Shown one piece after another: positions 1-64,000 of a DNA stretch of 64,000 bases; the first letter of the stretch is position 1, and each line of letters begins with the position of its first letter. Source of the DNA: Neomicrococcus lactis (GTDB lineage: Bacteria; Actinomycetota; Actinomycetes; Actinomycetales; Micrococcaceae); NCBI RefSeq assembly GCF_014200305.1, contig NZ_JACHBL010000001.1:1860001-1924000 (forward strand), in the 5' to 3' direction. The position numbers were made by a program, and so were the translations under genes. Below the pieces are notes generated by a model. It did no database searches, was not told the origin of the DNA, and saw only the letters and a program-made list of their open reading frames with translations.

Positions 1-94
1 CCAGCGCCGCGCGCAAAGGATTATTCGAGAGCCCCACCACAGCCCATCTGGCGGGCGTGGTCAAGAGACGTCGTATGACTTCGGGATCATTCAT
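1..94 (-). CDS. CoA-binding domain protein (YccU-like), 5' part only
   Basis: The first 31 codons of a minus-strand gene that runs off the left edge of the window. The translation begins MNDPEVIRRLLTTPARWAVV and continues GLSNNPLRAAL, matching the start of the Rossmann-type CoA-binding (YccU) family, in which the AVVGLS segment is the first strand and nucleotide loop. A purine-rich AGGGTGAGGG lies just before the ATG at 94. A complete, divergent member of the same family is present at 26591-27109. Only the N-terminus is visible, so the family call rests on about 30 residues. Confidence 0.7.
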   Translation of the reverse strand, partial: MNDPEVIRRLLTTPARWAVVGLSNNPLRAAL

Positions 95-226
95 GCCCTC
101 ACCCTACTTGCATGTTCACCGCTCGGGAATACTTGAAGATTCAAGTTAGTTACACATAGCGTGACCAACATATTCAAGAATTTCTTCGCGTGGCTCGCCT
201 CGCTCTTTACGAATCGGAGTTCCAAC

Positions 227-865
227 ATGGCTGACGTAACCATCATCGGTGCAGGAAACATGGCTCGCGGCATCGGCTCGCGCGTCGTTGCTGCAGATCG
301 TTCCCTCGAGATCCTCACTCGCGACGCCTCAAAGGCTGAAGCACTCGCAGCCGAGCTTGGCGGAGCCGTTTCCGGCGCCGCACTTGACCAGAAGGTTTCC
401 GGCAAGATCGTTGTCCTGGCATTGCCTTTCGATGCCGCTCAGGAAGTCGTCAAGAGCCTCGGCTCCGCGTTGGACGGCAAGATCGTGATCGACATCAGCA
501 ACCCCGTTAACTTCGAGACCTTCAATTCCCTCACGGTTCCTGCCGGCACGTCCGCTGCCGAGGAACTCGCAAGATTGGCACCTAACGCCACCTTCGTGAA
601 GGCATTCAACACCGTCTTCGCAGGCAACCTTGCATCCGGCAAGATCAACGGCCAGCCACTTGACGTGTTCATCGCCGCAGATTCCGCCGAAGCACGCAGC
701 GCCGTCGTATCCCTCGTAAACGATGCCGATATGCGCGCCATCGAAGTAGGCGGCTTGCACCACGCTCGCGAGCTCGAGGGCTTCCAGCTCCTCCACATGG
801 CCCTCCAGGTCAACCCGGCTTACGAGAACTTCCAGTGGGGTTCCGCAATCCAGATTGCTGGCTAG
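227..865 (+). CDS. F420-dependent NADP oxidoreductase-like NAD(P)-binding protein
   Basis: A 212-residue protein of the NADPH:F420 oxidoreductase / ProC-like NAD-binding family (COG2085). It opens with a beta strand and the dinucleotide loop GAGNMARG at residues 8-15, and has the family segment ISNPVNFETF followed by AFNTVFAGNL in the middle. Members reduce F420 or act as uncharacterised NADP dehydrogenases; the substrate cannot be read here. The ATG at 227 is preferred over the upstream GTG at 161 because GGAG lies 7 bases before it and the family starts directly with the Rossmann strand. It is a single-gene unit, divergent from the CoA-binding gene at the left edge and followed by a terminator hairpin. 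Confidence 0.8.
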   Translation: MADVTIIGAGNMARGIGSRVVAADRSLEILTRDASKAEALAAELGGAVSGAALDQKVSGKIVVLALPFDAAQEVVKSLGSALDGKIVIDISNPVNFETFNSLTVPAGTSAAEELARLAPNATFVKAFNTVFAGNLASGKINGQPLDVFIAADSAEARSAVVSLVNDADMRAIEVGGLHHARELEGFQLLHMALQVNPAYENFQWGSAIQIAG

Positions 866-880
866 TTAGTTCCAAAGACC

Positions 881-925
881 GCAGGGCGCCCACTCACGTT
901 CGGAGTGTGCGCCCTGCTTATTTTA
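881..925 (+). terminator. Rho-independent terminator after 227-865
   Basis: The arms GCAGGGCGC (881-889) and GCGCCCTGC (909-917) are perfect complements, with a partly paired inner segment, and are followed by TTATTTT. It lies 16 bases past the stop codon of the upstream gene and also separates it from the converging gene at 1021. Confidence 0.75.
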
Positions 926-1020
926 AATTACGACGACGCAGCCTGCGTCCCGCGGTTTCCCTGAGGACGCTAATGCCCACCATCCGCTACGTCGCCGCAA
1001 ATCTATGGCTGCCTCAAACT

Positions 1021-2262
1021 TCAGGCTGTCTGCGGCTTCGCGTCACCGATGGCGTTGAGGCCTTCGGGAATCGTGCCGTTGATGTAGAAGTCGCCGAGGC
1101 TTCGGGTTCGGAACGCAATCGGGTTGTGCGTCGCCACCGTCTGAGCGTTCCGCCAAAAGCGGTCTAGCCCCTTACTGGTGCTCGTTGCCGATGCGCCAAC
1201 AGTCAAGAACAGGGCCTGAGCGGCATCAAGTGAGAGCTCCGGGACAATGATCTGCGCAGCTTCAACGGCCACTTCGCCCCGGTACGCACCACTGACATCG
1301 CCCGTTTCCAGAGCTTCGTTAAGAGCTGTATCGAGCTCTCGACCAGTAGCCAGCACCGTCGATTCCGCAGCGAACGCCTTGGCAGCAATGCGTCCAATTT
1401 CAGACTGAATCAATGGATCCTCACGGAACGGCAAGCCACTGCCTGTGTTGAACGTGCGCTGGCGCTTTAACACCAGCTCCGCCGCAGCGTCTCGAGCACC
1501 TCTCGCAATGCCGGCCAGCACAGCCAGCAAGACGTACTGGAAGAATGCGGCTTCGGTAATGGCCGGAAGCGTTCCAATAGTGCGTTCAAAGATCAGGTTT
1601 TCTGGGATCACGACGTCCTCGAAAACCGTAGTTCCAGTACCAGTGAGCTTTTGGCCAAAGCCGTCCCAGTCATCAAAAACAGAGACGCCTAGCGCATTGA
1701 TCGGCACCAAGACGAACGAACGTCCTTCGCGACCGTCGACAGCTACGGATACTCGCGTGTAGTCGGAGAACACGGTGCCCGTGGAGTAAAACTTTTCGCC
1801 ATTGAGGCGCCAGGTTCCGTCAAGCGCCCGAGTGAGCTTGGTGTTGAGCGTTCCGATGACGTTTCCGCCCTTTTCCGTGGACGCGTTTCCTACCGTTTCG
1901 CCCTGAAGGATGCGGCCGTACCATTCCGAACGGCGGGCCGGATCGAAGAATCGAACCGACTCCACGAAGCCCAAGTGCGAACGGTACAAGTGCGCCACGT
2001 TGGAATCCGCAGCCGCCAAGTCGATCAGCAAGCGTCCAAGCGTTTCAAGTGAAACACCAGCGCCCCCGAATTCTGCCGGAACGCGAAGTGCTCCGAAGCC
2101 AGCGTCATCGAGCCACTTGACCTGTTCAAACGGCAGGACCCGCTCAAGGTCTCGGGCCAGTGCACCGTCAGCGATGCGAGCAAAGATCGGAGCGAATCGG
2201 CGCTGAAGCTGCTGGTATTCGGTGCCGACTGCCAAGCTCCAAGAAAACTGTTGCTGACTCAT
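1021..2262 (-). CDS. SfnB/DszC-type flavin-dependent monooxygenase (acyl-CoA dehydrogenase fold)
   Basis: A 413-residue acyl-CoA-dehydrogenase-fold protein of the SfnB/DszC branch, whose members use reduced FMN to oxygenate sulfur compounds (sulfones, thiophenes) or prepare them for desulfonation. Visible family blocks: DAGFGALRVPAEFGG near the N-terminus, AADSNVAHLYRSHLGFVES, GNASTEKGG, and the C-terminal LDRFWRNAQTVATHNP. The acyl-CoA dehydrogenase catalytic Glu context is not apparent, as expected for this branch. The ATG at 2262 is preferred over GTG 2280: it has CGAGG upstream and the family has short N-termini. An S-box leader at 2418-2503 precedes it, so SAM repression is likely. Two paralogues lie at 4151 and 15223. 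The exact substrate is unknown. Confidence 0.85.
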   Translation of the reverse strand: MSQQQFSWSLAVGTEYQQLQRRFAPIFARIADGALARDLERVLPFEQVKWLDDAGFGALRVPAEFGGAGVSLETLGRLLIDLAAADSNVAHLYRSHLGFVESVRFFDPARRSEWYGRILQGETVGNASTEKGGNVIGTLNTKLTRALDGTWRLNGEKFYSTGTVFSDYTRVSVAVDGREGRSFVLVPINALGVSVFDDWDGFGQKLTGTGTTVFEDVVIPENLIFERTIGTLPAITEAAFFQYVLLAVLAGIARGARDAAAELVLKRQRTFNTGSGLPFREDPLIQSEIGRIAAKAFAAESTVLATGRELDTALNEALETGDVSGAYRGEVAVEAAQIIVPELSLDAAQALFLTVGASATSTSKGLDRFWRNAQTVATHNPIAFRTRSLGDFYINGTIPEGLNAIGDAKPQTA

Positions 2263-2417
2263 CGGGAGACCTCGCTGCACACAGTCAGTGGGGAGGTAAG
2301 TGAAGTTCTCATGGCTTTCCTTTCATCGCCCCGATGAAACGCGCGCAGCCAGATCCCGATCACAAGCCGAACCCCACAACAGCTCGGCTTACGGACAGAA
2401 GAAATTGCTCATGCATT

Positions 2418-2503
2418 CCATCGGTCCTGGCAGTAGCACCGGCCTCGATTGAGGTGGTTGCTGCGACGTCACGGAGCCAGGTCTCTCAGTCGCTCTTGAT
2501 GGT
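2418..2503 (-). promoter_or_regulatory. S-box (SAM) riboswitch upstream of 1021-2262
   Basis: On the minus strand the closing stem is formed by CCATC and GATGG. Between them lie AAGAGCGAC, TGAGAGACCTGGCTC, GACGTCGCAGCAACC and GGTGCTACTGCCAGGA, in the order of the SAM-I core (AGAG; GAG.GA..TGGC; GCAACC; GGTGCTA). About 155 bases separate it from the ATG. A likely promoter lies just upstream (TTGCAA, 18 bases, TAGATT). It is almost identical to the element at 10743-10827, including part of its promoter (CGATTAGAT). Confidence 0.88.
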
Positions 2504-2662
2504 AAGTGGTAACTAAAATCTAATCGAAGATTCTTTGAATTTGCAAGCCTGAGACAGCTTGACGTAAATATTTCGACACAGATGTAACTTTATGTCGAAC
2601 ATTTTCCCCTGCATGCGTATTTCATCGAATGACAGCGCATCTGCCGCTGGGCGCAGGACAAA

Positions 2663-2700
2663 GGTGCGTCAGGACTGATTTCATCAACCGCTGACGCACC
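2663..2700 (-). terminator. Hairpin terminator after 2720-4150
   Basis: A perfect 10-bp inverted repeat, GGTGCGTCAG and CTGACGCACC, lies 20 bases beyond the stop codon of the monooxygenase at 2720-4150. There is no strong T-run, so termination is probable but not certain. Confidence 0.55.
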
Positions 2701-2719
2701 CCTGATATCCGGTTTGGGC

Positions 2720-4150
2720 CTAGCCCTCGCTCCCCCGAGCCAATTCCAGGGACCGCTCAGCTGCTTCTGCCGAGAGGTCGTCAAAAGCACCCCGATACTG
2801 TGCAGCTGGATGGTTTGCAGGCAAGTAATCTCCGCGCCCGAAAAGCTTTTGCCGCAAAGACCCCTGAGCGTACTCGCGTTGGGCAATGCCCCGGTCCTGA
2901 AGTTCAGGAAGGAGGCCATCGATGAAGTTGTCATAGGAACCAGGAAGGATGTGATTGATGACGTTTACCCCATCAATTCCTGCGTCCTGCCACTCCAACA
3001 ACGTGTCCGCAATGCGATCGGGTGTTCCAACAATTTGCTGTTGCTTTGCCCGGTAATACGCCAAGTCCCTCAGCGTCGGATTTCGTCCTGGAGTCGAGGC
3101 TAGAGCTGCTTCAAGAACTCCCTGAGCTCCCTCGGTCTTCACCTCACCGATCGGCGTATCAAGGTCCAAGCCGCCGAAGTCCACGCCCAGGCCACCGCCG
3201 ATGTGAGCAATGATGGCGTGAAGATCTAGATATTCGTCGTATTCAGCTTCAAGCCGCTTTGCTTCTTCCTCTGTCGAACCGACCACGAAGGACAATCCGG
3301 CAAAGACCTTGATGTCACTACGCTTCCGACCCGCAGCTGCTAGCTGCTCAGTGAGCTGAGCGTCCTTCTTTCGGACATACTCAGGATGAGGAGAAAACAG
3401 GAAAGTAGCTTCCGCATGAGTGGCCGCAAACTGTACGCCTCGTGGGGATGAACCGGCTTGGAACAAGAATGGTGTGCGCTGGGCACTCGGCAACGCCAGA
3501 TGTGGTCCATCAATGGAGTAGTAGTCCCCGCGATGGTTAATCTTGTGCACCTTGGCAGGGTCGGCATAGATTCCGCTGTCCTTGTCCGCAAGCAGAGCGT
3601 CGTCGTCCCAGGACCCCTCCCACAGCTTGTAGGACGCAGCGACGTACTCCTCAGCCCATCCGTACCGGTCATCGTGTGCCGGCAACGTTGAAGCTCCGAA
3701 GTTGATGTGGGCATTGGCCAGCACACTCGTGACGATGTTCCACCCCACACGACCATTGGAAATGTGATCCAGCGTCGACATTTGCCGGGCGAATTGGAAA
3801 GGATGCGCCTGAATCACGGAGCTGGTTGCCGCGAGTCCGATGTCCTTCGTATGCGTAGCAATCGCTGCGAGCAACGTCAGTGGATCGTGCGTTGGAATCT
3901 GCAAACCTTTGCGCACGTGAGATGCCCAGCCGCCCTCGTGGTCGCCGTAAAGGCCCACCACGTCGGCAAAGAACAAGGAATCGAACTTCGCCGCTTCGAG
4001 CTTCTTCGCCAAATCAATCCAGATTTGCGAATCATAGAAACGGTGCTGTTGCGCATCCGGGTGACGCCACAATCCACCAAGGATGTGGCTGGACGTGTTC
4101 ATCAAGAACGCAGAAAGCGCCAACCGTGGTCGCTCATCGAAAGTGCCCAA
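2720..4150 (-). CDS. NtaA/SnaA/DszA-family FMNH2-dependent monooxygenase
   Basis: A 476-residue luciferase-like (TIM-barrel) monooxygenase of the NtaA/SnaA/DszA/SoxA family, which uses FMNH2 from a separate reductase to cleave C-S or C-N bonds. Family blocks: AFLMNTSSHILGGLWRHP at the start, FDSLFFADVVGLYG, TLDHISNGRVGWNIVTS, YSIDGPHLALPSAQRTPFLF, QAGSSPRGVQFAATHAEA, and a C-terminal HPAAQYRG segment. The start is a TTG placed directly after the TAA of the upstream gene 4151-5422 (zero spacing), with GGGA 9 bases before, so the two are translationally coupled. The SfnB-type plus NtaA-type pairing points to an oxidative desulfurisation step. Confidence 0.88.
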   Translation of the reverse strand: MGTFDERPRLALSAFLMNTSSHILGGLWRHPDAQQHRFYDSQIWIDLAKKLEAAKFDSLFFADVVGLYGDHEGGWASHVRKGLQIPTHDPLTLLAAIATHTKDIGLAATSSVIQAHPFQFARQMSTLDHISNGRVGWNIVTSVLANAHINFGASTLPAHDDRYGWAEEYVAASYKLWEGSWDDDALLADKDSGIYADPAKVHKINHRGDYYSIDGPHLALPSAQRTPFLFQAGSSPRGVQFAATHAEATFLFSPHPEYVRKKDAQLTEQLAAAGRKRSDIKVFAGLSFVVGSTEEEAKRLEAEYDEYLDLHAIIAHIGGGLGVDFGGLDLDTPIGEVKTEGAQGVLEAALASTPGRNPTLRDLAYYRAKQQQIVGTPDRIADTLLEWQDAGIDGVNVINHILPGSYDNFIDGLLPELQDRGIAQREYAQGSLRQKLFGRGDYLPANHPAAQYRGAFDDLSAEAAERSLELARGSEG

Positions 4151-5422
4151 TTAGTTTGATCCCGCCTTCAGCTCTGAGGACGTTGAAGATGCCGGCGCTT
4201 CTCCAATGGCATTAAGTCCCTGCGGAATCGTGCCGTTGATGAAGTAGTCCCCCACCGAACGAGCTTTGAACGCCACTGGGTTATGGGTTGCAACCGTGCG
4301 GGCATTTCGCCAGTATCGGTCCAGCGCCTTGGAAGTCGAAACAGCCGACGCGCCAGTTACATCGAACAGTTCGCTCGTTGCATCAAGGATCAACTTGGGA
4401 ACCGCGACGTGCGCTTGCTGCACTGCAAGTTCCGCTCGCAGGTAGCCTTCCTCTGGGCTCAGTCCAAGTGACTCATCAGTGGCAGCGTCCAAGCTTCGGG
4501 CAGCCGTCTCAACAATGGCCTGTGCGGCAAAGACGTTAGAGGCAAGGTTGCCGACCAACTGCTGAATAAGGTGCTCGTCCTTAAACGCGACGCCCGAACC
4601 TGTATTGAACGTGCGAGTTCGAGTCGCAACAATCTTCGCGGCCTCATCACGAGCAGCCCGTCCAATGCCTACGAGGACTGCGAGAAGACAGGTCTGGAAG
4701 AACGCAGGTTCAAGTGTGGAACTCGGACGACGCTGAATGATGTTCTCTTCGTCGACAGGAACGTCATCAAAAATCGCCGTTCCTGTACCGGTGAGAGGCT
4801 GGCCGAACCCGTCCCAGTCATCCAGAATCTGCACACCTTTCGCATGCCGCGGAACGATCGCATACTGACGTCCCTCAACGCCGTCAGTTGTCGCCATAAC
4901 CACAATCCAGTCGGCAAAGATGGAACCCGTCGTGTAGAACTTCTCGCCACGCAAAACCCAACCTGAGTCCAGCTTTACGAGCTTCGTGTTCGTCGTTCCC
5001 AGGACATTTCCACCGCGTTCCGTTGCGGCATTTCCAAAAATCTCACCGTTAAGCACTCGTGCGTACCAGCGTTCTTGGAATTCTTTCGGTTCACGAGAAA
5101 TGGTCTCTACGAACGAGAAATGAGACCGCAGTAGGTGGGAAACGTTTGAATCCGCCGCCGACAGGTCAATGAGCAACCGGAAGAGATGCTCATGGCTAAC
5201 GGGACTACCACCGAACTCCTGCGGAACTCGCACTTTGGTAAACCCGGCATCCTTGAGCCACTGGACTGGCTCAAATGGCAGTTCGTGGTCCAGTTCTCGA
5301 TGCTTTGCTCCTTCAGCAATTCGCGCAAAAACATCAGCGAACTGGTTCGAAAGACGCTGATACTTCGCTTCCTCGCTCAGGGTATCGATGTCGAATTCAG
5401 GCTTTGCAGAAGTTGTTGTCAA
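4151..5422 (-). CDS. SfnB/DszC-type flavin-dependent monooxygenase, second copy
   Basis: A 423-residue paralogue of the proteins at 1021 and 15223, with the same blocks: DAGFTKVRVPQEFGG, AADSNVSHLLRSHFSFVET, GNAATERGG, DDWDGFGQPLTGTGT and LDRYWRNARTVATHNP. It probably oxygenates an organosulfur substrate with reduced flavin. The only plausible start is TTG at 5422, with AGGA 7-8 bases upstream. It is the first gene of a pair with the NtaA-type gene at 2720-4150 and lies 65 bases downstream of the Opp-type ATPase gene on the same strand, so it may be co-transcribed from the S-box promoter near 10.8 kb. Confidence 0.87.
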   Translation of the reverse strand: MTTTSAKPEFDIDTLSEEAKYQRLSNQFADVFARIAEGAKHRELDHELPFEPVQWLKDAGFTKVRVPQEFGGSPVSHEHLFRLLIDLSAADSNVSHLLRSHFSFVETISREPKEFQERWYARVLNGEIFGNAATERGGNVLGTTNTKLVKLDSGWVLRGEKFYTTGSIFADWIVVMATTDGVEGRQYAIVPRHAKGVQILDDWDGFGQPLTGTGTAIFDDVPVDEENIIQRRPSSTLEPAFFQTCLLAVLVGIGRAARDEAAKIVATRTRTFNTGSGVAFKDEHLIQQLVGNLASNVFAAQAIVETAARSLDAATDESLGLSPEEGYLRAELAVQQAHVAVPKLILDATSELFDVTGASAVSTSKALDRYWRNARTVATHNPVAFKARSVGDYFINGTIPQGLNAIGEAPASSTSSELKAGSN

Positions 5423-5487
5423 TGTGGTTCCTACCTTGTGGTTTTAGCAAAAGCTTTTTCGTCGAACGGGCTGTCAGGCACGACTGT

Positions 5488-7101
5488 CTAGACGCCGACA
5501 AGTTCTTTCAAGACCTGACCTGGTGCGGAGTCAAGCAATGTGCGGGTGTAATCGTTCTGGGGGTTTGCAAAAATATCTGAGGCCGGCCCAACTTCAACCA
5601 GCTCGCCATTCTTTAGCACTCCCACGTTGTCACTGATGCGTTCAACGACTTTCAAGTCATGCGAGATGAAGAGGTAGGTAAGTCCGGCCTCTTTTTGAAG
5701 GCGATTCAGTAGCGAAAGGATCTGCTCCTGTGTGAGCACGTCCAGAGCACTGAGTGCCTCGTCCAAAACTAGGATCTGAGCTCCCGCTGCGAGTGCTCGA
5801 GCAATAGCCACGCGCTGTCGCTGGCCACCCGACAGCTCGGCCGGGCGCTTGGTTCTGACCCGATCCGGAAGATTAACGCTAACGAGGAGTTCCGTAACTC
5901 GGCGCTCTCGCTCAGAACGTGACCCGAGCTTATAGTTCAAAAGAGGCTCAGCAATGATGCGTTCCACGGAATGGCGCGGGTCAAGGGCCGAGTCAGGATT
6001 CTGGAACACAAACTGCACCTCACGCCACAGGCCGCGACGCTGATTGCCCTTGGCGTTCGTGACGTCTAGGCCATTAACAATCACCTGACCGGAATCCGGC
6101 GAGATCAACGACAGCATGATCTTTGCCGTGGTCGACTTACCGGATCCCGACTCCCCCACCAGCGAGAAAGTGGTGCCTTTCGGGACGGAGAAGGAGACGT
6201 TGTTGACGGCTACGTGAGCACTCTTCCCGTCACCAAAGGTCTTCACGAGGTTCTTTACTTCCAGTGCCGTCTCAGACAAACCGCTGGAATCCTTCTGATC
6301 TGGTTCAATCGTGGAGTGTGCAATAAGTGCCTTCGTGTACGGATTTACGCTTTGGGTTACTAGTTCGCGAACCGCACGATCTTCCAAGATGGAGCCGCTA
6401 TTCATGACAAGAACTCTGTCGGCTATATCGGTTGCCACAGCAATGTCATGGGTAACGAAGAGGACCGTGGTGCCACGTTCACGCGCCAGCTTCACGAACA
6501 CTTCCAGCACCTTGCGTTGAACGGTAACGTCGAGTGCGCTGGTGGGCTCGTCCGCAATGAGCAACTTGGGATTTAGGGGAAAGGCAATTGCGATGAGAAC
6601 TCGCTGCTTGAGTCCACCAGAGAGCTCATGCGGATATTGGGAGAGCCGATACTCAGCCCGGTCAATGCCCACACTTTCCAGTAGATCAATGGCATTTTGC
6701 TTCCACGACGACCGTGCACCGGCGCGAGCTGGGTGAAGCTTAAACACCTCAATGATTTGAGAACCGATAGTTCTTACTGGATCCAGTGATGCTCCTGGGT
6801 CTTGCGGAACCAGGCCAACGCCAACACCGCGCAGCGTCCGCCACTGGCTCGGCGTGTACTCGAGTACGTTCTCGGACCTGATCTCGATTCGCCCCTCAAC
6901 CGTTGCGTCCCGCGGCAGCAGTCCAATCAAGGACTTAGCGAGAGTCGACTTGCCCGATCCAGACTCACCGACAATGGCAACGATCTGCCCGTCTGGAATC
7001 TCTAGCGTGACGTCCTTAAGCGCCTTGTACCCCTGCGCGTACTGGACGGAAAGTTCGCGAATCTTCAGAGCGCCCGCAATATTTATATCTTGAGTAGACA
7101 T
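5488..7101 (-). CDS. Opp/Dpp-type ABC importer, fused double ATPase
   Basis: A 537-residue protein with two complete ABC ATPase domains in one chain (DppD-DppF fusion). Domain 1 has Walker A GESGSGKST at residues 45-53, signature LSGGLKQRV and Walker B LLIADEPTSALD. Domain 2 repeats GESGSGKST, LSGGQRQRVAIARALA and ILVLDEALSALD (Ala instead of Pro after DE). It would energise uptake through the permeases at 7122 and 8029. The ATG at 7101 has GAGGA 9 bases upstream; a longer reading to 7263 overlaps the permease gene and is unlikely. It is the last gene of the transporter operon. Confidence 0.92.
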   Translation of the reverse strand: MSTQDINIAGALKIRELSVQYAQGYKALKDVTLEIPDGQIVAIVGESGSGKSTLAKSLIGLLPRDATVEGRIEIRSENVLEYTPSQWRTLRGVGVGLVPQDPGASLDPVRTIGSQIIEVFKLHPARAGARSSWKQNAIDLLESVGIDRAEYRLSQYPHELSGGLKQRVLIAIAFPLNPKLLIADEPTSALDVTVQRKVLEVFVKLARERGTTVLFVTHDIAVATDIADRVLVMNSGSILEDRAVRELVTQSVNPYTKALIAHSTIEPDQKDSSGLSETALEVKNLVKTFGDGKSAHVAVNNVSFSVPKGTTFSLVGESGSGKSTTAKIMLSLISPDSGQVIVNGLDVTNAKGNQRRGLWREVQFVFQNPDSALDPRHSVERIIAEPLLNYKLGSRSERERRVTELLVSVNLPDRVRTKRPAELSGGQRQRVAIARALAAGAQILVLDEALSALDVLTQEQILSLLNRLQKEAGLTYLFISHDLKVVERISDNVGVLKNGELVEVGPASDIFANPQNDYTRTLLDSAPGQVLKELVGV

Positions 7102-7121
7102 CTTCAATATTCCTCGGGTTC

Positions 7122-8015
7122 TTAGAAACGGAAAGTCTTGTTGATGCTGCGACCAAGGGCAGCCAGAAGGATTACCGTCGCCACGATGACCAATCCAGGA
7201 AGAGTCGTGAGCCACCAGGCCACGGCGATGTACTGCCGGCCCTCTGCTATCAAGAGTCCCCACTCAGGCGTTGGAGGCGGTGATCCGAAACCAAGGAACC
7301 CCAAACCTGAGATTGCCAAGATCGCAGCACCCAGATCGACTGGCAGAAGCGCCAACACCGGTCCAATAACGTGAGGCAGGATGTGCGTGCGCAACACAGA
7401 GAAGTAGGATCCGCCGCTCATGAGCGCTGCATTGACGAAGTCATGCGAACGCACTCTAAGAACTTCGGTCCTCACCAATCGCGCGAAGACGGCGATCGAC
7501 GCGATTCCCACACCGATGCCGAGAGACACCGGCCCGGGTTCCGTGGCAGTCACGATGATCAAAGAAACGAGAAATCCGGGAACAGACAAGATCACGTCGA
7601 TGATTCGCATGGCCGCTGAGTCGGCGAATCGACCAAGCGTCGATGCAGCCAGACCCAGCACAACCCCCACCACACAGCCAACGACGGCAGCTATTCCAGC
7701 CGTCAGTAACGTCTGCGACGTTCCGTAGACCACGCGCGTGAACACATCTCGACCCAGATGATCTGTTCCGAAAAGGTGCTCAGAACTTGGGGCCTGGAAT
7801 TTGTCCAGAGGCACCCCATCAATGGGATCCTGCGATGTCAGCAATCCCGGAGCAATCGCCCAGAGAACCAAGACTCCAAGTGGCAACAAGATCCACCATT
7901 GCGCGAGGAACGACCAGCCCGACTTTCGCCGTTGTTGCTGCTCTGGCTCCTTTGCTGCAGGGATGAGATCTGACCGCTGTTCGTCGACAGCAAGAGTTTC
8001 GACTAAAACACTCAC
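7122..8015 (-). CDS. Opp/Dpp-type ABC importer permease (DppC-like)
   Basis: A 297-residue inner-membrane permease. After a soluble N-terminal tail there is one membrane segment (WILLPLGVLVLWAIAPGLL), the DppC/OppC-typical HLFGTDHLGRDVFTRVVYG motif, then the transport domain with the coupling segment SGGSYFSVLRTHILPHVIGP. The start is GTG at 8015, chosen because a perfect AAGGAGG lies 5 bases before it; this is 13 bases after the stop of the DppB-like gene. The C-terminus SINKTFRF is close to the ATPase start, indicating one operon. Confidence 0.9.
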   Translation of the reverse strand: MSVLVETLAVDEQRSDLIPAAKEPEQQQRRKSGWSFLAQWWILLPLGVLVLWAIAPGLLTSQDPIDGVPLDKFQAPSSEHLFGTDHLGRDVFTRVVYGTSQTLLTAGIAAVVGCVVGVVLGLAASTLGRFADSAAMRIIDVILSVPGFLVSLIIVTATEPGPVSLGIGVGIASIAVFARLVRTEVLRVRSHDFVNAALMSGGSYFSVLRTHILPHVIGPVLALLPVDLGAAILAISGLGFLGFGSPPPTPEWGLLIAEGRQYIAVAWWLTTLPGLVIVATVILLAALGRSINKTFRF

Positions 8016-8028
8016 CAGTTCCTCCTTG

Positions 8029-8985
8029 TTATGCAGCGAGCGCGCGAGCGGAGTGCGAGTCAGCACTAATGATGCGCGGGTCGAGTTTTGGATGGATGAG
8101 ATCAACCAGGAGGTTGACACCTGTAAAGGCGATTGCTGTGAGGATCACTAGGCCCTGAATCAACGGAATGTCCTGAACAGTCACCGCGTTGAGAATCAGT
8201 TGGCCTAGGCCGGCGCGTGCAAAGACCGTTTCGGTGATGACCGATCCAGCCAGCAGTGTTCCGATAGTGATGCCGGCGATTGATAGTGCAGATGGTGCTG
8301 CATTCTTGAGCAAATGACGGAAGTAGATCCACGCGTCGCTTGCGCCCTTTGCTCGAAGTACATCCACAAATGGCTGCTGCTCGATGGTCTGAATGCTCTT
8401 GAACAGAACTTGTGCGATGGGAGCGCTGAGGTGCACTGCCAAGACGAAAATGGGGACAGCCAGAGACAAGAATGATCCATCTGGGAAGAGGGACATCACA
8501 TCCAACTGAACGGCGAGTACTTGCAGCAGCACGAGCCCCAACCAGAAGACCGGGATGGACACCATCAACGGCGGCAAGTTCACGAAAAGCTTCTTGATCC
8601 AGAAGGCTTTAGAGAGCGTGCCCACCGTGACAATAACCAAGGCAAGGGCAACTGCGAAGACAAATGCGCTTGAGGCAAGTGTCAGCGTGGATCCAATGAC
8701 CTCGGCGATTCGGCTCGCGACCGGAGCACCTGAAGACAGGGAGTACCCTAGGTCGCCAGCAAGAATGCCTCCGAGCTGACTGAAGTACTGCACAAGAATT
8801 GGCTGGTCGTAGCCGTAGTGCGACTTCATCTGCGCGATCGTCGCTGGATCCGCGGATGCATCCGTTGACAAGAAGATAGTGACTGGATCGTTTGGCAACG
8901 CCTGCACCGCCAAGAAGACGGCGGTGTAGGCGAGCAAAACGACAAGTACTGCTTGGGCAACTCGCTTAGCGATATAGAGAGACAC
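8029..8985 (-). CDS. Opp/Dpp-type ABC importer permease (DppB-like)
   Basis: A 318-residue permease starting with the classical DppB N-terminus (YIAKRVAQAVLVVLLAYTAVF), followed by a periplasmic region containing GDLGYSLSSGAPV and five more hydrophobic segments. The coupling helix region is DVLRAKGASDAWIYFRHLLKNA. The start is GTG at 8985 with AAGGA overlapping the end of the upstream binding-protein gene (stop at 8992), so the two are coupled. Confidence 0.9.
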   Translation of the reverse strand: MSLYIAKRVAQAVLVVLLAYTAVFLAVQALPNDPVTIFLSTDASADPATIAQMKSHYGYDQPILVQYFSQLGGILAGDLGYSLSSGAPVASRIAEVIGSTLTLASSAFVFAVALALVIVTVGTLSKAFWIKKLFVNLPPLMVSIPVFWLGLVLLQVLAVQLDVMSLFPDGSFLSLAVPIFVLAVHLSAPIAQVLFKSIQTIEQQPFVDVLRAKGASDAWIYFRHLLKNAAPSALSIAGITIGTLLAGSVITETVFARAGLGQLILNAVTVQDIPLIQGLVILTAIAFTGVNLLVDLIHPKLDPRIISADSHSARALAA

Positions 8986-8991
8986 GACGAC

Positions 8992-10623
8992 TTAGTCCTT
9001 AGACTTCCATGCACTTTGGAAAATCGGAGCGGTTCCCGAAGTGAACTCAACATGGGCCTTCTCATTAGCTCCGTATACCTGGACTTCGTCCCAGAGTGGA
9101 AGCGTCAGAGCCTTCTCCGAAACCAGGGCTCGCTGCTCATCGCCTACGAGCTTGAGATGCTCTTCTTCGGTTGTTGCAGCCTGCTCCTTGACGAACAAGG
9201 AGTTCAGTTCCTCATCAGCGTTGAGCGTTTGCGTGTTGTTGGCTGGTCCGAAAACGGGTCCAAGTCCGCCGTATGCGAATTGACGAGTTCCAAAGAACTC
9301 AATCTTCGAATCCACGAGTGCGTTGGTCAGGAAGGTGTTGTCGCCGGCGCGATTCACCAATTTCACTCCGATTGCACGCCACTGCTGCTCGATCAGTTCG
9401 AAAGCAGGCTTGATCACTACAGAGTTATTCGACGAAGAAACGGTGACTTCCAGCTTCTCCCCGTCCTTTTCCCGAATCCCGTCTGCGCCGACCTTCCATC
9501 CAGCTTCGTCAAGAAGCTTCTTGGACTTTTCTGGGTCATATGCGAGATCTGCCGAGAGGTCTACGTAACCTTCCGCCTTGTGATTCACGATCGAGCCGGC
9601 GATTTCGTAGGAATCCGAGAGCACGGTGTCCTTGATAGCTTGACGATCAATTCCCGATTGAAGAGCGTGACGTACCTTTTCGTCTGCAAGCTTTCCTGAA
9701 CCGATACGGGCAGCAGCCATATTGGCAGTCAAGTCAACACCGGAGGCGGCATAAACCGTCCCGCCGCCAGCTTTGAGGGTCTGCTCATCAATTGGCTGAA
9801 GACCACGAACCAAATCGACTTGGCCGGACTGTGCCGCACCAGCGCGGTGCGCGACTTCAGGCAAGTACTTGATGACCAATTCATCGATGTAGGCAGCGCC
9901 TTGATTCTTCGCAGTGGCAGGAGCCCACTTGTAGTCGGCCCGCTTGGCGAAGACTACTTCCTCATCAGCCTTTTCCGACTTGAAGACGAATGGTCCTGAG
10001 CCCACGATCTTAGAAATGGCTGATTGACCAGCGTTATCGAGCTTCAACGTCTCAGGAGAAACCAGGCCAGCGGCCACGGATGTGGTTGCCCGGAGGAAGT
10101 TCGCGTCAGATCGCTTGAGGGTCACGCGAACCTGATTCTTGCCAACAACTTCAGACGACTTGTATGCCGAGAAGTCCACGTTGGGCTGGATCTGTGCAGA
10201 CTCGATGCCCAAACCAAGCGCATCCAAGTTCGCTTTGACAGCAGCGGCGTCTAGCGGTGTTCCATTCGAAAAGGTCACGCCATCACGAATAGTGAAGGTG
10301 TACTCAGTCTTTGCATCGTTGCTCTCAAACTTCGAGGCAATCCAGCCAACGATCTCGCCCTTCTCCGTGTCGTAATACGTCAGTCGGTCGAGAACGCTGT
10401 TGAGAACGTTCGCCTTTTCATAGAATCGCGCAGCCTGCGTCTGCCAGTTCTTGATGGGAGTGACTTCCGCGTAGGTGAAAGTTCCTCCAGAAACCGGGGT
10501 ACTGCTATCGCTGGTCCCACCGACCGCCTTGGTGGCGCTGCTATTGCTGCTGCAAGCAGTCAAGGACAGTCCCAATACGGCGAGCGCCGCGGAAGTCTTG
10601 AATGCAAAAGTCTTAAGTCGCAC
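8992..10623 (-). CDS. Family 5 extracellular solute-binding lipoprotein of the Opp-type importer
   Basis: A 543-residue SBP_bac_5 (OppA/DppA/NikA-type) binding protein. The N-terminus has a signal peptide and lipobox LSLTAC, so it is a lipoprotein. The core shows the family's FTIRDGVTFSNGTPLDAAAV, GSGPFVFKS, and VRHALQSGIDRQAI segments. GTG at 10623 is chosen because AGAGGA lies 6 bases before it and the lipobox then sits at the normal distance; upstream codons belong to the leader. The S-box at 10743-10827 controls it. The ligand is unknown; the neighbouring monooxygenases suggest an organosulfur compound or sulfur-containing peptide rather than ordinary peptides. Confidence 0.9.
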   Translation of the reverse strand: MRLKTFAFKTSAALAVLGLSLTACSSNSSATKAVGGTSDSSTPVSGGTFTYAEVTPIKNWQTQAARFYEKANVLNSVLDRLTYYDTEKGEIVGWIASKFESNDAKTEYTFTIRDGVTFSNGTPLDAAAVKANLDALGLGIESAQIQPNVDFSAYKSSEVVGKNQVRVTLKRSDANFLRATTSVAAGLVSPETLKLDNAGQSAISKIVGSGPFVFKSEKADEEVVFAKRADYKWAPATAKNQGAAYIDELVIKYLPEVAHRAGAAQSGQVDLVRGLQPIDEQTLKAGGGTVYAASGVDLTANMAAARIGSGKLADEKVRHALQSGIDRQAIKDTVLSDSYEIAGSIVNHKAEGYVDLSADLAYDPEKSKKLLDEAGWKVGADGIREKDGEKLEVTVSSSNNSVVIKPAFELIEQQWRAIGVKLVNRAGDNTFLTNALVDSKIEFFGTRQFAYGGLGPVFGPANNTQTLNADEELNSLFVKEQAATTEEEHLKLVGDEQRALVSEKALTLPLWDEVQVYGANEKAHVEFTSGTAPIFQSAWKSKD

Positions 10624-10742
10624 TGCTGATCCTCTCGGTGTAGCCGAGGAATACGCACCGATTTCGGCCGCGCTGAAACACGACATAGCCCTACGCTCGG
10701 GAGAATCTCCCGAAGTTGGACCGAGGCGAAATGGTGAAGTCT

Positions 10743-10827
10743 CCATCGGTCCTGGCGGTAGCACCGGCCTCAAAGAGGTGGTTGCTGCGACGTCACTGAG
10801 CCAGGTCTCTCGGTCGCTCTTGATGGT
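10743..10827 (-). promoter_or_regulatory. S-box (SAM) riboswitch upstream of the Opp-type operon
   Basis: Minus-strand order: CCATCAAGAGCGACC, GAGAGACCTGGCTC, GACGTCGCAGCAACC, GGTGCTACCGCCAGGA, closing GATGG. It ends 119 bases before the GTG of the binding-protein gene. In that gap a compact inverted repeat, CGGGAGA-A-TCTCCCG (about 10699-10713), could serve in the expression platform. The promoter region shares CGATTAGAT with the 2418-2503 element. Confidence 0.88.
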
Positions 10828-10949
10828 GTGTTGTTGTGGATCTATCTAATCGCAGATTGTTCGATTGCGCAAAACAGAGACGCCCTACGTTGAAATATTT
10901 CGCAACTAACGCAAGTTCTTATCGCAGAACTGAATTGGCGTCGTCCTAA

Positions 10950-11639
10950 TTAATTGCGGTCAAGATTCGGCGTAACCAAACCCCATTGCATGGCGACAAT
11001 GAGTGTCTGGACGCGGTCGCGGACGTTGAGCTTGGCCATCGCGCGGCTGAGGTAGAGCTTGACGGAAGCCTCGGAATAGCCCAATCGCGCCGCGATTTCC
11101 GCGTTATTGAGGCCATTTGCCAGGTACTGGACCACTTCGAGTTCGCGCTCGCCGAGCTCAGGGCGCGGAGTGCTCACGCCGCCGTGCGCCGGCTGCGACA
11201 TGACCTTATCCACGAGCTTGCGGCTTACAGCTGGAGACAAAACAGACTCGCCTGCGTAGACAGAGCGAATGGCGGAGAGCATCGATTCGGGCGTGGTGTC
11301 CTTGACCAGGTAGCCGGCAGCGCCCGCTCGCAACGCGGGAATCAAATATTCTTCGGAAGAGAATGCGGTGACGGCGAGAATCTTCACGTCGGGGTATTTC
11401 TCCACGATTCGACCCGTGGCCTCGACGCCGTCCATCTCTGGCATCTGCAAATCCATGAGGACCACGTCAGGATTCAGCATCTCAACGTGGTGGAGCGCTT
11501 GCGCGCCATTGCGCACCTCGCCCACGCATTCAAAACCGTCAGCGGTGTCAATAATGGTGCGAAAAGCTTGCCGCATCAGTGACTCGTCATCAGCAATAAG
11601 GACTCGAATAGGGGCGTCTGCAGAGTGAGAGTCAGGCAT
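10950..11639 (-). CDS. NarL/FixJ-family response regulator
   Basis: A 229-residue cytoplasmic regulator. The receiver domain has the acidic pair DD at residues 17-18, phospho-acceptor Asp63 in LMDLQMPEMD and the conserved Lys in VKDTTPESML. The C-terminal LuxR-type helix-turn-helix reads LGERELEVVQYLANGLNNAEIAARLGYSEASV split over two helices. The ATG at 11639 leaves the usual short tail before the receiver domain; the longer frame would run into the divergent peptide gene. It pairs with the HisKA_3 kinase at 12059-13318. The dyad at 11671-11688, in the divergent intergenic region, is a candidate binding site. Confidence 0.92.
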   Translation of the reverse strand: MPDSHSADAPIRVLIADDESLMRQAFRTIIDTADGFECVGEVRNGAQALHHVEMLNPDVVLMDLQMPEMDGVEATGRIVEKYPDVKILAVTAFSSEEYLIPALRAGAAGYLVKDTTPESMLSAIRSVYAGESVLSPAVSRKLVDKVMSQPAHGGVSTPRPELGERELEVVQYLANGLNNAEIAARLGYSEASVKLYLSRAMAKLNVRDRVQTLIVAMQWGLVTPNLDRN

Positions 11640-11670
11640 GGCGTCATTGTAGCCATGAACATCGGCCAGA

Positions 11671-11688
11671 AGTTTAGACGAATGGCTA
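11671..11688. promoter_or_regulatory. Candidate response-regulator operator, copy A
   Basis: AGTTTAGACGAATGGCTA contains the dyad TAGNC-N4-GNCTA, the geometry of NarL-type sites. It matches copy B at 13342-13359 at 17 of 18 positions. It lies between the divergent regulator gene and the small secreted peptide gene, about 40 bases upstream of the peptide's probable transcription start. Binding is inferred from position and symmetry only. Confidence 0.5.
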
Positions 11689-11724
11689 ACCGCAGGCTCG
11701 GGAACACTTGGGACAATGGAAGGT

Positions 11725-11904
11725 ATGAAAACCATTTCCCGCTTCACCGCCGTTGCCATCATCGCTCTTTCCGCCTTCGCAATGCCTGTTTCAGCAAGCG
11801 CCGCGACTGCGCCTACTTCCTCTGATGTAGTTACTACAACCGGATTCTCGTCCGATTTGGGCGCTTGGTTCTGCCGCACCTACGGCGCATGGTGCCCACG
11901 CTAA
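11725..11904 (+). CDS. Small secreted two-cysteine peptide
   Basis: A 59-residue precursor starting MKTISRF, with a signal peptide (hydrophobic AVAIIALSAFAM, cleavage expected after ASA near residue 26). The predicted mature part of about 33 residues ends DLGAWFCRTYGAWCPR, with Cys50 and Cys57 framing a short loop and the element GAW occurring twice. I do not recognise a family. It lies between the divergent response regulator and the histidine kinase, downstream of the dyad at 11671. A GACAAT hexamer ends 7 bases before the ATG, so the mRNA may be leaderless; an in-frame ATG also exists at 11716. A signal, lantibiotic-like or small antimicrobial peptide are all possible. Confidence 0.6.
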   Translation: MKTISRFTAVAIIALSAFAMPVSASAATAPTSSDVVTTTGFSSDLGAWFCRTYGAWCPR

Positions 11905-12058
11905 ACCTCAAGACTTCTCATTCACTTGCTGACCTCGGCTGCAATCCGGTGACGCACACACCTTCGCCAGAATGCCATTCGAGGCTGGAATTACGACTCT
12001 GCGTAAGTCCACGCATTTGATCCCGCGTCAGATGGCGGATTTACGTAGAGTCGTACCT

Positions 12059-13318
12059 GTGAACAGCGCCAGCAGCACTCCTCAGAAACCCGGGATCTTT
12101 TCGATATGGATTTCGGGCCTTTTCGGCGCGCGAAAAGCTGATAAGTTCACGCTCGCAATTGTGTCGATCATTGTTATGGCCTACGCGGCGACTGACGTGC
12201 TCTCTCTTTTCATCGAGCAAAACGCCGATGTTCGAAACCGAGCAGCAAACGTAGCCAACGTTGCTTTGATTTACTTGGCGGCGACGGGCTTCCTGTGGAT
12301 TCGATCGACCATCGCTGGCGTCATTTCTATCGCCGGCCTGGCCTTGTCACTACCAGTTCACGAATACGGCTACGCGATCATCGTGACCCCATTGATCTTT
12401 GCCGTCGTGGTGGCAACGGCAAACCGGGTCTTCATTGCGGCCTTCGTCGCAGCGTGGATTCTCTGGTCCGTTTCACTGTGGTTCATGTGGCCCAACGACC
12501 GACCGATTCTGTACTTCAGCATTCCGCTTTTGGGCGTTGGCGCACTGATCGGCACCCTTATTCGCCGTAGTTGGCGAGCTCAAGCGCGGCATATTGCCGA
12601 GATCGAAGAGATGCGCACTCTGCAGCTAGAAGCAAGCGCAGCCGAGCGTCTTTCAATCGCGAGAGACCTCCATGACATCGTGGCCCACGACATCACGATC
12701 ATCGCCATGCAAGCTCAAGCGGCATCCTTTGCGAAGAACCCCAAGCTCGCATCCGAGTCTCTGGAAGTCATTGGCCAGTCGGCCCGCAACACCCTCCAGG
12801 ACCTGCGCCTGCTGCTGAACGTTCTAAAGTCCTCCGAAGAAGCACACCTCTCAGACAAGAGCCTGTCCGCCGAAGAGGGTGGAGCTGCCGCCGGCGCATC
12901 GACGCTGACCCTTCGTCGAAGCATCGATCAAGCGTCACGGCAGTTGGAGTCCATCGGCTTCAGCGTCACGGAGAACATCAATGGCGACATTGACGAGCTC
13001 CCCCGTCGCATTCAGGTGGCGATGCACCGCATCCTCAAAGAAGCCACCACGAACATCCTGAAACACGCCACCCCGTCGAGCGACTGCTCCATTTGCGTGG
13101 ACACCGTTGAGGGCAACGTGATCCTCCGGATCCAGAACCAGAAGGCCCCAGCAACCAATGGCAACGGATCGTCGAACGCCAAGAACGCAAATGCTGGCCT
13201 AGGTTTGGGAAGCATCAGCGACCGCACCTCGAGCCTAGGCGGAAAGTTGGACGTCATCCAGACGGCGACAACCTGGCGCCTCGAGGTCACCGTTCCCATC
13301 CGTGGCGTGGAAATCTAA
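12059..13318 (+). CDS. NarL-type (HisKA_3) sensor histidine kinase
   Basis: About 419 residues: an N-terminal membrane block of five or six segments (from FTLAIVSIIVMAYAATDVL to RPILYFSIPLLGVGALIGTL), a short coiled linker, the phospho-acceptor box ARDLHDIVAHDITIIAMQA, and a GHKL ATPase domain with N-box ILKEATTNILKHA and G-box GLGLGSISDR. It would autophosphorylate and signal to the regulator at 10950. The start is uncertain: GTG 12059, ATG 12030 and ATG 11972 are in frame and none has a clear ribosome binding site; 12059 leaves the shortest tail before the first helix. The stimulus is unknown, but its location inside the sulfur region is suggestive. Confidence 0.88.
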   Translation: MNSASSTPQKPGIFSIWISGLFGARKADKFTLAIVSIIVMAYAATDVLSLFIEQNADVRNRAANVANVALIYLAATGFLWIRSTIAGVISIAGLALSLPVHEYGYAIIVTPLIFAVVVATANRVFIAAFVAAWILWSVSLWFMWPNDRPILYFSIPLLGVGALIGTLIRRSWRAQARHIAEIEEMRTLQLEASAAERLSIARDLHDIVAHDITIIAMQAQAASFAKNPKLASESLEVIGQSARNTLQDLRLLLNVLKSSEEAHLSDKSLSAEEGGAAAGASTLTLRRSIDQASRQLESIGFSVTENINGDIDELPRRIQVAMHRILKEATTNILKHATPSSDCSICVDTVEGNVILRIQNQKAPATNGNGSSNAKNANAGLGLGSISDRTSSLGGKLDVIQTATTWRLEVTVPIRGVEI

Positions 13319-13341
13319 GCCCCAAAGCCCCAAATCGTTGA

Positions 13342-13359
13342 AGTCTAGACGAATGGCTA
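13342..13359. promoter_or_regulatory. Candidate response-regulator operator, copy B
   Basis: AGTCTAGACGAATGGCTA, identical to copy A at 11671 except for one base, with the same TAGNC-N4-GNCTA symmetry. It lies 24 bases past the kinase stop codon, and a -10-like TTAATA follows about 30 bases later, before the hairpin at 13426. No protein gene of convincing length follows, so it may drive a short RNA. Confidence 0.45.
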
Positions 13360-13425
13360 TCGCCGAGCAGGAAAACGCCTCGTAACGTTAATAGTGCCCT
13401 TGGTGACGGGCAAGAAATGGGAACT

Positions 13426-13453
13426 GGATGGCCGGAGTGTGTGCCGGCCATCC
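13426..13453 (+). terminator. Strong hairpin after the kinase gene
   Basis: A perfect 10-bp inverted repeat (GGATGGCCGG and CCGGCCATCC, 8-base loop) followed by GCCATTT. It could terminate the kinase transcript or a short RNA starting near 13395. Confidence 0.6.
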
Positions 13454-13536
13454 GCCATTTAACGAGCAAATTTGAACGAGCAAGTCGGGGGCACATACCG
13501 CAAGCCGGGCACTCACTCGAGCACCGCCGTCGTCCT

Positions 13537-13579
13537 CAAAAAAATTCCGGCCCTCCCACGCAAAAAGGAGGACCGGAAC
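13537..13579 (-). terminator. Rho-independent terminator after 13598-15001
   Basis: The arms TTCCGGCCCTCC and GGAGGACCGGAA pair with one mismatch around an A-rich loop; on the minus strand the stem is followed by seven T residues (13538-13544). It lies directly beyond the monooxygenase stop codon. Confidence 0.85.
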
Positions 13580-13597
13580 TAAGAAGCCACTAACGAA

Positions 13598-15001
13598 CTA
13601 TGCGTCAGCAGGAACCTTCAAACGGAACTGATCCGCCTTGTGGTTCGCATGCAGACGATCGCCCTTGCCGAAGAGCTTGTTGCGCAGCGAGCCAGGCAAG
13701 TATTCCTCTTGGTACGCGCCGAGCTTCTGCAATTCGGGAACCACGAACTCCACAACATCCTCGAAGGTGCCAGGCGTGATGGCGTAGGCGAGGTTGAAGC
13801 CGTCCACGTCCGTCTCGTCGACCCATTCCACGAGCTTCTTCGCGACGTCAGCGCCGGAGCCCACGGTAATCGGGCCGAAGCCGCCCACGCCCACCCACTC
13901 GGCCAGCTGGCGCACGGTCCATGGGTTTCCGTCATCGCCGGAGGCCTTCTGGAAGGTCTCCACGGAGGACTGGATGGCATTGGACTTCACGTTCGCGCCG
14001 ATGCTGTCGTCGAGGTCGTACTGGGAGAGGTCAACGCCCATCCAGCCGGAGATGAGAGCCAACGCGCCCTGCGGATCCACGTACTGCTTGAAGTCCTCAA
14101 ACTTCGCCTGCGCGGAAGCCGTGTCAGGACCCGTGATGATGGTCTGCATCGCGTAGATGCGGATGTCGTAGCGGTCGCGGCCAGCGGCCTCGGCGGCGTC
14201 GCGGATCTTCTTGACGGTGTTCGTCAGGAGTTCCTTGGTCGGCGAGGTCACGAAGACCGCCTCAGCGTTTTCGGCCGCGAACTTCATGCCGCGCGAGGAT
14301 GCGCCTGCCTGGAAGATGACCGGGGTGCGCTGGATAGATGGCTCCGTGATGGCGATGCCGGGAACCTTGAAGTACTTGCCCTCGTGGTTGATCGGGTGCA
14401 CCTTGGACGGATCCGTGTAGACGCCGGTCTCGCGGTTGCGCTGGACGGCATCCTCTTCCCACGAACCTTCGAGCAGCTTGTAGACCACTTCGAGGTATTC
14501 GTCGGCGTGGTTGTAGCGCTCGTCGTGCTCCATTTGGTCTTCTTGACCCATGTTGCGTGCGGCGGACGGCAAGTAACCAGTCACCACGTTCCAACCCACA
14601 CGGCCGTTGGTCAGGTGATCGAGCGTGGCCAAGCGGCGAGCAAACGGGTACGGGTGCTCGTAGGCGGTGCCGGCGGTGACGCCGAAGCCGAGGTTCTGCG
14701 TGACAGCTGCCATCGCGGAAACCAGGAGGAACGGATCGTTGACGGGAACCTGCGCTCCGGAGGACAACGGCGCCTCATTGGTGCCATTGAAAACGTCATA
14801 CGTGCCGAGGACGTCAGCGATGAACAGGCCATCAAACTTGCCCTTTTCCAAGAGCTTCGCGAGTTCGGTCCAGTAGGTGATGTCTTTGTAACGCCAGGCC
14901 TGATCCTGCGGGTGGCGCCACAATCCTGGGGACTGGTGGACCACGCAGTTCATGTCGAAAGCGTTGAACCGTACGTGTCGGCGGGGAGCGATTTCAGTCA
15001 T
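13598..15001 (-). CDS. NtaA/SnaA/DszA-family FMNH2-dependent monooxygenase, second copy
   Basis: A 467-residue paralogue of the 2720-4150 product: FNAFDMNCVVHQSPGLWRHP at the start, FDGLFIADVLGTYDVF, TLDHLTNGRVGWNVVTGYL, QAGASSRGMKFAAENAEAVF and a C-terminal LHANHKADQFR. It should oxygenate a sulfur- or nitrogen-containing substrate using FMNH2 supplied by another protein; no reductase gene is adjacent. The ATG at 15001 has GGGAAGGA upstream. It is a single-gene unit controlled by the S-box at 15056-15143 and ended by a strong terminator. Confidence 0.88.
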   Translation of the reverse strand: MTEIAPRRHVRFNAFDMNCVVHQSPGLWRHPQDQAWRYKDITYWTELAKLLEKGKFDGLFIADVLGTYDVFNGTNEAPLSSGAQVPVNDPFLLVSAMAAVTQNLGFGVTAGTAYEHPYPFARRLATLDHLTNGRVGWNVVTGYLPSAARNMGQEDQMEHDERYNHADEYLEVVYKLLEGSWEEDAVQRNRETGVYTDPSKVHPINHEGKYFKVPGIAITEPSIQRTPVIFQAGASSRGMKFAAENAEAVFVTSPTKELLTNTVKKIRDAAEAAGRDRYDIRIYAMQTIITGPDTASAQAKFEDFKQYVDPQGALALISGWMGVDLSQYDLDDSIGANVKSNAIQSSVETFQKASGDDGNPWTVRQLAEWVGVGGFGPITVGSGADVAKKLVEWVDETDVDGFNLAYAITPGTFEDVVEFVVPELQKLGAYQEEYLPGSLRNKLFGKGDRLHANHKADQFRLKVPADA

Positions 15002-15055
15002 TTTTTGGTTCCTTCCCGACGAGAAGAACCCACGCAGGGCGCGGTTCGAGCTTCT

Positions 15056-15143
15056 CCATCGTTGCTGGCAGTAGCACCTTCCTCTTGATGAGGTGGTTGC
15101 TGCGGCGTCGTTGAGCCAGATCTCTCAGCCGCTCTGGATGGGT
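15056..15143 (-). promoter_or_regulatory. S-box (SAM) riboswitch upstream of 13598-15001
   Basis: Minus-strand core: CCATCCAGAGCGGCT, GAGAGATCTGGCTC, GACGCCGCAGCAACC, GGTGCTACTGCCAG, closing GATGG. It ends 54 bases before the ATG, so here the aptamer does not overlap the ribosome binding site and a separate expression platform is needed. Confidence 0.87.
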
Positions 15144-15162
15144 ACTTCTCCATTGCACACCC

Positions 15163-15198
15163 AGAATGCGACCCCGCGAAATACGGGGGCCGCATTCT
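15163..15198 (-). terminator. Hairpin between 15223-16476 and the next S-box
   Basis: AGAATGCG and CGCATTCT form the base of a stem, with CCCCG/CGGGG pairing inside. It lies 25 bases past the stop of the SfnB-type gene and just before the S-box of the next unit, so it probably isolates the two transcripts. Confidence 0.6.
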
Positions 15199-15222
15199 GT
15201 AATGATCACTGCAAATTTTTGA

Positions 15223-16476
15223 TTACGACGCCGCCGCTTGGCCGTGGCGCTTATCGTCAATTCCCGCTTCACCAATGGTCCAAACGGTGGGCGGTTCCAT
15301 TCCGTTGACGGCCCAGTCACCGGCGATGCGCGCCTTGTAGATGAAAGGGTTGTGGGTGGCGACGGTGCGAGCGTTGCGCCAGAAGCGGTCCAGCGACTTA
15401 GCGGTGCTCGTCGAGGATGCGCCGAGCGTGTTGAAGATCTGGCCGGTGGCTTCCGTAACGAGTGGGCTCAAGACAACCTGAGCCAAGCCGGACTCGAGTT
15501 CCACAGAGACGTTGGCGGCCTTCTCGACAGCATCGCCTTCGAGGCGTGAGTTGAACGCGCGATCCAAAGCGCGGCCCACGCGCAAGGTGGCAGCTGCGGC
15601 GACGTACGCCTTCGCGCTGACTTCGCCGACCACCTGAAGGATCTGCGGATCCTGGCTCACCGTGTCTGCATTGCCGTGGCCGAAGACTCGCTTGCGCTCG
15701 CGGACCTGCTTCGCCACTTCGTTGGCCGCTCCCTGAGCCGCGCCGGACAGTGCGATCAACAAAATGTGCTGGTACAGCGCAGTCTGGTACGGGAAGCGCA
15801 CCTCGAAGTCGAAGACGTTTTCCGCGTCAACGGGTGCGTTCGTGAAGATCGTGGTGCCGCTGCCGGTGCCCTTTTGTCCGAAGCCGTCCCAGTCATCGAG
15901 AGTCTCGATGCCCTGAGTCTTGGTGCTGACGTAGGCGGATACATCGGAGCCATCCGGGCGCTTGGCCAGCACGTCGATCCACTCGGCGAAGATGGTGCCG
16001 GTGGTGTAGAACTTGGTGCCGTTGAGGACCAGCTGGCCGTCACGCTCGTCGAGGACCGTGCCCACGCCGCCCTGACCTGGTTCCGTCCACGCGTTGCCAG
16101 CAATCTCGCCGGCAACAAAGCGCTTGAACCATTCAGTGCGGTCGCCCGTCTTACCGTTGCGCGTCAGGCCGTGGTGGTAGAGATTTTCCTCGACAAACGC
16201 CCAGTGAGACCGAAGAGCCTGCGGGATGTTGCTGTCAGCCGCGGCCAGTTCAATGAGAAGTTCAGTGAACTCTTCCCAGTTCAGGCCGTCGCCGCCGAAT
16301 TCTTGTGGAACGCGCGCGGCTGTGAAGCCGGCGTCCTTCAGCCACTGAATCTGCTCATGAGGAAGAGTGCCGTTGAGTTCGCGGTCTACCGCGCCTTCGG
16401 CGATGCGCTCGAAGATGGGGCGATACTTTTGCGCGACCGCTTCGAAGGTCGTCGCGTTGAGAGTTGAAGTGCTCAA
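15223..16476 (-). CDS. SfnB/DszC-type flavin-dependent monooxygenase, third copy
   Basis: A 417-residue member of the SfnB/DszC group: DAGFTAARVPQEFGG, AADSNIPQALRSHWAFVEE, GNAWTEPGQGG, DDWDGFGQKGTGSGT and LDRFWRNARTVATHNP. It is the most divergent of the three copies. TTG at 16476 is preferred because GGAAAG lies 10 bases before; an in-frame TTG at 16560 would add 28 residues that do not resemble the family. It diverges from the SsuB-type gene at 16769, and no S-box was found on its own strand. The stop codon overlaps one copy of the recurrent TACGACG motif. Confidence 0.85.
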   Translation of the reverse strand: MSTSTLNATTFEAVAQKYRPIFERIAEGAVDRELNGTLPHEQIQWLKDAGFTAARVPQEFGGDGLNWEEFTELLIELAAADSNIPQALRSHWAFVEENLYHHGLTRNGKTGDRTEWFKRFVAGEIAGNAWTEPGQGGVGTVLDERDGQLVLNGTKFYTTGTIFAEWIDVLAKRPDGSDVSAYVSTKTQGIETLDDWDGFGQKGTGSGTTIFTNAPVDAENVFDFEVRFPYQTALYQHILLIALSGAAQGAANEVAKQVRERKRVFGHGNADTVSQDPQILQVVGEVSAKAYVAAAATLRVGRALDRAFNSRLEGDAVEKAANVSVELESGLAQVVLSPLVTEATGQIFNTLGASSTSTAKSLDRFWRNARTVATHNPFIYKARIAGDWAVNGMEPPTVWTIGEAGIDDKRHGQAAAS

Positions 16477-16663
16477 GGGATTGTCGCTTTCCGAGAGTGG
16501 GACACAAAGAACCTCAGAAGAGGGCGTCCTGATGAATAAATTGCTCGGTGGGTGATCCAAGGGTTCACTATCGATCGAATCAGACGCAACGATTGTGACA
16601 TGTTGTGAAATTTTCGAGTCATAATTTGGAGAAGGCTTCCAGCAAGGCTTTCAATTATTCGGT

Positions 16664-16762
16664 ACCCATCATGAGTGGCTGAGAGATCTGGCTCGACGAC
16701 GCCGCAGCAACCCCCAGCGAATCCTTTCGATTCGCGGACGGTGCTAACGCCAGAACCGATGG
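16664..16762 (+). promoter_or_regulatory. S-box (SAM) riboswitch overlapping the ssuB ribosome binding site
   Basis: CCATC (16666-16670) pairs with GATGG (16758-16762). Inside lie GAGTGGCT, GAGAGATCTGGCTC, GACGCCGCAGCAACC, an extended arm GCGAATCC/GGATTCGC-like, and GGTGCTAACGCCAGAA. The last two G residues of the closing stem begin the ribosome binding site GGAGAG, and ATG follows at 16769, so SAM-stabilised closing of the stem would hide the site directly. Confidence 0.88.
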
Positions 16763-16768
16763 AGAGAA

Positions 16769-17626
16769 ATGACTACAGACGTACGCGCTTTCACGACACC
16801 TGATGTCGTGGCCGAGGCTTCAGCACCAAGCCAGAACGCACCAAGCGGTGAGTCGGCAAGTGGAGTGCGCTTTGAGGGCGTGGGCCGCTCTTTCCCAGCC
16901 GTCTCGGGGAATACCAAGGTGGTCCTGCGGAACATCGACCTAAACATCCAGCCTCACGAGATCGTGGCAATCCTGGGTCCTTCCGGCTCCGGAAAGTCCA
17001 CGTTGTTGCGCGCAGCGTCCGGACTGGATCAGCCCAGCTCGGGACGAATTCTCATTGACGGCGAACCCGTCAAAGGCATCGACCCACGTTGTGCAGTGGC
17101 CTTCCAAGAACCCCGACTCTTGCCGTGGCAAAACCTGGCTAAGAACGTGGAACTCGGTTTGCCATCGGGAACCCCGAAGGCTGAAGGTGCTGAGCGCGTG
17201 AAGCGTCTCTTGCAGCTCGTGGGACTTGGCGAAAGCTCGCACTTGCGTCCTCGCGAAGTTTCCGGCGGCATGGCACAGCGCACCTCCTTGGCTCGTGCAC
17301 TTGCTCGCCGTCCCGGCGTGCTCTTGCTCGACGAACCTTTCGGCGCACTCGACGCACTCACCCGCTTGAACATGCAAGACCTCTTGCTCTCCGTTCACCA
17401 AGCTCACCCGGCAACGGTTCTTCTGGTTACCCACGACGTCGACGAAGCCCTCCAGCTCGCCGACCGGATTGTGGTTCTGGGAGTGGAGGATGGCAAACCA
17501 GGAGCCACGATTTCACGGATCCTGACGGTCCCCGGCGAACGCCCACGCGATCGCGCGTCGGCAGAACTGGCACGAATGCGCGCCGAACTGCTCTCGAGCC
17601 TCGGCGTCGACGCACACCGTCACTAA
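16769..17626 (+). CDS. Aliphatic sulfonate ABC importer ATPase (SsuB-type)
   Basis: A 285-residue ABC ATPase of the nitrate/sulfonate/taurine importer group. Walker A GPSGSGKST, the Q-loop segment AFQEPRLLPW (the RLLPW form is typical of SsuB/TauB), signature VSGGMAQRTSLARALA, Walker B LLLDEPFGALDA and the switch His in LLVTHDVDEALQL. A 50-residue hydrophilic N-terminal extension precedes the domain. First gene of an ATPase, binding protein, permease unit under the S-box at 16664. No SsuD monooxygenase gene is in the operon; the NtaA- and SfnB-type enzymes nearby may take that role. Confidence 0.9.
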   Translation: MTTDVRAFTTPDVVAEASAPSQNAPSGESASGVRFEGVGRSFPAVSGNTKVVLRNIDLNIQPHEIVAILGPSGSGKSTLLRAASGLDQPSSGRILIDGEPVKGIDPRCAVAFQEPRLLPWQNLAKNVELGLPSGTPKAEGAERVKRLLQLVGLGESSHLRPREVSGGMAQRTSLARALARRPGVLLLDEPFGALDALTRLNMQDLLLSVHQAHPATVLLVTHDVDEALQLADRIVVLGVEDGKPGATISRILTVPGERPRDRASAELARMRAELLSSLGVDAHRH

Positions 17627-17773
17627 GCCCGGCTCTCAAACGGTCAAACGGTCACACGTTCAGGCGATCAAAACGGCACGTCGTTCTATAACGACGCCGC
17701 CTCGCCACCACACAGCTTCAACAACCTTGTCTTCAATAACTACTTTCAACCACATTTCTTGAGGAGCACCATC

Positions 17774-18844
17774 ATGTCTTTCACCGCTAAATCCTTCTCC
17801 GCAGTCACCACTCGCCGCTCCGTCCTGGGACTGAGCGCACTCGCTGCCGCAACCTTCCTTTCTGCTTGCGCAGGCGAAGGCGGAAGTGGCCAGTCCGCTG
17901 GTTCGCAAGCTGCGTCGTCGTCCGCTAATGCCGCCGGCAAAGTCCTGAACATCGACTTCGCAACATACAACCCGCTCTCCCTCGTGTTGAAGGAGAAGGG
18001 CTGGCTCGAGGCGACGCTCAAGGATCAGGGTTACACCGTGAATTGGGTGCAGTCCGCGGGATCGAACAAGGCCAACGAAGCCTTGCGCGCCGGCGCCATC
18101 GACGTAGGATCCACCGCCGGATCCGCCGCACTCTTGGCCCGCTCGAACGGCTCGCCCATCAAGAACATCCTCTTGTACTCGCAGCCAGAATGGGCCGCGC
18201 TGGTAGTCGCGAAGGATTCCACGATCGCTTCTGTCGCTGATCTCAAGGGCAAGAACGTGGCCGCCACGAAGGGTACGGACCCATACTTCTTCTTGCTCCA
18301 GGCTCTCGAGGCGAACGGCCTCAAGGCATCGGACGTCACGGTGCAGAACCTGCAGCACGCTGACGGCCGCGCCGCTCTCGAAAACGGATCCGTGGACGCA
18401 TGGAGCGGCCTCGATCCCATCATGGCCGGAGCCGAGCAGGCCGGCGCGAAGCTCATCTTCCGCAACGTGGACTTCAACACCTACGGCTTCTTGAACGCCA
18501 CCGAGTCCTTCTTGAAGGAGAAGCCGGAAATCGCGCAGGCAGTAGTGAACGCTTACGAATACGCACGTGCCTGGGCACTCAAGAACGTCGAAGAGACGGA
18601 AGAGATTCTCGCGAAGGTCGCCGGTCTCGATGCGGCCGTGGCCAAGAAGGTCATCTCCGAGCGCAGCAACCTCGATGTGGATTCCACCCCGGGCGAGAAG
18701 CAGCGCGCTGTTCTCGAGAAGGTTGGACCGATCTTCGTCCAGTCCGGCGACGTGAAGGATCAGGGCACTGTGGACACCGCCCTTGCGTCCCTCTTTGATG
18801 ATTCCTTCGCCAAGAAGGCTGACACTTCCAAGGTCAACGCATGA
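17774..18844 (+). CDS. Sulfonate-type ABC importer substrate-binding lipoprotein (SsuA-like)
   Basis: A 356-residue periplasmic-binding-protein-like II family protein of the SsuA/TauA group. The N-terminus has TTRRSVLGLSALAAATFLSAC: a signal with a twin-Arg-like RR and a lipobox LSAC, so it is a surface lipoprotein. The body has the family patterns VNWVQSAGSNKANEALRAG, DVGSTAGSAALLAR and KNVAATKGTDPYFFL. The ATG at 17774 is chosen for GAGGAGC 7 bases upstream. It lies 147 bases after ssuB and overlaps the permease by 4 bases. Confidence 0.9.
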   Translation: MSFTAKSFSAVTTRRSVLGLSALAAATFLSACAGEGGSGQSAGSQAASSSANAAGKVLNIDFATYNPLSLVLKEKGWLEATLKDQGYTVNWVQSAGSNKANEALRAGAIDVGSTAGSAALLARSNGSPIKNILLYSQPEWAALVVAKDSTIASVADLKGKNVAATKGTDPYFFLLQALEANGLKASDVTVQNLQHADGRAALENGSVDAWSGLDPIMAGAEQAGAKLIFRNVDFNTYGFLNATESFLKEKPEIAQAVVNAYEYARAWALKNVEETEEILAKVAGLDAAVAKKVISERSNLDVDSTPGEKQRAVLEKVGPIFVQSGDVKDQGTVDTALASLFDDSFAKKADTSKVNA

Positions 18845-19680
18845 GCGTCAATCTCGGCCCCGACAGCTCGGTAGCAACGGCTGCGAGCGCAGACAACTCG
18901 ACGGCCACGGCGCTGCGGTCCGGTAGCGGACTCGTAGGCAAGCGTATTGCTCTCGGTGCCATTGTGCCGCTGGCCATCCTGGTGCTGTGGCACTTTACGA
19001 CGGCGCTAGGCGTCTTTTCGCCCGTCCAGCTGCCGTCGCCATGGTCCGTCTTGGAAGCCGGAATTGATCTGGCCCGCCGCGGCGAGCTGTGGGGTCACAT
19101 CGCGATTTCTACGCAGCGCGTGTTCTTGGGCTTCGCCATTGGCGGGTTCTTGGGTCTGCTGTTCGGCTCCCTGCTGGGCCTGTCCAACATCGCGGACGCC
19201 CTACTTTCGGCGACCATCGGCGCTTTCCGCGCCGTGCCATCGCTCGCATGGGTTCCGCTGCTCATCCTCTGGCTCAAGATCGGTGAGAACTCCAAGGTCA
19301 CCCTGATTGCCATCGGTGCTTTCTTCCCCGTGTTCACCACGGTGTACTCGGCGTTGAAGCACGTGGACAAGAACCTCGTGGAGGCCGGCCGCGCGTTTGG
19401 CCTCAAGGGCGTCAAGTTGTTGACCACCATCCAGCTCCCGGCCGTGGTGCCGTCCGTTTTCTCCGGACTGCGCTTGGCACTGGCTCAAGCCTGGTTGTTC
19501 TTGGTCGCGGCCGAGCTCATTGCATCATCCATGGGTCTGGGCTTCTTGCTCACGGATTCCCAAAACAACGGCCGCACGGACCGGCTCTTGCTGGCCATCG
19601 TTTTGCTCGCGGTGATAGGAAAGATCACGGACGCGCTGTTGGGACTCGTGGAGCGCAAAGCCGTCCAGCGGTGGGCCTAA
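18841..19680 (+). CDS. Sulfonate-type ABC importer permease (SsuC-like)
   Basis: A 279-residue permease with six hydrophobic segments starting at IALGAIVPLAILVLWHF. The EAA-type coupling segment VEAGRAFGLKGVKLLTTIQLPAVVPSV is split across about residues 182-205 and is typical of the SsuC/TauC group. The ATG overlaps the TGA of the binding-protein gene (ATGA), so the two are translationally coupled. Transcription probably ends in the hairpin formed around its own stop codon. Confidence 0.91.
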   Translation: MSVNLGPDSSVATAASADNSTATALRSGSGLVGKRIALGAIVPLAILVLWHFTTALGVFSPVQLPSPWSVLEAGIDLARRGELWGHIAISTQRVFLGFAIGGFLGLLFGSLLGLSNIADALLSATIGAFRAVPSLAWVPLLILWLKIGENSKVTLIAIGAFFPVFTTVYSALKHVDKNLVEAGRAFGLKGVKLLTTIQLPAVVPSVFSGLRLALAQAWLFLVAAELIASSMGLGFLLTDSQNNGRTDRLLLAIVLLAVIGKITDALLGLVERKAVQRWA

Positions 19681-19700
19681 CTATCTAAGTGCCCACCGCT
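19667..19700. terminator. Bidirectional hairpin between ssuC and the SDR gene
   Basis: AGCGGTGGGC and GCCCACCGCT form a perfect 10-bp stem that includes the ssuC stop codon in its loop side. It separates two converging genes. T-runs are weak on both strands. Confidence 0.55.
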
Positions 19701-19714
19701 GCATAGCGGAACAC

Positions 19715-20539
19715 TCAACCGAGCTTCGAGAAGTACTCCAACACGCGCTCGTCCGCCCAGCTCCACGCGTCTTCGCCGCGCAGCACTACGTCCGCGCCGC
19801 CATCGCAATAGATGGTCTGGCCGGCACAGTGCGTGTTTTCCACGGAGGTCAGCCAGATCAGCAGGTTGGCAATCGACTCTGGCGGCTGGTGGTAATTCAG
19901 CGGCATCGGCACCACGGAATCAACCATTTTGACGCCCTGCTCGTTGCTCAACAGATCGGCGGTCATCGGCGTAGTCACGATTCCCGGCCCCACAGCGTTG
20001 AGCGGAATTCCCACACCGGCCCATTCCGGTGTGACGGATTGCGCGCGAACCCACCGGGAAATAGCTCGCTTGGATGATGAGTAAATCATGCTGCCACCGC
20101 GCGGATCCTCCGCGAGCTGTGCGGCAATTTCGAGGGCTTTGGCTTCGTCATTGCTCAGCAACGCTTCGGTGAGCGGGGTGAACTGAGGCTGCAGCGAAGA
20201 CATCGAAGAGACCAGTGCCGCACGCGGAGCATCAGATTCAGCCAACACCGGACGCAGTCCCTCGAGAAATTCGGTCATGCCGAAGTAATTGATGGCGGCC
20301 GTCGCGGGAATCGGATGAGAAATTCCCGCGCAGGCAATCACGGCATCAACTTTTCCGCCGGCCGCGGCGAGCGAATCTTGAACTGCTTTCTGGCGACCTT
20401 CCGGTGTGCCGAGGTCGCCTTCAACGTCGGTTCCGCGAAGGTCTACGCCGACCACCGTCTCGCCGCGTTCGCGCAGAATCTCCGCGGTCTTCTTTCCAAT
20501 GCCAGATCCTGCGCCAGTAATGATGTAGGTACGTGCCAT
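19715..20539 (-). CDS. Short-chain dehydrogenase/reductase (3-alpha-hydroxysteroid dehydrogenase-like)
   Basis: A 274-residue SDR. The NAD(P) loop ITGAGSGIGKKTAE is at the N-terminus, the strand VIACAGI replaces the usual NNAG, the catalytic Ser is in SSMSSL, and YSSSKRAISRW holds the Tyr and Lys. A short hydrophobic region and a DLRGTDVEGDLGT segment after the second strand resemble the 3-alpha-HSD/carbonyl reductase subgroup. ATG 20539 has GGGAG 8 bases before. It diverges from the S-box-controlled synthetase and has no S-box itself; a role in sulfur metabolism is not shown. Confidence 0.83.
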   Translation of the reverse strand: MARTYIITGAGSGIGKKTAEILRERGETVVGVDLRGTDVEGDLGTPEGRQKAVQDSLAAAGGKVDAVIACAGISHPIPATAAINYFGMTEFLEGLRPVLAESDAPRAALVSSMSSLQPQFTPLTEALLSNDEAKALEIAAQLAEDPRGGSMIYSSSKRAISRWVRAQSVTPEWAGVGIPLNAVGPGIVTTPMTADLLSNEQGVKMVDSVVPMPLNYHQPPESIANLLIWLTSVENTHCAGQTIYCDGGADVVLRGEDAWSWADERVLEYFSKLG

Positions 20540-20687
20540 ATCCGGTACTCCCAAGCTTCAGTGAGGTCATCAATTGATGGGCACTGCCAGACTATCCGCC
20601 CAACATTGCCTGAGATAGAGGCAAAATCCCGCCACACCACGTAACCCATTTTGCTTCTGCCCCGCCTCGTGGCGTTGAGTAGAACGG

Positions 20688-20772
20688 TACCCATCAAGAG
20701 CGGCTGAGAGACCTGGCTCCGCGACGCCGCAGCAACCCTCGCAAGAGTTGGTGCTACCGCCAGGGCCGATGG
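20688..20772 (+). promoter_or_regulatory. S-box (SAM) riboswitch overlapping the ribosome binding site of the CoA synthetase
   Basis: CCATC (20691-20695) pairs with GATGG (20768-20772). Core: AAGAGCGGCT, GAGAGACCTGGCTC, GACGCCGCAGCAACC, GGTGCTACCGCCAGGG. The closing GATGG runs straight into GGAAGGA, the ribosome binding site for TTG at 20784. Confidence 0.89.
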
Positions 20773-20783
20773 AAGGATTAATT

Positions 20784-22727
20784 TTGTCTTTTTCACCTTC
20801 AATTACGACGGCGCAGCTCACCGAGGATTTCCCCTCTGAGGAAGCGCGGCTTGAGTTTTGGGCGGACGCTGCTCGCGAGCTCGAGTGGGCCGTTCCGTTC
20901 ACGAAGATTCACTCGGCTACCCCGGTAGATCCCACGAACGAGCGTGGGCCGGACATTCGCTGGTACGAGGACGGCAAGCTCAACGCTGCCGTGAACTGCG
21001 CCGACCGCCACGTTGCTGCGGGTAAGGGCGACAAGGTCGCTTTGTACTTCGAGGGAGAACCCGGCGACCGCCGCGCGGTGACCTACAAGGATCTCGCGGA
21101 GGAAGTCGCTCAGGCAGCCAACGCGCTGGAAGAACTCGGCATCAAGCACGGTGACCGCGTGGTCATTTACCTGCCGGTGCTCGTGGAAACTGTCGTCATC
21201 ACGCTGGCCTGCGCACGCATCGGCGCGATCCATTCGCTGGTCTTCGGCGGCTTCTCCGCCGAGGCGCTGCGCTTCCGTGTGGAAGATACGGGAGCCAAGC
21301 TCCTTGTGACCACAGACGGACAGTTCCGCCGCGGCAAGACGGTGGCCGTGAAGTCGAACGCTGACGAAGCCGTCTCGGGCGAGAACAACATTGAGCACGT
21401 CCTCGTTATTAAGCGCACGGGAGACGAGATCCCCTGGACTGAAGGCCGGGATGTTTGGTGGGACGACGTCGTCGTACGGCAGTCAACAACCCACGAGGCA
21501 CCCGCTTTCGACGCCGAAAATCCCCTCTTCATCATGTACACCTCCGGCACCACCGGGCAGCCGAAGGGCCTGGTCCACACCACCGGCGGCTACCTCACTC
21601 AAGCCAGCTGGTCCCACCGCTTCCTCTTCGGAGCCAGCGAGGAGGACGTGCATTGGTGCACCGCAGACCTCGCGTGGGTTACGGCGCACACCTACGAAAT
21701 TTACGGTCCGCTTTCCAACGGCGTGACCCAAGTGATCTACGAAGGCGTGCCGAATGCGCCGCACCCCGGCCGTCACTTCGAGGTCATTGAGCGCTACGGC
21801 GTCACTACCTATTACACGGCGCCCACGCTGGTGCGCTCGCTCATGGGCTGGTTCCCAGACGGCATCCCCTCCGAGTATGACCTCTCCACGATCCGCCTCT
21901 GCGGCACCGTCGGCGAGGCCGTAAATCCCGAGGCATGGACCTGGCTGCGCAAGAATGTTGGCCGCGATACCCCAGCCGGCGTGCCAATGGTGGACACGTG
22001 GTGGCAATCGGAAACCGGTTCTACCGTTTTGTCGCCGCGCCCTACGGACACGAAATTCAAGCCCGGCTGTGGTTCGCGCGCACTCCCCGGATTGGCCGTG
22101 GACATCGTGGACGACGACGCAGCTACCGTCCCAGCGAACGTGCAAGGCCACATTGTGGTCACCAAGACGGGTCCCGCGATGGCGCGCACGGTGTGGGGAA
22201 ATCCGCGCCGCTACTACACGTCTTATTGGGAGAAGTACGCCGAGCAGGGCTGGTTCTTGGCTGGCGACGGCGCACGCTTTGACGACGACGGCGATATCTG
22301 GATTCTTGGCCGCTTGGATGACGTCATCAACATCTCCGGACACCGCCTCTCCACCATCGAGATCGAATCCGCGCTCGTCTCCCACCCTGCCGTGGTGGAA
22401 GCTGGCGTGTGCCCGACCTTCGATGCGAAGACCGGGCATGCCGCGACCGCGTTCGTGGTGCCACACGACAAGTCGTTGATTGGAACGGCATCACCCGAGG
22501 TGGTGGCCTCCTTGCTGGCTCACGTGTCCCACGAGATTGGGCCCATCGCGAAGCCGCGCGACATCGTGTTTGTGCCGGACGTGCCGAAGACCCGTTCCGG
22601 CAAAATCATGCGCCGCCTGTTGACCCAGCTGTTTGAAGGGTCTCCACTCGGCGACACCACCTCGCTGCAGAACGAGCCGTGCATCCCGGAGATCAACGAG
22701 ATCTGCCGCGAGCGCGTGGGGGCCTAA
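20784..22727 (+). CDS. Acetyl/acyl-CoA synthetase (AMP-forming)
   Basis: A 647-residue ANL-superfamily ligase of the acetyl/propionyl/acetoacetyl-CoA synthetase type (about 650 residues is the usual length). Motifs: P-loop MYTSGTTGQPKG, VDTWWQSETG, the adenylation-domain hinge LGRLDDVINISGHRLST and the C-terminal catalytic Lys in TRSGKIMRR. It should convert acetate or a related short acid, with ATP, to the CoA thioester. The start is TTG at 20784, with GGAAGGA 7 bases upstream, immediately behind the S-box. S-box control of such an enzyme is unusual; recycling acetate released by the O-acetylhomoserine sulfhydrylase encoded 2.5 kb downstream would explain it. Confidence 0.88.
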   Translation: MSFSPSITTAQLTEDFPSEEARLEFWADAARELEWAVPFTKIHSATPVDPTNERGPDIRWYEDGKLNAAVNCADRHVAAGKGDKVALYFEGEPGDRRAVTYKDLAEEVAQAANALEELGIKHGDRVVIYLPVLVETVVITLACARIGAIHSLVFGGFSAEALRFRVEDTGAKLLVTTDGQFRRGKTVAVKSNADEAVSGENNIEHVLVIKRTGDEIPWTEGRDVWWDDVVVRQSTTHEAPAFDAENPLFIMYTSGTTGQPKGLVHTTGGYLTQASWSHRFLFGASEEDVHWCTADLAWVTAHTYEIYGPLSNGVTQVIYEGVPNAPHPGRHFEVIERYGVTTYYTAPTLVRSLMGWFPDGIPSEYDLSTIRLCGTVGEAVNPEAWTWLRKNVGRDTPAGVPMVDTWWQSETGSTVLSPRPTDTKFKPGCGSRALPGLAVDIVDDDAATVPANVQGHIVVTKTGPAMARTVWGNPRRYYTSYWEKYAEQGWFLAGDGARFDDDGDIWILGRLDDVINISGHRLSTIEIESALVSHPAVVEAGVCPTFDAKTGHAATAFVVPHDKSLIGTASPEVVASLLAHVSHEIGPIAKPRDIVFVPDVPKTRSGKIMRRLLTQLFEGSPLGDTTSLQNEPCIPEINEICRERVGA

Positions 22728-22803
22728 CGCTTCGCCATCGTCGCGCTTGCCTCCCGTCCTGCGGCCGTCCGGTCTCGGGCGTCCGGTCATGGTCCCAGTC
22801 CCG

Positions 22804-22866
22804 CATCGTCGCCATCCTTGCGGATTCGTTGGTCCACAAGCGACGAATCCGCAAGTCCACGAACGT
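22804..22866. repeat. Dispersed palindromic repeat, copy 1
   Basis: Contains a perfect 13-bp inverted repeat, CTTGCGGATTCGT (22817-22829) and ACGAATCCGCAAG (22843-22855), preceded by ATCGTCGCCA. It shares both arms with copies at 24175 and 48603. It lies between the CoA synthetase and the AbiEi-like gene. It could terminate transcription but has no T-run. Confidence 0.6.
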
Positions 22867-22981
22867 ATGCTCACGCGTCACCCTCACACACACCCATGTG
22901 ATTTGCTCTTGAATCGCTCGCGAGCTCACAGTTTGCCCTTGAAAGGGTCCTGCTCACTTCAGGTGGCGCGAGCATCAAAGC

Positions 22982-24112
22982 ATGAGATTCAGTGAATTCC
23001 GGTACATCACCGCACGAAAAGACCGATCCATCGACGGGGAATACTCCCGCCTATCTCGAAACTTTCGGGCCGGCGACATCGTCCGGCTCAATCCTTCCAT
23101 CTATATGCCGACCGAGCAGTGGTTGTCCCTGAAGGCCCAAGACCGGCTTCAAGCATGCGTTGGCGCTGTGGCGCTGGCGGCTCGTCCTCACACCTTTGTT
23201 GGCGCCACAACGCTCGGCCTCTATGAAATCCCCTTGGTTAAACCCGGCGTCCTCGAGTCTCCGCAAATATTTGTCGGAGTGAAGACTCTCGGTAGCGTCC
23301 GAGTTCGAACGCCAATTGGGTGTTACGGCAACCTTCCTGACGCGAGAGTGCGCTATGCAGCGCAGAACTCTGGCCGCCAAGAGGTTGCCGTGCTGCCACA
23401 GCCTCCAAGAATTCGTGGCCAGCTCTTGTCAGGTTCAAGGAGCACTGAGCTTTCCTTAGAGGATTGGTCATACAGGGTTGCCACTGAAACTCTTAGTCAA
23501 GCCCTCATTCGTTGCATCCATAGTTTCCCTTTCGAATCACGTGTAGTCATCATTGAGCATCTCCTTCGTTCCGGAACGACTTTGCGGAGCGAAATATACG
23601 AAGCCTGCGGACGCCAAATAAGCGCACGAGCTGACGGGACTGTGCGCTGGACTAAAGAATTCTTAATCATGCTTGCCCAGGGTCAACCGATCCCCTGCAG
23701 GCGGAGAGCTTTCGAAGAGGCAATCGCCTTTGCGACTCTCGCCAACGAGTCCGTCGGCGAATCGCTGAGCCATGCTCTCATCCACAAGCTGGGTTTTGAA
23801 GCACCCCAACTTCAAGTACCGATGCAACTTCCTAGCGGTCGCTTTGTCAGGCCTGACTATTTTTGGCCGAACGTGCGAGTTGTCGGCGAATTCGATGGAG
23901 CTCACAAATACACCAAGTCCATGCAGGTGTCAGGCAAGGAGCCGAGCCGAGTGGTCTACGAAGAAAAGCTGCGCGAAGATGGAATCCGTTCATTGGGCCA
24001 TAGAGTCTGCCGTTGGACGTGGGCAGACCTCATGAACCCAGAGCGACTGGCCCGAATTCTTTCCAATGCAGGCGTACCCCGGAGCTCAGGCGTCCGCCGA
24101 TTCGGCGACTAA
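22982..24112 (+). CDS. AbiEi-like N-terminal domain plus DUF559/PD-(D/E)XK-like C-terminal domain protein
   Basis: A 376-residue protein of an actinobacterial family usually labelled type IV toxin-antitoxin AbiEi-like or endonuclease-domain protein. The N-terminal part (AGDIVRLNPSIYMPTEQW, then FVGATTLGLYEIPL) resembles the winged-helix antitoxin region. The C-terminal part RPDYFWPNVRVVGEFDG, then VYEEKLREDGIRSLGHRVCRWTW, matches the DUF559/Vsr-like nuclease core with D, E and a possible K. No partner toxin gene is adjacent. It is bracketed by palindromic repeats (22804-22866 and 24175-24236). Function is not established. Confidence 0.7.
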   Translation: MRFSEFRYITARKDRSIDGEYSRLSRNFRAGDIVRLNPSIYMPTEQWLSLKAQDRLQACVGAVALAARPHTFVGATTLGLYEIPLVKPGVLESPQIFVGVKTLGSVRVRTPIGCYGNLPDARVRYAAQNSGRQEVAVLPQPPRIRGQLLSGSRSTELSLEDWSYRVATETLSQALIRCIHSFPFESRVVIIEHLLRSGTTLRSEIYEACGRQISARADGTVRWTKEFLIMLAQGQPIPCRRRAFEEAIAFATLANESVGESLSHALIHKLGFEAPQLQVPMQLPSGRFVRPDYFWPNVRVVGEFDGAHKYTKSMQVSGKEPSRVVYEEKLREDGIRSLGHRVCRWTWADLMNPERLARILSNAGVPRSSGVRRFGD

Positions 24113-24174
24113 CCGTCAGACACCTCGCTGATTCAGGAGATTCGGTTGTAGTTGCCACTCGAGTCACCAAACGC

Positions 24175-24236
24175 AATCGTTGCCAAACTTGCATATTCGT
24201 TGCCTGTTGACCGACGATTCTGCAAGTCTGGCAACG
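24175..24236. repeat. Dispersed palindromic repeat, copy 2
   Basis: Outer arms CGTTGCCA and TGGCAACG are perfect; the inner arms CTTGCATATTCGT and ACGATTCTGCAAG pair imperfectly. It shares ATCGTYGCCA and GCAAGTC with copies 1 and 3 and lies just downstream of the AbiEi-like gene. Confidence 0.6.
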
Positions 24237-24311
24237 CATGCGAATCGAGAAGTCTTTATACCTCAACGTCGAATCATCATGATCACTTCACTTCAGGACT
24301 AAGCTCTTCAC

Positions 24312-24986
24312 ATGGATCAGGCACACGTGGATCAATACGAGGCGGCTCAAGACCAAGCAGTTCAGAACGAGGACGTTCAGGAAGCGTCGGGGCTAGCATT
24401 CGTGCGTCACGGCCAGACTGACTGGAACGCCGAAGGCCTCCTGCAAGGCGGCACGGATGTTCCGCTCAATGACCACGGGCGACTTCAAGCGCATGACACC
24501 GCGCAGCTCCTGAAGAAGGCCGGCCCTTGGGATGTCATCGTCTCCTCACCCATGAAGCGCGCTCTCGAGACGGCAAAGATTCTGGCCGAAGAACTCGGCT
24601 GCGATCACCACATCAAGACCTATGCCGAGCTCAAAGAACGCTCCTACGGCGATCTTGAAGGACAGTGCCGCGTCACGCAGAGCCCTGAAGTTCAAGATGC
24701 CATGCACCCGCCGGCACACATCGCTTTCGAAGACCTCGATGACTACGAGAAAAAGGCTTACGAAAAAGGCCTCCTGCCAAACGTGGAACCTTCCCAGAGC
24801 GTGGGCGAGCGCGGCGCCGCAGCCGTCCGTCAGATCTGCGAAGACTTCCCGGGTCAGCGCGTAGTAATCGTCAGCCATGGAACACTCATTCGCTTGACCA
24901 TGGACGCGCTCACGGGCGAACGCCACCCGAGCGTTGAAAACGCGGAGATCGTTTACATTCCGGGTCCGGTAAGCGTCGACGCCTAA
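24312..24986 (+). CDS. Histidine phosphatase family protein (phosphoglycerate mutase-like)
   Basis: A 224-residue member of the RHG phosphatase family. After a Gln/Asp-rich tail of about 30 residues it has the catalytic RHG in FVRHGQTDWN, then SSPMKRALETA, the acidic ERSYGDLEG and the second catalytic His in VIVSHGTLIR. It should dephosphorylate a small metabolite; the substrate is not evident. GTG at 24327 is an alternative start. It is a single gene between repeat copy 2 and the metY S-box. Confidence 0.85.
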   Translation: MDQAHVDQYEAAQDQAVQNEDVQEASGLAFVRHGQTDWNAEGLLQGGTDVPLNDHGRLQAHDTAQLLKKAGPWDVIVSSPMKRALETAKILAEELGCDHHIKTYAELKERSYGDLEGQCRVTQSPEVQDAMHPPAHIAFEDLDDYEKKAYEKGLLPNVEPSQSVGERGAAAVRQICEDFPGQRVVIVSHGTLIRLTMDALTGERHPSVENAEIVYIPGPVSVDA

Positions 24987-25103
24987 AACTCAAGAGACAA
25001 AGGGCCGCCCTCAAAAGGGCAACGCGCAAACCTCAAGGCCAGCGCAACAAATCGACTCCCCGATTCGGCCCAGACCACTCGCACCGCTTAAGATCAGGAA
25101 AGC

Positions 25104-25221
25104 AACCATCCCGAGCGGCTGAGAGACCTGGATCGCTGACGCCGCAGCAACCCTCCGTCCACATGAACGTCTAGACGACTTCATGCTGGCCAAGGAACGG
25201 TGCTACCGCCAGGACCGATGG
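25104..25221 (+). promoter_or_regulatory. S-box (SAM) riboswitch of the metY unit, with long variable arm
   Basis: CCATC (25106-25110) pairs with GATGG (25217-25221). Core: CGAGCGGCT, GAGAGACCTGGATC, GACGCCGCAGCAACC, GGTGCTACCGCCAGGA. It is about 30 bases longer than its relatives because the arm between GCAACC and GGTGC holds an extra stem (ACATGAACGTC pairing with GACTTCATGC-like sequence). The closing stem abuts GGAAGGAG, the ribosome binding site for TTG 25236. Confidence 0.89.
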
Positions 25222-25235
25222 AAGGAGTTCCCTCT

Positions 25236-26591
25236 TTGTCTCAAAATTCTGAGCACACCTTCGGTTTCCGCACGCGTGCCCTGCACGCGGGTGGCACTCC
25301 GGACGCCGAGCACGGTTCGCGTGCCGTCCCCATTCACCAGACCACGTCCTTTGTTTTCAAGGATTCGGCTGACGCCGCCAACCTCTTTGCCTTGCAGAAG
25401 TACGGCAACATTTACTCGCGCATCGGCAACCCCACGGTCGCAGCATTCGAAGAGCGCATCGCTTCCCTTGAGGGTGGCATCGGCGCTGTCGCAACAAGTT
25501 CCGGCATGGCCGCAGAGTTCATTACGTTCGCTGCACTCTGCGGCGCCGGTGATCACATCGTCGCTTCGTCCAAGCTCTACGGCGGCACCATCACTCAGTT
25601 GGACGTGACCCTGCGCCGTTTCGGCGTGGACACCACGTTCATCGAGTCCGGCGATCCGGCGGACTTCAAGGCCGCCATCACGGAGAACACGAAGGCCCTC
25701 TACACGGAGATCGTCGCGAACCCTTCCGGTGACATCGCGGATCTCAAGGGCCTCGCAGCGGTTGCCAATGAAGCGGGCATCCCGCTCATCGTGGACTCCA
25801 CGCTGACCCCTCCCTACCTCATTCGCCCGTTCGAACACGGCGCGGACATCATCATCCATTCGGCCACCAAGTTCCTGGGCGGTCACGGCACCACGCTTGG
25901 CGGCGTCGTCGTGGAATCCGGCCGTTTCAACTGGGGTAACGGCAAATTCCCGTCCATGACGGAACCGGTTCCTAGCTACGGAAATGTTTCGTGGTGGGGC
26001 AACTTCGGCGAGTACGGCTTCTTGACGAAGCTGCGCTCCGAGCAGTTGCGTGACATCGGACCGAGCCTTCCTGCGCAGTCCGCTTTCCAGTTGCTCATTG
26101 GCGTGGAGACGCTGCCGCAGCGCATGGACGCGCACTTGGCGAACGCCAAGCAGGTCGCTGAGTGGCTCAAGAACGATGACCGCATCGAGTACGTGAACTA
26201 CGCGGGTCTGCCGGATCACCCACACTTCGAGCGCGCAAAGGAACTCCTTCCGCTCGGCGTGGGTTCCGTGTTCAGCTTCGGCGTGAAGGGTGGCCGTGCC
26301 GCTGGCGCGAAGTTCATCGAGAACCTGCAGCTCGCTTCCCACTTGGCCAACATCGGCGACGCAAAGACCCTCGTCTTGCACCCTGCATCCACCACGCACC
26401 AGCAGCTCACTGCCGAGCAGATGCTCGCTGGCGGCATCCCCGAGGACCTCATCCGCATTTCTGTGGGCATCGAGGACGTCGAGGACATTCTTTGGGACTT
26501 GGATCAGGCGCTCACGGCTTCGCAAGAGGCCTCGGCTGATGACGCGGTCGCTGAGATTGCCGCGCCGTCTTGCGAAATTGGAGTGAAGTAA
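25236..26591 (+). CDS. metY: O-acetylhomoserine aminocarboxypropyltransferase (sulfhydrylase)
   Basis: A 451-residue PLP enzyme of the Cys/Met metabolism family. It joins sulfide (or methanethiol) to O-acetylhomoserine, giving homocysteine (or methionine) and acetate. Signs: TRALHAGGTPDAEHGSRAVPIHQTTSF split at the start, the PLP loop SSGMAAEF, and the PLP lysine in HSATKFLGGHGTTLGG. The start is TTG at 25236 with GGAAGGAG upstream, directly behind the S-box, so SAM should repress its translation. The stop TAA overlaps the ATG of the CoA-binding gene. Confidence 0.93.
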   Translation: MSQNSEHTFGFRTRALHAGGTPDAEHGSRAVPIHQTTSFVFKDSADAANLFALQKYGNIYSRIGNPTVAAFEERIASLEGGIGAVATSSGMAAEFITFAALCGAGDHIVASSKLYGGTITQLDVTLRRFGVDTTFIESGDPADFKAAITENTKALYTEIVANPSGDIADLKGLAAVANEAGIPLIVDSTLTPPYLIRPFEHGADIIIHSATKFLGGHGTTLGGVVVESGRFNWGNGKFPSMTEPVPSYGNVSWWGNFGEYGFLTKLRSEQLRDIGPSLPAQSAFQLLIGVETLPQRMDAHLANAKQVAEWLKNDDRIEYVNYAGLPDHPHFERAKELLPLGVGSVFSFGVKGGRAAGAKFIENLQLASHLANIGDAKTLVLHPASTTHQQLTAEQMLAGGIPEDLIRISVGIEDVEDILWDLDQALTASQEASADDAVAEIAAPSCEIGVK

Positions 26592-27109
26592 TGACACAGA
26601 CTACGACGACGCAGCCCGCTTCCCCAGAGCGCACCTGGGAGGGCCCTTCGGCTCCCGAGCGACTCAACATTTTGCGCTCCACGAAGTCCATCGCCATTGT
26701 TGGTGCGAGCGACAAGCCAAGCCGTGCGTCCTACTTCGTGGCCACGTACTTGCTGTCTTCCACGCGCTTCAAGGTGTACTTCATCAACCCCATGGTGAAG
26801 GAAATCTTGGGCCAGCCGGTCTACGCATCACTCGCGGATTTGCCGGAAGTTCCAGATCTCGTTGAAGTCTTCCGCAAGCACGACGATCTTCCGGAAGTCC
26901 TTGAAGAGGCAAAGGCTGTAGGCGCTAAAACGCTCTGGTTGCAGCTGGGATCATGGCATGAAGAAGTGGCCCGCGAGGCCGAAGCCGCCGGCATGAACGT
27001 GGTTATGGACCGTTGCGTGAAGATTGAGCACGCGCGTTTCCACGGCGGACTTCATTTGGCTGGCTTCAACACGGGCGTCATTAGCTCGAAGCGCCAAGTG
27101 CTCGCTTAG
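26591..27109 (+). CDS. CoA-binding domain protein (YccU-like)
   Basis: A 172-residue Rossmann-fold CoA-binding protein: KSIAIVGASDKPSRASYFVA as the first strand and loop, INPMVKEILGQPVYASLADLP, a conserved KTLWLQLGSW, and VMDRCVKIEHARF near the C-terminus. It starts at ATG 26591 within TAATG of the metY stop, so the two are translationally coupled and share the S-box. This pairing suggests a regulatory or housekeeping role in methionine synthesis, but no biochemical function is known to me. A related gene begins at position 94 on the other strand. Confidence 0.88.
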   Translation: MTQTTTTQPASPERTWEGPSAPERLNILRSTKSIAIVGASDKPSRASYFVATYLLSSTRFKVYFINPMVKEILGQPVYASLADLPEVPDLVEVFRKHDDLPEVLEEAKAVGAKTLWLQLGSWHEEVAREAEAAGMNVVMDRCVKIEHARFHGGLHLAGFNTGVISSKRQVLA

Positions 27110-27131
27110 TTCCTCGTTCGCAGGAAACTAG

Positions 27132-28451
27132 CTACTTTTTGGCAGGTGCACCGGTTGAAGACGATTCGACCGGTGCATTTGCTGTTTCTGAGGTAGCTGC
27201 AGAACTTGAAGCTGCATCTGCGCTCGACGTTGCATCCGTTGTTGCTGAAGACTTCTTCTTTGGCGCCGGTGTCTCAGGCTTCGGTGCCTTGGGAACCGTC
27301 ACCGCTTCTGGAGCTGTGGGTGCCTTTGATCCACTCGAGCTCTTGGCGGTTTCAGCCCCTTTCGCGGTTTCCGAACCCTTAGCGGTTTCAGAAGCCTTGG
27401 CCGTTTCAGCACTCTTCGCAGGTTGCGAGCCCCTGGCGGTTTGCGAACCCGTCAGCGTCTCTGCACCCTTAGCCGTTTCCGAGCCCTTTGTTGACTGGAC
27501 ACCCTTCGCAGCGTGGTTCGCGTCCGATGGACCCGGCTTGGCTACAGCGGTTTCCGGATCTGTTTGCTTAGCTGCTTCCTTAGTAGGATCCTTCGCGGGA
27601 TCCTTGGCAGCGTCCTTAGCGGTTCCGTTTCCGACGCCATCATTCTTGAGGGCACCCTTGCCACCAGGCTGGGTCTCTTCTTGAGGAGCGGCTTTTTGAC
27701 CACCCTGCTCTGATTCGGCACTTGGCTTCTCGCTAGCCTTGTCACGATTGTTGTTCGTGACAGCGTCGCTCTTCGGTGACGATTTTTCCCGGTTGTCAGC
27801 GCCAATTGCAGGCCAAGCCCCACGCTGGGACGCGTTCGTATTCGTACTCGTGTCCGCATCATCGAGGCCGAGGATCAAGTTCGTGAAGCCCTCAAATACC
27901 GCAGACGAATTCTTCTGAACAGTCTGGGAAACACCGCTCTCATCGATGAGATCGGTCACCCATACCTGCGCATGACGATGAGTTGAATGATCGTGACCAG
28001 TAAGGGCTGGCGCCACAAAGTCGAGTGCAGATCCAAGAACCGAGGTAGGGTTCTGCGGTTCGCCAAGCGCGATGACGATCGGCGAGTGGGCCACATCAGT
28101 CACGATGTTCGTGGCGACGTGCACGGTGGAATCCTGGAGGAAATCGCGGAACTCTGAAGACGCCGCAGCCACACCGGTCAAACCCACGCTGGCAATCAAA
28201 ATGCCCGCAAGGCCACCAGAAATATGAGGCCCGCCCTTTTTCTTGAAGGCGGCGACGAAGTTGACCGGAGTCCGGCCGGAAAGAATATCGGCGAGCTCGC
28301 TCGTAGGATCGGGCGCTTTTTCGGAAGCCAACAGCTCCATCTCGGCGAGAGCGGCACGCAAGCGGGCGTCGTCGTAATCAAGAATTTCAGCGTCCACCGC
28401 AGACGTATCCACGGGACGTTCAGCGGTCACTTTCTCGTCATCGTCACTCAT
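27132..28451 (-). CDS. Membrane-anchored sigma-factor partner with Ser/Ala/Lys-rich repeat tail
   Basis: A 439-residue protein: an acidic N-terminal region of about 75 residues (ILDYDDARLRAALAEMELLA), one membrane segment around residues 78-98 (GGLAGILIASVGLTGVAAAS), then a long low-complexity extracytoplasmic region. Residues about 300-385 contain repeated six- to seven-residue units of the type GSETAK / GAETAK / ASETAK. It starts 8 bases inside the end of the sigma-factor gene, the layout of an anti-sigma factor, although a zinc-binding anti-sigma motif is not visible. Exact role is inferred from context. Confidence 0.65.
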   Translation of the reverse strand: MSDDDEKVTAERPVDTSAVDAEILDYDDARLRAALAEMELLASEKAPDPTSELADILSGRTPVNFVAAFKKKGGPHISGGLAGILIASVGLTGVAAASSEFRDFLQDSTVHVATNIVTDVAHSPIVIALGEPQNPTSVLGSALDFVAPALTGHDHSTHRHAQVWVTDLIDESGVSQTVQKNSSAVFEGFTNLILGLDDADTSTNTNASQRGAWPAIGADNREKSSPKSDAVTNNNRDKASEKPSAESEQGGQKAAPQEETQPGGKGALKNDGVGNGTAKDAAKDPAKDPTKEAAKQTDPETAVAKPGPSDANHAAKGVQSTKGSETAKGAETLTGSQTARGSQPAKSAETAKASETAKGSETAKGAETAKSSSGSKAPTAPEAVTVPKAPKPETPAPKKKSSATTDATSSADAASSSAATSETANAPVESSSTGAPAKK

Positions 28452-29001
28452 CTCGGGACACCTCCTCCGGGGACTTCAACGCTGCCTTCATGCTTTCCAA
28501 TGCCCGCCGCTGCAGTTGCTTGACGGAACCTTCACTCTTTCCCAACGCACTCGCGGTCTCTTGAATGCTGAGACCTACGACCGTTCGAAGAATGAGGCAC
28601 TCCCGCTGCACATCCGGCAGACTGGCCAGCGCTCGCGCCACCGTTGGCGACAAGTGCTGGGACAAAACTAGGTCCTGCGCTGACGGCTCCATGGGAGCAT
28701 CGCTGTCAAGAAGTTCTAGGTGTCGGGGCGCCGCTGCCCGTTGGCGGTGAAAATCAACCTGCCGCGCGTGTGCGATGGAATAGGTCAACGCGCGGAGTCC
28801 GCTGACGCCACCTTGCAGGGTTTGCAATCGCGAGAACAGCGCCAAGAATACTTCTTGGCACGCCGACTCCGGATCGTCAACGCCCCGGACTTTGAGATAA
28901 CCCAAAACCCGGCCCGCAAGTTCTTCATAAATCACACGAAGGGCCTCTGGTTCGCCTTTTTGCGCGCGCGGAATGACCTCGTCATTGATCGCATTTGCCA
29001 C
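28444..29001 (-). CDS. ECF-type RNA polymerase sigma factor
   Basis: A 185-residue sigma-70-like protein. Region 2 is seen around GYLKVRGVDDPESACQEVFLALFSRL and the region 4 helix-turn-helix around LPDVQRECLILRTVVGLSIQETASALGKSEGSVKQL, both read in segments. The start is GTG at 29001 with GAGGTG upstream. It overlaps the membrane-anchored partner gene by 8 bases, so the two are coupled. The regulated genes are unknown. Confidence 0.87.
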   Translation of the reverse strand: MANAINDEVIPRAQKGEPEALRVIYEELAGRVLGYLKVRGVDDPESACQEVFLALFSRLQTLQGGVSGLRALTYSIAHARQVDFHRQRAAAPRHLELLDSDAPMEPSAQDLVLSQHLSPTVARALASLPDVQRECLILRTVVGLSIQETASALGKSEGSVKQLQRRALESMKAALKSPEEVSRDE

Positions 29002-29116
29002 AATTCACCTCGGCGAGCAGAAACCCCTGTTCGTTGAAGTATAGAGGCCGCCCTTCCATTACGTAAGCCCAGAATGGAACTGGGGATTACTCAAGGGTTA
29101 GAGATGCGAAGTGATT

Positions 29117-29164
29117 GAGAGCTACGACAAGGCGTCGTTGGGGGGAACCCTCGTCGTAGCTCTC
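29117..29164. terminator. Hairpin between nitrilase gene and sigma-factor gene
   Basis: A perfect 12-bp inverted repeat, GAGAGCTACGAC and GTCGTAGCTCTC, with a 24-base loop, lies beyond the nitrilase stop codon on the minus strand and upstream of nothing coding on the plus strand. Probable terminator of neighbouring minus-strand transcription from 30038, or of an upstream regulatory region. Confidence 0.5.
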
Positions 29165-29195
29165 ATATAGAAGATCGAATCTCGATCCGTAAAAG

Positions 29196-30038
29196 TTACG
29201 CTTCTCCGGAAATTATTTTTAGAGAGGCAGTTTTGGCTGCTTCGATCTCTGATTTCACGCCAATTCGGCGGTTCACGAGGACCGGCAAGAACTCGCGAAC
29301 TTCGTCGATGCGCTTGCGCGAGACGTCCGCCGTGGCCAGGCCTTCGCGTTCGTCCTCGAGGAAGTCGACGGCCACAGCCACCGGGTCAAGAATGGCTGAG
29401 TAGCCCACGGTCTGATCCGTCGAGGAACCAGCAGCCGCCACCCACACGGTGTTCTCCACCGCACGCGCCTTGAGCAAGGTGCGCCAGTGCTCCACCTTGT
29501 GATCGCCCTTGAACCATGCCGCAGGAACCAGAATTACTTCGGCACCGCGCACCGCGAGGCGTCGCGCGACTTCCGGGAAGCGGATGTCGTAGCAGGTCAT
29601 GACACCAAATTTGAGGCCGCCCACCGTGAAGATCGGGACCGCCTCTGGGTCACCGGCAGAGATGGTGCGGGATTCTTGGTAGGAGAAGGCGTCATAGAGG
29701 TGGATCTTGCGGTAGGTGCTCAGCTCGTTGCCGGCCGCATCAAAGGCAGCCACCGTGTTGTACGGGCGGTCGCCGTTGTTGGGCTCGTAACCGCCGGCCA
29801 CCACGGCCAGTCCGTTCTTTTCCGCAATAGCGGCCAGGCCAGCTACGAAAATAGGCCAGTCGCGGGCTACTGCCTCGCGGAAGTCACCATCGACTTCTTT
29901 GACCGTGAACATGGACTCTTCAGGAAACAGTACCAATTCGGTGCCTTCTTGCGCGGCGTGCGCAGCAAGACGACCCATCACCTCGAGGTTGTGTGCCACG
30001 TCCCCGGTAGGCGAAATCTGTCCGACGCTAATCTTCAT
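29196..30038 (-). CDS. Carbon-nitrogen hydrolase (nitrilase superfamily amidase)
   Basis: A 280-residue nitrilase-superfamily protein with the Glu-Lys-Cys triad: Glu in LVLFPEESMF, Lys in YRKIHLYDAF and Cys in MTCYDIRFPEVARRL. This family hydrolyses small amides (omega-amidase, deaminated-glutathione amidase, carbamoylputrescine type). ATG 30038 is preferred because AGGAGG lies 8 bases upstream; the ATG at 30044 is too close to it. It diverges from the FAD monooxygenase gene with about 80 bases between them. Confidence 0.87.
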   Translation of the reverse strand: MKISVGQISPTGDVAHNLEVMGRLAAHAAQEGTELVLFPEESMFTVKEVDGDFREAVARDWPIFVAGLAAIAEKNGLAVVAGGYEPNNGDRPYNTVAAFDAAGNELSTYRKIHLYDAFSYQESRTISAGDPEAVPIFTVGGLKFGVMTCYDIRFPEVARRLAVRGAEVILVPAAWFKGDHKVEHWRTLLKARAVENTVWVAAAGSSTDQTVGYSAILDPVAVAVDFLEDEREGLATADVSRKRIDEVREFLPVLVNRRIGVKSEIEAAKTASLKIISGEA

Positions 30039-30117
30039 TGACATACCCTCCTGTTGATTCACCACATTACCCGGCAACCCTCTGTTTCGGGACGAAAATC
30101 GGCGTACCGTGAACAAT

Positions 30118-31704
30118 ATGAGTGCATCACCAGCTCAGGTGGAGTCAACGGACGTCCTCGTCATCGGGGCAGGGCCTTCCGGACTCATGGCGGCGAACGT
30201 TCTCCTCAAACTCGGCGTCCGCGTCATCATCATTGATGCCAAGTCAGGACCCACTCGCGAGTCGCGAGCAGTCGGCGTGCATTCGCGCTCGCGCGAGATC
30301 TATCGACAGCTCGGTTTGGCGGAAGAAGTGGAGCGCCGCGGCCGCCTCGCGGACAGCATCCAATTCGGCTTCGGCCGCCACGGCTTCCCCACCATTCCCG
30401 TCGCCGCATTAGGCCGCGGACAAACGCCTTTTCCCGGCATCTGGATCCTTGAACAAAGTGAAAACGAGGCCATCCTCGCCGAGCGCCTCGACTCCCTCGG
30501 GTGCCCCGTGCGCTGGAATACAGCTTTCGTTTCCCTCGATTCTGAGTACGACGGCGCCAGCGTACGCACCGTCGTTCGGTCCCGTACCGCTGCGGTTGGG
30601 TCAGCTCCAGACGCACTTTCCGAGTCCGTGCCGGAGTCTGACTTCGTGATCGAGTCGCGGTACGTGATTGCAGCCGACGGCGGCTCCTCGCCAGTGCGAA
30701 AGTTCTTGCAGGTCCCGTTTGAGGGAGCCACGAACGAGCACGTTTATTACGTCTTCGAGGCCAATGATCTTGCAGGAATCGATGATTCACGAGTCCAGGT
30801 GCGTCTCGAGAAAGATGACTTCTTGTTGGCGTTTCCGCTGGGATCGTTGGCTCGACCTTCGGCGCGAAATCGTATCGCGGGTATTGCTCGCGATTGGCAG
30901 CCAGCGGCCAAGACCGATGCGAATATGCAGGTCACTGACATCACCGAGGATGACGCTCGCGAGGCGTTGGACCGAGTCTTTGGGGTCACTTATTCGACGT
31001 CCGAGTGGTTCTCCACCTACCGCGTGCATCATCGGGTGGCCAAGGAGTTCCGCAAGGGCAACGTGTTCTTCATCGGCGACGCTGCTCATGTTCATTCACC
31101 CGTGGGCGCACAGGGCATGAATTCGGGACTGCAGGACGGCCACAATCTGGCGTGCAAGATTCACGATGTCCTCACCGGTGCCATGCCGGAAAGCTACCTC
31201 GATGATTACGAGCGCGAACGCCGTCCGGTAGCGCAGCGACTCGTGGGCGTCACGGACCGCGTGTTCGAGGCCATCACCTCGCCGGATCGGCTTCCCGTAT
31301 TGCTGCGCACCAAGCTTCTGCCCGTCGTGTGGCCCGGAGTACTAGCCACGGTCCCGCTCACACCTATCGGCAAGCGGCTGGTGGGTTACGTGTCCCAGAT
31401 TCGCATCAAGTATCCGATGCCCACCAAGACCTCGCACCCGGTGCTGGGACGAAGGCTCCGCTGGACGGGTGCTCATGGGTTCGATAACCACGAGCCCCTG
31501 AACGCGATGACCTGGCAAGTGCATTCCTACGGTGATTCAGCCCGAGAAGAAGCCACTCGGATTGCGCAAGAACGGAACATGGAGCATCACCACTTCCCCG
31601 CCTGCCCGCAGGTGAACCTGCCGGAAGGAACCGTGTTGGTGGTGCGTCCGGACATGTTTGTGGCCGCGTACATGAATGTACGCGGCCACAAAACGAGCGA
31701 TTGA
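30118..31704 (+). CDS. FAD-dependent aromatic-ring hydroxylase (PheA/TfdB/UbiH family)
   Basis: About 528 residues. The FAD loop VIGAGPSGLMAANVLLKLG is at the N-terminus, a DxxS-type EAND/DG segment is in the middle, and the second FAD motif FFIGDAAHVHSPVGAQGMNS follows at about 320. The C-terminal region has a partial thioredoxin-like fold. It should hydroxylate a phenol or similar with NAD(P)H. Start codons ATG 30118 and GTG 30109 both lack a clear ribosome binding site. A perfect 17-bp inverted repeat lies within the last 50 bases of the gene. Confidence 0.86.
   Translation: MSASPAQVESTDVLVIGAGPSGLMAANVLLKLGVRVIIIDAKSGPTRESRAVGVHSRSREIYRQLGLAEEVERRGRLADSIQFGFGRHGFPTIPVAALGRGQTPFPGIWILEQSENEAILAERLDSLGCPVRWNTAFVSLDSEYDGASVRTVVRSRTAAVGSAPDALSESVPESDFVIESRYVIAADGGSSPVRKFLQVPFEGATNEHVYYVFEANDLAGIDDSRVQVRLEKDDFLLAFPLGSLARPSARNRIAGIARDWQPAAKTDANMQVTDITEDDAREALDRVFGVTYSTSEWFSTYRVHHRVAKEFRKGNVFFIGDAAHVHSPVGAQGMNSGLQDGHNLACKIHDVLTGAMPESYLDDYERERRPVAQRLVGVTDRVFEAITSPDRLPVLLRTKLLPVVWPGVLATVPLTPIGKRLVGYVSQIRIKYPMPTKTSHPVLGRRLRWTGAHGFDNHEPLNAMTWQVHSYGDSAREEATRIAQERNMEHHHFPACPQVNLPEGTVLVVRPDMFVAAYMNVRGHKTSD
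31657..31692. terminator. Perfect inverted repeat inside the 3' end of the FAD monooxygenase gene
   Basis: TTTGTGGCCGCGTACAT (31657-31673) and its exact complement (31676-31692) enclose two bases. The stem lies within codons of the C-terminus, 12 bases before the stop, between converging genes. It may stop transcription in both directions. Confidence 0.5.
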
Positions 31705-31752
31705 GCTAACGGTTGAGCTCGTCCTCAAACGAGCGGTCGAGCTCGCCGAGAA

Positions 31753-33042
31753 CTAGCCGTTGATGAGGTCGTTTCGCACGATCGTCTGATCGCGGTCCGG
31801 TCCCACGCCAATGGCTGAGAATGGAGCGCCGGACATCTTCTCGAGCGCCAACACGTAGTCGCGCGCGTTCTGTGGCAAGTCCTCGAGGGTCTTAGCGCCG
31901 GAGATGTCTTCGGTCCAACCTGGGAAGTACTCGAAGATCGGCTTCGCGTGGTGGAACTCGGTCTGCGTCATTGGCATTTCGTCGTGGCGAACGCCGTCGA
32001 CGTCGTACGCGACGCAGACAGGGATTTCCTTGATGCCGGTGAGCACGTCGAGCTTCGTCAAGAAGAAGTCAGTGAAGCCGTTGACGCGGGATGCGTGGCG
32101 AGCCAACACGGCGTCGTACCAACCGCAACGACGCGGCCGGCCGGTGTTCACACCGAACTCGCCACCGGTCTTCTGCAAGTGGATGCCCATCTCATCAAAC
32201 AGTTCCGTTGGGAACGGACCTGCACCCACACGGGTGGTGTAGGCCTTGATGATGCCGATGGCGCGGGAGATGCGAGTAGGTCCGATGCCGGATCCCACCG
32301 AGGCGCCGCCAGCCGTCGGGTTAGAAGAGGTCACGAATGGGTAGGTGCCGTGGTCAACGTCGAGGAACGTGGCCTGGCCGCCTTCCATGAGGACAACCTT
32401 GTTGTCATCGAGTGCCTCGTTGAGCACGTACGTTGAGTCGATGACCAGCGGACGCAAGCGCTCCGCGTAGGACAAGAAGTACTCCACGATTTCTTCAACG
32501 CCAACAGAGCGACGGTTGTAAATCTTGACCAGTAGCTCGTTCTTCTGGCGAAGAGCACCCTCAACCTTCTGGCGCAGGATGGACTCGTCGAAGACGTCCT
32601 GCACGCGGATGCCGAGGCGTCCCACCTTGTCCATGTAGGCCGGGCCGATACCGCGACCGGTGGTGCCGATAGCGCGCTTACCCAAGAAGCGTTCAGTGAC
32701 CTTGTCCATGGTCTGGTGATACGGAGCTACCAAGTGTGCGTTGGCGGAGATGCGCAAGCGCGAGGTGTCAGCGCCGCGAGCTTCAAGTCCGTCGATCTCT
32801 TCAAAGAGGGCTTCGAGGTTCACCACGCAGCCGTTGCCAATAATTGGCGTGGCGTTCGGGGACAGAATTCCGGCAGGAAGGAGCTTGAGCTCGTACTTCT
32901 CACCGTTGACCACTACCGTGTGGCCCGCGTTGTTTCCGCCGTTTGGCTTGACCACATAGTCAACGCGGCCTCCGAGCAAGTCCGTAGCCTTGCCCTTACC
33001 TTCGTCTCCCCATTGGGCTCCAACAATCACAATGGCCGGCAT
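31753..33042 (-). CDS. purA: Adenylosuccinate synthetase
   Basis: A 429-residue enzyme of purine synthesis: IMP + aspartate + GTP to adenylosuccinate. The N-terminal signature [16 protein letters not shown] contains the catalytic Asp, HTVVV holds the catalytic His, and [33 protein letters not shown] and the C-terminal [10 protein letters not shown] are all present. Full family length (about 430). Monocistronic here. Confidence 0.97.
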
Positions 33043-33267
33043 TATTGCCCTCCCCTTGCTGAAATTTCAGCACTCATCGACGTTTCCGCCGGGATCCATG
33101 GATATGGACATAACAAACGCCCCGGTCAAAACACTTCGGGGCTCTTACTAATGTAGTTTAGCAACCCCACGGATTACGCGTATAGAACACGTATTATTCC
33201 GCCAGCTTCGCCCTCAGCACCTCTTTGCGTTTCATGCGCCCATTGTGTGTCCCCTAGTCTGGATTCC

Positions 33268-33843
33268 ATGGCTTTGACGCGCGACACCGTGGTAGATACT
33301 GCCGTACGCGTGTTGACGCAGTACGGTCTGGCTGATTTGTCCATGCGCCGCCTTGCCCGCGAGCTCGACGTCCAGGTGGGCGCGCTTTACTGGCACGTCG
33401 CCAGCAAACAAGAGCTCCTGGTGGATGTTGCGGCCCGCTTGTTGGCTCAGATCCCGGATACTCCCCAGCATCTAGAGAACGACGACGCAGCTTCCGTTCG
33501 CGCTCACCTGCTCACTTTGTGCCGGGCGATTTTCGAAGCCCTCCTCCCGATTCCCGACTCCGCTGACGTGGTGCAGTGGGCGGCCGCCACGCGACCTGAA
33601 GCTCTCCGAGCCGTTGCCTCCCTTCAAGATCTACTCACGAGCTTTGAAGTAGAGCCTGCCAGAATCGGCGCAGCCACCAGCCTGCTCTTGCACCTCATTG
33701 TGGGCAACGTGGCCGAGCTTCAGAATGCCGTCATTGCTGTGGGTGAAGAGCAGCTAGAAATTCGGCGCGTGACTGAGCGAATCCGCGACAACTTCGGGTG
33801 GGGACTCGAGCGCATCTTGGACTCGATTGCACGGACGCCTTAG
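33268..33843 (+). CDS. TetR-family transcriptional regulator
   Basis: A 191-residue regulator. N-terminal helix-turn-helix: DTAVRVLTQYGLADLSMRRLARELDVQVGALYWHVASKQELL, read in order over about residues 7-50, the classic TetR pattern. The rest is a helical ligand domain. ATG 33268 matches the usual distance to the first helix; GTG 33247 is an alternative. Its neighbours give no clear target; it diverges from purA. Confidence 0.85.
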   Translation: MALTRDTVVDTAVRVLTQYGLADLSMRRLARELDVQVGALYWHVASKQELLVDVAARLLAQIPDTPQHLENDDAASVRAHLLTLCRAIFEALLPIPDSADVVQWAAATRPEALRAVASLQDLLTSFEVEPARIGAATSLLLHLIVGNVAELQNAVIAVGEEQLEIRRVTERIRDNFGWGLERILDSIARTP

Positions 33844-33881
33844 CTCGGAGTAGCTAACTCGGGCTCCTCGGCGCGGACGCC

Positions 33882-34847
33882 TTAGTAAGTCCGTTCCTTC
33901 AAAAACTTCAGCGCTGGCAGTGCTGAGCGGCGCCGCACCAAATCAAGAGCGTGCTCGTCGAGACGGCGATCTTCATCCGTCTTCAGTTCAAGCTGCGGCA
34001 CGGGAGCGGCTTTTCCGGTGCTGTCCCGGTGGACGAAGATCGTCATGCAGCGCGTGGTCGGCCGCCATTCGGCTTCCTCGCCACCTCGCGGATCCTTCGC
34101 GCGCACGTGCACCACAATGTGCATGCTGTGCGGTCCCGTGTGAATCATGCGGGCTTCGGCTTCAACAATGTCGCCAATGTGCACTGCGTTCAGGAAGTGA
34201 ATACCGCCCGTGTATACGGCAACGGACTCTCCCTTGGCCCACGATTCCGCGCAAGTACGGCCCACTTCATCGATCCAACGCATGACTACACCGCCGTGCG
34301 CGTTGCCTCCCCAGTTCACATCGGTAGGTGCCGCGAGGAAGCGGAAGGTGAGCCGCGGCGTCGTACCGGCATCCGTGTAGGCCTGCTCATCCATAGCCCG
34401 CCGAATTTCATTGCGAGCTTCGACGCGGGCCTCGATGCCCTGTTCTAGGCTGCGGGCTTCGTCATGCGTGGGCTCATAGGGTGCGACGGCGATGGGCTTG
34501 CGATTCTCATCCATTGCCACGAAGACCAAGATGCAGTCCATCGCGGGACGGAAGATGTTGTCGCGCACGTTCGCAGCGTCCACCGTGACCACAATGTGCA
34601 TGCTCGAGCGGCCCGTATGAACCAACTGTGCGGTCACTTCAATGAGATCGCCGTTGACGATGGGCCGCGTGAAGTGGACGTTGCCCACGTACGCGGTGAC
34701 GCAATAGCCGCCCGAATAGCCCACGGCGCACGCGTAGCCAGCCTTATCAATCCACTCCAGCACGCGGCCGGCCTGGACGGTGACGCCGTCTTCGGAAACA
34801 TCAGTGGGAGACGCGAGGAACCTCAATGTCACGCGATCGTTCATCAT
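33882..34847 (-). CDS. Acyl-CoA thioesterase with two hotdog domains
   Basis: A 321-residue protein made of two 4HBT domains: residues about 5-130 (FLASPTDVSEDGVTVQAGRVLEWID) and about 165-290 (FLAAPTDVNWGGNAHGGVVMRWIDEVG). The second keeps the NWGGNAHGG active-site type loop, the first has a diverged SEDGVTVQAG. It hydrolyses acyl-CoA esters. Two adjacent ATGs (34847 and 34844) follow GAGGGTGG; either may be used. Confidence 0.87.
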   Translation of the reverse strand: MMNDRVTLRFLASPTDVSEDGVTVQAGRVLEWIDKAGYACAVGYSGGYCVTAYVGNVHFTRPIVNGDLIEVTAQLVHTGRSSMHIVVTVDAANVRDNIFRPAMDCILVFVAMDENRKPIAVAPYEPTHDEARSLEQGIEARVEARNEIRRAMDEQAYTDAGTTPRLTFRFLAAPTDVNWGGNAHGGVVMRWIDEVGRTCAESWAKGESVAVYTGGIHFLNAVHIGDIVEAEARMIHTGPHSMHIVVHVRAKDPRGGEEAEWRPTTRCMTIFVHRDSTGKAAPVPQLELKTDEDRRLDEHALDLVRRRSALPALKFLKERTY

Positions 34848-34907
34848 TCCACCCTCAATCGGGAGACTTAGCGGTCAGTGCTGCTGCAGGAGTTTGAGTT
34901 GCTTCGG

Positions 34908-35585
34908 CTACTTCGCCGAGGCCTCGTTGCGGCTCACGATTTCGTTGATCCAGATGGGTGCGAACGGCGAGGTGCAGTTCGGCGGCGTGGGGTAATCCTT
35001 GAGCACTTCGAGGCGCTCGCCGATCTCGAGGGCGCGGGCACGATGCTCCGGAAAATCGATGCCGATGTACGCGAGGACCATGTTCATGCCCCACTGCAGC
35101 CGCTCGGGCGCGGACTTCATGCGCTTCTCGATCTCGCTCAGCAGCGCGTCAAGATCCAGGCCTTCAGGACTCTTGTTTACGCGCTCCGCGGTCAGCGCCC
35201 AGCCAGCACTTTCCACCACGGGGTCCTTGTCAGCGTGCCACGCCAAGCGAAGTTCCTCGACGTGAGGGCTCTTCTTCACCACGTAATTGACCAGCCAGTC
35301 GTGGACTTTGGGAGCGCGCGATTCGCGGAGCATCCGGTCCAAGTCCTCGGCGCTGAACAGCTTTGGCTTGCAGATCAACAGTGCCACGAGTCGGGCGGCG
35401 GTGTTGTCCGCGGCCCAGAGTTCTACCGCGAGATCCTGATTGGTTTTGAGCTTCTTCGCGACGGCCCGCAGTTTTGTGAGGTTGATGCCATGGTCATCAC
35501 CGCGTTTCTCATTGGCGGCTCGCATCTTGGGGTCTTCGAGAGCTTCCAGCTCATCTAGAACTTCTGCTGCAACGCTGCCTGCCAC
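34908..35585 (-). CDS. DNA alkylation repair protein-like (AlkD family HEAT-repeat protein)
   Basis: A 225-residue all-helical protein of the AlkD/COG4912 type. Recognisable segments: LRAVAKKLKTNQDLAVELWA, ARLVALLICKPKLFSAEDLDRM, VHDWLVNYVVKKSP and AWHADKDPVVESAGWALTAERV. Related proteins excise alkylated bases or are uncharacterised. GTG 35585 with GGAGGAG upstream is the start. Confidence 0.82.
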   Translation of the reverse strand: MAGSVAAEVLDELEALEDPKMRAANEKRGDDHGINLTKLRAVAKKLKTNQDLAVELWAADNTAARLVALLICKPKLFSAEDLDRMLRESRAPKVHDWLVNYVVKKSPHVEELRLAWHADKDPVVESAGWALTAERVNKSPEGLDLDALLSEIEKRMKSAPERLQWGMNMVLAYIGIDFPEHRARALEIGERLEVLKDYPTPPNCTSPFAPIWINEIVSRNEASAK

Positions 35586-35667
35586 GCGGTCTCCTCCATT
35601 GGTCCGTGAGTTTCGTTAACTGTAGACGTCAGTGTCTACAAGATGCGAGGGTTACGCCCTCGCCCAT

Positions 35668-37185
35668 CTACAGCTTCTTCAGCCCATCCCGTACACGTTC
35701 GAGCGCGAAGTCCTGGATTTCCTGTTCGGCCGCATAGAGCACGCCGTAGCTAAACGTTTCCTCGCCCGCGGCCGCGGCTTCTCGCGCCACACTGCGCACG
35801 AATGTCTGGAATGCGAGGCTGTCCCTGTGCTCCCCGAGTCCGTTTTGCAGTCCCTCGGCTCGCACTCGTAGAGCCTTGCGGCGTCCCCCTAGATCGGATC
35901 CTGGGACGTCTTCAAGATGCCGAATCATGTAGCGCAGCGACTTGGCTTCCTTGCGCGCTTCATGCAGCAAATGAATCCACTCATCGCCTTCGGAAATCGC
36001 GGCAGCGGACTCCACATGGTTCTTGATGCGCGCGACCTGCCGGTCCACCGCTAACCGCAGGGGCCCGCGGGCTTTAGCTGCGGCGTCGTACTTGGAATTG
36101 AGCGGAATCTCCGCGAGGAACGCATCCACTGCGTCCAAAGTCGCGAAGTATTCCGGCGAACGCAAGTGCTCGAGGGCGGCTGCGAGTGCGGTTTCTTGCT
36201 CGGTTTCGAGGCGCGTGCGCAGGCGAGCAATGGCCTGTTCACTCACAGTGTCTCGGTTCCAGCGGTCCACGCGCTCTTCGAGAATCTCCAGGTGAACCTC
36301 AGCATCGCGGGCTGTGCCGAGCGCCTGACCGGTCACGCGGAGCTGCGCCGACAGCGCGCGGGCACGCTCTTCGTCCACGATCTTCCGGGTGACCTTGAGG
36401 AGGCCGCGGAACGTGCGGACGGAAACGCGCAATTGGTGCAGCGCGTCCGGCTCGCCGCGACGAACGCGCGGATCCCACAGGGCCAGCCCGCTCGCGGCGC
36501 TGTGGAAAGCCAGGGTTAGCACGGCGCGGAGGGAGCCCTTCTTGCCGATGTTTCGCTCTTCGATTTCCGGCAAAGGACCCAGCGCGAAGGACAACTTCGA
36601 TGCGCGCAAAGAACGGTGCGCACCCGCTGCGATGAGCTTTTCCTCGACCTCATCCAGGAGCGCATCGCGCTGTTTCTCATCTAGCGACGAGCCGTTCTCC
36701 AGCTCCATTTCCCACTCGCGCCAGCGCTTGACTTGGGCGGATGCGGAAACGGAGGTGACAATGTCGTCGCACACTTGGGCCACGATTTCTTCGCCGGCAT
36801 GCAAGTAATGGAACGTGCGTGAGGTTTTGAGCGTCGCGGTGCGTTGCAGGGTGTTCTCGCGCACGAACACTGCGACGACGTCCCGAATTTCCTGCGGCAT
36901 TTCAATATACGCGCCGGTGTCTAGCGGCGCGTGCAGCTCGATTCGGCTTTCCCCGCTGGGAAATTTCACGTGCCAGCCGGAGTCCGGGCCTCCCGTACGA
37001 CGCCGCAGCGTGATTCGGTTGCGCCGCAAGACATGATCTGGGGTATCGAAATAGATGGCCTCAAGGTCAACGGGTTTTTGAGAGTCCACGAGCGCGATGC
37101 CCGCGACCGAGTTCAGATCCGGGAGTTGAATTTCCGCGGAGACGTCATACTTACGCTCAACTTCGCGCTGCGCTTCGAGTGCCAT
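35668..37185 (-). CDS. CYTH and CHAD domain protein
   Basis: A 505-residue protein. The N-terminal CYTH domain shows the signature EVERKYDV, the strand YFDTPDHVLRRNRITLRRRTGG and further paired charged residues. A CHAD domain follows from about residue 220 (VLTLAFHSAASGLALWDPRVRRGEPDALHQLRVSVRTFRGLL) with a second half containing LHEARKEAKSLRYMIRHL. Such proteins bind polyphosphate or act in phosphate metabolism. ATG 37185 starts directly before the CYTH signature. Confidence 0.92.
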   Translation of the reverse strand: MALEAQREVERKYDVSAEIQLPDLNSVAGIALVDSQKPVDLEAIYFDTPDHVLRRNRITLRRRTGGPDSGWHVKFPSGESRIELHAPLDTGAYIEMPQEIRDVVAVFVRENTLQRTATLKTSRTFHYLHAGEEIVAQVCDDIVTSVSASAQVKRWREWEMELENGSSLDEKQRDALLDEVEEKLIAAGAHRSLRASKLSFALGPLPEIEERNIGKKGSLRAVLTLAFHSAASGLALWDPRVRRGEPDALHQLRVSVRTFRGLLKVTRKIVDEERARALSAQLRVTGQALGTARDAEVHLEILEERVDRWNRDTVSEQAIARLRTRLETEQETALAAALEHLRSPEYFATLDAVDAFLAEIPLNSKYDAAAKARGPLRLAVDRQVARIKNHVESAAAISEGDEWIHLLHEARKEAKSLRYMIRHLEDVPGSDLGGRRKALRVRAEGLQNGLGEHRDSLAFQTFVRSVAREAAAAGEETFSYGVLYAAEQEIQDFALERVRDGLKKL

Positions 37186-37256
37186 GACTCTATTCTCGCT
37201 GGTCGGCGGGCGCACTTCCCCTAAATCAGCCCAAACTCACCCTTGTGAGGACATTT

Positions 37257-37348
37257 CTCGACAACACTTCGCTCCACACCACCCATGCGTGGTCAATTCG
37301 CGACAACACCTCGCCCCACACCACCCATGCGTGGCCAATTCTCGACAA
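37257..37348. repeat. 42-bp tandem repeat, two copies plus a partial third
   Basis: Copies at 37257-37298 and 37299-37340 differ at a few positions; a third begins CTCGACAA at 37341 and breaks off. Each copy contains ACCACCCATGCGTGGT-like sequence able to form a short hairpin. The repeat lies in the 240-base gap upstream of the CYTH-CHAD gene. Confidence 0.85.
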
Positions 37349-37424
37349 GAAAACGCGATGTTCTAGCCGAATTTCGTACTCACATGGGGGTGGGTGGCTC
37401 CAAGTTGAGTCGAGGACGGCTGAG

Positions 37425-38381
37425 TTAGTTCTCCTTGACCACCGGAGTGCCATGCGTGTGGAAGGACTCGATGGTCTTCATGCCCCATGCCTGGCCCTTC
37501 TTGCGCTCCTCCATGGTCCACTCGACCACTGGGGAATCTGGGTCCAAGAGCAAGCGAGCGCCAGCGTTTGCGAACTCGATGCGGTTGCCGCCTGGCTCCC
37601 ACACGTACAAGAAGAACGTCTGGTTGATCGCGTGCTTGTGAGGGCCGGACTCGATGTGGATGCCGTTCTCCAAGAAGATGTCGGCGGCCTTCAAGATGTC
37701 TTCGCGAGTATCTGGCGCGAAGGCGATGTGGTGGAGTCGGTTGCCGTGCTTGAGCCAGTCGTCCGAGTAGACGATGTCGTACGACTTGTTGTTGAAGTGG
37801 AACCACCATGCGGCGTAGCCGCCCTCGTCCAGCTTGATGCGCTCGCTCTCGCGGCCACCCAAAGCAGCCTTCACGAACTCGCCGTTAGCCACCACGTCCT
37901 TGGCCAAGTAGTTGATGTGGTCCAAGCGCCGCGCGTTTACGCCGCGTCCCGGGAACGCTGAGGCCTGATTCTTCAACGCCGGCTTGTCATCCGTGGCCAC
38001 GTAGCGGGTGGTGTCGTAGTAAATGCCCATGTCATGGCCGTCTGGATCGGTGAACAAGAACGTGCGTCCCGTGCCCACTTCGCCCTCGGTCCAGCCCTTG
38101 CCGAGACCTAACTTCTCGATCGCGGCCACGCGACGGTCCAACGCCTCCTGGCTGGTGGTGCGGAACGTCGTGCGACCCACACCCGCGTCATCGGAGGCAG
38201 TGAGCTTGATGGTGTACTGCTGGTACTCGTCCCACGTGCGCAAATAGGCGGAATCGCCCTCTTCGGCCACCACGCGCATGGCCAGCAAATCGCGGAAGAA
38301 CCACAAGCTCTCATCAAACTTGGCGGTCAACAATTCCACGTTGCCAAGATGGGCAACATCAAAAGACGTAAAGTCCGTCAT
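37425..38381 (-). CDS. Extradiol ring-cleavage dioxygenase (catechol 2,3-dioxygenase type, VOC fold)
   Basis: A 318-residue VOC-superfamily dioxygenase with two halves. Likely Fe(II) ligands are His in LDHINYL (second module), His in RLHHIAFAPD and Glu in GGNRIEFANAG, and an accessory His/Tyr set in the C-terminal half (HKHAINQTFFLYVWEPGG). It cleaves a catechol ring between an OH-bearing and a neighbouring carbon. It lies 3 bases after the PrpF-like isomerase gene on the same strand, suggesting one aromatic-degradation step pair. Confidence 0.9.
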   Translation of the reverse strand: MTDFTSFDVAHLGNVELLTAKFDESLWFFRDLLAMRVVAEEGDSAYLRTWDEYQQYTIKLTASDDAGVGRTTFRTTSQEALDRRVAAIEKLGLGKGWTEGEVGTGRTFLFTDPDGHDMGIYYDTTRYVATDDKPALKNQASAFPGRGVNARRLDHINYLAKDVVANGEFVKAALGGRESERIKLDEGGYAAWWFHFNNKSYDIVYSDDWLKHGNRLHHIAFAPDTREDILKAADIFLENGIHIESGPHKHAINQTFFLYVWEPGGNRIEFANAGARLLLDPDSPVVEWTMEERKKGQAWGMKTIESFHTHGTPVVKEN

Positions 38382-38384
38382 GGT

Positions 38385-39572
38385 TCAATCCTTCTGATTC
38401 TCTGAGTTGTTTTGAGTCTGGGTAGGTTGAGCGGCCCGCGGGAAAACGCGGCCGTCGAAGAGCTTTCGAGCAGTGCTGACGATCGCGGACCGCCCGACGG
38501 AAGCTGCGGCGTCGTCGTCCGAAATTTCCACCTCAACCCGCAGCGTGCCGGATGGGTGCTCCACGGTGACGCCCGCGGAATCTGTGGGCAGCGCGGCTGC
38601 GAGTTCGCCGCCGACGCAACCGGGCGTGCGCATCGCGGTGATGGCGCTGATGGCCGCGAAAATGCCGATCGATTCGTGCGGCTGCACGGGGATGAAGGCT
38701 TGCATGCGGACGTCTCCACCGTCGCGCGCGGCGGACAGCGCCACGGTTTTCGGAACCGAATTCTGGCTGACATCGCCAAGCCCCATGCGCTCCCCGGCCA
38801 CCTTGCGCAGTGCGTCCACACGTTCCAAAAGCGCCGAATTCTCGCGTAATTGCGCGGGAGTTTCGGTTCCGTCGAGGCCAAGATTGCTTGCCAGTACGAC
38901 GACGACCGGCATTCCGTTATCGACGCACGTTGCCGTTACGCCATTGATTTCGTCCGTCAGATTTCCCGTGGGGAACAGCGCGCCGGTTGCGGAGCCGGCG
39001 GTGTCCGCGAAGTCGAGAGTGATGGGGGCGCCGGTGCCCGGAACGCCCGAGAAGTGGGTGTCGCCGGAGTAGATGGGGCGGCCGTTGTTCAGGCCGAATT
39101 GTGCGGTGGCGAAGCTGTCCGAATTGACCATGCGAATGCGGACAGTGGCTTGATCGTTGGAGGCTTTGTCCGAAGCTGAGACCAAGCCCTTTTCCACCGC
39201 GAACGGGCCCACGGCCGCCAGGATGTTGCCACAGTTTTGGGTGTCACTGACGGTGGGCTGATCGACGCCGACTTGGAGGAAGAGGTAATCGACGTCTGCG
39301 TTGGGGTGCTGAGAACGCGAGATGACAGCGACTTTGCTAGTCAGTGAGGTGGCGCCGCCGATGCCATCGATTTGGCGTTTGTCTGGGGTGCCCATGATGC
39401 GCATGAGGAGGTCATCGCGCTCTTGCGGATCTGCCGGGAGGTCTTCGGCGAGGAACATGGCGCCCTTCGAGGTGCCGCCGCGCATCCAGAGACACGGGAT
39501 ACCGTCCAGCTCAAAGCGCGAGTGATCATGCGCGTGCTGGTTCGCGTGCTCTTGCGAATGCTCCACAGCCAT
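38385..39572 (-). CDS. PrpF/GalD-family isomerase (4-oxalomesaconate tautomerase or methylaconitate isomerase type)
   Basis: A 395-residue PrpF-family protein (diaminopimelate-epimerase-like fold). Family marks: PCLWMRGGTSKGAMFLAEDL at the N-terminus, DGIGGATSLTSKVAVI, the NCGNILAAVGPFA segment that carries the active-site Cys, and a Gly-rich GCVGGELAAALP. Because it is coupled to an extradiol dioxygenase, the tautomerase role (4-oxalomesaconate, GalD) is likelier than methylcitrate metabolism. A His/Glu-rich N-terminal tail (HSQEHANQHAHDH) could bind metal. ATG 39572 has GGGAG 9 bases before it. Confidence 0.83.
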   Translation of the reverse strand: MAVEHSQEHANQHAHDHSRFELDGIPCLWMRGGTSKGAMFLAEDLPADPQERDDLLMRIMGTPDKRQIDGIGGATSLTSKVAVISRSQHPNADVDYLFLQVGVDQPTVSDTQNCGNILAAVGPFAVEKGLVSASDKASNDQATVRIRMVNSDSFATAQFGLNNGRPIYSGDTHFSGVPGTGAPITLDFADTAGSATGALFPTGNLTDEINGVTATCVDNGMPVVVVLASNLGLDGTETPAQLRENSALLERVDALRKVAGERMGLGDVSQNSVPKTVALSAARDGGDVRMQAFIPVQPHESIGIFAAISAITAMRTPGCVGGELAAALPTDSAGVTVEHPSGTLRVEVEISDDDAAASVGRSAIVSTARKLFDGRVFPRAAQPTQTQNNSENQKD

Positions 39573-39676
39573 TTCTCGCATCTCCCGCTGGTCCCGTCAT
39601 TGGTCACGGTGCTTTCCATCAAACTATGGCCATAGGTAAGCGATTGTCAACGATTTTGTTTGAGATGAATGACTGA

Positions 39677-40132
39677 CTATTCGAGCGGGAACTCGCGCCC
39701 CTCAACAACGCGCTTCATGACCAAGGTGGAGCTGAGTCGCTGCACGCCGGGAAGCTTCGCGAGTCTCTGGTCGTAGATGTTTTGGAACGCGGTCAGATCT
39801 GCGGCAACCACGCGCAGCAGATAGTCGGGGACACCGAAGAGGCGCTGCGCCATGACCACGTGCGGAATGCTGGTGACCGCAGCCTCGAACTCTTCGAGGG
39901 TCTCGCTGCGCGCGTCGTGCATGGTGACGAAAACCAGCGAATCGAAACCCAGGCCCAGCACCGTGGGATCGAGCTGAGCGTGATACCCGGCGATAGCTCC
40001 GGACGCCTCGAGTGCCTTGACTCGGCGGTGGCATGGCGAGAGGCTCAGCCCCACGCGCTCGGCGAGTTCGGTGACAGATAATCTCCCGTCAGCTTGTAGC
40101 TGCGCAAGAATTTCTTTATCAAGTGCGTCCAT
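39677..40132 (-). CDS. Lrp/AsnC-family transcriptional regulator
   Basis: A 151-residue Lrp-type regulator: N-terminal winged HTH LDKEILAQLQADGRLSVTELAERVGLSLSPCHRRVKALE (read in order) and a C-terminal RAM domain ending RLSSTLVMKRVVEGREFPLE. It diverges from the LysE-family exporter at 40215, the standard arrangement in which the regulator senses an amino acid and turns on its export. Confidence 0.93.
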   Translation of the reverse strand: MDALDKEILAQLQADGRLSVTELAERVGLSLSPCHRRVKALEASGAIAGYHAQLDPTVLGLGFDSLVFVTMHDARSETLEEFEAAVTSIPHVVMAQRLFGVPDYLLRVVAADLTAFQNIYDQRLAKLPGVQRLSSTLVMKRVVEGREFPLE

Positions 40133-40214
40133 GCGAAATATTCTCCCTCAAAAGAGCTGTGTTGAGCCAGAAAAAGGGAGCACATTTCGGCCCAAAATCA
40201 CTACGGTTAGTGGC

Positions 40215-40832
40215 ATGCCGCTTTCCACACTCTCCGCCTTCTGGGTTGTCTCCACGCTCATGGTGCTGACACCCGGTGCCGACTGGGCGTACACCATCTC
40301 CTCCGGCCTGAAAAACAAGTCCGTGGTGCCAGCCATCAGCGGCATGTTGACCGGCTACATGGCGGTCACGGTGATTGTGGCATCCGGCGTTGGTGTGCTC
40401 GTTGCGGCGAACCCGCAAGCGCTCACCGCTTTGACCGTCATTGGCTGCGCCTACCTGGTGTGGCTTGGCGTGGGCATTCTCCGACACCCGGCCACCCCGG
40501 AAATCGGAGATGCATCGGACTCCCCCAGCATCTTCAAGCAGTATGTGAAGGGCTTCGGCGTCTCCGGACTGAACCCCAAAGTGATGCTGTTGTACCTAGC
40601 GCTCATCCCGCAATTCACGATTCCTACGGCCAACATCCCGGTGCCGTGGCAGATCGTGATCCTAGGACTCATTCACATCATGAGTACCGCGATTGTCTAC
40701 CTCTCCGTGGGCTTCAGCGCTAAGCGCGTCCTCGGCGCACGACCCTCGCTCGCGCTGTTCATTTCGCGCTTGAGCGGTGTCCTCATGGTCGCCATCGCGG
40801 CGCTCATGATTTTCCAGCGGTTCGTGGTATGA
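40215..40832 (+). CDS. LysE-family amino-acid exporter
   Basis: A 205-residue inner-membrane exporter with five to six hydrophobic segments. The N-terminal LTPGADWAYTISSGLKNKS corresponds to the family signature TPGPN..., and GFGVSGLNPKVMLLYLALIPQF is the second conserved block. It should export an amino acid or homoserine lactone type compound. Regulated probably by the divergent Lrp-type gene. Confidence 0.9.
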   Translation: MPLSTLSAFWVVSTLMVLTPGADWAYTISSGLKNKSVVPAISGMLTGYMAVTVIVASGVGVLVAANPQALTALTVIGCAYLVWLGVGILRHPATPEIGDASDSPSIFKQYVKGFGVSGLNPKVMLLYLALIPQFTIPTANIPVPWQIVILGLIHIMSTAIVYLSVGFSAKRVLGARPSLALFISRLSGVLMVAIAALMIFQRFVV

Positions 40833-40862
40833 ACACGCTGAACGAAGCAGCGCGCCAAACAG

Positions 40863-41492
40863 CTAGGACCCCAACCGCCCGCCGGAGGCTTCGAGGTAGC
40901 AGTTTCCGCACAGGGACTCGTAGGTGATTTCCTGACTTCCGTCGATCGCCACTTGATCGCCGGAGAACACGAACTCGCCGCCCACACGCCGCGTGTTGAA
41001 GATTGCCTTGCGTCCGCAGCGGCAAATGGTCTTGAGCTCTTCGAGCGAGTGCGCGAGGTCCAGCAATCGCGCCGATCCAGGGAACGCGCGCGTCAAAAAG
41101 TCCGTGCGGATGCCGTAGGCAATCACGGGCACGCCATCAAACACGGCAATGCGGAACAGGTCTTCCACCTGGGAAGGCTCAAGGAACTGCGCTTCGTCCA
41201 CGAGCAAGCAGGCCACAGGAGCCACGTCGACGTGCTCCAAAATCGCGTCCGGATCATCGCCAGCAGCCACGCCTCGGTAGAGATCGCGCACGTTGGTGCC
41301 GTGAGGAATCAAGAAGTCCACATCGCGCTCGTGCCCCAAGCGTGAAACCACTTTGGATTCGCCCTTGGTGTCCACTTGCGGCTTCGCCAACAACACGCGC
41401 TGACCGCGCTCTTCATAGTTGAAAGCCACTTGCAAAAGAGCCGTGGACTTTCCCGAATTCATGGCGCCGTAGCGGAAATACAGTTTGGACAC
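40863..41492 (-). CDS. tdk: Thymidine kinase
   Basis: A 209-residue type II thymidine kinase: P-loop YGAMNSGKST, LVDEAQFLEPSQVEDL with the Walker B and catalytic Glu, YGIRTDFLTRAFPGS (lid) and a CRCGRKAIFNTR zinc-binding pair, with a second Cys pair in CGNCYLEASGG. It phosphorylates thymidine in salvage. Start GTG 41492. Confidence 0.96.
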   Translation of the reverse strand: MSKLYFRYGAMNSGKSTALLQVAFNYEERGQRVLLAKPQVDTKGESKVVSRLGHERDVDFLIPHGTNVRDLYRGVAAGDDPDAILEHVDVAPVACLLVDEAQFLEPSQVEDLFRIAVFDGVPVIAYGIRTDFLTRAFPGSARLLDLAHSLEELKTICRCGRKAIFNTRRVGGEFVFSGDQVAIDGSQEITYESLCGNCYLEASGGRLGS

Positions 41493-41543
41493 CCCAGCAG
41501 TTTACTGGCGTGCGAGCCCCAACCTGGTCCCTCGTGAGGCAGC

Positions 41544-42686
41544 TTACGAAAAGCGGATCACCTGGCGAAGCACGGTTCCGGAGGCGAGCGCATCCATGGC
41601 TTCGTTGATGTTCTCGAGCTCAATTTCTTGAGTCACGAGCTTTTCGAGCGGCAATTTTCCGTCCCGCCACAACTGCTCGAATTTAGGGACATCGCGCGCG
41701 GGCACGGCGGTTCCCAAGTAGCTTCCGATGATTCGCTGAGCCTTCGCGGTCAGTTGCAGCGGTTCAATTTCGGCGGTGGCACCCGGCGCCGGCAGTCCAA
41801 CCGTCACGAGCGTGCCACCGAGGCCCAAAATTTTGAAGGCCGTTTCGAAAGCGCGGGGATGGCCTACGGCCTCCAGTACGACGTCGCAGCTCACCCCCTG
41901 CTCCACCGCTTCAGTTGGGGTGTACGCGGCATGGGCGCCCCATGACTTCGCGAGCTCAAGTTTGGATGGTTGGGCATCGATCGCAATGACTTCTTTGCAG
42001 TCGAGCGCGAGCGCGGTCAACAAACCGGCCATGCCCACGCCGCCCAGGCCGACGATCGCTACTCGAGAATCCTTCGTCACCTCGGCCGCATTCAACAGTG
42101 CCCCGCCTCCCGTGAGCACGGCGCAGCCCAAGACTGCGGCAATATCCGGGGGAACGTCGTCGTGCACGGGAACTGCTGACTTGGCATCAATGACGGCGTA
42201 GGTAGCGAAGCCGGAGACGCCCAAGTGGTGCGCGACCGGCTCAGGTGCGCCGCCGCCGATGCGGTTGAGGTGGCGCGAGCCGTCCAGCAAGACGCCTTCG
42301 TTGTTGGTCGCGGAGCCCTTCGAGCAGGGAAGTTTGCCGTTCGTGGCGCAGGCTTCGCACTCGCCGCAGCGGGGCAAGAAGGTCAGCACGACGCGCTGAC
42401 CCACGGCGATGTTCTCAACACCTTCGCCGATTTCCTCCACGATTCCGGCGGCTTCGTGACCCAGCAGCATCGGGACAGGACGCGGACGCGAACCATTGAC
42501 AACGGACAAATCCGAGTGGCACAGGCCGGCCGCCTCGATGCGAATCAACGCTTGGCCAGCCAGCGGAGCACTCAAGGTCAGCTCGTCGATGCTGATGGGC
42601 TGGGACTGCGCGTACGGCGGCTGAGCTCCGATTTCGTTGAGAACTGCTCCCCGAATAACGCGCGTAATGTCACTGCTCATGGGCAC
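41544..42686 (-). CDS. Zinc-dependent alcohol dehydrogenase (MDR family)
   Basis: About 380 residues. Catalytic zinc ligands Cys in AAGLCHSDL and His in LLGHEAAGIVEEIG; structural zinc Cys in RCGECEACATNGKLPC; NAD loop GLGGVGMAGLLTALALD. Sequence resembles class III-like or benzyl-alcohol/mycothiol-dependent NAD alcohol dehydrogenases; the true substrate is not determined. GTG 42686 has AAGGA 6-7 bases upstream; ATG 42680 is close to it and an upstream ATG at 42755 would add 23 residues of no family similarity. Confidence 0.88.
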   Translation of the reverse strand: MPMSSDITRVIRGAVLNEIGAQPPYAQSQPISIDELTLSAPLAGQALIRIEAAGLCHSDLSVVNGSRPRPVPMLLGHEAAGIVEEIGEGVENIAVGQRVVLTFLPRCGECEACATNGKLPCSKGSATNNEGVLLDGSRHLNRIGGGAPEPVAHHLGVSGFATYAVIDAKSAVPVHDDVPPDIAAVLGCAVLTGGGALLNAAEVTKDSRVAIVGLGGVGMAGLLTALALDCKEVIAIDAQPSKLELAKSWGAHAAYTPTEAVEQGVSCDVVLEAVGHPRAFETAFKILGLGGTLVTVGLPAPGATAEIEPLQLTAKAQRIIGSYLGTAVPARDVPKFEQLWRDGKLPLEKLVTQEIELENINEAMDALASGTVLRQVIRFS

Positions 42687-42998
42687 GATTGGTCCTTCCC
42701 AGGCCTTGACCTTTGGCAAACTTTTCACTCCTTCACCCATTGTGACATTCAGCATAGGATCGGACGACTCTCTACGCGGTTCTGAACGGCAGCGCCGAGC
42801 CTAGAATCCGCTGAGGTTCTCACGAGCTCATCTCAAAGCGTCTTTCATCGAAACACCAATCCGAATACACCTATCTCCTCGCGGCGCTGGCGAACTCGCG
42901 TGGGGACTTATTATCCACGTCACATTATTGCCCGCGTCACACTCTGTTCTCTAGGCTAGCCACACAGACTGATATATCAATTGTTGACAGGGAAAACG

Positions 42999-44129
42999 AT
43001 GACTCAACAGCACACGACGCGGGCTTCCTTGGCCACCGTCGAGAAAACAAGCAAACTTCGAGTACTTACTTACGCGGGCGCCATCATCGCTTTCTTGATC
43101 GGTTCAGGCTTTGCCACTGGCCAAGAAATCTTGCAGTACTTCACGTCCTACGGTTTCTGGGGAGTTTTCGGCACGGGGCTGCTAGTCCTTGCCCTCATGA
43201 CCTATGTAGCCGTCGAATTCTTCCTCGTTGGGCGGGCAAAGAATTTTGACCGCCCGTCCCGGATCTTCCATTACTACTGCGGAAAGTACCTGGGTACTTT
43301 CTTCGACTACTTCTCGATCCTCTTCGTGTTCCTTTCCTTCACCGTGATGGTGGCCGGCGCCGGCGCCGTCTTCGAGGAGCACTACGGATTGTCTAAGTAC
43401 GCCGGAGGCATTGGCCTTGCCATCGTCGTTGGAATCAGCGTCTGGTTTGGACTCAAGAGCCTCGTCGACGTCATCGGCAAGATCGGGCCAGTCATCGTAG
43501 TGGTTGCGATCGCACTTGGACTCGTCGGAATTTTCATGAACCCCGGCGGAATCGTTGAGGGCAATGAACTCGTGGGTCAGCTCAACGTCAAGCAAGCTTC
43601 AAATAACTGGTTCATGGCGGGCTTGTCCTACGTGGGCTTCTGCATGTTGTGGCTTGCCGCTTTCTTGACCGCGTTGGGAAAGACCACGAAGAGCCGCCGC
43701 GAAGCAACAGCCGGCGGAACCTTGGGCGCCGTTGCATTTTCCATTGCGTGCATCATCGTGGCCTTGGGTCTGCTCGCTAACATCAAAACGGTTGCGGGCA
43801 CCGAGATCCCGATGCTGGTCCTTGCCAACAACCTTTCACCGGTAATTGCGGCTGGCATTTCAGTCATGATTCTTGCGGGTATCTACACGACGGCGGTGCC
43901 ACTTTTGTGGACTGTGTCGTCCCGATTCTTCGCCGACAGCACTCCCGGCTTCAAGTACTTGACCATCACTTTGGCCATCGTCGGAACCGTGATCGGTCTT
44001 CTTCTCCCGTTCTCTGACATGGTCAACATCGTTTACGTCATCAATGGCTACGTGGGCATCTTGTTGCTCGTATTGATGATCGTCAAGACTGTCACCCGCT
44101 TCGTCCGTAAAACGCCCCTCGAAGGCTAA
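42999..44129 (+). CDS. YkvI-like multi-spanning membrane transporter
   Basis: A 376-residue protein with about ten hydrophobic segments, starting YAGAIIAFLIGSGFATGQEILQYF. The IGSGFATGQE motif is the family hallmark of YkvI-type proteins within the amino acid/polyamine or SSF-like superfamily. Transported compound unknown. ATG 42999 has AGGGA 5-8 bases before it; GTT upstream codons are intergenic. A strong hairpin follows. Confidence 0.85.
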   Translation: MTQQHTTRASLATVEKTSKLRVLTYAGAIIAFLIGSGFATGQEILQYFTSYGFWGVFGTGLLVLALMTYVAVEFFLVGRAKNFDRPSRIFHYYCGKYLGTFFDYFSILFVFLSFTVMVAGAGAVFEEHYGLSKYAGGIGLAIVVGISVWFGLKSLVDVIGKIGPVIVVVAIALGLVGIFMNPGGIVEGNELVGQLNVKQASNNWFMAGLSYVGFCMLWLAAFLTALGKTTKSRREATAGGTLGAVAFSIACIIVALGLLANIKTVAGTEIPMLVLANNLSPVIAAGISVMILAGIYTTAVPLLWTVSSRFFADSTPGFKYLTITLAIVGTVIGLLLPFSDMVNIVYVINGYVGILLLVLMIVKTVTRFVRKTPLEG

Positions 44130-44146
44130 GTAAGTTCACAACAAAC

Positions 44147-44188
44147 AAGGCCCTCATACTCAGTCAACAACTCGAGTATGAGGGCCTT
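44147..44188. terminator. Bidirectional terminator between 42999-44129 and 44198-45460
   Basis: AAGGCCCTCATACTC and GAGTATGAGGGCCTT form a perfect 15-bp stem, followed by TGTTCCTTGTT on the plus strand and by TTGTTTGTTG on the minus strand. It serves converging genes. Confidence 0.9.
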
Positions 44189-44197
44189 GTTCCTTGT

Positions 44198-45460
44198 TCA
44201 GCTAAATTGGCGGCGGATGCGCGTCAACATCAAACCTGCCGCAACCAGCAGCATGCCGCCAGCGCTCAGCACAACGGTTCCTGAAACACCCGTCGACGCC
44301 AACTCATCGTCAGAAGCGGCAGGGGTTTCCAACGTTCCAGCCGGAATGACAACCACTGGCGCGCTCGTCGATCCGTCAGAATCATCCGAGTCAGGAGCTG
44401 GCTTCACCACGGGAACCTGACCAGGCTCTTGCGGCTGCTCGGTGGGCCTGGGCTCGCCGTCAGATCCGCCAGGCTCGCCAGGCACACTAGGCACCGTCGG
44501 TACGCGCGGGAAATCTTCGCCATCGGCCCACTCGAGGTAGCCGGCGTCAATTAGCATGGTCACCACTACATAGAACATGCCGTCCGCGAGCCCCGGGTGC
44601 TTCGGGAAGTGAGCGGCGAGGAAGTCGTACATTTCGTAGATGTACTGCTCATCCGAGGATTCCGTGAAGTAGAAAGTCAGGTCGTCGACGTACGCGGCCT
44701 CGTCGCTGTTCATGAACGCGCCGAAGAAGGCGTCACGGAAATCTGCGGATTCAGGCGACTCGAAGTAGTCGGACCACTGATCGGAGTCCCACGCGTCGCT
44801 GCCCTTCGGCGCCACAATCTCTGGGTGCACTACGAAGAAGTCGGGAACCTCAATAGGTCCGCTCGGCAATTCCTCGCCATGCTGCGGTTCTTCCGGTACG
44901 ACGACGCCGCTTCCGTCCCCGAGCTCACCCGCGGGAAGGTCGCTGGTATGGGTGGATTCGGCTGGTTCCGATTCTGGCGTTTCCGCGGCAGGCTCATCAG
45001 CTACAGGCGAGTCAGCAGAAGGTACTTCCGAAACGGGAGAGTCAGAAACAGGGACCTCGGAGACTGGCGCTTCTGAGGCAGGCTCTTCGGTTACTGGTTC
45101 TTCCGTCCCAGCGACGTCTGCGTCCGAAGACCCAGAAGCAGGTGTCTCAGAGATTGGCTCCTCGGAACCGGGCACCTCGGTGGAAGGCACTTCGGCCGAT
45201 GGGACCTCATCAGCAGGAGTTTCAGCAACAGACCCCTCGACAGCTGAAGCATCCGACGCTGGAGCTTCACTGACAGGGGCTTCCGAAGACGGCACTTCAG
45301 CAACGGGTGCTGCCGAGTTCGAAGCATCAGAGACAGCAGAAGAATCTGAGACCGAAATAGTAGGAGAAGTAGGGTCTTCGGCGAGTGCTGGAGTCGCGCC
45401 GAAAAGAAGTCCAGAGACAACTACCGCAGACAGGGCGGTAGTACGGAATGCAGGTGCCAA
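44198..45460 (-). CDS. Cell-wall-anchored surface protein with Pro/Ser/Glu repeats and LAxTG sorting signal
   Basis: A 420-residue exported protein. Signal peptide MAPAFRTTALSAVVVSG with cleavage likely after ALA near residue 27. A low-complexity region to about residue 175 is built of short units of the form SEAPVSE/SEVPS; a compact domain of about 110 residues follows (acidic and aromatic, DFFVVHPEIVAPKGSDAWDS). A Pro-rich spacer leads to the C-terminal sorting signal LASTG, hydrophobic stretch and RIRRQ tail, typical for sortase E. The middle domain is not recognised. The start, TTG 45460, lacks a strong ribosome binding site. Confidence 0.8.
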   Translation of the reverse strand: MAPAFRTTALSAVVVSGLLFGATPALAEDPTSPTISVSDSSAVSDASNSAAPVAEVPSSEAPVSEAPASDASAVEGSVAETPADEVPSAEVPSTEVPGSEEPISETPASGSSDADVAGTEEPVTEEPASEAPVSEVPVSDSPVSEVPSADSPVADEPAAETPESEPAESTHTSDLPAGELGDGSGVVVPEEPQHGEELPSGPIEVPDFFVVHPEIVAPKGSDAWDSDQWSDYFESPESADFRDAFFGAFMNSDEAAYVDDLTFYFTESSDEQYIYEMYDFLAAHFPKHPGLADGMFYVVVTMLIDAGYLEWADGEDFPRVPTVPSVPGEPGGSDGEPRPTEQPQEPGQVPVVKPAPDSDDSDGSTSAPVVVIPAGTLETPAASDDELASTGVSGTVVLSAGGMLLVAAGLMLTRIRRQFS

Positions 45461-45477
45461 AGAGGTTGCCCGTTCAG

Positions 45478-45525
45478 AAAAAAGGGGTTGTTGATACCCC
45501 CTAAATCTAGGCGATCAACAACCCC
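45478..45525 (-). terminator. Hairpin with T-run just upstream of the surface-protein gene
   Basis: GGGGTTGTTGAT and ATCAACAACCCC form a 12-bp stem; on the minus strand six T residues follow at 45478-45483. It lies 18 bases upstream of the TTG start of 44198-45460 and downstream of the DUF3151 gene, so it may be a terminator of the fbaA unit or an attenuator of the surface-protein gene. Confidence 0.7.
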
Positions 45526-45543
45526 AAAAACATGGCTAAACGT

Positions 45544-45586
45544 CGAAACCGCGTTGCAATCTCATAACGATTGCAACGCGGTTTCG
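45544..45586 (-). terminator. Perfect 18-bp hairpin after fbaA-DUF3151
   Basis: CGAAACCGCGTTGCAATC and GATTGCAACGCGGTTTCG are exact complements around a 7-base loop, 20 bases beyond the DUF3151 stop codon on the minus strand. No T-run on that strand. Confidence 0.75.
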
Positions 45587-45605
45587 TAACGACTGTATTT
45601 TTCCG

Positions 45606-46022
45606 CTATTTGGCCTCGATAGCCGCTACAGCAGAAGGATCTGAGTCGTTCAAGAACTTCTCAATACGGTCCACTTCTTCAGTCTCACCAATAGCTGCGG
45701 CAGCGCGCTTCAACGAGTACAAAGAACGCAAGAATCCGCGATTCGGCTCGTGGCTCCAGGGCACTGGTCCCTGACCGCGCCAACCGGCACGGCGCAACGC
45801 GTCGAGCCCTCGGTGGTAACCCACGCGTGCGTAGGCATAGCTCTCAACGTAAGCTGCGTCGTCGTACGCCTCTTGCGCCAGAAGCGCCCACGGAAGTGAG
45901 GAAGCGGGGTAACGGGCTGCGAGATCAACCGGCTCATCGCCTACGTCGATGCGGGCGTTCAGCTCTGGCTCTTCCGGAAGCAACGTCTCCGGGATGCCGA
46001 GCAAGTTCTTTCCAAGATCCAC
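45606..46022 (-). CDS. DUF3151 domain protein
   Basis: A 138-residue protein of the actinobacterial DUF3151 family, nearly always next to fbaA. Conserved segments: LLPEEPELNARIDVGDEPVDLAARYPASSLPWALLAQEAY in two parts, VGYHRGLDALRRAGWRGQGPVPW and the C-terminal AAAAIGETEEVDRIEKFL. GTG 46022 lies 3 bases after the fbaA stop. Function is not known; the linkage suggests a glycolysis-associated role. Confidence 0.9.
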   Translation of the reverse strand: MDLGKNLLGIPETLLPEEPELNARIDVGDEPVDLAARYPASSLPWALLAQEAYDDAAYVESYAYARVGYHRGLDALRRAGWRGQGPVPWSHEPNRGFLRSLYSLKRAAAAIGETEEVDRIEKFLNDSDPSAVAAIEAK

Positions 46023-46024
46023 GA

Positions 46025-47044
46025 TTAGAGCTTCTTTCCGGCAGAACCAAGCTGGCGAGCAGCTTCAGCAATGCGAGCAGCCATGGACTTCTCGGCGGCA
46101 GCACCCCAAACGCGTGGGTCGTAGAGCTTCTTGTTGCCCACTTCGCCGTCCACCTTGAGGACGCCGTCGTAGTTCTGGAGCATGTGGCCGGCAACCGGGC
46201 GGGTGAACGCGTACTGGGTGTCCGTGTCGATGTTCATCTTGATAACACCGTAGGAAACAGCGTCCGCGATTTCCTGCTCTGAAGAGCCGGAGCCACCGTG
46301 GAAGACCAAGTCAAATGGGTTCTCCTTGCCAACCTTGGCGCCCACCTGAGCCTGAATGTCCTTCAAGATTTCTGGGCGGAGCTTCACGTTGCCCGGCTTG
46401 TACACGCCGTGCACGTTACCGAAGGTCAAAGCGGTGATGTAGCGGCCGTTTTCGCCAGCGCCGAGTGCCTCGATGGTCGCAAGGGCATCCTCAACCGTGG
46501 TGTAGAGCTTCTCGTTGATAGCGTTTTCCACGCCGTCCTCTTCGCCACCCACGGTGCCGATCTCAACTTCGAGAATCTGCTTGGCAGCAGCGGTACGTGG
46601 AAGAAGTTCAGCGGCGATGCGGAGGTTTTCCTCGAGGGTCTCAGCGGAGCCGTCCCACATGTGGGAGTTGAAGAATGGATCGCGCCCAGCTTTGACCTCT
46701 GCCTCAGAAGCAGCCAGCAACGGGAGAACAAAGCCATCCAGCTTGTCCTTCGGGCAGTGGTCCGTGTGTAGCGCAACCTTTACGCCGTAGCCCTTAGCCA
46801 CTTCGCGCGCGTAGGCAGCGAAAGCGAGGGAACCAATCACCATGTCCTTCAGTCCTGCTCCAGACCAGTAGGCTGCGCCGCCCGTGGAAACCTGGATGAT
46901 GCCGTCAGATTCGGCGTCGGCAAAGCCTTGAAGAGCTGCATTGAGCGTCTGAGAAGACGTCACGTTAACGGCAGGGAAAGCGTAACCGCCGGCCTTTGCC
47001 GAGTCGATCATTGCGTTGTACTCGTCGGGAGTTGCGATGGGCAC
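46025..47044 (-). CDS. fbaA: Class II fructose-bisphosphate aldolase
   Basis: A 339-residue metal-dependent aldolase of glycolysis. Zinc and substrate elements: FPAVNVTSSQTLNAALQGF, VALHTDHCPKDKL with catalytic Asp and zinc His, EVEIGTVGGEEDGV, NVHGVYKPGNVKL with a zinc His, VFHGGSGSSEQEI with the phosphate loop and a zinc His, and MNIDTDTQYAF. GTG 47044 has AAGGAGG upstream. In an operon with the DUF3151 gene. Confidence 0.96.
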   Translation of the reverse strand: MPIATPDEYNAMIDSAKAGGYAFPAVNVTSSQTLNAALQGFADAESDGIIQVSTGGAAYWSGAGLKDMVIGSLAFAAYAREVAKGYGVKVALHTDHCPKDKLDGFVLPLLAASEAEVKAGRDPFFNSHMWDGSAETLEENLRIAAELLPRTAAAKQILEVEIGTVGGEEDGVENAINEKLYTTVEDALATIEALGAGENGRYITALTFGNVHGVYKPGNVKLRPEILKDIQAQVGAKVGKENPFDLVFHGGSGSSEQEIADAVSYGVIKMNIDTDTQYAFTRPVAGHMLQNYDGVLKVDGEVGNKKLYDPRVWGAAAEKSMAARIAEAARQLGSAGKKL

Positions 47045-47172
47045 AAGAGCCTCCTTGATAGGCCATGATCTGGCACTGTGTGGTTACCTCTATCCTAACG
47101 ACGCAATCTGCCCAATCTAACGTTTATGAAACTTTTGGGGATAGCAGATTTGAGTGGGTCGGTATACTGAGT

Positions 47173-47310
47173 AGGTCAGGGAGTATCCATGAACGCTTCA
47201 CCCGTCATCACGTTTGCGCCACCGCAAACCGGGGAGGCTGGCACTGGTTTCTGGCCCCATCCGTAGCAGGGGCGCATCTAGAAACCGTAGGCCGGAGAGA
47301 CTGGCAGCCT
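47173..47310 (+). promoter_or_regulatory. yybP-ykoY (Mn2+) riboswitch, leader of terC
   Basis: The leader between the promoter (TATACT at 47163) and the TTG start at 47335 contains the landmarks of this class in order: GGGAGTATCC, CGTCATCACG, paired arms around AAACCGGGG and the GAGAGACTGGC closing element. The downstream TerC gene is the classical target. The fold was not computed. Confidence 0.72.
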
Positions 47311-47334
47311 TCGCACTACTCGAAAGGATGCCCA

Positions 47335-48522
47335 TTGACCGTTGAACCTTGGGTCTGGACCGCCACCATTATTTTCATCGTTGCCCTCTTGGCATACGAC
47401 TTCATTTTTCACGTGCGCAAAGCACACATCCCCACGCTCAAAGAGGCGTCCCTTTGGTCCGCGCTATATGTGGGCATCGCCGTTCTGTTCGGCGTTGGCG
47501 TCTGGTACTTCGGCGGCCACCAGATGGGCGGCGAGTACTTCGCCGGTTACATCACCGAAAAAGCGCTGTCCGTAGATAACCTCTTTGTGTTCCTGGTGAT
47601 CATGGCCAGCTTTAAGGTGCCTCGCGAGGATCAGCAAAAGGTTTTGCTCTTCGGCATCATCTTTGCGCTCATTGCGCGCACGGGCTTCATCTTCCTGGGT
47701 GCCGCGATATTGGAAAGCTTCGCGTGGGCCTTCTACCTCTTCGGATTGATCTTGATTCTGACCGCAGGTCACATGCTCAAGAAGGACGATCACTCCGATG
47801 ACGCGGACAACCTCATCATCCGCCTGGCGAAGCGCTTCTTGCCCACTACCGATCATTACGACGGCGACAAGCTCTTCACCATGGAGAACGGCAAGCGCGT
47901 CCTGACTCCTATGTTGCTGGTCATGGTGGCTATTGGCGGCACGGACATCTTGTTCGCTTTCGACTCCATACCGGCGATCTTCGGCCTGACGCAGAACGTG
48001 TTCATTGTCTTCACGGCCACCGCATTCTCGCTCTTGGGCCTGCGCCAGCTGTACTTCTTGCTGGATGGCTTGCTGGACCGCCTCATTTACTTGTCCTATG
48101 GTTTGGCCGCGATCCTCGCGTTCATTGGCGTGAAGCTTGTCCTCCACGCGCTTCACGAGAACACCGTGCCGTTTATCAATGATGGTCACCACGTTCCGGT
48201 TGTCGAGATCTCCACCGGAACCTCTTTGTCGGTGATTGTGGGAATCCTGATTGTCACCATCCTGGCCTCGCTGTTCTCTAAGGCTGGCAAGGCGCAGACC
48301 GCCGTCAACAACGCTCGCCGCCACGCGGTGAACTACCTTGACGCGACATACACCTCAGATCAGGCTGAACGCGAGCGTCTTTACTCGCTGCTGATCGCCG
48401 AGGAGCGCGAGATCCTGACGATGCCCACGAAGTACCGGAACAAGGTCAAGGACATTGACGCGATCCGCGCGAAGGTTGATGAAGCGCACGCTGTCCACCG
48501 GGAAATGTCCGGCACCGCGTAG
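47335..48522 (+). CDS. TerC-family membrane protein (tellurite resistance / metal export)
   Basis: A 395-residue integral membrane protein with nine or so hydrophobic segments beginning WTATIIFIVALLAYDFIFH. Typical TerC/Alx elements: GEYFAGYITEKALSVDNLFVF with charged intramembrane residues, and GGTDILFAFDSIPAIFGLTQN. Related proteins export Mn2+ or Ca2+. The start is TTG 47335 with AAAGGA 6 bases upstream. Probably induced by Mn2+ through the leader riboswitch. Confidence 0.92.
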   Translation: MTVEPWVWTATIIFIVALLAYDFIFHVRKAHIPTLKEASLWSALYVGIAVLFGVGVWYFGGHQMGGEYFAGYITEKALSVDNLFVFLVIMASFKVPREDQQKVLLFGIIFALIARTGFIFLGAAILESFAWAFYLFGLILILTAGHMLKKDDHSDDADNLIIRLAKRFLPTTDHYDGDKLFTMENGKRVLTPMLLVMVAIGGTDILFAFDSIPAIFGLTQNVFIVFTATAFSLLGLRQLYFLLDGLLDRLIYLSYGLAAILAFIGVKLVLHALHENTVPFINDGHHVPVVEISTGTSLSVIVGILIVTILASLFSKAGKAQTAVNNARRHAVNYLDATYTSDQAERERLYSLLIAEEREILTMPTKYRNKVKDIDAIRAKVDEAHAVHREMSGTA

Positions 48523-48549
48523 TTCCGCTTCGCTTGCTTTCTTTTGAGA

Positions 48550-48583
48550 GGACGACCCCGCAACTTACATTGCGGGGTCGTCC
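48550..48583 (+). terminator. Terminator after terC
   Basis: GGACGACCCCGCAA and TTGCGGGGTCGTCC form a perfect 14-bp stem with a 6-base loop, followed by TTCCC, 27 bases past the terC stop codon. Confidence 0.75.
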
Positions 48584-48602
48584 TTCCCAGATGCCTCCCG
48601 CA

Positions 48603-48669
48603 GAATCGTCGCCAGACTTGCATTTTTGATGTCAGAGTGGGCACGAATACGCAAGTCCAGCGACGATTC
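48603..48669. repeat. Dispersed palindromic repeat, copy 3
   Basis: Outer arms GAATCGTCGC and GCGACGATTC and inner arms GACTTGC and GCAAGTC are perfect complements around an unpaired middle. It shares ATCGTCGCCA..CTTGC and GAATNCGCAAGTCC with copies at 22804 and 24175. Confidence 0.62.
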
Positions 48670-48720
48670 GAAGAACCGCCCTTCCAAAAGAGTATTGATA
48701 CCTTTCAACAGTCCGGAGTA

Positions 48721-48744
48721 ATATACAACCAAATGGTTATATAT
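48721..48744. promoter_or_regulatory. Dyad operator of the ArsR-type gene 48760-49143
   Basis: ATATACAACCAAATGGTTATATAT reads as two half-sites ATAYAACC/GGTTATAT around AAAT (24 bases). It sits directly upstream of the regulator gene and includes the probable -10, the arrangement of an autorepressor. Confidence 0.6.
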
Positions 48745-48759
48745 TCAGCTCCCAACGCC

Positions 48760-49143
48760 ATGGGGAGAAACGAAGAACGCGTCGATCTCACCGACGACGA
48801 GGTGAACCGGATCTTCCAGGCTCTCTCCGGCGCAACGCGCCGGGACATTGTGCGCCGCACGCTCATGCATGATGCCACAGTGTCCGAGCTCGCGGCGGAC
48901 TACAACATGTCCTTCGCAGCCGTTCAAAAACACGTGACCATCCTGGAATCGGCTGGCCTCGTGACCAAGCGTTCTCACGGCCGCGAGCGCTTGGTGCGCG
49001 GCAACCCCGAAACCATCAAGAGGGCGCAATCGCTGTTGGATGAGTTCGAAAAAATCTGGCGCGCTCGCATTTCACGACTCGATGCACTCCTCGCCGAAGA
49101 CACCCCAAACACCTCAAAGATTCCGCCCACCACAAAGGACTGA
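48760..49143 (+). CDS. ArsR-family regulator, partner of an SRPBCC protein
   Basis: A 127-residue winged-helix regulator: DEVNRIFQALSGATRRDIVRRTL, then VSELAADYNMSFAAVQKHVTILESAGLV with the recognition helix. No metal-binding Cys pattern is seen, in line with the ArsR subgroup that accompanies SRPBCC (AHSA1) genes. Starts at 48760 or 48733; the latter ATG lies inside the dyad. It is 2 bases upstream of the SRPBCC gene, so a coupled pair. Confidence 0.88.
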   Translation: MGRNEERVDLTDDEVNRIFQALSGATRRDIVRRTLMHDATVSELAADYNMSFAAVQKHVTILESAGLVTKRSHGRERLVRGNPETIKRAQSLLDEFEKIWRARISRLDALLAEDTPNTSKIPPTTKD

Positions 49144-49145
49144 TC

Positions 49146-50126
49146 ATGCCTGTTACCTCTGTTGAGAAGGATCTCGACGCCCTCACCATGACCATCGTCG
49201 CCGACTTCGCCGTTCCGTTGCAGCGACTCTGGGAGGCGTACGCCGACCCTCGCCAGATCTCGAAGTTCTGGGGACCAGAGACGTGGCCAGCCACGTTCGT
49301 CCGCCACGACATGGCAACCGGCGGCCGCAGCCACTACTACATGACCGGCCCTAACGGCGAGCGCTCGGATGGATTCTGGGAGTTCACGAGCGTCAACCCG
49401 CCTCACTCTTTTGAAGTGGTTGACGGCTTCGCCAACGCGGACGGCACCCAGAACCCCGAGATGCCCACCATGAAGATGCGGTTCCAGTTTGAGGAAACGC
49501 CAACCGGCTCCCGCATGACCAACATCGCCACCTTCAACTCCCTCGAGCAGCTCGAGCAGCTCATTGAGATGGGCATGGAAGAAGGCACGCGTTCCGCCAT
49601 GAGCCAGATCGATGCCGTCCTCGCGGACCTCGCATCTTTCGCAGCTGGCCGCGGCACCGAAACGCAGATCCTCAGCGACACCCAGGTCCGCATCACGCGC
49701 GTCATTCGCGGCACTGCCCAGCAGGTGTGGGACGCCCACAACGAGCCTGAGCTCATGAAGCGCTGGCTCTTGGGACCCGACGGCTGGACCATGCCGGTCT
49801 GCAAAGTCGCGCAGGAACCAGGCGAGCAATACCGCCAGGAATGGGAGAACACGGAGACGAAGGAGCGCTTCGGTTTCGAGGGCGAGCTCCTCGAGTCCGC
49901 CGCTCCTTACCGTTCCGTGACCACGGAAAAGATGATCGGCATGGAAGGCCCGTCCACGCAGAACGAGCTGACGCTGACCCCGCTCGAGGCAGGGACACTC
50001 CTCACGCTCGTCATCACCTACCCGGACGTCGCCACGCGGGACATGGTCCTCGCCACCGGCATGACGGACGGCATGGAAACCAGCTACCTGCGTCTTGAAA
50101 ATGAGGTGCTGGCTTCGGCTGAGTAA
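49146..50126 (+). CDS. Double SRPBCC (AHSA1) domain protein
   Basis: A 326-residue protein with two copies of the AHSA1 fold: residues about 15-155 (LQRLWEAYADPRQISKFWGPE) and about 175-320 (AQQVWDAHNEPELMKRWLLGPDG). Each has the Trp-rich start typical of the family and a C-terminal helix. Function unknown; controlled by the ArsR-type gene just before it. Confidence 0.85.
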   Translation: MPVTSVEKDLDALTMTIVADFAVPLQRLWEAYADPRQISKFWGPETWPATFVRHDMATGGRSHYYMTGPNGERSDGFWEFTSVNPPHSFEVVDGFANADGTQNPEMPTMKMRFQFEETPTGSRMTNIATFNSLEQLEQLIEMGMEEGTRSAMSQIDAVLADLASFAAGRGTETQILSDTQVRITRVIRGTAQQVWDAHNEPELMKRWLLGPDGWTMPVCKVAQEPGEQYRQEWENTETKERFGFEGELLESAAPYRSVTTEKMIGMEGPSTQNELTLTPLEAGTLLTLVITYPDVATRDMVLATGMTDGMETSYLRLENEVLASAE

Positions 50127-50168
50127 TTTCTGCCACTTCCATTTGTAGCCTCGTAGCGCTCCCGGGAG

Positions 50169-50217
50169 TACGACGCCGCCCGCTGATTTTTACGGAAATC
50201 GGGGCGGCGTCGTCGTA
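50169..50217. terminator. Hairpin made from two inverted copies of the recurrent TACGACG motif
   Basis: TACGACGCCGCCC (50169-50181) pairs with GGGCGGCGTCG (50202-50212) and continues to TCGTA; a loop of about 20 bases lies between and CTTAAG follows. It lies 40 bases after the SRPBCC gene and probably ends its transcript. Confidence 0.6.
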
Positions 50218-50256
50218 CTTAAGAAAACAAACGAAAGGCTTGACGCACGAATATAG

Positions 50257-50272
50257 TTCAGTTATTATTGAA
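50257..50272. promoter_or_regulatory. Dyad operator of the ars operon
   Basis: TTCAGTTATTATTGAA has arms TTCA/TGAA, and overlaps a -10-like TATTAT that ends 7 bases before the ATG at 50276. This suggests a leaderless, self-repressed ars mRNA. Confidence 0.5.
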
Positions 50273-50275
50273 TCA

Positions 50276-50968
50276 ATGGAAACTGAACTATCGAGCGAGT
50301 TTGAGGCGCGGGTCGCGAAACACGCAGCCCTCGCCGACCCCCTGCGGTTGCGCATCGTGGATCTTCTGACGTTTGGCGACTACTCCCCCATGGAGCTTCG
50401 CCAGACGCTGGGGCTTCCCGGGAATCTGCTGTCTCACCACCTGCAAGCGCTTGAAAGTGCGGGCCTGGTGAATCGACGTAGGTCGGAAGCGGATAGGCGT
50501 CGGATGTACGTGCATCTGGTTCCGGGTTCGCTCGAAAACCTCATGCCCCAACAACTCAAGAACGCCCAACGAATCCTGTTTGTGTGCACACACAACAGTG
50601 CTCGTTCACAACTCGCCGCAGCGCTCTGGGATATGAAGAGTGATCTTCCATGCGCGTCGGCGGGCACGCACCCGTCACCTCACGTGGCGGAAGGAGCCGT
50701 GGCCGCAGCGCAGCGCCACGGGCTGACGCTCGAAAACAACACTCCGAAGCACCTCGACGAGGTCCTCACGGAGCACGACTTCGTGGTCAGCGTCTGCGAT
50801 AACGCGCACGAAGAACTCGCAGACCTGCCTCAAATTCACTGGTCCATCCCGGACCCACTCACGCTCAACACCCCGCAAGCGTTTGAAGATGCTTTTCGAG
50901 ACATCGCCGAACGCATCGGATCACTTGCCCCGCGCATCGAAGCGCCACACCCAAGGAAAACATCATGA
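50276..50968 (+). CDS. ArsR regulator fused to a low-molecular-weight arsenate reductase domain
   Basis: A 230-residue fusion. Residues about 10-100 are an ArsR winged helix (AALADPLRLRIVDLLTFGDYSPMELRQTL; LLSHHLQALESAGLV). From about residue 110 comes an LMW-phosphatase/ArsC domain with P-loop VCTHNSARSQLA (CX5R) and a C-terminal DP loop IPDPLTLNTPQ. It could bind arsenite and DNA through the first part and reduce arsenate with the second. First gene of an arsenic operon; the ATG overlaps the next gene at 50965 by 4 bases. Confidence 0.88.
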   Translation: METELSSEFEARVAKHAALADPLRLRIVDLLTFGDYSPMELRQTLGLPGNLLSHHLQALESAGLVNRRRSEADRRRMYVHLVPGSLENLMPQQLKNAQRILFVCTHNSARSQLAAALWDMKSDLPCASAGTHPSPHVAEGAVAAAQRHGLTLENNTPKHLDEVLTEHDFVVSVCDNAHEELADLPQIHWSIPDPLTLNTPQAFEDAFRDIAERIGSLAPRIEAPHPRKTS

Positions 50969-51627
50969 CTACCACCCACCAGTCGGCCCATTTGGGCCTC
51001 GATGACACCACCGAAGTCCTCAATCGCATCAGCAACCGCCTGGCAGATCGCTATGCAGGAACGTTCACGGCCGAAACCGTCGAGCGCTACGTGTTCGAGT
51101 CCTACACGGCCCTCGCGCGCACCGCCAAGATCAGCGCCTACTTGCCTTCCACCACGGAGCACTTCGCCAACGATCGCCTCCACGCGCTCGCCACGTCCAA
51201 AGGCGCGATCACCTCCACCACGCCTGAAGTGCTGTTCGTGTGCGTGCAAAATGCGGGCCGTTCGCAGATGGCGGCCGCGTTGCTAACCCTCGAGTCCAAG
51301 GGCACCGTCCGCGTGCGCTCGGCGGGATCACTGCCTTCCTCGGAGCTCAATCAGAACGTAGTGGCCGTAATGGATGAGATGGGTATCGACCTTTCTCGCG
51401 AGTACCCCAAGCCCCTCACGGATGATGTGGTGCGCGCCTCTGACGTGGTGATTACCATGGGTTGTGGTGACTCCTGCGCCATCTACCCTGGCAAGCGCTA
51501 CGAAGATTGGGACGTCACCGATCCCGCCGAAAAGTCCCTTGAAGACGTCCGCCTCATCCGCGATGACATCCACGACCGCATCAAGAATCTCGTCTCCACG
51601 CTGACAGAAAAGAGCGTCTCCGCATGA
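50965..51627 (+). CDS. Arsenate reductase (LMW phosphatase-like) with N-terminal helical dimerisation domain
   Basis: A 220-residue protein. The first 85 residues are helical ([29 protein letters not shown]), the three-helix domain found in mycobacterial and corynebacterial ArsC1'-type proteins. The rest is an LMW arsenate reductase: P-loop [15 protein letters not shown] (CX5R), RSAGSLP, and [17 protein letters not shown] with two Cys residues that could form the redox relay. It overlaps the genes on both sides by 4 bases. Confidence 0.9.
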
Positions 51628-52043
51628 CCACTCAGAAACCTTCAGTCCTGTTTGTTTGCAGCAAGAACGGCGGCAAGTCGCAGATGGCCGCGGCCCTCAT
51701 GCGCGATCTCGCCGGCGATTCCGTCAGTGTGCATTCGGCGGGAACCAAACCCGGAACGAACTTGAACGCGCAGTCCGTGGAGTCTTTGAGCGAGCTCGGC
51801 ATCGCCGTGGAGGGCGAGTTCCCGAAGCCTGTGACGCCCGAGGTCCTAGAGGAAGTGGACGCCGTGATCATCTTAGGCACCGAGGCCAAGCTCCAGGTTC
51901 CGAGCGGCAAGCGCCTCGAGATCTGGGAAACGGACGAGCCATCCACGCGCGGCATCGAGGGCATGGAGCGTATGCGCTTGGTGCGCGATGACATCCGCGC
52001 GCGCGTCGAGGCGCTCTACGCTGAGCTTGTTCCGCAAGGCTAG
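51624..52043 (+). CDS. Arsenate-mycothiol transferase (ArsC1/2 type)
   Basis: A 139-residue LMW-phosphatase-fold protein with P-loop [15 protein letters not shown], where the CX5R Arg is replaced by Lys, a feature of Corynebacterium ArsC1/ArsC2 mycothiol transferases. These add mycothiol to arsenate; a mycoredoxin then releases arsenite. [19 protein letters not shown] and [15 protein letters not shown] also match this subgroup. Last gene of the three-gene ars unit. Confidence 0.9.
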
Positions 52044-52165
52044 CTTCTTGTTCAAGTGCTGCTTTAGCACGGCTTTCCAGCACTTCTCGAGTACGACGAC
52101 GCCGCTCGGCTTCCGGTTCGTTCCTTCAGTTGCGCTTGCGTCGTCACTGCACCCACGAACGCGTA

Positions 52166-52189
52166 TTATCTTAGCGTGCACGCAGATAA
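52166..52189. promoter_or_regulatory. Dyad operator over the start of the ArsR-type gene 52176-52529
   Basis: TTATCT and AGATAA flank the palindrome GCGTGCACGC. The symmetry centre lies over the GTG start at 52176, and TATTAT forms the -10 region 6 bases before it, so the mRNA is probably leaderless and autorepressed. Confidence 0.55.
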
Positions 52190-52529
52190 GAAGATATGCG
52201 GATTGGATCCGCAGTCAGAGTTCGTCGAACTCGCCGCCGAGGTCTTCGGCATCCTGTCCGACCCCACGCGCATCCGCATCATTTTGTGCTTGCGGCGCTC
52301 GGGCGAAATGAGCGTGAACGCGCTCGCTGAAGAGGTGGGCAAGAGCGCTTCCGGTGTTTCTCAGCACCTCGCGCGTCTTCGCATGACGCGCATTGTATCC
52401 ACGCGTCAGGACGGCACGCGGGTGCTATATCAGCTGACGGATGAGCATGCGTCGCGCCTGGTCAACGAGGCGATCCTGCAAGCTGAGCACTCCGTGGCCA
52501 ACGGCATTCTGCCGCCGCATCACCACTGA
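52176..52529 (+). CDS. ArsR/SmtB-family metal-responsive repressor
   Basis: A 117-residue repressor: AEVFGILSDPTRIRIILCLRRSGEMSVNALAEEVGKSASGVSQHLARLRMTRIV is the winged helix (positions about 22-75). A C-terminal IL..HHH tail (PPHHH) and Asp/His in the last helix resemble the SmtB/KmtR nickel-cobalt sensors. The adjacent MFS exporter is the obvious target. GTG 52176 start appears leaderless. Confidence 0.87.
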   Translation: MHADKKICGLDPQSEFVELAAEVFGILSDPTRIRIILCLRRSGEMSVNALAEEVGKSASGVSQHLARLRMTRIVSTRQDGTRVLYQLTDEHASRLVNEAILQAEHSVANGILPPHHH

Positions 52530-52580
52530 CCACGCCCCCAGTTTTCTTCCACTTCGAACTTCTCTCCCAAAGGTCAATTC

Positions 52581-53810
52581 ATGCTCACCGTCCTGAAAAA
52601 TCCTTCCTACGCCAGGCTGTTTAGCGCGCAAATTGTCGCGTTGCTCGGCACGGGGCTGCTGACCATTGCTCTAGGGCTGTTGGCCTTCGAGATCGCCGGC
52701 GGGGATGCAGGGCTGGTCATGGGTGTGGCGATGACCGTGAAGATGGTGGCGTACGTGGCGGTGGCGCCCGTGGTCAGCGCGTGGCTGTCGAGCGTGCCGC
52801 GCAAACGAGTGCTCATCGGCGCGGACATTGTGCGTGCGTTGATTGCCCTGGGGCTGCCCTTTGTCACTGAGGCGTGGCAGATTTACGTGCTGATTTTTGT
52901 GCTGCAATCCGCATCCGCGACGTTTACCCCTGCGTTCCAGGCAGTCATTCCATCTGTGCTGCCCGATGAAGCCGAGTACACGCGGGCGCTTACACTGTCC
53001 CGGTTGGCATACGATCTCGAGTCGCTAGTGAGCCCGATGCTGGCGGCAATTTTGCTCACCGTGATCAGCTATCACAACTTGTTTATGGGAACGGTGTTTG
53101 GTTTTATTGGCTCCGCGATTTTGGTGCTGCTGACGCGCTTCCCTGCCATTGCGGCGCCTGCGGCCTCGCGCTTCCTTGAGCGTCTCACCTCTGGCGTAAG
53201 GGCGTTCTGGCAAGCGCCGGAGCTGCGAGCGCTCATGGGGTTAAATCTGGTGGCGGCGACGACTACCGCCATGGTGATCGTCAATACCGTGGTGCTAGTG
53301 AAGGGCGATCTCGCACGGACGCAGTCCGATGTAGCGCTGCTCCTGGGTGCGTACGGTGCAGGCTCCATGCTGATTGCCCTGCTGATTCCGCGCTTGCTGG
53401 ACCGCGTTTCGGACAAGCCGGCGATGCTGGCCGGCGCCGTGGCACTACCCGTCTTGCTGCTGATCGCCGCTGGGGTCATGGGCGCCGACGCGTTGTCCCA
53501 GGACGCTCAGTGGTGGGTGCTGTTGGTGCTCTGGCTCCTGACCGGCGCGGCAACGTCTTTGATCCTGACGCCGTCTTCTCGACTGTTGCGCCGCAACTCC
53601 ACCGAGGAAAACCGGCCCGCAGTTTTCGCCGCCCAGTTCTCCCTGTCCCACGCGTGCTACCTCATCACCTACCCGCTGGCGGGCGTAGTCGGAGTTGCCT
53701 TGGGGCTCGCTAATGTGGCCCTGATACTTGCGCTGATTGGCGTAGTGGGCGTGCTGGTTGCGTTCGTGGCGTGGAACGACCCTCAAATGATGTCGAGGAC
53801 CAATTCATAA
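52581..53810 (+). CDS. MFS exporter, metal-resistance (NreB-like) type
   Basis: A 409-residue major-facilitator protein with twelve hydrophobic segments (first: LFSAQIVALLGTGLLTIALGLLAFEIAG). Its short N-terminus LKNPSYARLFSAQ and the gene order ArsR-MFS resemble nickel/cobalt efflux (NreB) proteins. Metal specificity is inferred from the regulator only. Followed by a degenerate region. Confidence 0.85.
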   Translation: MLTVLKNPSYARLFSAQIVALLGTGLLTIALGLLAFEIAGGDAGLVMGVAMTVKMVAYVAVAPVVSAWLSSVPRKRVLIGADIVRALIALGLPFVTEAWQIYVLIFVLQSASATFTPAFQAVIPSVLPDEAEYTRALTLSRLAYDLESLVSPMLAAILLTVISYHNLFMGTVFGFIGSAILVLLTRFPAIAAPAASRFLERLTSGVRAFWQAPELRALMGLNLVAATTTAMVIVNTVVLVKGDLARTQSDVALLLGAYGAGSMLIALLIPRLLDRVSDKPAMLAGAVALPVLLLIAAGVMGADALSQDAQWWVLLVLWLLTGAATSLILTPSSRLLRRNSTEENRPAVFAAQFSLSHACYLITYPLAGVVGVALGLANVALILALIGVVGVLVAFVAWNDPQMMSRTNS

Positions 53811-54004
53811 GCATTCTTGATTGAGCTCCGTTCCCCGCGCAAAGGTCTTTCGATCCGCCTAGAGCTCTTCCGTTGTTCCACCACAGGAAGGCACTAGCAG
53901 CAAAAAGACGTTGTTAGAGCCCTCTCCAATACCTGCCCAGTGCTTTTGGATAGCGGGAAGACCCGCGTGCTTGATGGAAAAACGCGGCACTGCAAGGCAC
54001 GGAG

Positions 54005-54938
54005 GCGTGAGTCTCGAGCAGCTTCAGTAGACGGAGCAGACGAACGAATGGTCATCATGCCCCCGACTCTGTACGAGTGGGCCGTCGTAAGTACGAGTTG
54101 GCCGTCGTAAACATGGCCGCCTCGTTCGCCCGCGTCACTGCGGTGCCCATTTATGAAACCTCGGTCCTCGAGCAGGTCGAATCGATTCTGATCGAGGCTG
54201 GGAGCGTGAGCTTCGCGATCGCTGGAACTGCGCCTGTTGAAACTGCGCCTGCTGGGCACACTCAATACGGCGACGACTATCGTTTGACCTCGGCAACTAC
54301 CACCGCGCCCAAAGATACGCTCATATCGTTCGGAAAATTTGCGAGCCCTGAACTCGACGGGACTCAATCCCTAGCCGATGTGGTCAAGGAGTCCGAAAAT
54401 ACTGTTAACTTCATGCCGTTGGCTCATGTCGTAGCACGCCGAGTTCAGCTCAACTGTTTGGTAAACGGTTTGCGCATGGCGCAGACGTCCGACACTCACG
54501 AAGCGGTGGTTTCTCGGGGGGAGCTGCAGAAAATTCAATCGGCAGTAGCTGATGGTGCCGCCAAGAAATGCCTTGGACCGGTCTGGTACTCGGCACAATC
54601 GATCGCAACGTGGTGTGCGCCTGGCCGAGAGTGCAAGAGCAGCACCCGTAGACACGGAACTGCCGCTATTTTTCTGCGGCATCGGCGTCTTTGCCGGATA
54701 CACGAAAGCGGGAGACACCGCGGCCGCCTTTGTTGACGGATGTCTCCGAACGGGAGATCTGAGTTCACTTGACGGTCAAGGCAGGCTGATCCTTCAGAGA
54801 AAAATTACAGACGTCTTCATCAGAGCGGTCGGAAAATCGGTCCCACCCACCATCTGGGAAAGCTACGTGGAAGGAGATCTTCTCGTGGCTTGGACTAAGG
54901 CACCCGCTTTGAATGCCAACCTTCTCTCGTGCGTATGA
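54005..54938 (+). pseudogene. Degenerate long-chain fatty-acid-CoA ligase (fadD-like)
   Basis: Remnants of a FadD-type AMP ligase in shifting frames. MVIMPPTLYEWAVV is followed by a tandem 20-base duplication (54071-54110) that breaks the frame; then VVNMAASFARVTAVPIYETS with LEQVESILIEAG, the FMPLAHVVARRVQLNCLV block, and after further damage GVFAGYTKAG, CLRTGDLSSLDGQGRLIL and VGKSVPP from the C-terminal domain. The P-loop (YTSGTTG) is missing. This is a decayed gene with no plausible product. Confidence 0.8.
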
Positions 54939-55797
54939 CAGGCGAAGCGCCACGCCCCTACCCGTAATAGGTCAGTAGAAATTTTCTGAGGGGTGGAAAT
55001 TTAGAGTGATGGAAGGTTGAAATGATTTTATCCACTCCCGCAAAGATCAGCTGAGCACTACCAATTTACATTGCAAGAGTCTAGGCTCTAAATCAACATC
55101 GCCTCATATCTTGATACTTCAACGCCTGAGGGGCGAAGTGTGTGCATCAAAGTGTGTGATCCGATTAAGCGCTCAAAGTTCACGAAAGACCAAGGGCCAC
55201 GGAGCTACGCCAAGAACGTGGCATCGAAATACACCAGCCGGGAAGCGATTGCCAGGCAACTCCCTAGTTCGCCTTGGATTATAGGGTTTTTAGTCTGTAC
55301 CGGGGGTGCCATGGCTTTCAGCCGGGTCGCCTCTAATGGCCACTATGAGCCGACATCAAACTCAATGAGGTCGATAGAGACCGCCCACGAGGATCGACTA
55401 GTCGAAGGTCCAAAGACGGGACTGTCACCGGCTAATACTCTATCCTGCGCCATTATGGCTATTTCCCTCGAAAGGATTTTGGCGTTATATTTTGCTTTTC
55501 TTTTGAATAAGACAGACCACGGCTCTGGTATCTGTATAACCGTGTTCCACTTACCGAATAAAGCATCATACTTAGCTACATCATTCATTTGCATCGTACA
55601 GCTAAATAGTTACATCGGTGCAATCAATCAGTTTGCCGGTTTCGAATTAATTCAAATGGGGTTTTCCCTCCGTGATGCTGCGGATCATACTGATCATTTG
55701 GGGCAGCGCTACTTCGTTCAAAAAAATCGTCACGAAGGGGCGCGAACAATTGATCCTGTCCGCTTTTTCGTCACGATTCACCCACAAGGAGAAAGAA
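54939..55797. other. AT-rich stretch without a supported gene
   Basis: About 860 bases of clearly lower GC than the flanks. A 221-codon plus-strand frame (55140-55805) spans most of it but shows no recognisable motif, no ribosome binding site and codon use unlike the neighbours. I see no insertion-sequence ends or RNA gene. It may be decayed or acquired DNA. Confidence 0.55.
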
Positions 55798-56703
55798 ATG
55801 ACTAACGATTCAAACGACCAGCTGAAGCTCCAAAATCCCGTGACACGATATCCCTCCATCGCACCCCCAGAGCAGGATCAGCCGGAACCCGGCTTGGATA
55901 AGAATCTCATTCCACAAAGCGATCGCGGAGAACACTCATATCAAGGAACGGGTCGCTTAGTGGGTCGGCGAGCTTTGATTACCGGCGCTGATTCCGGAAT
56001 CGGAGCGGCTGTGGCCATCGCTTTTGCCCGCGAAGGCGCGGATATTGCCCTGTCCTATTTGCCAGCCGAAGAACAGGACGCTCAAGAGATCAAATCCATA
56101 GTGGAGGAGTCGGGCCAGCGTGCCTTCCTATATCCCGGAGATTTGACGGACGCGGGGTACTGCGAGCGCCTCGTTGACGAAGCCGCTGAGCAACTGGGTG
56201 GATTGGATGCGTTAGTCAACAATGCTGGTCGTCAGATTTCTGTCGAAGACATTGCAGATCTGCCTGACGAGCAGTGGGTGGACACATTCAATACCAATAT
56301 TCACGCGATATTCCGTGTTACTAAGGCTGCACTCAAACACATGCCGGCGGGCTCCACAATCGTCAACACCACGTCAATCCAGGCGTACAAGCCCTCGGCA
56401 CATTTGCTCGACTATGCGTCCACCAAGGCAGCTATCAACAACTTCACGAAGGGCCTCGCTCAAATGCTTGCACCGCGGGGAATCCGGGTCAACGCGGTAG
56501 CTCCAGGGCCAATTTGGACGCCTCTTCAAGTATCCGACGGCCAGCCGAAGGACGCGCTTCCTCATTTCGGAAAAGACACTCCGTTGGGACGGGCCGGTCA
56601 ACCCACGGAATGCGCTCCAGCATTCGTCTTCCTGACGTCGCCGGAGTCAAGCTATGTCATTGGCGAGACGCTCAACGTCAATGGCGGAATGCCTTCCCCT
56701 TAA
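55798..56703 (+). CDS. Short-chain dehydrogenase, general-stress (YghA/GSP39) type
   Basis: A 301-residue SDR with the extended N-terminal region typical of stress proteins (RYPSIAPPEQDQPEPGLDKNL). NAD(P) loop ITGADSGIGAAVA, LVNNAGRQ, catalytic Ser in VNTTSIQAY, and YASTKAAINNF with Tyr-Lys. The start ATG 55798 follows AAGGAGAAAGAA. Together with the disordered protein downstream and Dps it suggests a stress cluster. Confidence 0.9.
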   Translation: MTNDSNDQLKLQNPVTRYPSIAPPEQDQPEPGLDKNLIPQSDRGEHSYQGTGRLVGRRALITGADSGIGAAVAIAFAREGADIALSYLPAEEQDAQEIKSIVEESGQRAFLYPGDLTDAGYCERLVDEAAEQLGGLDALVNNAGRQISVEDIADLPDEQWVDTFNTNIHAIFRVTKAALKHMPAGSTIVNTTSIQAYKPSAHLLDYASTKAAINNFTKGLAQMLAPRGIRVNAVAPGPIWTPLQVSDGQPKDALPHFGKDTPLGRAGQPTECAPAFVFLTSPESSYVIGETLNVNGGMPSP

Positions 56704-56838
56704 GGAAGCGCGAAGAGACCACTCACAGATTCCACCCCGGTCGAAAGGAGCAGAACGCCTGTTAAGTGTCCCTTAGCATTCAACAACCACAATCCACAGA
56801 ATTTCAGCACGACTAGACTCGCGAAAGGAGTCATGACA

Positions 56839-57240
56839 GTGAGCAATCAACAAGATCAACACCAGAACGAGAATTTCGAAAGCGCTAGTCCTGAAGAGCA
56901 GGAATTCGCCCAAAACCACCAGGAACAACGCGACTTCGACAGCTCGATCGCCGATCCTGAGGGTGGCGATAATCCATTGCGGACATCGCCAGAAGGAACC
57001 CAGTACGAGGAGGATCCGCTCGCGAATCCGCGCGAACAGGCCACTAACGAACAGGCCACTAGCGAACAGGGCTACTCGGAGCAGGGCTATTCAAAGCAAG
57101 AACACACTGCGCGCGGATACTCGGAGCAGGAAAACGCACAAGGTGAAACCACCAATGTGGACCCTGACCTCGTCAATGACGAGTCCGGTTCGGATCCATA
57201 CTCTGAGTCCCAGCAGGAAACTGAGCAGCGCGAGGAGTAA
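56839..57240 (+). CDS. Highly hydrophilic disordered protein
   Basis: About 133 residues without any hydrophobic segment, rich in Glu, Gln, Asn, Ser and Asp, with short imperfect units (ATNEQATSEQGYSEQGYSKQ). I recognise no domain. It resembles stress-linked intrinsically disordered proteins. AGGAG lies 8 bases before GTG 56839 and only 2 before ATG 56833, so GTG is favoured. Confidence 0.7.
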   Translation: MSNQQDQHQNENFESASPEEQEFAQNHQEQRDFDSSIADPEGGDNPLRTSPEGTQYEEDPLANPREQATNEQATSEQGYSEQGYSKQEHTARGYSEQENAQGETTNVDPDLVNDESGSDPYSESQQETEQREE

Positions 57241-57256
57241 AAAGTCAGGATCCGTC

Positions 57257-57850
57257 TCATGGAGCCATCAGCTCCGATAAGGAAAGCCGCCGTCGTACTG
57301 GAAATTTAGACGTCCTGCGATGGCGGCTTTTCAGCGCGGCGCGTGAGCGGGTGCGCGCGGAGTACCCCAAGCGGCGGGCATAAACAGCCACGGATCGGGT
57401 GCGGAAGTAGTTCCGCTCCACAGCGTTTCGGAAGCGCAAGAAGGTCTCGTTATCCACCACGGCCATGCTGCCCCCGGAAGGCTCGGGTAGGTCCATTGCA
57501 AAAATATGACGGCCAACATGTGTTCAAGGACGCGCGCTCCCACGGCGATTGTCCGCAGCCCACGCCTCTTCACGGTGGGCGGCGCCAGCTCTTTTCGCAC
57601 GCCTGACGGCGACGCCCTCGATTTTCTCCAGGGTGTAGAGGACGTCGAGTGGGTCAACCTAAGCCCGGCTGCCGACATCTCTCCGGGGGTACCGTACGGG
57701 CACTTACCGCGTAGCCGAGGAAGACTTGGTCATGAACGGGTCCGGCGAAAGCTTCATCACGGTGAAGATGATGCGGTTATTGTGATCGACGAGATTGAAA
57801 ATAAAAGGTTCTCAAAGAAGCGTTTCCCGTTGGTAGCAAACAGGTAGACA
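57257..57850 (-). pseudogene. Degenerate AraC-family regulator
   Basis: Pieces of an AraC-type regulator in several frames: an N-terminal fragment PFIFNLVDHNNRIIFTVMKL, a middle damaged by stops, and the helix-turn-helix region FLRFRNAVERNYFRTRSVAVYARRLGYS followed by ALKSRHRRTSK, after which the conserved DRRVVLEAKRLL helix is lost. Not expected to be functional. Confidence 0.7.
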
Positions 57851-57859
57851 TCCCATCGA

Positions 57860-57900
57860 GCAAGGGCGCAACGGGGACATCGTCCACGTTGCGCCCTTGC
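57860..57900 (-). terminator. Terminator after dps
   Basis: GCAAGGGCGCAACG and CGTTGCGCCCTTGC form a perfect 14-bp stem, 12 bases beyond the dps stop codon on the minus strand. No clear T-run. Confidence 0.7.
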
Positions 57901-57912
57901 TGTGCCAGAAAG

Positions 57913-58434
57913 TTACTTGCTAGCGCGCGGCGTCCGCTTCTCGGCACTAATGAACCATGCTTGCTGCTCTAGGTCCGCAATGTATTGGTGCAAGATATCC
58001 GCCGTGGTTGGGTCCGCTTCATCCACGGCATCATGCTTCTCACGCATGACCCCCACTGTGGCTTCGAGCGCCTTGACAACTACGTCTACAGCGTCCGTCG
58101 TCAGAATCTCGCCACTTGTTGGCTGCTCAATGCGGGTGTCCTTGACGATTGTCGCAGCCATTCCATCAGGGGTTGCATGCAGAGCGCGCATGCGTTCTGC
58201 AACTTCATCCGAACCGCGGCGTGCAATCGCTACGATCTCATCAAGGTTCTTGTGCAAGTCCCGGAAATTCGGGCCCACAACGTTCCAGTGAATTTGTTTG
58301 CCCACGAGCTGGAGGTCCAGCAAACTCACCAAGATGAGCTGTAGCGAATCACGTAGCTCCTTGGGTGCCTCAAAACCCTGCTCCGCATTTTCCTTGGCGG
58401 TCTTACCAGCAGTTGTTTCCTTCTTCGTCACCAT
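57913..58434 (-). CDS. dps: Dps-family DNA-binding/ferritin-like protein
   Basis: A 173-residue Dps protein: Lys-rich N-terminal tail (MVTKKETTAGKTAKENAEQG) for DNA contact, then the ferroxidase helices with QIHWNVVGPNFRDLHKNLDEI, ARRGSDEVAERM and the C-terminal helix with ILHQYIADLEQQAWFISAE. It oxidises and stores iron and protects DNA. ATG 58434 has GGGAGAT upstream. Confidence 0.94.
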   Translation of the reverse strand: MVTKKETTAGKTAKENAEQGFEAPKELRDSLQLILVSLLDLQLVGKQIHWNVVGPNFRDLHKNLDEIVAIARRGSDEVAERMRALHATPDGMAATIVKDTRIEQPTSGEILTTDAVDVVVKALEATVGVMREKHDAVDEADPTTADILHQYIADLEQQAWFISAEKRTPRASK

Positions 58435-58610
58435 TGCTTATCTCCCATCAGATTTTAAGTACTGATTTTGGACGGGCGTATCCAACTGACTTAACCGAAC
58501 TTACGTGAAATCGGCGGTGAAAGATAGCTCTTCCATGAGAATGGCTACAGATTTTTAGAGTACGACGACGCCACTAGGCTTACATCGTTAACTAGGGCTA
58601 CGCTCGGAGC

Positions 58611-58694
58611 ATGAAAACAATATTTGCGCTGTGGATGGCACTTGTTGTGATCGGCCTCGGTGCCATGTTCACTATTGCGCTGATGGGCAGGTAA
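58611..58694 (+). CDS. 27-residue membrane peptide upstream of DUF6766 gene
   Basis: MKTIFALWMALVVIGLGAMF is followed by TIALMGR: one hydrophobic segment with basic ends. It stops 3 bases before the GTG of the DUF6766 gene, so the two would be co-expressed. The ribosome binding site is poor (CGGAGC adjacent to the ATG). Too short for a firm call. Confidence 0.5.
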   Translation: MKTIFALWMALVVIGLGAMFTIALMGR

Positions 58695-58697
58695 TCT

Positions 58698-59369
58698 GTG
58701 CGAATCAAAGAGCATGCACTGTCGCTCGTGTTCGCGGCGGCCTTCGCATTGACACTGGTTGGTCAATCCATCGCAGGACTCTTCTCTTATAACGAGGAGC
58801 AGTCGGCCCACGGAGCCACCACGTCCAACTGGATCGAGTACGTCACCTCCTCCGACTTCGTGGTGGACGTGGCTGAGAACTGGCAATCAGAGTTCTTCCA
58901 GTTCTTCCTCTTCATTTTGGCGACCGTCTGGTTTGTGCAGCGCGGTTCGCCTGAATCCAAGAAGGTAGGCGACGAAGGACCAGGTTCGGATAAAGATCAG
59001 CTCATTGGCGAGTACGCCCAACCAGACTCGCCCGCGTGGGCCAAGGTTCGCCGTTGGCGGCTCTGGGTGTATAGCAATTCGCTTCTCATTACCATGGGAG
59101 CCATCTTCATACTGTCGTGGCTAGCGCAAGCCATCGCCGGCACCACTGTCTACAACTCGGAACAGGCTCTGCACGGCGAGTCCGCAATAACGCTCGGCCA
59201 GTACATGCTCTCGGCCGATTTCTGGAACAGGACACTGCAAAATTGGCAATCGGAACTTCTTGCCGTGGGGTGCATGGTGGCATTCTCCATCTACTTGCGT
59301 CAGCGCGGATCCGCTGAGTCAAAACCAGTGGGTGTCCCCCATGATCAGACGTCAATCGAATCAGACTGA
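58698..59369 (+). CDS. DUF6766 family membrane protein
   Basis: A 223-residue membrane protein with an internal duplication: two units each with a hydrophobic helix, a loop containing YNEEQSAHG / YNSEQALHGES, a conserved FW.. /ENWQSEFFQF and NWQSELLA motif, and a second helix followed by RQRGSPESKKVG / RQRGSAESKPVG. Function unknown. Start is GTG 58698. Confidence 0.85.
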   Translation: MRIKEHALSLVFAAAFALTLVGQSIAGLFSYNEEQSAHGATTSNWIEYVTSSDFVVDVAENWQSEFFQFFLFILATVWFVQRGSPESKKVGDEGPGSDKDQLIGEYAQPDSPAWAKVRRWRLWVYSNSLLITMGAIFILSWLAQAIAGTTVYNSEQALHGESAITLGQYMLSADFWNRTLQNWQSELLAVGCMVAFSIYLRQRGSAESKPVGVPHDQTSIESD

Positions 59370-59472
59370 CGTACGTTTACTGATCCGCGAAGTGCGGAAT
59401 GGCACGGATGGGAATCACCACGACGTCCTGAAGTTTCAGGTCTAAGTGGTTCACCGGCTGACTTGATTGTTG

Positions 59473-59529
59473 GAGTTGCTCAAGCGTCACCGAGTTGCTC
59501 AAGCGTCACCGAGTTGCTCAAGGGCGTGA
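59473..59529. repeat. 19-bp tandem repeat, two copies plus a partial third
   Basis: GAGTTGCTCAAGCGTCACC occurs at 59473-59491 and 59492-59510, and a third unit begins GAGTTGCTCAAG at 59511. It overlaps the 3' side of the small hypothetical gene 59518-59793, and may have altered its end by frame shift. Confidence 0.8.
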
Positions 59530-59793
59530 CGAAGACTTCGGCGTAAAACACCTGACCTTCGTCAGGCAATCGGATGCTCTGTACTCAATAACCCAGGGTG
59601 TCGACTTGAGAAGCGAAAAGATCTCTTCCCGTAGTGGATGTGGATTCTTGTTGTCATACGTGGTGGCGCGGCGGCTCCAGACAATAAGTGTCCAAAAAAA
59701 TTGCCACTCGACCGCACTTCGCAAAGCTGCTTGTTGCTGGGGCGTTAGTTGTTCGCGCTCGGCTGGTGAATAACCGCCCCGATGCTGGACCAT
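59518..59793 (-). CDS. Small hypothetical protein
   Basis: A 91-residue, unrecognised protein; ATG 59793 follows GGAAAGCAAA, a plausible site. Pattern: RGGYSPAEREQLTPQQQAAL with a Trp-rich middle (AVEWQFFWTLIVW). Its C-terminus lies beside the tandem repeat and may be shifted. It is 18 bases downstream of the topoisomerase gene, so it may be part of that unit. Confidence 0.4.
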   Translation of the reverse strand: MVQHRGGYSPAEREQLTPQQQAALRSAVEWQFFWTLIVWSRRATTYDNKNPHPLREEIFSLLKSTPWVIEYRASDCLTKVRCFTPKSSSRP

Positions 59794-59811
59794 TTTGCTT
59801 TCCGTTCTTCG

Positions 59812-60795
59812 TTAAGACCGCTCCAGTAAAGCAATCGTGCGCTGTTCGCCGTGAGTTCTGTACGGAGCCGAACGCAACTTTGCATTCCTGACCACTTTGA
59901 GCCGTCGCGGATGCGCGGCGGCTTCCAGTACGCGCGGGTCAATGTACGAACTCTTGGCAACGGACTCAGTGTTTCCCAATTGTTGCGCTACCTCTTTAAC
60001 AATGGTGCGCACGGCCGCCGCTCGCTGACTCTTCGTCCCTAAATCGGCAGGATCCAAGTCCAGAAGGGTTTGCACGGCGAATACCGTCGCTCCCCACGTC
60101 CGAAAGTCCTTAGCGCTGAAAGATTTCCCAAGATGCTTTCGGATGTACGCGTTGACGTCGGCACTACTGAGCGGGTGAGGCGCGGCGTCGTCGTCCTCCA
60201 AAAATTGGAAAACCGCAGGCCCCGGCAATTCCATCAGTTGCTCCAAAATCCGGGTGGCGCGGGTATCACGAACCGTTTTCCGGTGCGAAGTGCCGCTCTT
60301 GCCCACGAACGCAAAACGCACCGTATTTTTGCGCAGGCGCAAGTGCTTCTTGCGTAGCGTAGTAATCCCGAAGCTCCCATTGGCGTCTGCATATTGCTGA
60401 TTTCCCACGCGGAATAATTGCTCATCCATCAAGTGCACTACGCACGCCGCAACCCGCTTTCGGTTCAGTTTTCGACGCCTCAAATCCCGGTCCACTTGTG
60501 CTCGAAGCTTCGGTAGCGCTTTTCCGAAGCGTTGGGCGCGCGCAAACTTTTCGCGATCCTGGCGTCGCCGAAAGCTAGGGTGGTAAATAATCTGCACGCG
60601 CCCAGCGGCGTCCCTGCCGCGAGCCTGCACTTTCGCGCTGCTGGAGCTGGAGATCTCCACGTCCGTCCACGCCGGGGGGATCGCTAGAGCCTCAATCCTG
60701 GCGATGTCAGCGCGCTTGGTCAGGAGTTCTCCGCGTCGCCGGTATTCGAACCCTTGGGCTTGAGGCATTCGCGTGATGGACAGCCTTGGAGACAT
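59812..60795 (-). CDS. DNA topoisomerase IB (poxvirus/eukaryote-like)
   Basis: A 327-residue type IB topoisomerase. Catalytic residues: GITTLRKKHLRLRKN and FVGKSGTSHR (Arg/Lys/His), RTWGATVFAVQTLL and the nucleophile Tyr in KSSYIDPRVLEA. It relaxes DNA through a 3'-phosphotyrosine. ATG 60795. Confidence 0.93.
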   Translation of the reverse strand: MSPRLSITRMPQAQGFEYRRRGELLTKRADIARIEALAIPPAWTDVEISSSSSAKVQARGRDAAGRVQIIYHPSFRRRQDREKFARAQRFGKALPKLRAQVDRDLRRRKLNRKRVAACVVHLMDEQLFRVGNQQYADANGSFGITTLRKKHLRLRKNTVRFAFVGKSGTSHRKTVRDTRATRILEQLMELPGPAVFQFLEDDDAAPHPLSSADVNAYIRKHLGKSFSAKDFRTWGATVFAVQTLLDLDPADLGTKSQRAAAVRTIVKEVAQQLGNTESVAKSSYIDPRVLEAAAHPRRLKVVRNAKLRSAPYRTHGEQRTIALLERS

Positions 60796-60801
60796 ATGGC
60801 A

Positions 60802-61119
60802 TTACAGCTTTGCTGATGAGATGTGTTCGGCGAGCGATCGAAATGCGGCGCAGATGGTTTGCTCAACGATCTCGATCGGTTCACCCGCAAACTCAAAGCC
60901 CATGACCTCCGCGTTCTCGCCGTGCTTGACGTTCGGCTGATAAGCGACAACACCGCCTTTGTACCAGTTGCTGGCATTGGGCGCAGTAGAAATAGCTACC
61001 GCAAGTTGTCCGCTAGTCAACGACTCCGCCGTGGCGATAGAGCACGGGGATGACGTGACCGCATCCACTAGTGCCCTGATGCTGCGGTCCACTTCACTGC
61101 TAAAAGCAGATTGAACCAT
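60802..61119 (-). CDS. Short CinA C-terminal domain-like protein
   Basis: A 105-residue protein with the start of the CinA/PncC amidase fold: SPCSIATAESLTSGQLAVAI, then APNASNWYKGGVVAYQPNVKH. Family members have about 160 residues and go on to a VTGVAGP loop; that part is missing and the end here is unrelated (IEIVEQTICAAFRSLAEHI). It is either a divergent short form or a decaying one. ATG 61119 follows GGAGAGAG. Confidence 0.65.
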   Translation of the reverse strand: MVQSAFSSEVDRSIRALVDAVTSSPCSIATAESLTSGQLAVAISTAPNASNWYKGGVVAYQPNVKHGENAEVMGFEFAGEPIEIVEQTICAAFRSLAEHISSAKL

Positions 61120-61197
61120 CTCTCTCCATTCTCCTACGTTAGGAGCAGTGTACGACGTAAGTGGGCCGCGGGATAGCCTACGCCCGGGCATTCTTTG

Positions 61198-61345
61198 TTA
61201 CTTCATGCCCAACCGCGACGCACCGCCGAGGCGCACCACTTCCCCAGTCACCATGGCATGGGACGCGAGGGCTACCACGAGCAAGGCAGGTGTCTCCGGT
61301 TTGCCTCGGCGGTTTGGGAACGGGACGGACACACCCCTAAGAACG
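61198..61345 (-). pseudogene. C-terminal remnant of a short-chain dehydrogenase
   Basis: Minus-strand reading before the TAA at 61198-61200: RRGKPETPALLVVALASHA, then MVTGEVVRLGGASRLGMK. This matches the end of an SDR (RLGKPEE.A.LVVFLAS..A..VTG..I..DGG). No start or NAD-binding part is present. Confidence 0.65.
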
Positions 61346-61350
61346 GGACT

Positions 61351-61782
61351 CTAAGTACGGGGCGACTTTTTCCCGTACCCCACGAGCGCCAAGAGGCTCG
61401 CCAGGCCGGCCTCGGTACCGGGCCACAAGCGAGTCACCGTTCCTAGGCCAGCGTGTTTGGTCGCAAAGCGAAGCACTAAAATTACGGCGACGGCGTCGTC
61501 CGCATAGCCCAGAACCGGGATGAAATCCGGCACTAGATCAATGGGCAACAGCAAATACCCCAGCAACCCGTACAGCATCCAGCGGGCGCCACGGGGGACG
61601 GACGGATCCGTGGCCAAGCGCTTGACGAGCCGAATAACGTCCGGTACCAGACGCATGATCTCGCGCCAATTCACGTCCTTGCCCATGCGATTTTGCTGCC
61701 ACCACAGCACAGTAATCAGAAGCGCCCAGATCACAAGCAGCGCGGCAACAATCATCAAAACGGTGCTCAGCCAGTCGGGCAT
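61351..61782 (-). CDS. DUF1232 (YkvA-like) membrane protein
   Basis: A 143-residue protein: an N-terminal membrane helix (LIVAALLVIWALLITVLWW-type), a cytoplasmic middle, and the DUF1232 hallmark GYLLLPIDLVPDFIPVLGYADD. Function unknown. ATG 61782. Confidence 0.9.
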   Translation of the reverse strand: MPDWLSTVLMIVAALLVIWALLITVLWWQQNRMGKDVNWREIMRLVPDVIRLVKRLATDPSVPRGARWMLYGLLGYLLLPIDLVPDFIPVLGYADDAVAVILVLRFATKHAGLGTVTRLWPGTEAGLASLLALVGYGKKSPRT

Positions 61783-61922
61783 GAAATCACTCCACGAGAA
61801 CTCGGATCGGATAAATACAGCTTAATTCCGCAGGAAATTGGGGCAGAGTCCGGACGGATACTTGGCGCCGAGGGTGGCGAACTGATTAATATTCAAACCG
61901 CGCCGGCAATGAACCAGCGAAC

Positions 61923-62381
61923 TTACCCCTCAATCCGTCGCGCCCCGGCTCCACCGGCGCCGAGCTGGTCGCCTGGATTGAGAAGGGCGCAGGCTTTCAT
62001 CGAGAGGCAGCCGCAGCCAATGCAGCCGGTGAGTTCTTGCTCGAGTTTTTCGATACCGCGGCGGCGATGTTCCAGTGTCGTTTTCCAGCGGCGGGAGGCT
62101 TTGTCCCAGTCCGCTTGCGAGGGCGATTCCGTGAGGGGAACCTCAGAGAATGCATCCTTGACGTCCTCGAGTGGGATGCCCAGGCGTTTCGCCACGGAGA
62201 TGAGAGCCACGCGACGGATCATGTAGCGGCGATAGCGGCGCTGGTTACCGGCCGTGCGTTCGGAGGCGATGAGCCCCAAACGCTCGTAGTAGTGGAGCGC
62301 GGAGACGGCGGCGCCAGTGCGCTGGCTCATCTCCCCCACGCTAAACCATTCGTGGGCGTCAGATGACTCCGATCTGGTCAC
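61923..62381 (-). CDS. soxR: Redox-sensing MerR-family activator SoxR
   Basis: A 152-residue MerR-type protein: HTH GEMSQRTGAAVSALHYYERLGLI, helix region and the [2Fe-2S] cluster motif CIGCGCLSMKAC (CX2CXCX5C). Oxidation of the cluster activates transcription. The start is GTG 62381 with GGAGGAC upstream. It diverges from the flavin reductase gene, which could be a target. Confidence 0.94.
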   Translation of the reverse strand: MTRSESSDAHEWFSVGEMSQRTGAAVSALHYYERLGLIASERTAGNQRRYRRYMIRRVALISVAKRLGIPLEDVKDAFSEVPLTESPSQADWDKASRRWKTTLEHRRRGIEKLEQELTGCIGCGCLSMKACALLNPGDQLGAGGAGARRIEG

Positions 62382-62460
62382 GGCGAGTCCTCCCTTTTGA
62401 CCTCAACCTCACTTGAGGTTTTAGTCTAAGCCCACAAGCCAACAAAGGAAGAGTTAACCT

Positions 62461-62958
62461 GTGACTATGACCGCCACTGACCTTTCCACCCTGTTCAAGG
62501 ACGCTTTTCGCGATCATCCTGCGGGAGTCGCCATTATTACCGCGCAGGGTTCGCGCGGACCAGTGGGGCTAACGGCATCAAGCGTGGCATCGGTATCAGC
62601 GGAGCCGCCAGCGTTGGTGTTCTCGGTGACGCGATCAACGGGAAGCGCGGGGGCAATTATGGCGGCAGAGTCCGTCTTGGTGCATCTGCTGGATTCGCGG
62701 CACGCGCAGATTGCCCGAGATTTCGCGGCCTCGGACGGCGAGCGCTTTACAGCCGAGCAGGGCTGGGAGTTTTTGCCCACAGGTGAGCCGCACTTGGTGG
62801 GCGTTCGGGCAGCTTTGAGATGCCAGATCATGGAGACGGTGCGCGTGGGCACGTCAACGCTCGTGGTGGCGGAGGTCTTGGACGTCATCACCGGCGAGAG
62901 TGCGCATCCAATGATCTACCGCGACCGTGCGTTCCGCGGCACTGGGGATGAGCTTTAG
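62461..62958 (+). CDS. Flavin reductase family protein
   Basis: A 165-residue split-barrel flavin reductase (HpaC/DszD-like): FRDHPAGVAIITAQG, GPVGLTASSVASVSAEPPALVF and HLLDSRHAQIARDFA. It would supply FMNH2 or FADH2 to two-component monooxygenases, perhaps to the five in the sulfur region 45-60 kb away. GTG 62461 has GGAAGAG upstream. Divergent from soxR. Confidence 0.9.
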   Translation: MTMTATDLSTLFKDAFRDHPAGVAIITAQGSRGPVGLTASSVASVSAEPPALVFSVTRSTGSAGAIMAAESVLVHLLDSRHAQIARDFAASDGERFTAEQGWEFLPTGEPHLVGVRAALRCQIMETVRVGTSTLVVAEVLDVITGESAHPMIYRDRAFRGTGDEL

Positions 62959-62960
62959 GG

Positions 62961-64000
62961 CTACCCCCTGTATTCGGTTGCGGCGAATGCGGCGATGCCG
63001 GTCAGCGCGCGGCCAATCGTCAGTTGGTGCACCTCGTCCGTGCCCTCGTAGGTGCGGACGGATTCGAGGTTGTTCGCGTGGCGCAGCGGCGAGTAATCGA
63101 GCGTGATGCCGTTGCCACCGAGCATTTCGCGCGCGTCGCGCGCTACCTCTATGGCAACCCGGCAATTATCGAGTTTGCCTACGGAAATCATTGGCGGCGT
63201 CGTACCGGAAGAATCCTTCTGCCGCCCAATCTGGTGAGCCAGCAGGTAACCCTTGTTGATAGCCACAGCCATATCCGCGAGCTTGGTCTGCGTGATTTGG
63301 TAGGCGGCCAGCGGGTTGCCGAACTGCATGCGCTCCCCCGCGTACCGAAGCACCTCGTTGAAGGAATCGCGCGCGGCGCCCATGACGCCCCAAATGATGC
63401 CGTAGCGGGCCTCGTTCAAGCATTGGAACGGACCCTTCAAACCGATAGCGCTGTCTGCGGGAAGGATCGCGGAGGCTGGCAAGCGGACATCGGTCAGCGT
63501 GATCTCGCACTGCACGGACGCGCGCATAGACATCTTCTGCGTAATAGCGACGGCCTCAAAACCTGGCGTATTCGTAGGGACCACGAAGCCGCGCACGCCG
63601 CGGCCGTCGCCGATCTCACCGGTCTGCGCCCAGATAATTGCCACGTTCGCGAGAGTGGCCAGACCAATCCAACGTTTCTTGCCGTTGAGGATCCAGTCGC
63701 CGCTGGCATCCTGGCGCGCCACCGTGGTCATGGACGCCGGGTCAGAGCCGGCGGTTGGCTCGGTCAGACCGAAGCAACCCACCACGCGACCAGCCGCCAT
63801 ATCTGGCAGCCACTGCTGCTTCTGCTCTTCGGAGCCATGCTTGAAGATCGCGGACATCGCGAGCGATCCCTGCACGCTCACAAAGGTCCGCAGACCGGAG
63901 TCGCCGGCCTCAAGTTCTTGCGCTGCCAGGCCGTATTCCACGGCAGAGCGACCGGCGCAACCGTAGCCCTTGAGGTGCATTCCCAACAGGCCCAACCGGC
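62961..64000 (-). CDS. Acyl-CoA dehydrogenase (glutaryl-CoA dehydrogenase-like), 5' end missing
   Basis: The C-terminal 345 or so residues of an acyl-CoA dehydrogenase; the gene continues past the right edge. GYGCAGRSAVEYGLAAQELE, FGLTEPTAGSDPASM, LNGKKRWIGLATLANVAIIW, EMLGGNGITLDYS and the catalytic Glu in VRTYEGTDEVHQL match glutaryl-CoA dehydrogenases. It acts in amino-acid or dicarboxylate breakdown. Its stop lies 2 bases past the flavin reductase stop on the opposite strand. Confidence 0.92.
   Translation of the reverse strand, partial: RLGLLGMHLKGYGCAGRSAVEYGLAAQELEAGDSGLRTFVSVQGSLAMSAIFKHGSEEQKQQWLPDMAAGRVVGCFGLTEPTAGSDPASMTTVARQDASGDWILNGKKRWIGLATLANVAIIWAQTGEIGDGRGVRGFVVPTNTPGFEAVAITQKMSMRASVQCEITLTDVRLPASAILPADSAIGLKGPFQCLNEARYGIIWGVMGAARDSFNEVLRYAGERMQFGNPLAAYQITQTKLADMAVAINKGYLLAHQIGRQKDSSGTTPPMISVGKLDNCRVAIEVARDAREMLGGNGITLDYSPLRHANNLESVRTYEGTDEVHQLTIGRALTGIAAFAATEYRG

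Follow-up and report, generated by a model that had tools for sequence, protein, structure and literature searches.

A conserved unit of a small two-cysteine peptide, a DesK-type kinase and a NarL-type regulator in Micrococcaceae, and its possible role in peptide signaling

Analysis of a 64,000-nucleotide stretch of the Neomicrococcus lactis genome (the window) showed a conserved three-gene unit encoding a small peptide precursor, a DesK-type histidine kinase and a NarL-type response regulator. The peptide gene is real and beyond chance, because related frames were found at the matching place in at least 31 of 197 genomes of the family, Micrococcaceae, and because the frame is under purifying selection in the two best-sampled genera (g23 and g24). 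With moderate confidence, the peptide is proposed to be a Sec-exported, disulfide-looped signal that would be sensed by its own DesK-type kinase in a positive feedback loop. A peptide gene together with a two-component system is a known kind of arrangement; this unit is a new form of it, set apart by its class of kinase and regulator, its type of precursor, the absence of any dedicated gene for processing and its occurrence in actinobacteria.

The peptide gene, its kinase and its regulator

The features of the unit are listed in Table 1. The original prediction had placed a 59-residue precursor between a divergent NarL-type regulator and its kinase; the precursor is present there, and the unit recurs in relatives. 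Conservation in close relatives, on which that prediction turned, was checked: the frame is kept beside homologous kinase/regulator pairs, with both cysteines invariant.

Table 1. Features of the unit and its flanks, in positions of the window
Feature	Position	Strand	Basis or remark
NarL/LuxR-type response regulator, 229 aa	10950..11639	-	translation; Pfam Response_reg 1.5e-29 and GerE 8.2e-16
Regulator -10-like box TACAAT	11646..11651	-	22 bp from palindrome; ATG at most 6 bp beyond
Palindrome TTAGACGAATGGCTAA, putative operator between divergent promoters	11674..11689	.	identical in sister genome G027
Peptide-gene -10-like box GACAAT	11712..11717	+	22 bp from palindrome
Peptide precursor, 59 aa: predicted signal peptide (ASA), then a spacer and a C-terminal W-x-C-x6-C	11725..11904	+	conserved family; dN/dS
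Inverted repeat, 19-nt arms, 89% complementary, between peptide and kinase	11992..12055	.	
DesK-type histidine kinase, six membrane helices	about 12059..13318	+	HisKA_3; helices modelled
Second palindrome CTAGACGAATGGCTAT	13345..13360	+	counterpart in G027
-10-like box TAACGT	13383..13388	+	22 bp from second palindrome; in G027 TAGTGT at equal spacing
82-nt block, putative small RNA, two hairpins	13387..13468	+	98% identical in G027

The precursor (MKTISRFTAVAIIALSAFAMPVSASAATAPTSSDVVTTTGFSSDLGAWFCRTYGAWCPR) starts with MKTISR, continues with a hydrophobic stretch, an A-x-A motif and a spacer, and then reads ...GAWFCRTYGAWCPR, its C-terminal end being WFCRTYGAWC. Signal-peptide traits (a basic start, a hydrophobic stretch and A-x-A in most of 28 members) were read from the sequence alone. 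Alignment of 28 precursors, with one duplicate (L111) excluded, showed that G40, C50, G54 and C57 were invariant in all 28 and W48 nearly so. The conserved cysteines and GAW motifs that had been anticipated were found in part: both cysteines are invariant, whereas of GAW...GAW just the second G is invariant, the first W is nearly so and the rest varies. Pooled dN/dS was 0.12 in g23 (10 sequences) and 0.13 in g24 (11 sequences), with synonymous sites near saturation in both; it was 0.40 for the one pair from the window's genus (g1) and 0.87 for four diverged sequences from g15, and the pairs behind these values are not independent.

Pfam, NCBIfam and PHROGs gave no model match at E 0.01 for any of the 28 members, and the best sequence match of the peptide among solved structures reached only E 0.23. 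An AlphaFold model of the peptide had a mean pLDDT of 60, with at most a possible helix at residues 39-53. No description of the peptide was found in the titles and abstract starts of the open-access literature searched.

The peptide gene lies directly before the kinase gene, with a gap that is mostly less than 60 nt depending on the starts chosen; in the window the kinase start is uncertain, GTG at 12059 being used here while the longest frame begins with ATG at 11972. The inverted repeat in this gap had no further copies within the window. The kinase matched HisKA_3 (1.4e-15) and, below threshold, HATPase_c (5.8e-5), and DesK was the best match to its core among solved structures. HisKA_3, the sub-threshold ATPase domain and a regulator with REC and GerE domains place the pair among NarL-type two-component systems. 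Residues 1 to about 170 of the kinase are hydrophobic and were modelled as six helices, which agrees with the claim in the original prediction that the sensor is a bundle of membrane helices. Mean identity was 30% in this sensor part versus 50% in the kinase part.

A regulator tree of 55 rows was inferred with identical rows dropped (L251, which was too short, L254, which has no regulator, and L047 are absent from it). The loci formed one group (47 rows, support 99/97) apart from eight outgroup regulators, and the Micrococcaceae part of the group (37 rows, Nesterenkonia included) was supported at 98/97; L248, labelled as an outgroup in this tree, is a near-copy of L247 with an identical peptide. 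The tree ties the peptide core to one kinase/regulator lineage. In a mirror-tree analysis of specific co-evolution between peptide and sensor, the peptide correlated highly with all three of sensor, kinase and regulator. Once the kinase part was taken into account, the partial r for the sensor was 0.15; the analysis was dropped as evidence because the correlations single out no sensor link beyond shared ancestry.

In about 18 kb of the window there were also five SAM riboswitches above the Rfam gathering score, at 2415-2505 (-), 10740-10829 (-), 15053-15144 (-), 16663-16765 (+) and 20688-20775 (+). Read by eye, the operons near them look like genes for ABC transport and for flavin-dependent oxidation, whose substrate may be organic sulfur.

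A shared palindrome, its candidate regulon and an 82-nt block

The window's genus was sampled as the window's genome (G000) and one sister genome (G027). In this genus the palindrome has the consensus TTAG[AC]C-N4-G[GT]CTAA and is separated by 22 bp from the -10-like box of the peptide gene and likewise from that of the regulator gene; the copy after the kinase is two mismatches from the consensus. The first palindrome is unchanged between the two species while its 60-bp flanks are only 70-72% alike. Searches with TTAGMCRAWYGKCTAA at up to two mismatches gave 10 distinct sites in G000, all of which were inspected, and 16 in G027, of which 10 were inspected. Sites seen in both species accompany the peptide gene, genes of the NlpC/P60 and DUF6318 types and two plasmid positions, and one more lies 3' of the kinase. 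The plasmid positions, on contig C2 of G000 (L140, L162) and contig C2 of G027 (L150, L164), precede a gene for a 76-aa RHH-like protein, a label read without a Pfam match, and a divergent MobC / Gp157-like pair. Sites near a trypsin-like protease (Trypsin_2, sub-threshold) and an M14 carboxypeptidase were listed in G000 only, and sites near a LuxR-type gene and an ABC ATPase (Pfam) in G027 only, where "only" means outside the listed sites of the other species. The remaining inspected sites (L165, L166; L147, L151) were inside coding frames or unassigned.

The DUF6318 palindrome was conserved at 15 of 16 positions versus 42% in its flanks, and the NlpC/P60 palindrome at 13 of 16. The plasmid palindromes say little, because the DNA around them is generally conserved (83-100%); the shared palindrome makes it possible that a chromosomal signal system is linked to plasmid genes. 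Of 20 site sides, eight had a box resembling a -10 element that started 22-23 bp from the palindrome, two of these boxes being read by eye, and 12 had none at this distance. TANNNT accounted for six of the eight: the sides facing the 82-nt block and the plasmid Gp157-like gene, each in G000 and G027, and those of the protease and the regulator. Towards the peptide gene there was no TANNNT box, and GACAAT was read at 22 bp in each of the two species; by eye, the regulator side of G027 also had TACAAT at that spacing. The 22-bp spacing puts the center of the site near -42, a position typical of an activator that overlaps the -35 region.

Raw counts were unconvincing in G000, with 17 two-mismatch strand matches against 26 for the reversed control; in G027 there were 25 against 12. 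The case for the palindrome therefore rests on conservation and spacing. A separate question is whether the palindrome serves another regulator, with the unit's own regulon lying elsewhere, which we regard as unlikely. The recognition helices of the regulators vary between genera, no matching site was recognised by eye in the other genera, and the two-mismatch counts are unenriched in the window's genome, all of which would fit another regulator; against it, the site is 22 bp from both divergent -10-like boxes and occurs again after the kinase, in both species.

DNA beyond the 82-nt block barely aligned between G000 and G027, and the 60 bp before the second palindrome were 55% alike. The block folds into its two hairpins with a z of -3.24, had no Rfam match, and was near-identical in 2 of 187 family genomes, with five more matching over at most 31 nt. 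In each species it has the second palindrome upstream, with a -10-like box 22 bp away, and we read it as a putative small RNA that would be driven by the unit's own regulator. A 19-codon GTG frame (13403-13462) lies inside the block and a small protein from it is conceivable; RNA is favored because all codon positions are near-completely conserved.

Distribution in the family and divergent versions beyond it

A search of the 197 family genomes with the single sequence gave 30 loci, 17 of which (the window's own included) had both regulator and kinase, and all 17 had a related frame between the two genes. A profile of the C-terminal 27 residues matched 32 of the 197 genomes at E 0.01. Thirty of these carry the unit (G178 among them), and two, G080 and G195, show no kinase or regulator; G014 (...SAKRLFCERWGLFCG) was missed by the profile and recovered through the search of the order. 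The unit was found in two genomes of g1, one of g4, six of g15, 11 of g23 and 11 of g24. Genus g23 takes in Paeniglutamicibacter sulfureus, P. psychrophenolicus and Arthrobacter sp. C2, g24 takes in Glutamicibacter protophormiae and G. soli, g4 takes in a record named Micrococcus terreus, and g15 is probably Micrococcus.

The neighborhoods of 21 loci (11-20 kb) from these five genera were compared for frames of at least 80 aa. Only the regulator and the kinase were present in all 21. A single further cluster reached all five genera, at 10 of the 21 loci, and its position marks it as a frame lying antisense to the regulator; other neighbors were common to fewer genera. Among the frames compared, no gene for a dedicated exporter or protease, for immunity or for modification recurred with the unit, and no shared neighbors appeared as targets common to all five genera.

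A GTDB scan with the kinase alignment confirmed at least 367 relatives, of which the best 80 were kept and 29 of those were examined. Nineteen of the 29 have a divergent regulator upstream. Nine of these 19 pairs have a peptide of the Micrococcaceae type, one of them from Citricoccus (...SYWCGFWGFFC); three, from Nesterenkonia, have 50-51 residues ending in C-x8-C and resemble a short hydrophobic helix and tail without A-x-A; and three have short peptides, from Microbacterium sp. GCS4 (...ELCKLLRICQG), an Actinomycetales MAG (...EICRLLKICK) and Microbacterium sp. VKM Ac-2923 (MSGIWSYMCQVMGICS). No peptide was seen in the other four (three Nesterenkonia and M. oxydans). In the family of G232, which we take to be Microbacteriaceae, 8 of 199 genomes had a strong kinase match (nine candidates per genome scored); six of these eight have a C-x5-C peptide, one has none and one lacks a regulator match. 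Examples are MFSGTKIIAPLQLSFFEWLCQMFGICS, found twice in near-copies, and ...GDWLCQMLGICA, and the short core in the Microbacterium relatives reads, for example, WLCQMFGIC. The C-x5-C peptides are 16-36 residues long by later starts and up to 55 by the longest frame. In ten regions of this kind, a frame ending in C-x5/6-C was present in eight, versus 1-8% of mononucleotide shuffles per region. The short Microbacterium-type versions (16-30 residues) have no recognizable signal peptide, a point against the export proposed below. At one locus of G232 (L251) there was no two-cysteine frame between regulator and kinase; a cysteine-less frame that begins MSFWEQFDASS was seen there by eye, perhaps a replaced or decayed signal. 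Frames ending in Cys-x-Cys at L175 and L183 were not counted because they overlap regulator or kinase frames, nor was one at L254, a locus without a regulator match.

A tandem version, with regulator, peptide and kinase on one strand, was found in a single genome of a third family (G542, L047, family f3, about 1489-1680), and its likeness is loose. Its peptide has a GTG start after AGGAGG, a signal-like N-terminus and the end ...GDLACQVLGDFFEKC / ...LACQVLGDFFEKC. In 396 genomes of the order, the full-length peptide profile gave a match at E 0.01 in 75, the strong ones being those in G000 and G023, and 4 of 30 loci tested from this search had regulator and kinase (L031, L032, L037, L047), the other 26 not. 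Among 394 genomes of the class, the sole strong match to the core profile was the window's own; 27 core-profile loci of 26 other genomes had no kinase match, and one of these 27 had a distant regulator match. A WLCxxxGIC pattern in the DNA of 386 genomes had two matches, of which that in G261 is real (L252, a locus already in the set) and that at L255 was judged unrelated from its DNA. A search for homologs on plasmids gave no match. With a peptide of this length, searching the order, the class and the DNA pattern has little power, and these negatives are therefore weak evidence of absence elsewhere.

On the simplest reading the unit is old, with the peptide lost or replaced in some Nesterenkonia and Microbacterium. 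More tentatively, the versions may together be an undescribed, old actinobacterial family of peptide signals read by DesK-type kinases, with a core of about W-x-C-x-x-[YFLM]-G-x-(x)-C that would be carried by Sec-type precursors in Micrococcaceae, by leaderless short peptides in Microbacterium relatives and by the tandem version in the third family. Under this broader proposal, the unit of the window's genus would act as a switch with positive feedback, and the genes under its control would be those for an NlpC/P60 hydrolase and secreted peptidases, the plasmid genes and an 80-nt RNA dedicated to the system.

Proposed mechanism, alternatives and known systems

We infer the following mechanism. 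The precursor would be exported by the Sec route and cut after A-x-A, giving a peptide of about 30 residues with a C-terminal C-x6-C loop closed by a disulfide. The membrane-helix bundle of the adjoining DesK-type kinase would sense this peptide, so that cells would signal to one another, and the kinase would phosphorylate the NarL-type regulator. In the window's genus, the regulator would bind TTAG[AC]C-N4-G[GT]CTAA about 42 bp upstream of transcription starts and would raise the expression of its own gene and, as positive feedback, that of the peptide, along with a small regulon for which the NlpC/P60 hydrolase, the secreted peptidases, the DUF6318 gene, the plasmid genes and the 80-nt RNA are candidates. 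What the computation shows is the conserved three-gene unit, selection on the peptide frame, and a conserved palindrome at a regular spacing from -10-like boxes; the further steps are predictions. Weighing against the mechanism are the short versions with no recognizable signal peptide, the four divergent pairs in which no peptide was seen, the mirror-tree result, the higher dN/dS in g1 and g15, the raw palindrome count in G000, the 12 site sides with no box at 22-23 bp, and the other genera, where no such site was recognised.

The main alternative is drawn by analogy from MgrB and is rather improbable: the two-cysteine protein would stay in or at the membrane of its producer and tune the kinase without signaling between cells, possibly by sensing redox state or the envelope. 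Its overall design (small, membrane-directed, with two cysteines and one feedback partner) is that of MgrB, the Nesterenkonia versions look like a short hydrophobic helix with a tail, and the 16-30-residue Microbacterium-type versions without an export signal fit it at least as well as they fit a secreted peptide. Against it, in most Micrococcaceae versions the core is preceded by a spacer and by what reads as a typical signal peptide ending in A-x-A.

The original prediction had recognized the layout of quorum-sensing or bacteriocin-sensing loci. Its peptide-signaling part is supported by the conserved frame beside the kinase and regulator, while the bacteriocin-sensing variant is unsupported because no export, immunity or modification gene recurs among frames of at least 80 aa. 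A secreted bacteriocin whose level is set by the adjacent two-component system is very unlikely: the peptide is small, appears secreted and has two cysteines, and YG beside a cysteine recalls the class IIa motif, but no accessory gene recurs among those frames, there is no C39 peptidase match, 0 of 28 members match Pfam or NCBIfam, and the core is tied to one kinase/regulator lineage. Hardly plausible is a leader peptide whose translation would control the kinase gene by attenuation, since the position just before the kinase and the hairpins after the peptide gene in the window and, by eye, in g23 are outweighed by a predicted signal peptide and Cys/Gly core under amino-acid selection, by the lack of a single-codon run, and by a gap and hairpin that vary between genera.

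Gene-encoded peptide signaling through two-component systems is best known from Firmicutes. The signaling reading of the unit shares with the AgrBDCA system and its AIP a short gene-encoded peptide, a ring closed through cysteine (here predicted), a membrane-helix kinase and feedback on its own genes. It differs in having no AgrB, a Sec-type precursor, two cysteines rather than a thiolactone, three genes, and a HisKA_3/DesK-type kinase with a GerE/NarL-type regulator instead of AgrC and AgrA with LytTR. AgrB (PF04647) had no match in the window's genome, a weak control in that 1 of 14 control genomes matched, below the cut-off; C39 peptidase had no match there either, compared with matches in 8 of 14 control genomes. 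No known dedicated processing route is therefore apparent in the window's genome. ComC/ComD and the double-Gly bacteriocin-inducing peptides likewise have a peptide gene beside kinase and regulator genes and a six-helix sensor, but the precursor described here has a predicted signal peptide and A-x-A in place of a double-Gly leader, there is no C39 exporter, and the kinase and regulator are of another class. DesK/DesR- and LiaS-type systems resemble the unit in the kinase core, for which DesK is nearest among solved structures, the membrane-only sensor and the NarL-type regulator, but lack the extra conserved peptide gene between the two genes, which in this unit are usually divergent. MgrB with PhoQ/PhoP, compared by description only, is alike in its small two-cysteine membrane-directed protein, single kinase and feedback, and unlike in that the signal peptide of the unit usually looks cleavable, its loop is C-terminal and its kinase belongs to a different class. 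Class IIa bacteriocins (YGNGVxC) are short secreted peptides with YG near a cysteine, as the peptide of the unit would be; in the unit YGNGV-C is absent, the core is C-terminal, there is no double-Gly leader, and no immunity or export gene recurs among frames of at least 80 aa.

A review of quorum sensing in actinobacteria reported it in 25 of 342 genera; the parts of its text available here list domain-level evidence alone for Arthrobacter and do not contain the string "Micrococc" (PMC4748050). With only three genes, a candidate operator and a candidate regulon, the unit is a minimal case open to testing, and some of the genera that have it can be cultured, Glutamicibacter and Paeniglutamicibacter among them. 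Nature also provides a comparison here, in that versions with one core differ in their leader and so, perhaps, in their route of export. These data suggest that genes of 16-60 codons beside kinases are worth a systematic search.
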